From a virus, in the IMG/VR virus record IMGVR_UViG_3300021961_000577, positions 1 through 25,421 of that record: a DNA stretch of 25,421 nucleotides; one strand, written 5' to 3'. The first letter of the stretch is position 1; every line of letters begins with the position of its first letter. A model generated the notes under the pieces. That model saw only the letters and a program-made list of their open reading frames with translations. It made no database searches and was not told where the DNA came from. Shown here one piece after another: positions 1 through 25,421 of the stretch. Both the position numbers and the translations under genes were made by a program.

Positions 1-128
1 CCTGCGACCGCACCACTAGGTGTTGAACTTCCTGAATGTGTTGAATTGATTGCGGAAAGTGCATTGTTCAAATCGCTTCTAAATGCAGGGAAACCCTGAT
101 TAGCGATATTCATATCATGTTGTGCCAT
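1..128 (-). CDS. Tail fibre or tail appendage protein, N-terminal fragment
   Basis: This gene is cut by the left edge, so only the first 42 residues are present. It begins MAQHDMNIANQGFPAFRSDL. The pattern (MAQHD, then IANQ, then FR-DLNNAL-AI, then a Ser/Thr/Gly-rich stretch) is one I know from the N-terminus of phage tail-fibre or fibre-like proteins, where it probably serves virion attachment. It lies 10 bases downstream of the J-like tip gene in the same direction, which suits a tail appendage encoded last in the tail module. The ATG at 128 is the first start after the preceding stop. Function is inferred from this short segment and from position; the receptor-binding part lies outside the window. 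Confidence 0.6.
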   Translation of the reverse strand, partial: MAQHDMNIANQGFPAFRSDLNNALSAINSTHSGSSTPSGAVA

Positions 129-138
129 TATTTACCTT

Positions 139-2931
139 TTAATATCCTTTCGCAATATAGTCAAATGTTTTACTAATTGCAGTACCACCACTGTTTTTAA
201 ATGTAATATCAAAACCTGATACCGACTTAGATGTTATTTCATAAAAATCACCTGTTGCCAACCCTTGTGCTGAAACACCAATAGCAGGAGTAGAAATAAA
301 GATTGGACTAAATGTAATACTTTTAGTTCCTGCACCTGATACTACATCATTCTCAGAAACTAATCTTTGAGGCATATCTGCATTAACGGATAATGCTGAT
401 ACAATCGGACTAGCTGAATTATTCAAACTATCCATAAACAATTTAAACTTAAAATATCTTCCTGTGTAATCGCCTACACTAAAGTTTCTAAATGAAGAAT
501 AAGTTGCATTATCATCTGATACTGCAATCTCTAAATGACTTCTTGCATTTACTGAAGCATCACCATCAAAGTTAGATGCTTGGTCATCAAAATTACCACT
601 GATATTATCAAACAATCTATCTCTATCGGTTGCAGTTTGGGTGATATTAGCAGTAAGTCTAGTAGTTTGAATACTACCCAAATCAATAACATTATCAAAT
701 TCGTAAGTACCACTAGAGTAAAGATTATCGTTTTGTGTGCCACCATCAAAATTTCTTGTAGTAATGTCATCAAAATTATCTGTTATATTATTATCAAATT
801 GTTCAATAGTATCTAGTATTAAAGTATTATCTATGGCTACTGTATTTGTTTTTGTACCTAAAAAATTAGGGTGTTGAGTTGAAGTTGTTGCAGTACTGAA
901 ATCACCAATAGAAGTAATGTTTGTTGTAATGATTGCTTCATTAGAAGAATAGTTGCCTAATTTATCTACTGCCTTGATTAAATAACTTCCTGTTCTTGCA
1001 GGAACTGTAATACTAGATGCAGGTCTTGATACTCTTTGAATTAAGGTGAAACTGTTTTGCCATTCTGCATTAACAGTTTGAGTCGTGAAATTAATAACAT
1101 AATGCGATAAGTCAAAATCAGGTATTGGTGTCCAAGATAAATGTGCATCACTACCTACAATATTAATTGCAAAATCTGTAACATCTGAAGGTGGTGCAAT
1201 CGCACCTACAATATCTCTAGTAGCTGATACATAACTACTCTCAATACCTAATGAATTGATTGCCTTTACTCTAACAGTGTAATTTTCTGCTGATATAACA
1301 TTTAATACTCTATGGTTTAATTGAACTGTACCTTTAGAATGTATGATGTAGTTAGCATCTGAAGTTAATTTGTATTCTACTTGATATTCTCTAACAAATT
1401 GGTCAGGTGATGCACCAATACTAATATCCATAGCGACCATGACTGTTCCGTCTGCATAAGAGATTAATTGGTCATCTAGAGTAACACTAGCTGGAGCCTG
1501 TATTGAGAATGGATTTGCTAGGTTAGTATTGGGTATATCGTTTATTTCTGTTTTTTCAGTAAATGAGTACCATGAGTTTTGGTGCTCTTGTAAAGATAAG
1601 GAGCAAGTATAGTCAGGGTTTATAGCCATACCCACCACCCTGAATGGTTTAGAGCTGAAGCCTGTGATAGTGTGTGTCACATTTACGATATCCCCTATGG
1701 CAAGGTTAATAGCTTCATAATTTGCTTTTAAATCTACTCTTAATGTATTTCTACTTCTATTAAGAATAATTTCACCAAATTCTAATGCTTGGTAAGGATT
1801 AGTAATTGTTGGTAAGTCTATTGTTGCTTCTTGTAGAAAACCACCATCAGCAGTCTTTAATGTTTGATGTTCTGCATCTGTTTCAGGATAAACAACAGTG
1901 TCTGATTGCCAATTTTTATCACTGTTAATATAATTTAATTGTACTCGGTTATATTTCTCATTCTTCTTCTCACTGACAACTTTGATTCCACCAATGATAT
2001 TATCTTCATCTAATGTTATGGAAGCAGTTCCAGTAGTCTCAACAATTAATTTATATTTACCCTGTGTATAAGGTAAGAAACCTCTCATTCCTTTAAGAAG
2101 GTCTCTTGTATTATCTATAATCTTTGCAGAAGTATCTAAAACATAATCACAAGACATAAGAGAGATTGAATCTGCTCCACTGTAAGGGGTAATTGATGTA
2201 TCGCAAATTCCACTTGCAGTGTAAAATGAGGGGATGTCAATATCTGCAATATCTATTCCTTTTCCGTATCTTGTATTGGTTAAATAATCTAATAAACACC
2301 AAGCTGGATTATTAGTAAAAACTCCTGTTGTCTCTACACTAGACACATCATAAGTAGAAACTTTCTTACCTTGAACTAATGCTTGTATTTTTGGAATACC
2401 AGTATATTTATCAGCATCCCATTCTATCTTAAAAGCACAATAGGCAATTCCACTTAAAGGTCTTGTTGCACTAGACCAGCTAGATAATTCGTTTAAGAGT
2501 GATGATTGTGATTGACCATCAGTTCCATAGAATGTTTGTAGTTGGATGGTTGTTCCAAATCTTGAATCATTGGATGTAACAGTGCCACCATTACTAAAAC
2601 TAGAACTAAAGGTAACCTCTTGGTCATCAACATATATTTTTGTAATTCCATTTATTTCACCTTCACATAATACTAATGCTCCATAGAGATAAGTATTGTT
2701 TGTTGAGGTTTCTAGAAATACACGAGTTCCACCTAATAAACGAGTGCCATAAACAACTGGCAGATGTGCATTATTAGATTGTTTATTAATTAAAACACCT
2801 TGAGCCTGTTGATTAGATAACTCATCAGAGAAATCAGGTGTTTCAGGTTTAGGTGATACCCAAGAAATAACTTTATTTGCAACAAAATTAACAGCGACTG
2901 CTTTTAATATTGGAATAATAAATCCCCACAT
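139..2931 (-). CDS. Tail tip / host-specificity protein (lambda J-like)
   Basis: A 930-residue protein at the distal end of the tail module. Lambda J-type proteins form the tip of a siphovirus tail and contact the receptor. The start (MWGFIIPILKAVAVNFVANK) has a hydrophobic segment followed by 'VVYGTRLLGGTRVF' near residue 58, typical of central tail-tip proteins. A fibronectin type III-like domain is visible at about residues 577 to 668 (APPSDV, SHYVI, YLIKAVDKLGN). Near residues 711 and 775 there are two related Asp/Asn/Phe-rich units (NFDD followed by NFDG). The C-terminal 100 residues look like a beta-rich module. The start codon overlaps the stop of the upstream gene by one base (TAATG), implying translational coupling. 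Family assignment rests on motif memory plus gene order after tape measure and two tip genes. Confidence 0.82.
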   Translation of the reverse strand: MWGFIIPILKAVAVNFVANKVISWVSPKPETPDFSDELSNQQAQGVLINKQSNNAHLPVVYGTRLLGGTRVFLETSTNNTYLYGALVLCEGEINGITKIYVDDQEVTFSSSFSNGGTVTSNDSRFGTTIQLQTFYGTDGQSQSSLLNELSSWSSATRPLSGIAYCAFKIEWDADKYTGIPKIQALVQGKKVSTYDVSSVETTGVFTNNPAWCLLDYLTNTRYGKGIDIADIDIPSFYTASGICDTSITPYSGADSISLMSCDYVLDTSAKIIDNTRDLLKGMRGFLPYTQGKYKLIVETTGTASITLDEDNIIGGIKVVSEKKNEKYNRVQLNYINSDKNWQSDTVVYPETDAEHQTLKTADGGFLQEATIDLPTITNPYQALEFGEIILNRSRNTLRVDLKANYEAINLAIGDIVNVTHTITGFSSKPFRVVGMAINPDYTCSLSLQEHQNSWYSFTEKTEINDIPNTNLANPFSIQAPASVTLDDQLISYADGTVMVAMDISIGASPDQFVREYQVEYKLTSDANYIIHSKGTVQLNHRVLNVISAENYTVRVKAINSLGIESSYVSATRDIVGAIAPPSDVTDFAINIVGSDAHLSWTPIPDFDLSHYVINFTTQTVNAEWQNSFTLIQRVSRPASSITVPARTGSYLIKAVDKLGNYSSNEAIITTNITSIGDFSTATTSTQHPNFLGTKTNTVAIDNTLILDTIEQFDNNITDNFDDITTRNFDGGTQNDNLYSSGTYEFDNVIDLGSIQTTRLTANITQTATDRDRLFDNISGNFDDQASNFDGDASVNARSHLEIAVSDDNATYSSFRNFSVGDYTGRYFKFKLFMDSLNNSASPIVSALSVNADMPQRLVSENDVVSGAGTKSITFSPIFISTPAIGVSAQGLATGDFYEITSKSVSGFDITFKNSGGTAISKTFDYIAKGY

Positions 2932-3476
2932 TATTTCTTACCCCACAAAATATCTTGTACTGTTAATCCTGCAAATTCCATTCCTTTGTCTGTAGGAAAG
3001 AATATTTGTTGTGAACCTGTATTTGTTTTTCTACCAGCTACTCTTGCAAAGTCTGAAAAGTGAGAAGTACAATTCAACACTAAATTACCTTTGTTTGTGT
3101 CTATAGAATAACTGTCTATAAATCCTTTATTAAAATTAAATGTATCTATCAAAGCATCACTAGAATCTAAGAATCCTACATCTACTGTCACTTCATCATT
3201 AGAAACAACATTGTTTAAAACAATAGAAACGAAAGAACTTTCTACTGCAGATAATTCTATTTGAAAACTAGCTACATTAATCTCTGAGCTTTCACTATTA
3301 CCACCAACACTCAATAAATGACTACTAGATGTATAAGTATTGGAATTATGAGTTATATCTTTGTAATGGTTAGTTAATCTTTGAGGAGTAGGGAATAGAA
3401 TCTCTACTAGAACTATTGGTTTGACACTCTGATTAGATAGTTCAGTTGTTAAACTTCCACTTAATCCTCTAGCCAT
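2931..3476 (-). CDS. Tail tip assembly protein, DUF2163-like
   Basis: A 181-residue protein between a distal-tail-like protein and the J-like tip protein. It starts MARGLSGSLTTELSNQSVKP and has the pattern of DUF2163/BR0599-type tail proteins: a short helical start, an 'IVLVEILFPTP' strand, 'YKDITHNSNTYTSS', and a C-terminal segment ending in DILWGKK. These proteins normally sit between the distal tail protein and J in siphoviruses and gene transfer agents and form part of the tail tip hub. No catalytic residues are evident. It shares one-base overlaps with both neighbours, so the three tip genes are probably translated together. The family name is from recognition of the sequence style, not a search. 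Confidence 0.65.
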   Translation of the reverse strand: MARGLSGSLTTELSNQSVKPIVLVEILFPTPQRLTNHYKDITHNSNTYTSSSHLLSVGGNSESSEINVASFQIELSAVESSFVSIVLNNVVSNDEVTVDVGFLDSSDALIDTFNFNKGFIDSYSIDTNKGNLVLNCTSHFSDFARVAGRKTNTGSQQIFFPTDKGMEFAGLTVQDILWGKK

Positions 3477-4063
3477 TACAGAGCCTCAATTACATCTACT
3501 TCAAATCTGAATAATCCATCTGTGCCAGTGTTAAAATCTTGAACATCATTCTGAAGTCTTACTGTAAAGGGAACTGAATCATAAGTAACTGTCTCATTAT
3601 CAGATAAAGCACTTCTTAGTGGTGGTTCAATAGTAATAGTTGCTTCTCCGTTAGAATCAGCACTAGCATCTTCAACAATCATATAAACTTTACTACCTGA
3701 GAACTTAATAAATTCTCCAGCTTTAAATGTGCCATTCATTCCATCTATATTTATAGTAGTATCTCCAGCACTATGAGAACCATTGACTAGAACTGTACCA
3801 GTTTCTGTTCCTCTAGCATTAGAGACAACTGGTGGGATAATAGAAAATGTTTCTTTTTGACTTCTCTGTTTAATAATAAAGGCATAGATAGGCATAAAGT
3901 CAGCCCTTGTCATAGGGGGGAATGAAGCTGTTAATTTCCATCTTTGACCATCTACCTGAGTAGCAAACATCTTTCCACTATCAGTAGTGGATGTAATTGT
4001 CTTTTGCTCAGATGATATATTTAAAGAGTTAAAAGCTGGACTTGTTGGAAATGTGCCACTCAT
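3476..4063 (-). CDS. Distal tail / tail tip protein
   Basis: A 195-residue, beta-rich protein encoded directly after the tape measure gene, the usual place for the distal tail protein or a lambda M/L-type minor tail protein. The N-terminal half contains 'MFATQVDGQRWKLTASFPP' and 'FMPIYAFIIKQRSQKETFSI', which I associate with distal-tail-type proteins that bind the end of the tail tube. A glycine/threonine-rich insertion (about residues 85 to 150, with DTTINIDGMNG) precedes a short closing segment (FRFEVDVIEAL). It overlaps the tape measure stop and the next gene's start by one base each. The exact subfamily is uncertain; a structural role at the tail tip is well supported by context. Confidence 0.62.
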   Translation of the reverse strand: MSGTFPTSPAFNSLNISSEQKTITSTTDSGKMFATQVDGQRWKLTASFPPMTRADFMPIYAFIIKQRSQKETFSIIPPVVSNARGTETGTVLVNGSHSAGDTTINIDGMNGTFKAGEFIKFSGSKVYMIVEDASADSNGEATITIEPPLRSALSDNETVTYDSVPFTVRLQNDVQDFNTGTDGLFRFEVDVIEAL

Positions 4064-5844
4064 TAGACTAAAGCTTCCCTTCCTTGACTATTTAAAGCAT
4101 CATTAATTAGATTAACAATGGTGCTTCTTCTATCTGTTAATAATTCGTCTATTCCTCTCGCATCTACAGTGTTGATTGTAATATTCACATTAGTAGAAGA
4201 AGATTTCATTTGATTGTTAGGAACTACAGTGCCATTGGTATTAGGCACAAAAAGCTCAGCACCTCTCTCGCCAATTAAATAGGGTTTATTAGCTTGAACT
4301 GTTCCACCATTAGCTCTACCAAAGATTCCACTAATAGCACCACCAATAGTGCTTAGAACATTAGTTGTTCCACCCATGCCACCAAATAATCTTTGTGTTG
4401 CTATTGCTAATTGTTGTCTAATAATAACAGAAGCTAAGTCTCTAAGAACACTTCTAGCAAAGTCTTTAAATGATGCTTTTCCTGTCATAACAGCATCTGT
4501 TAAATAATCAGCAAAATTATTAAATGTTCTAGATGAAAATTCATCAAATCTTCCTAAGAAGTTTGTTGCTTCTAATATAGTTCTGTTAAATACTGGGAAA
4601 TGGTCTGTATTTATTTCATCAATAATTGATGAATTGTCTTTCATTGTTTGATTAAATCTACCTAACTCTGTATTAGCTGTCTTATACCCATCAGACAATC
4701 CTTTTAGAATACGAGCTTCTTTTTCTTCTTTTTTAAAATTTTCGGCTAATTGTTTTGAATTTTGTGAGCCTATTTGTTTGAATTTTAATAATTCTGTATT
4801 GGTTTCTTCTAAAGCACCCTTGTAAAGCAATAAAGATTCTAATGATTTTTCTTCTGCTTCTCTAAATCCACTAAATCCTTCTCCAGCAGTGTTTAAGTTA
4901 TCTGCTAAAATACCTAAGTTTCTTCCAAAGGCACTTATCGCAATATCAAATTGGTCTTTTAAATTTGTGTTAAAGATATCTAATATTTTATTAGTATCTT
5001 TTATGCCTTCTTCTACAGCATCAAAGAATCCTGTGACCTTGTCTTTTCTTTCTGCTATTCTATCTATTAGTTCAGATAGTTTGATTAAACTTTCAGCAAA
5101 TAAATCAGAAAATCCACTAGCTTCGTTAAATCTACCAGCTAGATTTAGAATACTATTTCCAACAGTAACAGTAGCCTGACCAATAGTTGGAGATAATTGA
5201 CCAAACTGTGAATTAAGTTTTTCTGTGTTGTTTAATAAGGCAGTCGCAATAACATCAGAAGTAATCTTACCTTCAGAGCCTAATTTTTTTAGTTCTCCTC
5301 TAGTAACTCCTAATTGCTTTGCAAAGATATCTAATAAGGGTGGAATGTTTTCAGAAATACTTCTAAATTCATCACCTTGTAATCTACCTGAAGCAAAAGC
5401 TTGAGATAACTGTAAGAGACCAGCAGATGCTTGAACTGAATCAACACCAGCAATCGCTATAACTTTATTAACATTCTCAGTGATTTGAACTAAGTCTTGT
5501 TGTCTTAAACTGAGGTTTTTAGCTTGTAAAGCTAACTTCTGATAAAGCTCTACTGTCTCAGAAAAACCACCTCGTGTTCTTTGAGCTACTTCAAATAACT
5601 TCTCTTGAACAAAAGCAAGTTCTTGAGTTGAGTTTGTAACTAATTTTAATCTATTTTGTAAATTCTGATAAGCATTAGATAAATTTAAAAATTGCTTAAT
5701 AACAACAGAACTAGCTACTGCAACTAATATATTCTTTAAACTTAATAAGCTTTGTTTTGTGTTGTCTGTATTTTTCTTAACACTGTTGAAAGCTTGTTTA
5801 GTCCTATCATTTGCGAGGATGTCTATTTGAATTTGCTTTGCCAT
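4063..5844 (-). CDS. Tail tape measure protein
   Basis: A 593-residue tape measure protein, which sets tail length and takes part in DNA passage. Residues of about 60 to 210 match the tape-measure domain style (VQEKLFEVAQRTRGGFSE, then QLSQAFASGRLQGDEFRSI, then LGVTRGELKKLGSEG). The C-terminal part has the lambda H-type signature (FKDFARSVLRDLASVIIRQQ) and a glycine-rich end with 'ANGGTVQANKPYLIGERGAE', common in these proteins. Near residues 29 to 50 there is a hydrophobic helix. At roughly 0.15 nm per residue the tail would be about 90 nm, a short siphovirus tail (inference). The start ATG lies inside the -1 frame extension of the G-T chaperone, so tape measure translation may be coupled to frameshifting ribosomes. 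Confidence 0.93.
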   Translation of the reverse strand: MAKQIQIDILANDRTKQAFNSVKKNTDNTKQSLLSLKNILVAVASSVVIKQFLNLSNAYQNLQNRLKLVTNSTQELAFVQEKLFEVAQRTRGGFSETVELYQKLALQAKNLSLRQQDLVQITENVNKVIAIAGVDSVQASAGLLQLSQAFASGRLQGDEFRSISENIPPLLDIFAKQLGVTRGELKKLGSEGKITSDVIATALLNNTEKLNSQFGQLSPTIGQATVTVGNSILNLAGRFNEASGFSDLFAESLIKLSELIDRIAERKDKVTGFFDAVEEGIKDTNKILDIFNTNLKDQFDIAISAFGRNLGILADNLNTAGEGFSGFREAEEKSLESLLLYKGALEETNTELLKFKQIGSQNSKQLAENFKKEEKEARILKGLSDGYKTANTELGRFNQTMKDNSSIIDEINTDHFPVFNRTILEATNFLGRFDEFSSRTFNNFADYLTDAVMTGKASFKDFARSVLRDLASVIIRQQLAIATQRLFGGMGGTTNVLSTIGGAISGIFGRANGGTVQANKPYLIGERGAELFVPNTNGTVVPNNQMKSSSTNVNITINTVDARGIDELLTDRRSTIVNLINDALNSQGREALV

Positions 5845-6318
5845 TTTGTTTTTGTTTTTCCTGTGTTATTTCTAGATAAGCCATCCAATGTATAAACTCA
5901 TCAACTGACATTTCTTCAATCTCAGATGCTGTCTTATGTAATCGGTCAGCTAGTGCGTAAATACAGAATAGTTCTGTGTCAGAATTTATTTTTTTTTTAC
6001 TTCTTCATGAGTTGATGGAGTAATAATATCATTGGCTACTCTCGAGAGGACATCAGCATCAACTCCATGCATCAAATCTAATTTATCTTTTAAGGTAAAC
6101 ATTGGTTCACCTTTTTTATCCATAGCTTTCATAATGAGGACATCAGCTAGGACTGAGACATCAGATTCCGTAGTAGTCTTGAAAAGCTTTTTCTTTTCTG
6201 CGAGAGTGAAGGGTTTAGCATAAATACATTCATCACCTACTAAACCCCACTCAGGCACTTCTATAGTTTTAACTTCAAGAGATTTGAAATGCTCTTTCGC
6301 TTTATCAAGAACAGACAT
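5807..6318 (-). CDS. Tail assembly chaperone G-T fusion made by -1 frameshift
   Basis: The upstream G frame ends GTA AAA AAA AAA TAA. If the ribosome slips back one base in the A run, reading continues in an open frame of 60 further codons, beginning INSDTELFCIYALADRLHKT and ending NSNRHPRK at a TGA at 5807 to 5809. The product is about 170 residues. This fills the otherwise empty 141 bases before the tape measure gene and overlaps its first codons. In lambda and many siphoviruses the G and G-T proteins are chaperones that bind the tape measure, the T part contacting tail tube subunits. Conservation of an open, amphipathic extension in the right frame and place is direct sequence evidence; the frameshift itself is inferred from the slippery site and known biology. 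The coordinates span the fusion; the frame changes at 5989 to 5998. Confidence 0.85.
5986..6318 (-). CDS. Tail assembly chaperone, unshifted G form
   Basis: A 110-residue protein encoded between the tail tube gene and the tape measure gene, the standard site for the tail assembly chaperone. It starts MSVLDKAKEHFKSLEVKTIE and contains 'VPEWGLVGDECIYAKPFTLAEKKK', a pattern common in gpG-type proteins, where the E-W-G motif and the F-T-L segment follow a short helical start. It ends in three lysines encoded by the slippery A run, immediately followed by TAA. In related phages the short form greatly exceeds the frameshifted form, and both are absent from the finished virion. The ATG at 6318 is the first in frame, 14 bases after the tail tube stop codon. 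Confidence in the role comes mainly from position and the -1 extension. Confidence 0.85.
   Translation of the reverse strand: MSVLDKAKEHFKSLEVKTIEVPEWGLVGDECIYAKPFTLAEKKKLFKTTTESDVSVLADVLIMKAMDKKGEPMFTLKDKLDLMHGVDADVLSRVANDIITPSTHEEVKKK
5989..5998 (-). promoter_or_regulatory. Slippery sequence for -1 ribosomal frameshift
   Basis: On the minus strand ten consecutive A residues follow GT, giving zero-frame codons GTA AAA AAA AAA and then the stop TAA. This contains the heptamer A AAA AAA in the correct phase for tandem -1 slippage, with a stop codon immediately after it. The -1 frame stays open for 60 codons. I did not find a convincing downstream hairpin or an upstream Shine-Dalgarno-like stimulator by eye, though long A runs can act alone. 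Transcriptional slippage on the same A run could also produce the fusion. Confidence 0.82.
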
Positions 6319-6332
6319 ACAAAATTAATATA

Positions 6333-6722
6333 TTAAACTGTTGTCTCTGTCAATGCTCCTGAACCTTGAAAGCTATATTCAGCTTCTACCATACCATCAA
6401 AACTAGAGTTAATAGTTTTACCAGTTACTAATGCAGTACCTGAATAGTATGTATCACCTGATGCGTTTCCTTCAGGATATAGTTTTAAAGTTACTTCTGC
6501 ACCTACATCAAATCCACCTTGACCATTGGTATCGGTTTCATCCCAAAATGCTGATACAGTTGCTGTAAATTGTTTTAGTCCTGCTTTGAAGGTTCTGCTT
6601 GAATCACCCATAGAAGTATCTTCTATAGTGTCCATAGTCTCATCTACTGAAAAGCTTCGGACTTCTGCTACCTGATTAGTGTTGTTATAAATTACACCTT
6701 CACTACCTGTGTGTGTTGCCAT
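6333..6722 (-). CDS. Major tail (tube) protein
   Basis: A 129-residue protein just upstream of the chaperone genes, where the major tail tube subunit is expected. The sequence has tail-tube features: 'VAEVRSFSVDETMDTIEDTS' followed by 'FKAGLKQFTATVSAFWDETD', then 'DVGAEVTLKLYPEG', a 'YYSGTALVTGKTI' strand and a C-terminal 'EAEYSFQGSGALTE'. The pattern 'SFQGSG' near the end of a beta-sandwich subunit is common to siphovirus tube proteins. It is shorter than lambda V but close to other compact tube proteins. The start ATG at 6722 follows a Shine-Dalgarno-like AAAGGAGA about six bases upstream, stronger than most in this operon, as expected for an abundant structural protein. Confidence 0.82.
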   Translation of the reverse strand: MATHTGSEGVIYNNTNQVAEVRSFSVDETMDTIEDTSMGDSSRTFKAGLKQFTATVSAFWDETDTNGQGGFDVGAEVTLKLYPEGNASGDTYYSGTALVTGKTINSSFDGMVEAEYSFQGSGALTETTV

Positions 6723-6724
6723 TG

Positions 6725-6925
6725 TTATTCATTCTCCTTTTGTATGTCGTTTTCTTCTTTTAGATATTCACCAATTGGGTCTAAGATTTCTTCTTTCTTC
6801 TTAGACTTTTTTGGTTTAGGTTGTTCTTTGTTTTCAGACCATCCATTATTAAGATACTTGGTTAAATGCTCCACAAATATCTCAATCTCGCTGTCTCCTT
6901 TATAGAGACGAATCCTATTGCTCAT
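6725..6925 (-). CDS. Small hydrophilic protein between tail terminator and tail tube
   Basis: I do not recognise this 66-residue protein. The N-terminal half (MSNRIRLYKGDSEIEIFVEH) looks folded, while the C-terminal half is lysine/glutamate-rich (PKPKKSKKKEEI) and probably flexible. It starts with an ATGA overlap with the stop of the tail terminator gene and ends three bases before the tail tube start, so it is a genuine member of the tail operon. A plus-strand reading frame covering the same bases (6711 to 6905) is a shadow. A role in tail assembly is inferred from position only. Confidence 0.68.
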   Translation of the reverse strand: MSNRIRLYKGDSEIEIFVEHLTKYLNNGWSENKEQPKPKKSKKKEEILDPIGEYLKEENDIQKENE

Positions 6926-7362
6926 GTATTACCTCTCGTAAATTGATAAGTCACTCTGACAGTCATGTTAATTCCACCATAAGGAAAGATAGTTCCTTCA
7001 TCTGAAGAAACTGCAATAACCTGAGTGTCTAATGCATTACCATTTCTAGTTCTATCAGCATCTAAAGCTTCTTCTATAGCTTCAATCAACTGATTTCTTT
7101 TTGTATCTATGTTTGTATCAGTTCCTTTGACATAACCTACAACAACATAATCTATTCTGCCTTCTCTCTTTGTAGAACTGTCACCAATTGTAACATCATT
7201 TCTTTCTTCGTCTCCTGAGGAAATATAGACTGCTGGAAATTGCTGTTCAGAAATTTCATCAGGTTGAAAAGGTTCTCTTGTAATCTTCTTGAGTTCAACT
7301 GGACTGGTCATAGCATCTAATACTGTAATAATATTACTGGCTATGTTTTCTCTATAACTCAT
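6922..7362 (-). CDS. Tail terminator / tail completion protein
   Basis: A 146-residue protein placed between a HK97 gp10-like connector and the tail tube, the usual site of the tail terminator (lambda U or SPP1 gp17 type). The start has a helix (MSYRENIASNIITVLDAMTS), followed by 'FPAVYISSGDEERND', then 'REGRIDYVVVGYVKGTD' and a helix 'KRNQLIEAIEEALDADRTRN', ending in a beta strand 'GINMTVRVTYQFTRG'. This helix-strand-helix order with a final 'V.V.Y.F' strand is typical of tail terminators, which cap the tube and join it to the head. It starts directly after the preceding gene's stop and ends with an ATGA overlap to the next gene. Confidence 0.7.
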   Translation of the reverse strand: MSYRENIASNIITVLDAMTSPVELKKITREPFQPDEISEQQFPAVYISSGDEERNDVTIGDSSTKREGRIDYVVVGYVKGTDTNIDTKRNQLIEAIEEALDADRTRNGNALDTQVIAVSSDEGTIFPYGGINMTVRVTYQFTRGNT

Positions 7363-7800
7363 TTAAACTCCTAATTCTTTTAATAATCTATCTACAAAAA
7401 TATCTGCTATTCTTGTTTCTTCTTTAGTGCCAATAGAGAAGAATGGTCTCTTTTTGTCATTCCCTAGTGCTTTAATTCCTTCAGCATTTCTAGTGAAAAA
7501 GATTCTACCTCTAGAAGCTGTTGCATCTACAGTCATAGCTCCTAACATCTGTCCACTAACTTTCAAGTCAGGTCTTAAAGGAGCTCCTATTGACCTTCTA
7601 AACTCTCTGTATTCAGGTGTATAAGGAACAAAGCTTCTTCCTTGATAGTCTAATCCTTTAAGAGTTCTTCTACTAATGTTTTGTCTTTGAAATAAAGATG
7701 CTTCTAATAAACTCTTTTGAATTGCTTGTGATTTTCTTACTTTAATTCTATCAAAGAATCTCTTTAATTGTTCATCTCTGATTTTGACATTGATTTCCAT
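7363..7800 (-). CDS. Head-tail joining protein, HK97 gp10 / virion morphogenesis type
   Basis: A 145-residue basic protein. The helix 'IQKSLLEASLFQRQNISRRTL' followed by 'GLDYQGRSFVPYTPEYREFR' and 'LKVSGQMLGAMTV' matches the style of phage virion morphogenesis and HK97 gp10-like proteins: subunits become linked near 'G..F.PYTP' and a later 'L..SG.M...' motif. The C-terminal segment (RPFFSIGTKEETRIADIFVD) is also typical. These proteins help attach the tail to the connector or complete the tail end. It starts exactly one base before the preceding gene's stop region and is followed immediately by the tail terminator gene. The family call is from motif recognition and gene order. Confidence 0.72.
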   Translation of the reverse strand: MEINVKIRDEQLKRFFDRIKVRKSQAIQKSLLEASLFQRQNISRRTLKGLDYQGRSFVPYTPEYREFRRSIGAPLRPDLKVSGQMLGAMTVDATASRGRIFFTRNAEGIKALGNDKKRPFFSIGTKEETRIADIFVDRLLKELGV

Positions 7801-8253
7801 TTATCTCACTAATCTAAGTGAATGTATAGCTTCTTTCTCATCATTTTGAATGGTTGAATCACCATCATCATCATATTCTACCCCATCAAATAAAATTTGT
7901 TGGAACTCTTTTTCAAACTTTTCATTATAGAATTTAATCATCACTTGGAATCTATCTTCTTGTCCTTCAGGATTAAATCTAGTTAGTTTAGGAAGTGCAT
8001 ATTCTGATAATACTCTATAGACAGCACATCTAGTAAATTGAGATTCAGTTAATTTAGTGGCATCCATTTCTTCAGGCACAAGTCTAGAGATATCTCTATA
8101 ATCTCTGTTCTTATATCTTTCCCACCAATCAATTCTTAATCTTCTTTCAATATCTGCTTGAGCCTTCGCATGTTCAGAGGAAAAAGAAGCAATCCCAAAA
8201 TCTAATATATCAGGAACATAAGCTTGAAGGTCAGAATCTGTGGACATAGCCAT
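7801..8253 (-). CDS. Head-tail connector (head completion / adaptor) protein
   Basis: A 150-residue acidic protein directly downstream of the major capsid gene, the position of SPP1 gp15- or HK97 gp6-like adaptors that sit under the portal. It is largely helical: 'AKAQADIERRLRIDWWERYK' is followed by 'TESQFTRCAVYRVLSEYALP' and 'QVMIKFYNEKFEKEFQQILF', the three-helix layout typical of such adaptors. It starts at an ATG preceded by AAGGAGA, but an alternative ATG lies two codons later. It is separated from the capsid gene by a strong hairpin terminator, so it may be made at a lower level than capsid. Family identity is moderately sure. Confidence 0.65.
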   Translation of the reverse strand: MAMSTDSDLQAYVPDILDFGIASFSSEHAKAQADIERRLRIDWWERYKNRDYRDISRLVPEEMDATKLTESQFTRCAVYRVLSEYALPKLTRFNPEGQEDRFQVMIKFYNEKFEKEFQQILFDGVEYDDDGDSTIQNDEKEAIHSLRLVR

Positions 8254-8285
8254 AATAATAAATCTCCTTTGTGAAACTGGTTAAA

Positions 8286-8306
8286 GAGGGGGAATAAATC
8301 CCCCTC
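8286..8306 (-). terminator. Intrinsic terminator after the major capsid gene
   Basis: A perfect inverted repeat (arms GAGGGGGA and TCCCCCTC, five-base A/T loop) lies 14 bases after the capsid stop. On the minus strand the G+C-rich stem is followed by TTTAA, a short U tract. Such a stem is very striking in this A+T-rich genome. Probably partial termination, since the downstream connector and tail genes have no other obvious promoter. Confidence 0.85.
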
Positions 8307-8320
8307 AGGTTTAGTTATAA

Positions 8321-9160
8321 TTATAATGCAGAGTCAGAAGTTACTTTAACTCCATAAGCATCAACTAGCTCAGCTACACCCCAAGTTGCAGATGCTACAT
8401 ATTCTGTCAATCTTGCTGAAGCATTTCTATCTTCTTCAATTGTCAGACCCTTCTTAGATGCTACACCAAATGCTTTTGGTGAGAATACTGCACCGATAGA
8501 ATCATCTGCTGAATCAATGCTGATAACTGCTGATTCAAATAATTGAACACCAGCAATCTGACCAACATAACCACTTCTTAAAGCTTCGTTACCGATATCT
8601 GATAATGCAGATACAGAACCTGCGTTAGCAAGAGTTTTCTTTAGGTTGTAGATAGCTTTTGGGTGGAATACACCATAGAATGGAGCTGGAGCATTATCTA
8701 CTCTTAACTCAGCTACTGCTTTGAAGATTAAATCAGCAGTTAATTCTGTACCAGCAGAACCAACACCTGTTGATAATCCTGAGAATAGAGCAACGATATC
8801 TTCGTCTGCTTTCTTCGCAATCGCTTCACCTAAGATTCTTCCTACATCTTGAGCAATATTTCTACCTGCTGAATCTCTCATTAGGTCAGATATAGAAGCC
8901 ATAACACCCTGCTCACTTGCAGTAATTGTTACTTCTGATGGGTTAATAGCAGTGTTAGCAAGGTCTGAACCTTCTGCTACTGCTGATGCTGATACTGTTG
9001 GATAAATTGGAACTTGAACAGTTTTACCTGCTTGTCCTGAAATATCATAAACAGTTACTAAAGGAAGCATGATTGACTTCTCTTGTGCAGTGAAGATAGC
9101 TTCCTGTAATATATTAGTATATAGTTCTGAACCGACAGAACTTGTTATTTCGTTTGCCAT
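8321..9160 (-). CDS. Major capsid protein (HK97 fold)
   Basis: A 279-residue protein directly after a scaffold gene. It starts MANEITSSVGSELYTNILQE and has recognisable capsid features: a helix followed by 'VTVYDISGQAGKTVQVPIYP', then 'EGSDLANTAINPSEVTITAS', a long helix 'SAGRNIAQDVGRILGEAIAK', 'PFYGVFHPKAIYNLKKTLAN', and a C-terminal 'TEYVASATWGVAELVDAYGV'. These fit small HK97-fold capsid proteins without an N-terminal delta domain. The absence of a maturation protease gene nearby and the separate scaffold suggest SPP1-like assembly. The start is preceded by AAAGGAGAAAAT, a good ribosome binding site, and the gene is followed by a strong terminator, consistent with high expression. Confidence 0.9.
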   Translation of the reverse strand: MANEITSSVGSELYTNILQEAIFTAQEKSIMLPLVTVYDISGQAGKTVQVPIYPTVSASAVAEGSDLANTAINPSEVTITASEQGVMASISDLMRDSAGRNIAQDVGRILGEAIAKKADEDIVALFSGLSTGVGSAGTELTADLIFKAVAELRVDNAPAPFYGVFHPKAIYNLKKTLANAGSVSALSDIGNEALRSGYVGQIAGVQLFESAVISIDSADDSIGAVFSPKAFGVASKKGLTIEEDRNASARLTEYVASATWGVAELVDAYGVKVTSDSAL

Positions 9161-9179
9161 TTATTTTCTCCTTTTGTGA

Positions 9180-9887
9180 TTATTTGACAAAAGCATTAGC
9201 ATTTTTAACTCGCATCTTTCTATAGAGTTCTCTATGTTCAGGATTACGCATGTCTAAATCTGCTATGCTTACTTCTTTTTGTTGATTGCCACCAATCGCA
9301 GACCTTGTTCCTGACCCACTAGGAGTAGGGGAAACAAAATGTGGATTTGTGTCTAAAAATTCTTTCACCAGCTCATCTATGGTCAGAGGTTCTCCATTGT
9401 CGCTGTATCTTTTAACACCATCATCACTATAGACAACTGCTTTCCCTTCTTCAAACTTAACATTACTTTTCAGTAGGTTAGTTACCTGTTGGGGTTTAAT
9501 TGCCTTGTGATTAGAAGCAGAGTTCAAAAGAGAATCATCAACTTTAAGCTTATATAACTCAGCTCTGATTGATGCTATTTCTTCATCCTTCTTACTTACT
9601 GTTTTTTTTAATACCTCATCAAACTCGCCTCGCTTCTTTTGAAGTTCAAGCTCTCTATCATTTCTTTCTTTGATAATACTTCTTGCTTCATCTAAAGAAA
9701 CACCTAAAGACCCCATGATGGATTCTTCTTTTTCTTTTAATCTTTTGTGAAGTAATTTCTCCACATCAGATTGTCTAAGCATCCTCTCTTGAGCTTCTTG
9801 TCTTGTTTCTTTTTGCTCGGTTTGTTGTTCCACTGTACTAGGCTCATCAGCACTATTGTTCACCATATTTTCAGTCTTGTCAGACAT
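9180..9887 (-). CDS. Scaffolding protein
   Basis: A 235-residue, highly charged protein directly upstream of the major capsid gene. It has a disordered, glutamate-rich start, then a long coiled-coil stretch (about residues 30 to 115, e.g. EKLLHKRLKEKEESIMGSLG and VLKKTVSKKDEEIASIRAEL), then a basic C-terminal tail (REVKNANAFVK-like; seen as YRKMRVKNANAFVK). This composition is standard for phage scaffolds, which direct capsid assembly and leave before or during packaging. A glycine/serine linker (TPSGSGTRSAIGGNQQ) separates the two parts. Assignment is by architecture and position between the Mu F-like protein and capsid, as in SPP1. Confidence 0.85.
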   Translation of the reverse strand: MSDKTENMVNNSADEPSTVEQQTEQKETRQEAQERMLRQSDVEKLLHKRLKEKEESIMGSLGVSLDEARSIIKERNDRELELQKKRGEFDEVLKKTVSKKDEEIASIRAELYKLKVDDSLLNSASNHKAIKPQQVTNLLKSNVKFEEGKAVVYSDDGVKRYSDNGEPLTIDELVKEFLDTNPHFVSPTPSGSGTRSAIGGNQQKEVSIADLDMRNPEHRELYRKMRVKNANAFVK

Positions 9888-9909
9888 AGGTCACCTCTTT
9901 CTTGAGTAT

Positions 9910-10851
9910 TTATTCGTTAAACCAATCAGGGTTGGTTGCCACCCAGTGATGCCTACAATTGTAGCCACCTCTAACAATGAATGGGTCTCCACTGGATTTT
10001 CCTGCCCAGCTATTGTTTTCCCATTCTTCTCTGATTTCATCCTCTGTCATTATTCTACCGACATGAGAGATACACCAATCACGAGAATCTCGTATAATAT
10101 TCCCAGCATATTCAAAGTGGTTTAAACCAGCTTCTTTTGCCTTCTCCATATTAAAATTTGCGTCAAACTGCATTAAAGAATCATGTGCCATCTGTCTAGC
10201 ATATCTAGAGAAGTTATCTCCAGTTCTTTGATTTAAATATATCTTTTGCAGTTCATTTATTGCTTCATCTACTTTGCTATTCATTGAAGCTTTAAACTTA
10301 TTTTCTTTAATAAAGCTAGTTAGTTCTTCTGCTTTTTCATTATCTGTAGTTGCATAAATTCCATTTATCTTTTGGCTCAAATCTCTGACAATATCTTTAA
10401 ATGGTTTGCCAATGATTGTGCTTTGATAAACTTCATTCGCTAAATCATCTAGATATTGATTAGCTAAAGATTGGAAGCCTTGAAATGTTTGCTTCTTCAG
10501 ATTAGCCATAACTTCTTTATTGATGTCTGTTAGAAACTTAAATTTCTTAGGGATGGGTAATTCACCATAGATTCCTAAGATAGTAGAAACTGCTCTATCG
10601 TATTCTCTAATATTGGTATCAATTGTTTTAGAGAATGTTTCTTCTATAAACTGTTTTAATTTAGGTCTAATTTCAATGGCTAGTCTTGTGTCAAATAAAA
10701 CTTGACCTCTCTTAGGTAGCTGATTAACTGCTTCAACTACTTTTCTTTCTAGTTCTTCTAGAGTTTGAAATAACCTGCGTTCATGATTGTCTGCAAGGTC
10801 ATTGAGAATCTTATCTCTAGCTCTAGTAAACCTATCATTAAACTTTGCCAT
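9910..10851 (-). CDS. Minor head protein, Mu F / SPP1 gp7-like
   Basis: A 313-residue protein immediately downstream of the portal. The first 230 residues are helical and charged; the C-terminal part (about 225 to 313) has the head-morphogenesis domain pattern: 'ARQMAHDSLMQFDANFNMEK', 'FEYAGNIIRDSRDWC' and 'PFIVRGGYNCRHHW'. The Cys/His residues in 'RDWCISH' and 'GGYNCRHHW' are characteristic of the family. In SPP1 gp7 binds the portal and affects DNA ejection. It overlaps the portal stop by one base. No fused toxin domain, as occurs in some Mu F proteins, is seen after the conserved segment. Confidence 0.83.
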   Translation of the reverse strand: MAKFNDRFTRARDKILNDLADNHERRLFQTLEELERKVVEAVNQLPKRGQVLFDTRLAIEIRPKLKQFIEETFSKTIDTNIREYDRAVSTILGIYGELPIPKKFKFLTDINKEVMANLKKQTFQGFQSLANQYLDDLANEVYQSTIIGKPFKDIVRDLSQKINGIYATTDNEKAEELTSFIKENKFKASMNSKVDEAINELQKIYLNQRTGDNFSRYARQMAHDSLMQFDANFNMEKAKEAGLNHFEYAGNIIRDSRDWCISHVGRIMTEDEIREEWENNSWAGKSSGDPFIVRGGYNCRHHWVATNPDWFNE

Positions 10852-12245
10852 TATCCTTGTGGAATAGGTGCTGGTTGTGGTTCAGTTTGACCAAAATCAC
10901 CTACAGTTGCGTTTTGTTCAATTTCTTGATGAATGATATTAATTATTTCATCATCATCAATAACCTGAGATGCAATTTGTTTATCAATCTCTTGTTGGAA
11001 TGTTGAGCTTCTAATACCTGATGCTTTTGCTGTCATCAAATATTGTAAATCAGAAGTCCAATCTCTCAAGTTAAAGGAATCAGGATATTTTATTTCTCCA
11101 TCAAATTCTCTGTTCTGCCACATAGCCCAAAACTTCCACAATTGTTCTTCAGCTAATTCTAATAAGTCACCCTTCTCAGAAATGCGAGAATTTAAAAGAG
11201 AGAACTCTGTCTCCAATGCAATACCTGACTGAACACCAGTTGCTGTATTTCTAACTGAACCCATGTGGGTCATTCTATCAATAGATTCAATCTTAGTGTT
11301 AATTGATTTCATAATAGCTTCTAAGTTAGCTCCACTAGGTTGTAACTGATAAGGTTTAAGAGCTGGGTTTAAATCTTCAGGTATCTGAACAATAGAACCT
11401 GCTCCTGCACTTGCTTCTACATTTGCAGTCTTAACTAAACTTGGATGATTTGATATTCTAATTAGTTGTTCAATCTCTGATAGTTCATTGTAAATAGCTC
11501 TTTGCATCTCAGCTACATCCGATAAATCAGATATACCAATACCCTTCTCAGGACTTCTTTGGTTGTATAAGATAACTGCTGGAATTTTGCCTAATGGATT
11601 AACCATTTCTTCAACAAGAGTTCCTTTATCATCATTTACTGGAAGTTTATATGTCTTAATGGATTCTTTAGTCCAAATCTTAAAATAAGCATGTTCATCA
11701 TCATAGTATTCTCTGATTTTCAAATAAGATAAATCATATCTACCATTCATCATTCTCTCATACTTCCAATCATAAATATTCTCAGGAGTGAAAATAGAAA
11801 GATAAGGTCTAATCTCCATGCCTAGTTCTTCTGCTCGTGTTCTTGCTTCTACAGAAGGCTTATCTAAAATCATCCAACAATGTCCATAAACAGAAGAATA
11901 AATCTGAGCTTCTCTCATTAAAGAATCAAAGCTTCTTCCATCTAAGTCTGCATCATTTAAAAAACTATCTAAAGCTGGGTCATTGTTTAATGAACCATAT
12001 TCTCTTGTGGGTGGAACTCTAAAAAGGAAAGAGGAATAAACCTGAACAATGTTTCTACAGTGGTTATCTATAGCAGTGTTAGCTAATCTATCCTCATATT
12101 CATCATCTCTCTCAAGAACATACTTGGTTAGATATCCACCCATTTTATAATCAAAACCACCATCATAGCTTCTTCTAAAAAAATCCCATTTCTTAGTGTT
12201 AAGCTTATATTGCTTATGTGTTTTGACTAAATCATCTCTTTCCAT
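10851..12245 (-). CDS. Portal protein
   Basis: A 464-residue protein between large terminase and the Mu F-like gene. Portals form the dodecameric ring at one capsid vertex through which DNA passes. Visible features are a helical N-terminal region with 'RLANTAIDNHCRNIVQVYSS', a central 'LGKIPAVILYNQRSPEKGIG', and the portal-typical helix 'DLSDVAEMQRAIYNELSEIE' followed by 'QLIRISNHPSLV', then 'GVQSGIALETEFSLLNSRIS' near the C-terminal third. The length fits the SPP1/HK97 range. The last 20 residues are proline/glutamine-rich. The start ATG is four bases after the terminase stop, and the stop overlaps the next gene by one base. Position and motifs together make this secure. Confidence 0.88.
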   Translation of the reverse strand: MERDDLVKTHKQYKLNTKKWDFFRRSYDGGFDYKMGGYLTKYVLERDDEYEDRLANTAIDNHCRNIVQVYSSFLFRVPPTREYGSLNNDPALDSFLNDADLDGRSFDSLMREAQIYSSVYGHCWMILDKPSVEARTRAEELGMEIRPYLSIFTPENIYDWKYERMMNGRYDLSYLKIREYYDDEHAYFKIWTKESIKTYKLPVNDDKGTLVEEMVNPLGKIPAVILYNQRSPEKGIGISDLSDVAEMQRAIYNELSEIEQLIRISNHPSLVKTANVEASAGAGSIVQIPEDLNPALKPYQLQPSGANLEAIMKSINTKIESIDRMTHMGSVRNTATGVQSGIALETEFSLLNSRISEKGDLLELAEEQLWKFWAMWQNREFDGEIKYPDSFNLRDWTSDLQYLMTAKASGIRSSTFQQEIDKQIASQVIDDDEIINIIHQEIEQNATVGDFGQTEPQPAPIPQG

Positions 12246-12248
12246 TAA

Positions 12249-13457
12249 TTAACTCCATCTCATTGGTTTAGAATAATTTTCTTCTTTTCTGATAGGGAAA
12301 AGCATTTCTATCGCATATCCCAAAGCATCTGTTATATGGTCATGTCCATCCTTCTCAGGGATAGAGGTTCCTTTTTTGTATTGATGCTTCTCTAAAGCTG
12401 TTATTAAGTTTTTACACTTAGGGTCAATAAATATATTTCTTCTCCCTTGTGCGTTCTTTAATCTAGAATTAACTGCGTTAATCCTGTCTCTGACTGCTGG
12501 ATGTGCGTGTCTAACTTTAACTTTAAATCCAGCATTTTGTAAAATACTAATATCTGTTCTACCACCTGCTGATGTTTTTCTTTGATGACCTGCTGGGTCA
12601 GGATAAACAACAACTGGATATTTATATCTATTCTTAATCTCTTGAACCATTTCATCTGTGTTAGATGAATATAAAACTATCTCGTCAAATATGTGAATCT
12701 GTTCTCCAATTAACTGGAAAGAAACAGCACAAAAAGGCTCTATGTTGAAGTCCATGCCTATTCCGATTGGCATTTCTTTCAATTCTATTTTCCTGACAGA
12801 TTCTTCTCTATCAAAATTATAATAAACAGCTCCAGCAAAGGTTTCAAAACTTGCTTCGTATTCCTGTCTAAATGTTCTCTCGTCTAAATCTTCTCTAGCC
12901 TGAAGTATTTCAGATTCAGGAACTTGTCCACCTTGCAGTGTAGTAAATCTGAATGAGTTCCAGTTTTCTTCATTCAAACCTCTAACATACATATCTCTAG
13001 ACCAATTACCAAACCCCTGAGGAGTAGAGCAAAATAAAACTTTACCTAAAGTGTCCGAGACTACTGGTCTTAGCACTTCTGTCCAAGCTCTTTCATCTAT
13101 AAAGGCAAATTCATCCATTACTAAGAAATGAACTTTTCTACCTCTTAGGTTGTCAAACTTTTCAGCACCTTTAAATTCTATAATTGAATCATTTTTCAGA
13201 ACTATTTTTAGCTCTGTTTCATTGATGTATTTAACCCAATTTAATTCTATTAATCTTCTCTTAGTAGGCTCAAATCCGATTGTCTTACTCATTTTGTAAG
13301 TAGGACTGACAAACCAGCATATCTGATTGACAGGAGATGCGTGTTTAATTAGCTCTCTAATAGAGACATGCGATTTACCACTTCTTCTTCCAGCAATCAC
13401 TACTCTGAATCTTGCAGAGGAATCAACTACTTTCTTTTGGATTTCTGTTAAAGGCAC
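12249..13457 (-). CDS. Terminase large subunit (packaging ATPase and nuclease)
   Basis: A 402-residue terminase. The ATPase part has a Walker A-type loop GRRSGKS at residues 23 to 29, a Walker B FLVMDE at 111 to 116 and the coupling motif 'LFCSTPQG' at 141 to 148. The RNase H-like nuclease part shows the expected acidic residues: D236 in 'IGIGMDF', D287 in 'VVYPDPAG' and D377 in 'GHDHITDALG'. It packages DNA into the prohead in an ATP-driven manner and cuts the concatemer. The start is GTG, two bases after the stop of the small upstream gene. The protein is rather short but complete in all motifs. Confidence 0.96.
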   Translation of the reverse strand: MPLTEIQKKVVDSSARFRVVIAGRRSGKSHVSIRELIKHASPVNQICWFVSPTYKMSKTIGFEPTKRRLIELNWVKYINETELKIVLKNDSIIEFKGAEKFDNLRGRKVHFLVMDEFAFIDERAWTEVLRPVVSDTLGKVLFCSTPQGFGNWSRDMYVRGLNEENWNSFRFTTLQGGQVPESEILQAREDLDERTFRQEYEASFETFAGAVYYNFDREESVRKIELKEMPIGIGMDFNIEPFCAVSFQLIGEQIHIFDEIVLYSSNTDEMVQEIKNRYKYPVVVYPDPAGHQRKTSAGGRTDISILQNAGFKVKVRHAHPAVRDRINAVNSRLKNAQGRRNIFIDPKCKNLITALEKHQYKKGTSIPEKDGHDHITDALGYAIEMLFPIRKEENYSKPMRWS

Positions 13458-13459
13458 TT

Positions 13460-13738
13460 TTACAACTTAAAGCCTTTTTTCCAACTTTCAATAGCCCAAT
13501 AAACTGGTGTTAAATTCTTTTGTCCTCTGACTTTGGATAAGATTGGTTTAAATCTAGCCATGAAACTTCTTTGTCTTTCAGGAATGTTTTTCTTAATAGA
13601 TAATTTAGGGTCTCCAAATCTGACCTTCTTTACATTCCCACTGCTTTTATCTTTAACATAAACAGCAAACTTTTTTGATTCTCCTGATGTTCTAAATGGT
13701 TTATTGAGTTTAACTTCTCTACCTTGATATTTTGCCAT
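13460..13738 (-). CDS. Small basic phage protein upstream of terminase
   Basis: A 92-residue, lysine/arginine-rich protein. The segment 'KKVRFGDPKLSIKKNIPERQ' followed by 'RSFMARF' matches a small-protein pattern I have seen in marine phages ('V..V.FGDP...I....P.R..SF.AR'), there often close to virion genes. Its function is unknown to me. Here the later part lacks the cysteines that the commoner version carries near 'ARH.C', so it is a variant. It lies two bases upstream of the terminase gene and was probably co-transcribed. A DNA-binding or virion role is a guess. Confidence 0.7.
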   Translation of the reverse strand: MAKYQGREVKLNKPFRTSGESKKFAVYVKDKSSGNVKKVRFGDPKLSIKKNIPERQRSFMARFKPILSKVRGQKNLTPVYWAIESWKKGFKL

Positions 13739-13774
13739 TAATAAACTCCAAATCTTGTTCTGTATATATAGGCA

Positions 13775-13918
13775 TTATCTGCCTTGACCAATATACTTTT
13801 TGAAACTTCTTCTTTTTGATTTATTCATTGTGGAAGTAGATATCCTTCCATCACCAATAGTTGTTTTTTTGACTACATGAACTAAAGAAACAGGATTAGT
13901 TTGTTGCTTTTTAGCCAT
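13775..13918 (-). CDS. 47-residue basic protein
   Basis: A 47-residue reading frame starting MAKKQQTNPVSLVHVVKKTT and ending MNKSKRRSFKKYIGQGR. The start ATG overlaps the stop of the upstream 239-residue gene by one base (TAATG), the coupling seen throughout this operon, and it fills most of the gap before the next gene. The C-terminal 'KRRS.KKY.GQGR' pattern resembles tiny basic proteins I recall from other marine phages near the terminase genes; function unknown. A DNA-binding or internal virion role is possible. The small size keeps confidence moderate, but coupling and the conserved-looking C-terminus support it. Confidence 0.7.
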   Translation of the reverse strand: MAKKQQTNPVSLVHVVKKTTIGDGRISTSTMNKSKRRSFKKYIGQGR

Positions 13919-14637
13919 TAATCATAATCTTCAATAAACATAGCTAAAGAACCTGATACAGCAGTTGTTGCATCTGCTTTTGCTCTTAGTTCAATATCTG
14001 TTTTTTCTTCTACCATAAATGGAATAGGGAATGTTTCAAATAAAGGAACACCAAATGTAGTTTGGAAACCGATTGTATTCCATACATTACCATTCGTAAT
14101 CTTTTTAGTCATAATTTTTGCTTCAATCTCTTTTTGTTTTGAAGAACCAATACTTGCTTGAACTATGTATGCTCTTTTGTTTGCAGGTACTGTGTAAATA
14201 GCTGATAAACTAGAACCATATCCAATATTCACTGTTGCTACTGTTTTAGCATTAACTGTTGCTGTTAAAGTTCCTACATTAGCATTACCTGTCACTGCAC
14301 TTAACATTCTTAAATTAAATACTCTGATAAATGTTTCAGTAGTAGCACTACCACCAATAGTCGCTACTGCTGTTTGTTGATTATAATTAGCATCTAATCC
14401 TCTAACCAAGACTGTGCCATTATTGTCTGATGCTGTATTAGATGAAGTGACTGTACAACCTGTCGCACTAGTGGGATAATCAGGAAATCCACCTACACCC
14501 CAAACTGTTTCAAATGCAGTAGATACATCTGTATTATAGCCGAATTGACCTTCAACAGAATAATCTTCTACTAATCCTTTTAGGACTGATATCCCAAAAT
14601 GAAAGCTAGGGGGGTTGTTTTGAAATTGGAATCCCAT
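13918..14637 (-). CDS. Putative structural protein (capsid-associated or fibre-like)
   Basis: A 239-residue, Thr/Ser/Ala-rich beta protein between the terminase genes. Features are 'EGQFGYNTDVSTAFETVWGV', 'GTVLVRGLDANYNQQTAVAT', and 'SAIYTVPANKRAYIVQASIG'. The pattern 'FG.N..V....E.VW..GG' with 'V.GLDA.YN....' is one I associate with a marine phage virion protein of unspecified role, often placed near terminase or portal. It has no transmembrane or catalytic motif. It could be a decoration or head-fibre protein. The start ATG follows an AAGGAGAT ribosome binding site six to seven bases upstream. Confidence 0.66.
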   Translation of the reverse strand: MGFQFQNNPPSFHFGISVLKGLVEDYSVEGQFGYNTDVSTAFETVWGVGGFPDYPTSATGCTVTSSNTASDNNGTVLVRGLDANYNQQTAVATIGGSATTETFIRVFNLRMLSAVTGNANVGTLTATVNAKTVATVNIGYGSSLSAIYTVPANKRAYIVQASIGSSKQKEIEAKIMTKKITNGNVWNTIGFQTTFGVPLFETFPIPFMVEEKTDIELRAKADATTAVSGSLAMFIEDYD

Positions 14638-14646
14638 TAAATCTCC

Positions 14647-14976
14647 TTAATCGTTAAATGGTAGAGGTTCTTTCTCCTCTGAAGTTTCTATTTTATCTTT
14701 GTAGCCTAAAATGTTCTTTGAGAGCCAAATAATCATTGTTGGATTACCTGTTCTAGCTTTCTCAAACATCATTCTTCTGACTGACATTTTCATCTCTGCT
14801 CTCCCTTTTTTAAGGAGATACGCAAAATTCCTTGTAAGTGTGTCATGAGAGCAGTCCATTAGTTCTGCTATTTCCTCATTTGTCGCACCTATACTGGCTA
14901 AATCTACTATTTCTTTTTGTTGGTCAGGAGTAAATTCTATTCTAGGTCTGCCAACAGATTTCTTTTCATCATCCAT
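14647..14976 (-). CDS. Terminase small subunit-like DNA-binding protein
   Basis: A 109-residue protein with a helix-turn-helix at about residues 15 to 55: 'VGRPRIEFTPDQQKEIVDLA' followed by 'GATNEEIAELMDCSHDTLTR'. The second half, 'RRMMFEKARTGNPTMIIWLS' then 'KNILGYKDK', is typical of small terminase-like proteins of marine phages, in which 'A..GN..M.I.L.K..LG..D' recurs. It should recognise the packaging site and bring viral DNA to the large subunit. It lies about 1.2 kb before the large terminase gene, in the same operon, with three genes between. A transcription regulator is the main alternative, because the fold is shared. Confidence 0.78.
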   Translation of the reverse strand: MDDEKKSVGRPRIEFTPDQQKEIVDLASIGATNEEIAELMDCSHDTLTRNFAYLLKKGRAEMKMSVRRMMFEKARTGNPTMIIWLSKNILGYKDKIETSEEKEPLPFND

Positions 14977-15017
14977 GTTATCACCATATTCTAAAACCTT
15001 GTCAGGTAGTCACCTCT

Positions 15018-15188
15018 CTAGTGGAGAGTTTCTGTATAATTTTGAGCTTCTATTTGAAAAAAATTTTCTAGGAATTGATTTGCTTCTTCTTTAGTCGGAA
15101 AGCTTCCTATCTTACAAAGTATCTGAAAAGAGCCATCTTTTTCTTCTAAAATGACAAAATGACATTTGCTTCCATCTAATTCAGACAC
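15018..15188 (-). CDS. Possible small protein (56 residues)
   Basis: The 256 bases between the two annotated neighbours contain an open frame ending TETLH at a TAG. Using a GTG at 15188 gives a 56-residue product. It contains 'CHFVILEEKDGSFQILCKIG' then 'SFPTKEEANQFLENFFQIEA', which reads as two strands and a helix, a plausible small domain. The frame stays open upstream to position 15209 or so, allowing non-ATG starts, but there is no ATG in frame and no clear ribosome binding site. Sequence character, not start signals, supports it. Confidence 0.45.
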   Translation of the reverse strand: MSELDGSKCHFVILEEKDGSFQILCKIGSFPTKEEANQFLENFFQIEAQNYTETLH

Positions 15189-15232
15189 AATTATCCATTC
15201 TAAAAAGAATATGGACTATAAGTGTTGCAAAG

Positions 15233-15742
15233 TCAATAGTTTTTGAAGAAAAAATCTAATTTTGTTAATTGAGTTCTTAGTTTAGGCAAACCATATCTTC
15301 CAACTGGTAAATCAAAAACTAATAACCAAAGTTCTTTAGGATTATTACAGAATGTAATTGCTTTGTTAAATCTTTTTCTGCAATACTCTTGATGATTATT
15401 TAATCCCTCATTATCTCCAATAAATTTAGTTGAATTGTATGTTGCTGTTACTTTTTGACCTATGCAAGATTGCTCATATAGGCTAATTAAAGAATTTCCA
15501 GCATCATATCTTTCTTTAGAATATTCCTCATTTCCTAATAGTCCTCTGTCATAATACCAATCAAGTATTGTTTTATATCTTCTTTCAAAGTGTTCAGGTA
15601 AGTCTTTAGTCTTGGGAACAAGGATGAATTGAACTCCATCATTTCTTTGAAGAACATATCCTTTTTTGTCCAATATACGAATACAATTAATTGGTGGTTC
15701 AGCATCAATATCAACAGATATTTTTTCCCTAACCTTCGGCAA
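15233..15742 (-). CDS. Possible DUF6456-like regulatory protein
   Basis: A 169-residue protein. The C-terminal half, 'SKERYDAGNSLISLYEQSCI' followed by 'GQKVTATYN', then 'YCRKRFNKAITFCNNPKELW' and 'RYGLPKLRTQLTKLDFFFKN', has the layout of DUF6456-like proteins (A-G-x-x-L-x-x-x-Y-E, a helix ending in an L-W segment, then a final 'K..L...LD.L'). Their role is unclear; in phages similar proteins near replication genes may regulate late genes, as RinA-type proteins do. The N-terminal half has 'CIRILDKKGYVLQRNDGVQF'. The start is TTG at 15742, overlapping the upstream gene's end by 14 bases, since no in-frame ATG occurs earlier. The assignment is tentative. Confidence 0.5.
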   Translation of the reverse strand: MPKVREKISVDIDAEPPINCIRILDKKGYVLQRNDGVQFILVPKTKDLPEHFERRYKTILDWYYDRGLLGNEEYSKERYDAGNSLISLYEQSCIGQKVTATYNSTKFIGDNEGLNNHQEYCRKRFNKAITFCNNPKELWLLVFDLPVGRYGLPKLRTQLTKLDFFFKNY

Positions 15743-16499
15743 GTTGTTTCAGTTCCTCAATATACTGGGGTGACCAGCTAGGAAGAACAACTCCCTTTTT
15801 AAACATATCCAAGTGATTTTGTTTTTTGTATTCATTTTCATCAAACTCTATCACATTATTTTTCTCTAGGGAAATCTCAAGATAAATCTTTTTAGAAATA
15901 AATCTTTCTAATGCCTTATAGAAATTACCTTTGCTATCTTTGTAAATTAAAAACTTTCTCCCTAAGGTACTCTGTTCTTCATCTGATAACTTTTTCCACC
16001 CATTAAAAGAATCTAGTTTAGTGCTTCTATTATCATTTTTATCAAGAACAAACTCCTTCCAAAAATCTTCAAATTTTTGGGAGTATATATTTTTAGTTTT
16101 TGTATTAGTAATAGTATTAGTATTAGTAGGCATCAATTCGCTATTAGGGTGGTTATTAGGGTCGCTATAGCCACCCCATCTTCTCATAGCTCCTAATTTG
16201 CCACTTTCAGACAATTTATCAGCAAAATCAATAGCTTTATTAAATTCTGCTAATTGTTTCTTATTTTGATATTTATTATCATTTAAATGAAAAAATTCTT
16301 TAAGAACTAATTTTATAGTTTCTTCTGTAGAATGAGTGATTCTTTGTAATCTCTTAATATCATTGGGTAATCCTTCGCAATTCTTTCCCCAGTTAAACAT
16401 TAACAATCTACAATAACATCCAAATTCACAATCAGATAAATCATGAGTATCTGCTAAGAAAGTATCTGAATAAATAAACATTTTTGGTAATTTACTCAT
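15729..16499 (-). CDS. DUF1376-type replication initiation-like protein
   Basis: A 256-residue protein. Residues 5 to 100 match DUF1376: 'KMFIYSDTFLADTHDLSDCE' then 'FGCYCRLLMFNWGKNCEGLP' then 'NDIKRLQRITHSTEETIKLV'. Proteins of this type are found in phages and prophages in the position of replication protein O or DnaT-like initiators. The middle (about residues 128 to 155) is low-complexity, Asn/Thr-rich, with 'NTNTITNTKTKN'. The C-terminal part, with 'EDFWKEFVLDKNDNRSTKLD' and 'FYKALERFISKKIY', resembles helical extensions that recruit helicase loaders (inference). The ATG lies four bases after the LexA-like gene's stop. It is the only clear replication-initiation candidate in the window. 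Confidence 0.72.
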   Translation of the reverse strand: MSKLPKMFIYSDTFLADTHDLSDCEFGCYCRLLMFNWGKNCEGLPNDIKRLQRITHSTEETIKLVLKEFFHLNDNKYQNKKQLAEFNKAIDFADKLSESGKLGAMRRWGGYSDPNNHPNSELMPTNTNTITNTKTKNIYSQKFEDFWKEFVLDKNDNRSTKLDSFNGWKKLSDEEQSTLGRKFLIYKDSKGNFYKALERFISKKIYLEISLEKNNVIEFDENEYKKQNHLDMFKKGVVLPSWSPQYIEELKQLAEG

Positions 16500-16503
16500 G
16501 ATA

Positions 16504-16758
16504 TCACACCTCTACTCTTGGTAAATAGCCTTTTTTCTTATGAGGTACTCTTTCAATATACCCAGCAGAAATAAGAGCTTCAATGTGATAAAGAATATTT
16601 GTATGGGTCTTTTCATACTTATCCCCAAGTTCTTGAAGTGATGGAGAATAGCCAAATTTCTTAAAAAATTTATTAATATCTTTGTATAAATCTTTCTGAA
16701 ATTCTGATATTCTAGATAATTCAATGCTTTTATCGCAAAATTGACATTTTAATTTCAT
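16504..16758 (-). CDS. LexA-type winged-helix DNA-binding protein without protease domain
   Basis: An 84-residue protein with the LexA DNA-binding layout: a helix 'FQKDLYKDINKFFKKFGYSP', then 'SLQELGDKYEKTHTNILYHI' (helix-turn-helix), then 'EALISAGYIERVPHKKKGYL', the wing. The segment matches LexA 'GYSPS..EL......S...I..H...L...G.I.R'. It ends there, so the self-cleaving Ser/Lys peptidase domain of LexA or CI is missing. A CxxC pair at residues 5 and 8 precedes the helices, perhaps one half of a metal site. The ATG is preceded by AAGGAGA. It is the first gene of the leftward operon, beside the divergent promoters, so repression of one or both is a natural hypothesis. Confidence 0.75.
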   Translation of the reverse strand: MKLKCQFCDKSIELSRISEFQKDLYKDINKFFKKFGYSPSLQELGDKYEKTHTNILYHIEALISAGYIERVPHKKKGYLPRVEV

Positions 16759-16779
16759 GTTAAGTCTCCTTAATTAATT

Positions 16780-16808
16780 TTAATATCATATTAAATATTA
16801 TTTGACAA
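16780..16808 (-). promoter_or_regulatory. Candidate leftward sigma-70 promoter
   Basis: On the minus strand TTGTCA (16808 to 16803) is followed after 17 bases by TATTAA (16785 to 16780). Transcription would start near 16773, leaving a short leader that contains the AAGGAGA site of the LexA-like gene. Its -35 box overlaps that of the divergent rightward promoter. Prediction by eye; A+T richness raises the chance of a false match. Confidence 0.55.
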
Positions 16809-16830
16809 TATGTTAAAAAATTTTAAATTA
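16802..16830 (+). promoter_or_regulatory. Candidate rightward promoter, weak -10
   Basis: TTGACA at 16802 to 16807 is a perfect -35 box. The -10 region is less clear: TAAATT (16824 to 16829, spacer 16) or AAATTA (16825 to 16830, spacer 17). The distance from TTGACA to the conserved CATGTTAAA leader is 33 bases, against 34 at the second copy near 20337, which has a good -10. The weak -10 may mean that activation is needed. Confidence 0.5.
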
Positions 16831-16842
16831 ACATCATGTTAA
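16828..16842. promoter_or_regulatory. 15-bp palindrome, candidate operator
   Basis: TTAACAT-C-ATGTTAA is a perfect palindrome around a single C, lying at the expected transcription start of the rightward operon. The half-site ATGTTAA also occurs at 16757 to 16763 (over the start codon of the LexA-like gene), at 16810 to 16816, and at 20372 to 20378. A winged-helix dimer would suit such a site. In very A+T-rich DNA short palindromes occur by chance, so this is a hypothesis. Confidence 0.45.
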
Positions 16843-16856
16843 AAATAAATGGAGAA
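16835..16856 (+). repeat. Shared leader block, copy 1
   Basis: The 22-base block CATGTTAAAAATAAA-T-GGAGAA matches copy 2 (20371 to 20392) at 21 positions. Both are 28 bases from the block's first base to the downstream ATG. GGAGAA is the likely Shine-Dalgarno element. Because ATGTTA is itself an in-frame start, the block may also encode the peptide MLKINGE, and the one difference is synonymous. Confidence 0.8.
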
Positions 16857-16862
16857 CTTAAA

Positions 16863-17114
16863 ATGCAAATCAGAGTAAGAGAACAAGGTCACTGGGCAGG
16901 TACTGGTTACCAAGTAAACATCAATGGTACTAAATTTCCTAAAGAGAGAGGTCTTTGGTATCAGCCAGTTGCTGAAACTGATGAAGAAAAAAAAGCTAAA
17001 GCTATTGAATATGCTAAAGCTGAATACGAAGGTAAATTTGTTTCAAGAACAGGAAACATTTATCAATCAAAAGAAGAATACGAAAAAATTCTAGAAAACG
17101 AGGAGTGGGCATAA
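16863..17114 (+). CDS. First gene of the rightward operon, unknown function
   Basis: An 83-residue protein from the ATG at 16863, placed six bases after GGAGAA. A longer in-frame start at 16836 would add MLKINGELK. I do not recognise a family. The N-terminal part is 'MQIRVREQGHWAGTGYQVNI', then 'KFPKERGLWYQPVAETDEEK', and a lysine/glutamate-rich helical C-terminus (KAIEYAKAEYEGKF) ending NEEWA. It is acidic and lacks membrane segments. Being the first transcribed early gene, it could be an anti-host or regulatory protein, but that is only inference. The last codons and stop lie within a perfect hairpin that is repeated exactly at 20577, and its leader is shared with the gene at 20399. Confidence 0.78.
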   Translation: MQIRVREQGHWAGTGYQVNINGTKFPKERGLWYQPVAETDEEKKAKAIEYAKAEYEGKFVSRTGNIYQSKEEYEKILENEEWA

Positions 17115-17124
17115 GCCCACTTCT
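17101..17124 (+). repeat. 24-base hairpin repeat, copy 1
   Basis: AGGAGTGGGC, loop ATAA and GCCCACTTCT form a 10-base-pair stem with a single G-U pair. The stop codon TAA lies in the loop (17112 to 17114) and the codons before it encode E-W-A. The sequence is identical to 20577 to 20600. There is no U tract, so it is not a standard intrinsic terminator. It may protect or mark mRNA 3' ends, or be a processing site. Confidence 0.85.
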
Positions 17125-17135
17125 TAGGAGTAGTC

Positions 17136-17396
17136 ATGAGAATAATAATTTTATTATTGTTTATTACTAACTGTTCTACTTATAGTCCTTTGGTAGATAC
17201 TAAAGGCAGAAGTGGAACTTTTGAAAACAGCAGAGCTGAAGAATTAACAGATGATATTCAGCATTGTAAAACTCTTGCTAAAGATAATAGCAACATACTA
17301 AAGGATGTTTTGTTAGACTTAGCTTATGAAGAACCTGAGTACAAAACTATATTTAAAAACTGCTTGACTGGTCGTAACCATTCAGTAGTTTTATAG
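17136..17396 (+). CDS. Small exported or lipoprotein-like protein
   Basis: An 86-residue protein with a hydrophobic N-terminus, MRIIILLLFITNCSTYSP, which reads as a signal peptide with a possible lipidation Cys at residue 13. The residue before the Cys is Asn, which is atypical for a lipobox. After it come 'YSPLVDTKGRSGTFENSRAE' and 'DIQHCKTLAKDNSNIL', resembling the 'P.VD..G.....Y..DL..C...A' pattern of small outer-membrane lipoproteins. A role in superinfection exclusion or envelope alteration is possible. The ATG follows AGGAG at 17126 to 17130. A second conserved Cys near residue 73 may form a disulphide with Cys 44. Confidence 0.65.
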   Translation: MRIIILLLFITNCSTYSPLVDTKGRSGTFENSRAEELTDDIQHCKTLAKDNSNILKDVLLDLAYEEPEYKTIFKNCLTGRNHSVVL

Positions 17397-17408
17397 AGAG
17401 GAATAAAA

Positions 17409-17651
17409 ATGATTAAAATAAATATCAAATACTTAGAAGAACTAAAAGTTTCTTTTGAGAAAAGTCCAAGAGATACTTTTCCAAAGAAAGAAATCATCCA
17501 ACTAATTAATAGTTTGATTGAGTTAGCAAAAGCTCAATTTGACTTTGAATTATGTGAGATGGAAAAAGATTTAAAACAAATAATCTCTAATAGAGAACAA
17601 CTTGTTTTAAAAAATAACATATTTCATATTATCAAGAAGGGAGACAAATAA
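17409..17651 (+). CDS. Small helical protein, unknown function
   Basis: An 80-residue protein not recognised as any family. It is helical and charged, with 'KIININYLEEL'-type start (reading MIKINIKYLEELKVSFEKSP), then 'KEIIQLINSLIELAKAQFDF' and 'ELCEMEKDLKQIISNREQLV'. The start follows AGAGAGGAAT, a good ribosome binding site, 12 bases after the previous stop. Its stop overlaps the next start by one base (TAATG). Its early-operon position and coupling support a real gene. Confidence 0.65.
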   Translation: MIKINIKYLEELKVSFEKSPRDTFPKKEIIQLINSLIELAKAQFDFELCEMEKDLKQIISNREQLVLKNNIFHIIKKGDK

Positions 17652-17782
17652 TGGATAGTGTGTGTCTAATATGTAAAGGGAATGATTATATTTGTTTGAG
17701 TGAATCAGATGAAAATTACATTCCCTGTCCTGACTGTGTTCAGACAGAGCCTACTTGGGAGATTCCAAATGAAAGTAAATGA
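17651..17782 (+). CDS. 43-residue zinc-ribbon-like protein
   Basis: A short frame reading MDSVCLICKGNDYICLSESD and then ENYIPCPDCVQTEPTWEIPN-ESK. Two CxxC knuckles (Cys 5 and 8, Cys 26 and 29), separated by 17 residues, form a zinc-ribbon pattern. An extra Cys at 15 may be structural. The ATG overlaps the preceding stop by one base, and the TGA overlaps the next gene's start. Such knuckles occur in small phage proteins that bind DNA or RNA polymerase, but nothing here decides the partner. Cys spacing and coupling support reality. Confidence 0.65.
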   Translation: MDSVCLICKGNDYICLSESDENYIPCPDCVQTEPTWEIPNESK

Positions 17783-17924
17783 ATTTCTCAAAATGTTTAA
17801 TAAAAAGCTCTACATCTTACTTGTAGAGGAACAAAGAATGGAGTTTCCATTTGCAAAAACTATCAACAATCTTAGAAGGGAAAATAAAAATGACATCAGT
17901 AAAACAACAACTAGAAGCAGTTAA
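17769..17924 (+). CDS. Small basic protein, unknown function
   Basis: A 51-residue frame from the ATG at 17769, chosen because GGGAGA lies six bases upstream; it overlaps the zinc-ribbon gene's end by 14 bases. The sequence begins MKVNEFLKMFNKKLYILLVE, then 'RMEFPFAKTINNLRRENKND', and ends with Thr/Ser. The longer frame upstream to 17700 reads into the zinc-ribbon gene and is probably not used. The 3' end overlaps the next gene by 35 bases in another frame. I do not recognise it. Confidence 0.5.
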   Translation: MKVNEFLKMFNKKLYILLVEEQRMEFPFAKTINNLRRENKNDISKTTTRSS

Positions 17925-18213
17925 TGTATCGGAGTGCAGTGAATGGGAATTAGGTTTTATAGAATCTAATAGAAATAATGACAGAGAACCCACTCCAGCT
18001 ATGCAGAAAATCATTGATAAAATGCCTAAATTATTAGGTGGAGTAAAAGCTCATATAGAACAGATATCTACTTCTGCAATTGATAACATGGTCACTGTTA
18101 TTAGTGAAATCCATCAATCATTAACAACTCAAGATTGGTTTAATTCATATCCTGCTGAACAAAGACAAGCTATTTTAGTTTCTTTATTCATTCAGGCTAG
18201 TCGTGCCAAGTAG
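17890..18213 (+). CDS. Unknown helical protein, 107 residues
   Basis: Start chosen at ATG 17890, eight bases after AAGGGA; an upstream in-frame ATG at 17851 lacks such a site and lies in the previous gene. The product begins MTSVKQQLEAVNVSECSEWE. It contains 'PTPAMQKIIDKMPKLLGGVK' and 'SAIDNMVTVISEIHQSLTTQ', mostly helical, ending QAILVSLFIQASRAK. No family is recognised. It overlaps the HNH-like gene by 11 bases. It is a plausible member of the early operon. Confidence 0.65.
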   Translation: MTSVKQQLEAVNVSECSEWELGFIESNRNNDREPTPAMQKIIDKMPKLLGGVKAHIEQISTSAIDNMVTVISEIHQSLTTQDWFNSYPAEQRQAILVSLFIQASRAK

Positions 18214-18541
18214 AGGAGTTAAAGATAGAAAGCTGATGCAGTTTATTCGCAATATGCCTTGTTGTATTAGACAGCGAGAAACTGAATCAGCATGGTTGAA
18301 GATGTGTTGTGGCAGTGGGAGAAAATCTCACGCACACCATCTTCAGCTTGAGGAATTTAGACAAGGTGCTTGGATTAGGAATGACAGAAATCCTGAGACA
18401 GGTAAGAATCAATTATTACCATTATGCCATGCTCATCATACTCGCCTTCACCAAATAGGAGAGAAATTATTTTGGAGAAAATATATGATTGAGCCAAGAT
18501 GTTTAGTGGAATATTATGATGATAAATTTAGAGAGGAATAA
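18203..18541 (+). CDS. HNH-like / DUF968-like putative endonuclease
   Basis: A 112-residue protein rich in Cys and His. From a GTG start at 18203 the sequence shows 'KLMQFIRNMPCC' (Cys 20 and 21), 'CCGSGRKSHAHHLQLEEF' (Cys 35 and 36, His 43, 45 and 46) and 'LLPLCHAHHTRLHQIGEKLF' (Cys 75, His 76, 78, 79 and 83). The order 'PCC..., AHH, LPLCH.HH..LH' matches phage HNH or DUF968-like proteins, which bind zinc and cut or process DNA. The GTG start keeps the typical 'D..L..I...PC' lead-in; an ATG at 18236 is the alternative. It overlaps the previous gene by 11 bases and is followed one base after its stop by the next ATG. Confidence 0.72.
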   Translation: MPSRGVKDRKLMQFIRNMPCCIRQRETESAWLKMCCGSGRKSHAHHLQLEEFRQGAWIRNDRNPETGKNQLLPLCHAHHTRLHQIGEKLFWRKYMIEPRCLVEYYDDKFREE

Positions 18542-18542
18542 A

Positions 18543-18806
18543 ATGACTACAAGATTAGAACAAATCTTAAAGACATCAGACAAAGCTAATACTTTGCAAC
18601 AGATAGAAAAAATAATCAAAAGCAGACAAGAAGGAAAAATATATTTCTATTATACTGGATTCATCATGGATGATAGAACTAAAAAACAAAATAAATCATT
18701 AAGAGAGATATCAGGTTTCTTAAATTATTCTGCTTCTAAGAATTATTGCAGTCTTTTTCAGATTAGACATTCAGAGAATATTTATTTTTATTTTTTTAGG
18801 AGATAA
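18543..18806 (+). CDS. Unknown small protein, 87 residues
   Basis: Start chosen at ATG 18543, which follows AGAGAGGAA; the longer in-frame start at 18516 lies inside the HNH-like gene. The sequence begins MTTRLEQILKTSDKANTLQQ and continues through 'IKSRQEGKIYFYYTGFIMDD' and 'KSLREISGFLNYSASKNYCS'. It ends in an aromatic-rich stretch (ENIYFYFFRR). It may be an alpha/beta domain. No family is recognised. It ends one base before the next gene's start. Confidence 0.6.
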   Translation: MTTRLEQILKTSDKANTLQQIEKIIKSRQEGKIYFYYTGFIMDDRTKKQNKSLREISGFLNYSASKNYCSLFQIRHSENIYFYFFRR

Positions 18807-18807
18807 C

Positions 18808-19158
18808 ATGAAACCAGCATACTTAGACGAATACGATTTAGATTTAGGCAAAGTTCATGAAGAAATTAATAAACTAGGAGAAGAATTAGCAGAAGCAGAA
18901 GCTTCTTTAAAACTTCATGAAGAATTTAGGAAATCAGAAAAAGCTAAATTGACAAATCAAAATTTAGTTAATGCAAAATCTATTTCTCAAGCAGAATCTA
19001 TTACTCTAGCGAGTGATGAATATAAACAATTAATCACAGATGAAGGTGCATTAATTAAAGCTTATCGTATCGCTAAGATTAGATATGATTCTTATATCAC
19101 TGGGTTAGATTTATGGAGAACAAAACAATCTACTCAGAGACAGGCTATGAAATTATGA
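18808..19158 (+). CDS. Coiled-coil protein, 116 residues
   Basis: Begins MKPAYLDEYDLDLGKVHEEI and is nearly all helix, with a heptad-like coiled coil in 'KLGEELAEAEASLKLHEEFR' and later 'EGALIKAYRIAKIRYDSYIT'. The start ATG is preceded by AGGAGATAAC. This type of small coiled-coil protein often precedes a RecB/Cas4-like nuclease in phages; here the stop overlaps the nuclease start by four bases (ATGA). A partner or regulator of that nuclease is an inference from linkage only. Confidence 0.68.
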   Translation: MKPAYLDEYDLDLGKVHEEINKLGEELAEAEASLKLHEEFRKSEKAKLTNQNLVNAKSISQAESITLASDEYKQLITDEGALIKAYRIAKIRYDSYITGLDLWRTKQSTQRQAMKL

Positions 19159-19964
19159 CAAATCATGATATAAATAATCAGGGTGCTGAGAAAATTATTC
19201 CTCAACAAAGTCCTCCACTCAGCATCCTTCATAAGTGGAAATTAGGAAAACTTTCACCCAATAAAATAAATACTTGGAAAAGAAATAAAGCTTTATTTTA
19301 TCTGAACTACATAGAAGAATATAGAACACCTTCTAATGATAAAATGGTTAGAGGTCAGGCAGTGGAAGCTGGTATTCATTCTCTTTTCTTAGGTCATGAT
19401 ATGCAGATGTCTATTAAAAATGCACTTCAATATTATGACGAAGCTTTAAAAGACTTTAAAGGAGATAAAGAAAAATCAAGAGAGAAAATTCCTTTAATGA
19501 TTGAATATGGTTTTAATGAACTAAATGAATTTAGATTAATTTCCTTCCAAAAAAAGGTAGAGTGTGAGATAGCAGGAGCAGAATTTGTTGGCTATACGGA
19601 CTTCATTATGGATGTAAAGGGAGAAACTCATATCATTGATTTAAAAACAACAGGGAAGAAACCCTATCAGTTTTATACTCATGAACTCCAGCAGTCTATC
19701 TATAGTCATGCTCTTGGACATCCAGCAACTTTATTTTATATCATAGCAACTCAGAGAATTAATCAGTTCATTCATATTGTGACCGAAGATATGGTCAAAG
19801 CTTGTATAAAGGATATTGAATTAACTGTTCAATCTTTAATTAGGGTCTTGGAAATGTGTACCAATGAAGATGATTTAAAATCTGTATGTATGCCTAATCT
19901 TGAGGACTTTGAATGGAATGATGAAGAACTCGTTTCAGTAAGAAAAAAAGTATTCGGTGTTTAA
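19155..19964 (+). CDS. RecB/Cas4-like PD-(D/E)XK nuclease
   Basis: A 269-residue protein from the ATG at 19155, overlapping the upstream stop (ATGA). An earlier frame start at 19113 lies inside that gene and is unlikely. It shows the layout of RecB-family nucleases: 'LSPNKINTWKRNKALFYLNY' (residues 33 to 52), 'MVRGQAVEAGIHSLF' (64 to 78), 'GYTDFIMD' with D149, 'HIIDLKTTGK' with D162 and K164, and a 'QQSIY' Q-x-x-x-Y motif (Q179, Y183). Such proteins cut single- or double-stranded DNA and in phages serve recombination, replication or host DNA degradation. No helicase or single-strand annealing protein is encoded next to it. Confidence 0.82.
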   Translation: MTNHDINNQGAEKIIPQQSPPLSILHKWKLGKLSPNKINTWKRNKALFYLNYIEEYRTPSNDKMVRGQAVEAGIHSLFLGHDMQMSIKNALQYYDEALKDFKGDKEKSREKIPLMIEYGFNELNEFRLISFQKKVECEIAGAEFVGYTDFIMDVKGETHIIDLKTTGKKPYQFYTHELQQSIYSHALGHPATLFYIIATQRINQFIHIVTEDMVKACIKDIELTVQSLIRVLEMCTNEDDLKSVCMPNLEDFEWNDEELVSVRKKVFGV

Positions 19965-20328
19965 TAACAACAATCAATTTGATATTGACTTAGCCTATGG
20001 ACAGGTTAAGGAAAAGCAATTAGCAGATATACTTCAAAATCAAAAGATTGAGGTAAAAACAGATAAGATTTGGCACAAAACAGGGAATGTCGCTATTGAA
20101 TATATGTGTAGTGGTAAACCCAGTGGAATAGCTGTAAGCAAAGCTCCATTTTATGCAATTATTTTAGCCATAGAGGAAGAAATACATAATATTGTGATAA
20201 TTCCTACTCCAAAACTAAAAGATATAGCTAGAAAGCTAAAAAACATAGGAAAAACGACTTTTGGGGGTGATAATAATGCTTCAAAGATGGTTTTAGTGCC
20301 TATTTCAGAATTATTTAAAATATCTTAA
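19957..20328 (+). CDS. Small PD-(D/E)XK-like endonuclease
   Basis: A 123-residue protein from a GTG start overlapping the RecB-like gene by eight bases. It begins MFNNNNQFDIDLAYGQVKEK and has the pattern of a minimal nuclease: 'EKQLADIL' with E19, then 'KIEVKTDKIWHKTGNVAIEY' with E32, K34 and E48. The E-x-K core with 'W..TGN..IE' is one I recognise from small phage nucleases of uncertain substrate, sometimes suggested to be resolvases or restriction-like. The C-terminal half, 'MVLVPISELF', closes a beta sheet. The start is the only reasonable codon before the motif; no strong ribosome binding site is seen. Confidence 0.7.
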   Translation: MFNNNNQFDIDLAYGQVKEKQLADILQNQKIEVKTDKIWHKTGNVAIEYMCSGKPSGIAVSKAPFYAIILAIEEEIHNIVIIPTPKLKDIARKLKNIGKTTFGGDNNASKMVLVPISELFKIS

Positions 20329-20336
20329 AATAATAC

Positions 20337-20358
20337 TTGACAATTATTTGACAATTAT
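20337..20358 (+). repeat. Tandem 11-base repeat over the -35 region
   Basis: TTGACAATTAT occurs twice in tandem without interruption. The first copy supplies the -35 box; the second lies in the spacer. The divergent region near 16802 has a related TTGACAATATG. It may be a double regulator site or a simple duplication. Confidence 0.7.
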
Positions 20359-20366
20359 GGTATAAA
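20337..20366 (+). promoter_or_regulatory. Strong sigma-70 promoter inside the rightward block
   Basis: TTGACA at 20337 to 20342, then 18 bases, then TATAAA at 20361 to 20366, with TGG just before it as an extended -10. Transcription would start near 20373, at or beside the ATG of the conserved leader. It follows the small nuclease gene and drives the next genes. Confidence 0.75.
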
Positions 20367-20370
20367 GAAC

Positions 20371-20392
20371 CATGTTAAAAATAAACGGAGAA
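20371..20392 (+). repeat. Shared leader block, copy 2
   Basis: CATGTTAAAAATAAA-C-GGAGAA differs from copy 1 (16835 to 16856) at one base. The following ATG is again 28 bases from the block start. The block begins about where transcription should start, so the first ATG could serve as a leaderless start and the second as a Shine-Dalgarno-led start in the same frame. Confidence 0.8.
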
Positions 20393-20398
20393 ACAAAA

Positions 20399-20590
20399 AT
20401 GAACGTAGGCGATAAGGTTTGGGTATTGCAGACTGACAAAGATGATGAATGTTGGGTTGCAGGTACTCTTATCAAAAAAACTGCAAAGAGATTTCTGGTT
20501 AGAAATCATTTAAGAGAAATAACTAGATACTATGCTCATTGTGAGCCAAGAGCTAAAAAAGTAGATAGTGATTCAAAGGAGTGGGCATAA
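20399..20590 (+). CDS. Small SH3-like protein, unknown function
   Basis: A 63-residue protein from the ATG six bases after GGAGAA; the longer in-frame start at 20372 would add MLKINGETK. It begins MNVGDKVWVLQTDKDDECWV, continues 'AGTLIKKTAKRFLVRNHLRE' and ends DSKEWA. The pattern 'VGDKVWVL......W..G.....' is typical of a small SH3- or Tudor-like barrel, which binds nucleic acid or protein. Its body has no resemblance to the gene at 16863, yet both share the leader and the last codons in a hairpin. It has its own promoter. Confidence 0.75.
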   Translation: MNVGDKVWVLQTDKDDECWVAGTLIKKTAKRFLVRNHLREITRYYAHCEPRAKKVDSDSKEWA

Positions 20591-20600
20591 GCCCACTTCT
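20577..20600 (+). repeat. 24-base hairpin repeat, copy 2
   Basis: Identical to 17101 to 17124: AGGAGTGGGC, loop ATAA, GCCCACTTCT. The TAA stop of the SH3-like gene is in the loop (20588 to 20590). After it the next gene's ribosome binding site AAAAGGAGA follows within a few bases. Confidence 0.85.
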
Positions 20601-20617
20601 GAAAAGGAGATACAATA

Positions 20618-21064
20618 ATGAATAAGATAAATCTTAAAGTTAATGAAGTTAAAATCTTCAAAGAGCCAGTTGAGTATTATTCAACAGATATTGGTGCTTG
20701 TTCTAGTAGCATCAGAGGAGTAATAGTCAAAAGAAAAGCTACTCACTTTAAAAGAAAGAAAGAAAGAGATAGGAATGGCTCTAGAGACCTTTACTATATT
20801 TCAAACGGAAAATATGTAGAGACAATAGTTAAGACTAGAGATTTCTTTACTGATTATAATGAAGCATTAAAAGCAATATCTAAATATGCAAAAGAAAAAG
20901 TGAATAAAAAAATATCTTCTTTGAAAAGACAGATATCAGAGATGGAAGAAGTCTTATCTAAAAAAGATAGTTTTGATATTGTGAAATGTACTGAAATAAT
21001 ATCCTCTAATAATAGAGAATCAGTGCTTATTAAATTTAAATGTGGGGAGAATGAAAATGTTTAA
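20618..21064 (+). CDS. Unknown basic protein, 148 residues
   Basis: Begins MNKINLKVNEVKIFKEPVEY after a good AAAAGGAGAT site. A central basic region (IVKRKATHFKRKKERDRNGS) suggests nucleic-acid binding. 'DLYYISNGKYVETIVKTRDF' may be a beta segment, and about residues 90 to 118 form a coiled coil (EKVNKKISSLKRQISEMEEV). The end overlaps the 27-residue membrane peptide start by eight bases. No family is recognised. Confidence 0.68.
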   Translation: MNKINLKVNEVKIFKEPVEYYSTDIGACSSSIRGVIVKRKATHFKRKKERDRNGSRDLYYISNGKYVETIVKTRDFFTDYNEALKAISKYAKEKVNKKISSLKRQISEMEEVLSKKDSFDIVKCTEIISSNNRESVLIKFKCGENENV

Positions 21065-21140
21065 CATAGCTTTAACTACATTTGTTCATATCGCTATGAT
21101 TGGATTTATAATTTATTTTATTAAAGAGCTATTCAATTAA
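21057..21140 (+). CDS. 27-residue single-pass membrane peptide
   Basis: A short frame, MFNIALTTFVHIAMIGFIIY followed by FIKELFN, almost wholly one transmembrane helix with a Lys/Glu end. It has a strong upstream GGGGAG eight bases before the ATG and overlaps the previous stop. Its last 12 bases overlap the end of the converging gene at 21129. Phage-encoded peptides of this kind can be holin-like or exclude other phages; there is no direct evidence. A chance frame cannot be excluded, but the ribosome binding site and length-to-hydrophobicity fit argue against it. Confidence 0.55.
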   Translation: MFNIALTTFVHIAMIGFIIYFIKELFN

Positions 21141-21157
21141 TTCTTCAGGCTCTTTAA
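21121..21157. terminator. Candidate bidirectional terminator at the convergent junction
   Basis: Perfect nine-base inverted repeat TTAAAGAGC (21121 to 21129) and GCTCTTTAA (21149 to 21157), with a 19-base loop. It lies exactly where rightward and leftward transcription meet, overlapping both last coding ends. The stem is not G+C-rich and no clean T tract follows, so it is weaker than a standard intrinsic terminator. Confidence 0.45.
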
Positions 21158-21416
21158 ATAAAGCTTCGGGTATCTCTACATAAAATCTAATATCAGATTT
21201 AAGTATGAGATGCCCACTACCTACTGATGCATCTAAATTAGGATTATTATAATCTCTCATAGTAGTAATCTTTAATGTATCGGAAGTTTCTTCTTCTACA
21301 AATCCAATAGCTTCCATCATAGGAGCTTCATTACTTAAAAATTCTTTTCTAGTTTCCCAAGCATTGGTTGTAGAACAATGGTCTTTAAATTTTATATAGA
21401 CTACTCGTTTATCCAT
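21129..21416 (-). CDS. Conserved small phage protein, unknown function
   Basis: A 95-residue acidic beta protein beginning MDKRVVYIKFKDHCSTTNAW. The pattern 'V.IKFKDHCSTT.AW', then 'GFVEEETSDTLKITTMRDYN', then 'LILKSDIRFYVEIPE' matches a small protein seen in many phages ('W.DH.ST..W', 'G....E....'), without known function. Possibly a small beta barrel. It overlaps the start region of the GT29-like gene by 16 bases at its 5' end and converges with the 27-residue membrane peptide at its 3' end. It is the last gene of the right leftward block. Confidence 0.7.
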   Translation of the reverse strand: MDKRVVYIKFKDHCSTTNAWETRKEFLSNEAPMMEAIGFVEEETSDTLKITTMRDYNNPNLDASVGSGHLILKSDIRFYVEIPEALFKEPEELIE

Positions 21417-21961
21417 TTTACTATCCCCTGTTGATGATATTCTTCTATTATCTTTCTTTCTCTTTCAGGGTTATGTCTTGACCCATGATTTTTATTTCCA
21501 AATAATCTTTTATGATGTCTATTCCTTGTTTGAAAGAAATCATATCTATCTAAATAGATAGGTAATTTACAAACCTCATAAGTATAAAACCAATATAAAG
21601 AACTCATGCCAGTAGTTGGCATTTCTAAATTTAATTCTCCTCGCATCTTATGATAAGGAGTAAATCTCCATTTATAAGTATAAGGTTCTAGATAATCAGG
21701 AAAATGATGTAGTCTTGTTTCATTATCTTCAGCATTAAGCCTGATAATCATTTTAGGATAGATATTCGGTAAGTCTTTAATCTCATTAAATGCATTGGCA
21801 CTAAGATTATTAATCCAAATATCACAAGGCTCATAGATACCAAGATTCATTCTAACTTTGATGAATCCTCTATAACTTCTATCTTTGCCTGATTCGCTAT
21901 TACCTATTAAGACAACTTTTTTATTTCCTATGAAATCTTTAATGTTGTCTATTGTAATCAT
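21401..21961 (-). CDS. GT29 (sialyltransferase)-like glycosyltransferase
   Basis: A 186-residue protein. 'VVLIGNSES' at residues 17 to 24 or so, 'FIKVRMNLG' (34 to 41), 'CDIWINNL' (46 to 53), 'PTTGMSSLYW' (115 to 124), 'YLDRYDFF' (136 to 143) and 'SRHNPERE' (161 to 168) occur in the order found in GT29-like proteins: a nucleotide-sugar-binding G-N-S, a 'VRMN' motif, D-x-W, a 'P.TG' motif and a late His/Glu motif. Such enzymes transfer sialic acid or similar sugars to glycans. In a phage it might modify host surface sugars or virion proteins. It is shorter than eukaryotic GT29 enzymes, as are known phage and bacterial versions. The ATG overlaps the methyltransferase stop (ATGA), pointing to a joint role. 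Confidence 0.68.
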   Translation of the reverse strand: MITIDNIKDFIGNKKVVLIGNSESGKDRSYRGFIKVRMNLGIYEPCDIWINNLSANAFNEIKDLPNIYPKMIIRLNAEDNETRLHHFPDYLEPYTYKWRFTPYHKMRGELNLEMPTTGMSSLYWFYTYEVCKLPIYLDRYDFFQTRNRHHKRLFGNKNHGSRHNPERERKIIEEYHQQGIVKWINE

Positions 21962-22431
21962 TTAGTAAACTTTAATGTATAATCTTTATAATCGGAAAAT
22001 ATTTCTTGCCACCAGTCTCTTGGTTTAATAGTAGCATGAGCATTTTTACCATTCGGTAATAACTTAATAGCTTTACCTGTATGTACTGATATAAAATGAT
22101 GCTTAGCATTAAAACTAAATATATCATCTATTACTTGTTTTAACCCTATTTGTGGAATGTGTTCTAATACATCAATACAAATAACTAAATCAAACATCCC
22201 AATAGGTTTTTTACAAAATCTTAAAACTGCTGGGTCATAGCTAGTAACATTCCATTCTTTAGGTTGGTGTTTAGCTTGACCACATCCATAGTCTAGAATA
22301 GTTTCATAGTTATTGTCTTTAATGAGCTTATTAATCTCAGGAATATAATTTAAAAGGGTTCTTCCTTCCCAATAATTGTCTTTTTGATGAACTAACTTTG
22401 CTTGTTCTAAGTATTCTTCATACTCGTTCAT
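21958..22431 (-). CDS. SAM-dependent methyltransferase, class I
   Basis: A 157-residue protein with 'ILDYGCGQ' (residues 45 to 52; motif I, SAM binding), 'SYDPAV' (64 to 69; motif II acidic) and 'DLVICIDVLEHIP' (81 to 93; motif IV). The C-terminal part (HFISVHTGKAIKLLPNGKNA and PRDWWQEIFS) follows the small-molecule or sugar methyltransferase style and not the DNA methyltransferase N/DPPY type. The substrate is unknown; its coupling to a glycosyltransferase suggests a sugar or nucleotide-sugar. The start overlaps the 47-residue gene's stop by one base. Confidence 0.8.
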   Translation of the reverse strand: MNEYEEYLEQAKLVHQKDNYWEGRTLLNYIPEINKLIKDNNYETILDYGCGQAKHQPKEWNVTSYDPAVLRFCKKPIGMFDLVICIDVLEHIPQIGLKQVIDDIFSFNAKHHFISVHTGKAIKLLPNGKNAHATIKPRDWWQEIFSDYKDYTLKFTK

Positions 22432-22574
22432 TATTTCTTTTTCTTTTTCTTCTTAGCCATTCGTGCAGTGCTTAAAGCAATTGCCACTGCTTGTTTGCGT
22501 GGTCTCCCTGCTTTGATTTCTGTTCGGATATTTTTACTGATTGATTTTTGACTGTAACCTTTGATAAGTGGCAT
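22431..22574 (-). CDS. 47-residue conserved basic phage protein, DUF6496-like
   Basis: Begins MPLIKGYSQKSISKNIRTEI and continues KAGRPRKQAVAIALSTARMA, ending in seven lysines. The pattern 'MPL.KG.S...IS.NI..E...G.P..QA.AIAL..AR' is a well-known small phage protein of unknown function. The ATG follows GGAAGGAGAAACA, one of the best ribosome binding sites in the window. The stop overlaps the methyltransferase start by one base. Its family is often found in phage genomes beside DNA or structural genes. Confidence 0.88.
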   Translation of the reverse strand: MPLIKGYSQKSISKNIRTEIKAGRPRKQAVAIALSTARMAKKKKKKK

Positions 22575-22726
22575 TGTTTCTCCTTCCAGTGTTGATAGCA
22601 ATATAATTCAACATTAAAACCATTATTAATGACAACACCAAAAGAGCCATACTTACCACAAAAACAAAATTGATATTCATTTCTCTCTTGGTGTGTCCAA
22701 TTATAATACTCTCTTATTGAGTGCAA
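22472..22726 (-). CDS. Possible small Cys-containing protein overlapping another gene
   Basis: An 84-codon frame from a TTG at 22726, without a clear ribosome binding site. The first 50 residues look real: 'NEYQFCFCGKYGSFGVVINN' followed by 'GFNVELYCYQHW' has the 'C.CG..GS.G' then 'Y C' pattern of small phage zinc-binding proteins. The last 34 codons overlap the 47-residue DUF6496-like gene in another frame and look like frame noise (KSKQGDHANKQWQLL). Either the proteins genuinely overlap or this gene has lost its normal stop. The start is uncertain. Confidence 0.45.
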   Translation of the reverse strand: MHSIREYYNWTHQERNEYQFCFCGKYGSFGVVINNGFNVELYCYQHWKEKQCHLSKVTVKNQSVKISEQKSKQGDHANKQWQLL

Positions 22727-22858
22727 TTAGTGCATCAATCCATGACCTAACCAAATAATAACTAAGATAGCTACTAATTTGATTGCATTGGCTAAAGACC
22801 AATAAGGGTCTAACCAATCTAATCCATTACTAATGTTATTCCATAACCATTTTTTCAT
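22727..22858 (-). CDS. 43-residue membrane protein next to the holin
   Basis: Begins MKKWLWNNISNGLDWLDPYW and ends SLANAIKLVAILVIIWLGHG-LMH. One transmembrane helix at about residues 21 to 40, with basic residues before it. The ATG is preceded by AAGGAGAAC and lies one base after the holin-like gene's stop, so both are translated together. As part of the lysis cassette it might be an antiholin, a holin subunit or a small spanin-like peptide; none is shown by motif. Probably a real gene because of its ribosome binding site and position. Confidence 0.7.
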   Translation of the reverse strand: MKKWLWNNISNGLDWLDPYWSLANAIKLVAILVIIWLGHGLMH

Positions 22859-22859
22859 T

Positions 22860-23246
22860 CTAGTTCTCCTTCTTGAATTTATCGGCTATCTTTTCACCAC
22901 TTCTACCAACTACATATCCACCAATACCAACTAAAACAATATTGAGTAAAGAGTTTTGGACACTCTCAGGAATGTTGGGAGCAGTGAAACCGAACCAATG
23001 AGCTACAACTAAACCTGCAAAGACTAACATCATAATTGGTCTCCAGTTTCTTTGTAGCCATCCACCTTTAGCTTCAGCAGTAATAATCTGTGCTTGAGCT
23101 TCCAGTTCTTTTAATTGACCTGATAATAATTGTTGTTGAATAGATTGTTTAATCTTTTCAGCTTCAGCTTTATTATCTATTGTTTTGTCAATTGTATTAA
23201 ATAAAGTTTTTACCATTGGTGCAACTGCACCTAAAATGCCTAACAT
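22860..23246 (-). CDS. Holin-like protein (3TM superfamily style)
   Basis: A 128-residue protein beginning MLGILGAVAPMVKTLFNTID. An amphipathic, Gln/Glu/Lys-rich central part (KQSIQQQLLSGQLKELEAQA) is followed by 'GGWLQRNWRPIMMLVFAGLV', 'PESVQNSLLNIVLVGIGGYV' and a basic tail (VGRSGEKIADKFKKEN). The segment 'W.QRNWRP..ML.F...' with two transmembrane helices after it is typical of the phage 3TM holin family. Holins time lysis by opening the inner membrane. It starts two bases after the endolysin stop, which supports the call. Confidence 0.83.
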   Translation of the reverse strand: MLGILGAVAPMVKTLFNTIDKTIDNKAEAEKIKQSIQQQLLSGQLKELEAQAQIITAEAKGGWLQRNWRPIMMLVFAGLVVAHWFGFTAPNIPESVQNSLLNIVLVGIGGYVVGRSGEKIADKFKKEN

Positions 23247-23248
23247 AA

Positions 23249-23650
23249 TTAAAACCTATAAAATGAATGATTGCCAATAATGACTATCGGTTGTTTAATT
23301 GAATCATCTTCTTCGTTTCTTACCCAACTAGGAAGTAATCCTTTTACATGATAATGATTAGCTCCTTGAGTAGGGTCGGAGACTTCATCATCTAAGACAG
23401 AATGACAAACTTCTATTTGTTCTTTTAAATCTTCTTCAGTAAGTTTATCCATCTTTGCTCTGTTTGGGTCTGATTCTAACCAACAAGAAAACTGATATTT
23501 CTTTAAACAGACTTCTTCAATAGTTCTTCCCCACCATTTAGGATTCATAGCTCTGTTTTTTATAACCCAAGCTACAGCTATTTGACCCTCTGTTGATTCT
23601 CCTCTTGCTTCACCCCAAACAGTTTTAGCCATAATTAATAATTCTTGCAT
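23249..23650 (-). CDS. Endolysin: SleB-type cell wall hydrolase
   Basis: A 133-residue protein with 'VWGEARGESTEGQIAVAWVI' at residues 11 to 30, then 'KNRAMNP', the signature of SleB/Hydrolase_2 lytic enzymes; E14 is the expected catalytic Glu. It continues 'EVCLKKYQFSCW' and 'DPTQGANHYHVKGLLPSWVR', the second conserved part with the His pair and W, and ends IGNHSFYRF. It cleaves peptidoglycan glycan strands. It lacks a signal peptide, so it should depend on the holin beside it. An in-frame ATG six codons downstream is an alternative, but AAGGAAAAATAA before the first ATG supports the longer form. Confidence 0.9.
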   Translation of the reverse strand: MQELLIMAKTVWGEARGESTEGQIAVAWVIKNRAMNPKWWGRTIEEVCLKKYQFSCWLESDPNRAKMDKLTEEDLKEQIEVCHSVLDDEVSDPTQGANHYHVKGLLPSWVRNEEDDSIKQPIVIIGNHSFYRF

Positions 23651-23830
23651 TTATTTTTCCTTTTCTATTTGAATGTTCTTTAGCTCATCAACTACTAATT
23701 TGCTTATATCGTCAAATAAAACTTTTAGTAAACCTATATCAATATCAAGACTATTTCTCTCTGTAATAGCTTTGACTTCTTCATTAGTCATTGTGATTCT
23801 TAATTTGTTTACTACTTTTACTATTCTCAT
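23651..23830 (-). CDS. Small helical protein, 59 residues
   Basis: Frame MRIVKVVNKLRITMTNEEVK then AITERNSLDIDIGLLKVLFD, ending ELKNIQIEKEK. The start overlaps the phosphoesterase stop (ATGA) and its TAA directly abuts the endolysin ATG, so it fills the entire gap between the two. It is predicted to be helical with an acidic centre. I do not recognise it. It fills 180 bases that would otherwise be empty in a compact operon. Confidence 0.68.
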   Translation of the reverse strand: MRIVKVVNKLRITMTNEEVKAITERNSLDIDIGLLKVLFDDISKLVVDELKNIQIEKEK

Positions 23831-24537
23831 ATAACTAAATTACCAGTCCATTTATTATTTTTCAATGGCATAGGTATTAGCTTTCCAACTCCATTATCTA
23901 TAATGGCAGTGCCAATAACTGGTCTTTTAATGAATGTTTTTTGATATTCAAAAGCTGGATGATGTGGGTCTATCAAACATCCACAACTAATAGCTGTAAT
24001 GAGTTTAGAAGGACTGGATGTCATAGATAAACTATACTGTGTGTGGAAATGTCCACTCACAAAAGAGCATCCTAATTCTTTAGCAGATTGAAGAACATCT
24101 CTTTTAAAATTATGGGTAAAATACCAATCTTGTCCATCTATTTTGAGAATGACTTTATCATGCCATTTCCAATCAGCTTCTATATCTAATAATTGGTTAA
24201 AATCTTTTAAGAAGTCTGCTGGAATACCATTTAACTCAGCTTTTCTTCTAACTCTTAAATCATGATTACCAATAGTAATATCTAATTTAGGAAATAGTTT
24301 TTGATACTTTTTTAATTTCTTTCTTGTTTTAGATAATTCTAATATTGGACTATCTACTATAGGGGAATTAGGTCTTGATGCTTGTATAGAAGCTACATCT
24401 AAAATATCTCCTATAGAGATAACATAAGTTGGTTTGAATTGTTTATTGATAGCAGACAGAAAATCATAAGCTGATGGATGTTCTGCTGGAATATGTAAGT
24501 CTGATAAGATTAAAACTCTTTTTGTATTTATTTTCAC
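23827..24537 (-). CDS. Calcineurin-like metallophosphoesterase
   Basis: A 236-residue enzyme with all the motifs of the family: 'ILSDLH' (D13, H15), 'ISIGDILD' (G43, D44, D47), 'IGNHD' (residues 89 to 93), 'FTHNF' (H142) and 'SGHFHTQ' (H163, H165). Two metal ions are held by these residues, and the enzyme hydrolyses phosphomonoesters, phosphodiesters or nucleotides. In phages members of this family may act as nucleases or in nucleotide or RNA-end metabolism; the substrate here is unknown. It starts at GTG, overlapping the previous stop (GTGA). Confidence 0.88.
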   Translation of the reverse strand: MKINTKRVLILSDLHIPAEHPSAYDFLSAINKQFKPTYVISIGDILDVASIQASRPNSPIVDSPILELSKTRKKLKKYQKLFPKLDITIGNHDLRVRRKAELNGIPADFLKDFNQLLDIEADWKWHDKVILKIDGQDWYFTHNFKRDVLQSAKELGCSFVSGHFHTQYSLSMTSSPSKLITAISCGCLIDPHHPAFEYQKTFIKRPVIGTAIIDNGVGKLIPMPLKNNKWTGNLVI

Positions 24538-24725
24538 GAATTTAATTGTTCACTGGCATTAACACAAGCAAAATGATATTTGCGAACATTCTGCTCATCT
24601 AAAATTAACTTTAAGTCATTTCCTAAAATTTTACAATGTTCAAAGGATTGAGTTTTTTCATTAATAGATAGACAAACAGAATTGACGCAAAACCACCCTA
24701 CTAAAAAGATGGCAGGTAAGTTCAC
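24534..24725 (-). CDS. Small exported protein with signal-peptide-like start
   Basis: 63 residues from a GTG, beginning MNLPAIFLVGWFCVNSVCLS, a hydrophobic segment like a signal peptide or membrane anchor. The rest, 'EKTQSFEHCKILGNDLKLIL', then 'YHFACVNASEQLNS', has two Cys that could form a disulphide in the periplasm. The gene overlaps both neighbours by GTGA. A spanin or exclusion-type role is conceivable. No family is recognised. Confidence 0.62.
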   Translation of the reverse strand: MNLPAIFLVGWFCVNSVCLSINEKTQSFEHCKILGNDLKLILDEQNVRKYHFACVNASEQLNS

Positions 24726-24961
24726 TTGATAACACCTAGCAGTTTAGTAAAACCTACTAGGATTGAAACAACAACACCTATAACCACAAGAACTTTTAAT
24801 CCACCTTTGGCATACTTCATTGAAGTATCTAGTTCTTCTATTTTTCTATTTGCTTCTTTTAAATCAGTAGTGAGGTGGTCAATCTTTTCTTCCATGACTG
24901 TTAGTTTGGTGATTAGTACTTCTACCTTTTCACCTAAATCTAACTTTGTCATGTTCGGCAT
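24722..24961 (-). CDS. Coiled-coil protein with C-terminal membrane anchor
   Basis: 79 residues. 'LGEKVEVLITKLTVMEEKID' through 'TDLKEANRKIEELDTSMKYA' is a coiled coil, followed by 'LKVLVVIGVVVSILVGFTKL', one transmembrane helix. This layout is like XhlA hemolysin-type or tail-anchored phage membrane proteins linked to lysis. The ATG overlaps the preceding stop by one base (TAATG). A second in-frame ATG is three codons later. Its role in lysis is inferred only. Confidence 0.7.
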   Translation of the reverse strand: MPNMTKLDLGEKVEVLITKLTVMEEKIDHLTTDLKEANRKIEELDTSMKYAKGGLKVLVVIGVVVSILVGFTKLLGVIK

Positions 24962-25233
24962 TATGCACCTAACCCTAACTTTATTTGTTGTTGCTTTTCA
25001 AATGCTTCCATTAGTTCTTTATCTTTAGCTAGTTTGGATTGATATTCAGCTAGTTCTTTTTGGTTTTTAACTACATCTTCAAATGTCATAGTCATTATTT
25101 GCTTTCTTAATTCTGCGTTTCTTTCGTGTCCTTTTTCAAGTCTATCCAATAAGAAGTGATTATGTTCTCTTAATTCTCTTACTTCTTTTTTAACTTCTCT
25201 TAATTGTTTTTGTAGTTCTTTTTCTGTTGCCAT
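24961..25233 (-). CDS. Coiled-coil protein, 90 residues
   Basis: Begins MATEKELQKQLREVKKEVRE and is charged and helical throughout (ELREHNHFLLDRLEKGHERN, then TFEDVVKNQKELAEYQSKLA), ending KLGLGA. It has a strong AAGGGGGT ribosome binding site. No transmembrane segment is present. Possibly a partner of the adjacent coiled-coil membrane protein, since their genes overlap by one base. Function unknown. Confidence 0.7.
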   Translation of the reverse strand: MATEKELQKQLREVKKEVRELREHNHFLLDRLEKGHERNAELRKQIMTMTFEDVVKNQKELAEYQSKLAKDKELMEAFEKQQQIKLGLGA

Positions 25234-25243
25234 TTTAACCCCC

Positions 25244-25421
25244 TTATTTTGCTAATTGGTCTTGTTGTAATAACCACATTAGTTTATCAATTTGTCGTTC
25301 CATTTCATCATATTTCTGATGCATCATCATTAACTTAGATAAATCTCTTTCATTATTGGCTATTCTACTATCCATTTTAGATATAAACCAAACTAAAGAT
25401 ACTGACTGAATTACTATTGCC
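25244..25421 (-). CDS. Small membrane protein with coiled coil, truncated at the right edge
   Basis: Partial: the start lies beyond the window. The frame reads AIVIQSVSLVWFISKMDSRI then ANNERDLSKLMMMHQKYDEM and ends KLMWLLQQDQLAK. A hydrophobic segment is followed by a helical, charged coiled coil, giving a membrane-anchored layout that mirrors the coiled-coil protein at 24722. It ends 10 bases before the next gene's ATG and probably belongs to the same operon. Small phage proteins with an N-terminal anchor and 'FISKMDSRI'-like text have been seen in many genomes; role unknown. Confidence 0.6.
   Translation of the reverse strand, partial: AIVIQSVSLVWFISKMDSRIANNERDLSKLMMMHQKYDEMERQIDKLMWLLQQDQLAK

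Follow-up and report, generated by a model that had tools for sequence, protein, structure and literature searches.

Unrelated small genes between a common leader and a stop-codon hairpin: probable variable gene slots in viruses related to Pelagibacter phages

Two genes with common ends

The window, i.e. the whole stretch of DNA analyzed here, is a virus record of 25,421 bases (IMGVR_UViG_3300021961_000577). The isolates nearest to it are Pelagibacter phages, and its terminase is 52-53% identical to those of HTVC202P, HTVC026P, HTVC112P and HTVC111P. Two genes within the window, here referred to as cassettes 1 and 2, begin and end with the same sequences (Table 1). The leader ATGTTAAAAATAAAYGGAGAA is located at 16836-16856 and 20372-20392. 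No further copy was present in the window at up to three mismatches, and dinucleotide-preserving shuffles gave a mean expectation of 0.02. The 24-mer AGGAGTGGGCATAAGCCCACTTCT, which forms a hairpin, is identical at 17101-17124 and 20577-20600, and the shuffles yielded 0 copies of it. A chance repeat of leader or hairpin was ruled out by these counts.

An earlier sequence-only reading of this DNA had described a block starting 28 nt before ATG 16863 and ATG 20399 with a single mismatch (T/C), which is correct. The different bodies that it noted were confirmed as well: the proteins of 83 aa and 63 aa belong to separate BLASTP families, and no PHROG or Pfam family was common to both. The 3' hairpin is indeed an identical 24-mer, but it is not placed behind the genes, as its sequence includes their final codons and the stop TAA. 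The reading also missed an upstream ATG (16836 and 20372) which lies inside the block and in frame with the start codon that it had named. Both ORFs begin with M-L-K-I-N-G-E-(L/T)-K-M. Their C-termini are ..EEWA in copy 1 and ..KEWA in copy 2; the hairpin, AGGAGTGGGC-ATAA-GCCCACTTCT, encodes ..(K/E)-E-W-A-stop with the TAA in the loop.

Compared with the relatives G001-G008, the early block of the window (16504-21140) was rearranged. In these relatives the genes have one direction, and the cassette together with a short ORF (MFNIALTTF..) precedes the lipoprotein-like, HNH and exonuclease genes. The early block of the window, by contrast, is opposite in direction to the structural genes, and its cassette comes after those three genes.

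Table 1. Positions of the cassette features and neighboring genes in the window, and of Erf-type genes in relatives
Feature	Position	Strand	Description
Putative sigma-70-like promoter, cassette 1	16802..16829	+	TTGACA, 16 nt, TAAATT; 10/12 matches in consensus scan
Leader, cassette 1	16835..16862	+	ATG1 16836 in frame, GGAG, 8 nt, ATG2 16863
Body A, family F1, 83 aa	16863..17114	+	slot gamma
HTH gene, neighbor of slot gamma	16504-16758	-	
86-aa ORF, neighbor of slot gamma	from 17136		
3' hairpin, cassette 1	17101..17124	+	10-bp stem (11 including next pair), loop ATAA, TAA 17112-17114; predicted -18.8 kcal/mol, z -4.0
Putative sigma-70-like promoter, cassette 2	20337..20366	+	TTGACA, 18 nt, TATAAA; ends 5 nt before ATG1
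Second TTGACA, promoter region of cassette 2	20348-20353		
Leader, cassette 2	20371..20398	+	ATG1 20372 in frame, GGAG, 8 nt, ATG2 20399
Body N, family F10, 63 aa	20399..20590	+	slot alpha, upstream of membrane-like ORF MFNIALTTF.. (21057)
3' hairpin, cassette 2	20577..20600	+	same 24-mer, loop stop TAA 20588-20590; predicted -17.8 kcal/mol, z -4.8
Second gene behind cassette 2, 148 aa	20618..21064	+	unrelated 125-aa ORF instead in L007
PD-(D/E)XK nuclease	19158..19964	+	lambda-exonuclease-like PHROG matches; possible recombination partner
Erf-type gene	G001:4667-5062, G002:14061-14456, G005:14834-15232, G006:8898-9293, G008:14549-14947		between lipoprotein-like and HNH genes

Distribution of the ends and families of bodies

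A scan of 2.9 million viral contigs with the hairpin only matched 30 contigs, and most of these matches were located at the end of a short ORF with the leader ATG..(AAT)ACAGGAGAAACTAAA-ATG at its start. Scanning with the leader only yielded further cassette members as well as unrelated genes; L039-L042, L046-L049, L052-L054 and L057-L060 were set aside as such other genes. Many of the genes found by their leader terminate in a hairpin. Thus, whether searched from the hairpin alone or from the leader alone, the two ends co-occur around variable content. Additional members were found with body A and body N as the only queries, a third and independent line of support for the co-occurrence. The relatives studied exclude L001, L003, L005 and L008.

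The bodies were grouped into approximately 23 BLASTP families (26 clusters minus three non-cassette clusters), of which at least 15 carried the hairpin in some member. The ends are therefore not confined to one gene family, the finding that would have spoken against the cassette proposed by the sequence-only reading. A single family with aligned bodies was ruled out by the BLASTP families and by body identities at the level of shuffled sequences. Some families are perhaps remotely related to each other, and F10 and F20 appeared similar by eye.

A stop-in-loop hairpin was present at the end of 13 of 28 genes with the leader pattern and of 4 of 660 other ORFs (Fisher p 7e-17; counted in 25 sequences, namely the window, relatives and four isolates, the rows of which are not independent). 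Two of these four ORFs carry a variant cassette hairpin, and one of the two is a leader gene that was missed by the regular expression. About half of the leader genes lacked the hairpin and end in the SD of the next gene (..AAGGAGGTAAAATAATG), hence the 3' end is optional.

The hairpin had no exact match in 84,980 bacterial and archaeal genomes, nor did body A match in them. Among isolate phages neither a convincing hairpin nor relatives of body A or body N were found, and the cassette-type hairpin was absent from four Pelagibacter phage genomes. In the last 600 bases of L009, a gene that bears the hairpin starts with another leader, GTCTATAGCAATAGGAGGCTATTATT-ATG, and the next gene has a near-identical one. 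This may represent another repeated leader type in another phage.

Leader and promoter

The variants of the leader preserve GGAG, 8 nt and ATG as well as the first ATG in frame, with gaps of 21, 24, 27 or 30 nt. In all 33 distinct promoter-leader combinations the upstream ATG was in frame. The leader detector demanded this upstream ATG, and searches without the demand revealed no exception among true cassettes. Where a good -10 element was found, it mostly ended 5-9 nt before the first ATG. The automatic finder overlooked a better-placed -10 in some rows (L002, L004, L103, L124), and the promoter of cassette 2 was called from its sequence together with the promoter geometry across the 33 combinations. 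Because of the position of the -10 element, transcription would start at or next to the first ATG. Judging from the sequence, a leaderless start in addition to the SD-led start is possible.

The hairpin as a structure

Eight variants of the hairpin were found. Each of them retained 10 of 10 pairs, with several pairs altered on both sides, and the stop codon was located in the loop every time. The second main type is AGGAGTGTGC-TTAG-GCACACTTCT. In L083 seven pairs differ, and in L038 another reading frame runs through the hairpin, yet the stop is still in the loop. Predicted energies ranged from -15 to -19 kcal/mol (z -3.4 to -6.3). Covariation on alignment A4 was 0.196 versus 0.107 (4 of 500 shuffles), a count that is only partly informative, with L083 one base out of register. 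The compensation in the stems shows selection on the structure. Since homology for recombination alone needs no compensation, the hairpin functions as an RNA or DNA structure. Together with the ribosome-binding site of the leader beside a promoter-like sequence, the compensated stems bear out the other explanation offered by the sequence-only reading, namely an expression signal.

Behind the hairpin most copies continue with CTTCT and then CAGGAGG without a U-run; because of this poor U-run it would at best be a weak intrinsic terminator. A new SD and ATG follow directly in 35 of 41 cases, and hairpin-less members have an overlapping stop-start instead, which argues that the hairpin separates two genes for translation. 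In four relatives (L014, L022, L101 and L103) the element directly after it is a promoter-like TTGCAC-17-TATAAA, recognized by eye. The hairpin had no match in Rfam. With its loop stop and its compensated stem, it has the look of an insulator, translational or transcriptional, that is as yet undescribed. Another stop-in-loop stem (CCCATTCCTACATAGGGGTGGG) ends a non-cassette gene in L112 (G002) and L100, with ORFs of 268 and 283 aa.

The shared peptides themselves (N-terminal M..NTGETKM, C-terminal KEWA) could be functional tags, e.g. for stability or delivery, and the in-frame upstream ATG in all 33 combinations and the recurrence of KEWA in most hairpin-bearing families would fit this. We consider tags very improbable, however, as the peptides result from the SD (GGA GAA = GE) and from the stem. 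Furthermore, the C-terminus varies (ECA, ESA, GTA, EWV, or RSGQ in the other frame of L038) while the hairpin stays.

Slots and exchange of bodies

The longer relatives are colinear and several have two units each. Three slots were distinguished. Slot alpha, which holds window copy 2, precedes the short MFNIALTTF.. ORF. Slot beta separates the portal region from the major capsid gene. Window copy 1 occupies slot gamma, with the HTH gene on one side and the 86-aa ORF on the other. Body A was located in slot gamma in the window, L002 and L004, in slot alpha in L007 and in slot beta in G001, L023 and G003. Likewise, F5 and F9 were found behind alpha-type as well as beta-type upstream sequences. 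Pairs with different bodies in the same slot were 87-99% identical upstream, with the bodies at shuffle level; the flank behind the hairpin was common to only some of these pairs.

In two pairs of close relatives the content differs between the same ends. L013 and L024 share a stretch of 4152 nt with 99.88% identity that ends 5 nt past ATG2. Their bodies are unrelated, and an identity of 99.4% resumes 1 nt before the hairpin stem. L016 also carries the F5 body of L013, at 91% identity; its leader and hairpin match those of L013 completely (100%), and the identity of the flanks does not exceed background on either side. L007 and the window share 86-96% identity in most proteins. Up to ATG2 of slot alpha only 5 of 153 nt differ, the L007 body in this slot is the slot-gamma body of the window (94% nt), and the hairpin and next SD of L007 match slot alpha of the window again in 43 of 44 nt. 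The two window slots have a 22-nt leader block and the 24-nt hairpin in common as boundary homology, and the junctions of L007 are located at them. Position 2 of slot alpha is variable too, since its 148-aa gene is replaced in L007 (Table 1). The cassette exchange by recombination that the sequence-only reading had suspected thus takes the form of same-slot replacement bounded by the ends, with the site of the crossover presumably there.

Homologues of body N outside the slot (L132/L133) end in ..LDSDND without KEWA, and they carry no leader. Therefore the ends are a property of the slot, not of the gene. With so many unrelated bodies between them, they mark an exchangeable gene slot. Members of F8, F16 and F26 were the first gene in one phage and the second gene behind the hairpin elsewhere (L012/L018, L017/L021, L103/L019), so this second position is variable too.

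All relatives are metagenomic contigs, which might point to assembly chimeras at the repeated ends of 24-30 nt, or to chance repeats. Either is hardly credible. The alternatives at slot alpha were each found in several contigs from different datasets (F5 in L013 and L030; F6 in L024, L025 and L034), the window alone holds two copies, and chance is excluded by the shuffle tests.

Proteins encoded by the bodies

Functional assignment of the bodies by Pfam and PHROGs gave mostly no match. The body of L050 (F18, 159 aa) resembled SprT/M91-like metallopeptidases, with a weak Pfam match and strong matches to PHROGs of unknown function, and F18 is the sole body with a functional hint. A fold model of body A, of moderate quality (pLDDT 77), had no significant match among PDB or viral structures; an AP2/arm-DNA-binding fold had been guessed for this body and was unsupported by the fold searches. 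The prediction for body N gave an unusable model. The bodies are good candidates for host-takeover or anti-defence proteins.

Recombination genes and proposed explanation

An Erf (Rad52-like) annealing protein scored over the curated cut-off in six of eight records. At the place corresponding to these Erf genes the window carries unrelated small ORFs (17409-18213), and neither Erf nor RecT was matched in the window; RecT was not found at all. Rad52-like proteins recombine diverged sequences (PMC3945230). A tyrosine integrase was found in none of the eight records, which speaks against site-specific recombination of the bodies by integron-like sites or a mobile element, even though defined ends and a 3' hairpin would be expected of such a system. 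In addition, the two ends differ from each other, the stem sequence is free to vary and hairpin-less members occupy the same slots, and we regard this mechanism as extremely improbable.

In our opinion the two genes are likely to be occupants of variable accessory-gene slots, bounded by the leader and an optional hairpin, in a group of Pelagibacter-phage-like siphoviruses. The sigma-70-like promoter would set the transcription start at or near ATG1, followed by GGAG, 8 nt and the in-frame ATG2. At the other end, the hairpin with its loop stop would terminate the translational unit ahead of a new SD and start codon or a promoter-like sequence, and any ORF between the ends would thus be expressed and insulated. 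As the same ends occur at two slots of several fuller contigs and in many related phages, they provide common homology flanking unrelated bodies. The ends would then be expression signals which, being common, also act as short homologies for exchange, and bodies would travel between slots and between phages. Both proposals of the sequence-only reading, recombination and expression signal, are probably right. We infer that the crossover lies inside the ends, rather than elsewhere combined with selection, and likewise the acting recombinase and a terminator or insulator activity of the hairpin. Common ends may, however, mark places where exchange is tolerated and not crossover sites.

Alternatively, the ends could be expression signals only, with bodies joined illegitimately at random and only those surviving that restore promoter-leader and hairpin; the ends would then resemble boundaries but not be sites of recombination. 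Stems kept by compensation and not by sequence are compatible with this, as is a leader that drifts in sequence but retains its spacing and frame. Moreover, boundary sequences are classically not findable at most joints of phage mosaics (PMC3029335). Illegitimate joining would leave displaced joints in the body or partial ends, whereas the junctions in L013/L024 and L007/window are located exactly at the common ends on both sides. An exact 24-mer common to phages with ~52% identical terminases does not fit either, and we therefore regard expression signals without exchange homology as unlikely. Returning to slots bounded by exchangeable ends, we tentatively suggest, with more doubt than confidence, that one pair of ends could serve as start signal, stop-hairpin insulator and Rad52-like homology target, through which marine phages would share a library of small genes at three slots.

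Whether the gene-by-gene mosaics of phages arise by short boundary homologies or by random joining has long been debated. Here, both boundaries are visible. They are short, they recur at three slots, and near-identical genomes hold many alternative genes between them. With such boundaries in an Erf-encoding phage group close to the pelagiphages, the question of boundary homology becomes testable. Moreover, the ends offer a way to gather the contents of the slots, i.e. orphan small genes which are candidate host-takeover or anti-defence proteins.

Comparison with known systems

The nearest idea is that of the PeSLs (promoter early - stem-loop), promoter-terminator motifs of T4-like phages that reportedly mediate modular shuffling (Arbiol et al. 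2010, Comeau et al. 2014; cited in PMC4503421 and PMC3950731). A conserved promoter and stem-loop are reportedly located beside small accessory genes, whose shuffling between close relatives they mediate. The shuffling at the motif among close relatives resembles our findings in L013/L024 and L007/window, and the hairpin abuts a promoter-like sequence in L014, L022, L101 and L103 as well. In contrast to PeSLs, promoter and stem-loop here flank a single gene, one at each end. What is conserved on the 5' side is a translation leader and not the promoter, and the stem-loop overlaps the last part of the coding sequence, its loop holding the stop codon. Where a PeSL has an early promoter directly after its stem-loop, an SD and ATG come after 35 of the 41 hairpins. 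Furthermore, each genome has about two copies, and the phages are small siphophages from a different lineage; the relatives by terminase are Pelagibacter phages of ~32 kb and not T4-like myoviruses.

The start-associated sequences (SAS) of cluster K mycobacteriophages are, in the sections relevant here, described as 13 bp long with the consensus GGGATAGGAGCCC, located before start codons in 11-19 copies per genome (PMC3203893, PMC11373665). Like SAS and ESAS, the latter with a SigA-like promoter according to the same sections, the leader is a short conserved SD-bearing sequence just before the start codons of different phamilies. Its sequence differs, however, and the window holds only two copies. 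A paired 3' hairpin and the swapping of bodies between slots are not described for SAS in those sections (PMC3203893, PMC11373665).

Morons of lambdoid phages are accessory genes with their own expression signals (Juhala et al. 2000, as cited in a passage of PMC7067206). Like morons, the cassettes sit between conserved genes, as in slot beta between the portal and major capsid genes; their sigma-70-like promoter is a putative one. For a moron-type intrinsic terminator the hairpin is stable, with a poor U-run in most copies. As far as that passage goes, morons are not defined by ends common to unrelated members, nor by exchange at such ends. Integron-like cassettes differ by the tyrosine integrase, which was not found here.

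Boundary (linker) sequences of the modular theory are short common border sequences that serve as sites of homologous exchange (PMC3029335, PMC3945230), and the presence of Erf in the relatives adds circumstantially to the resemblance. Unlike them, the borders described here flank a single gene at either end. One border is structured, and the pair is common to three slots. The remark of the sequence-only reading that it had not seen such an arrangement described holds for layout and host group, and not for the concept. In the open-licence literature we found no description of pelagiphage-like viruses in which unrelated genes are framed by a common leader and a stop-codon-in-loop hairpin. The layout and the host group thus appear undescribed, whereas the concept is known, SAS/ESAS included: PeSLs, morons and boundary sequences embody the same idea.
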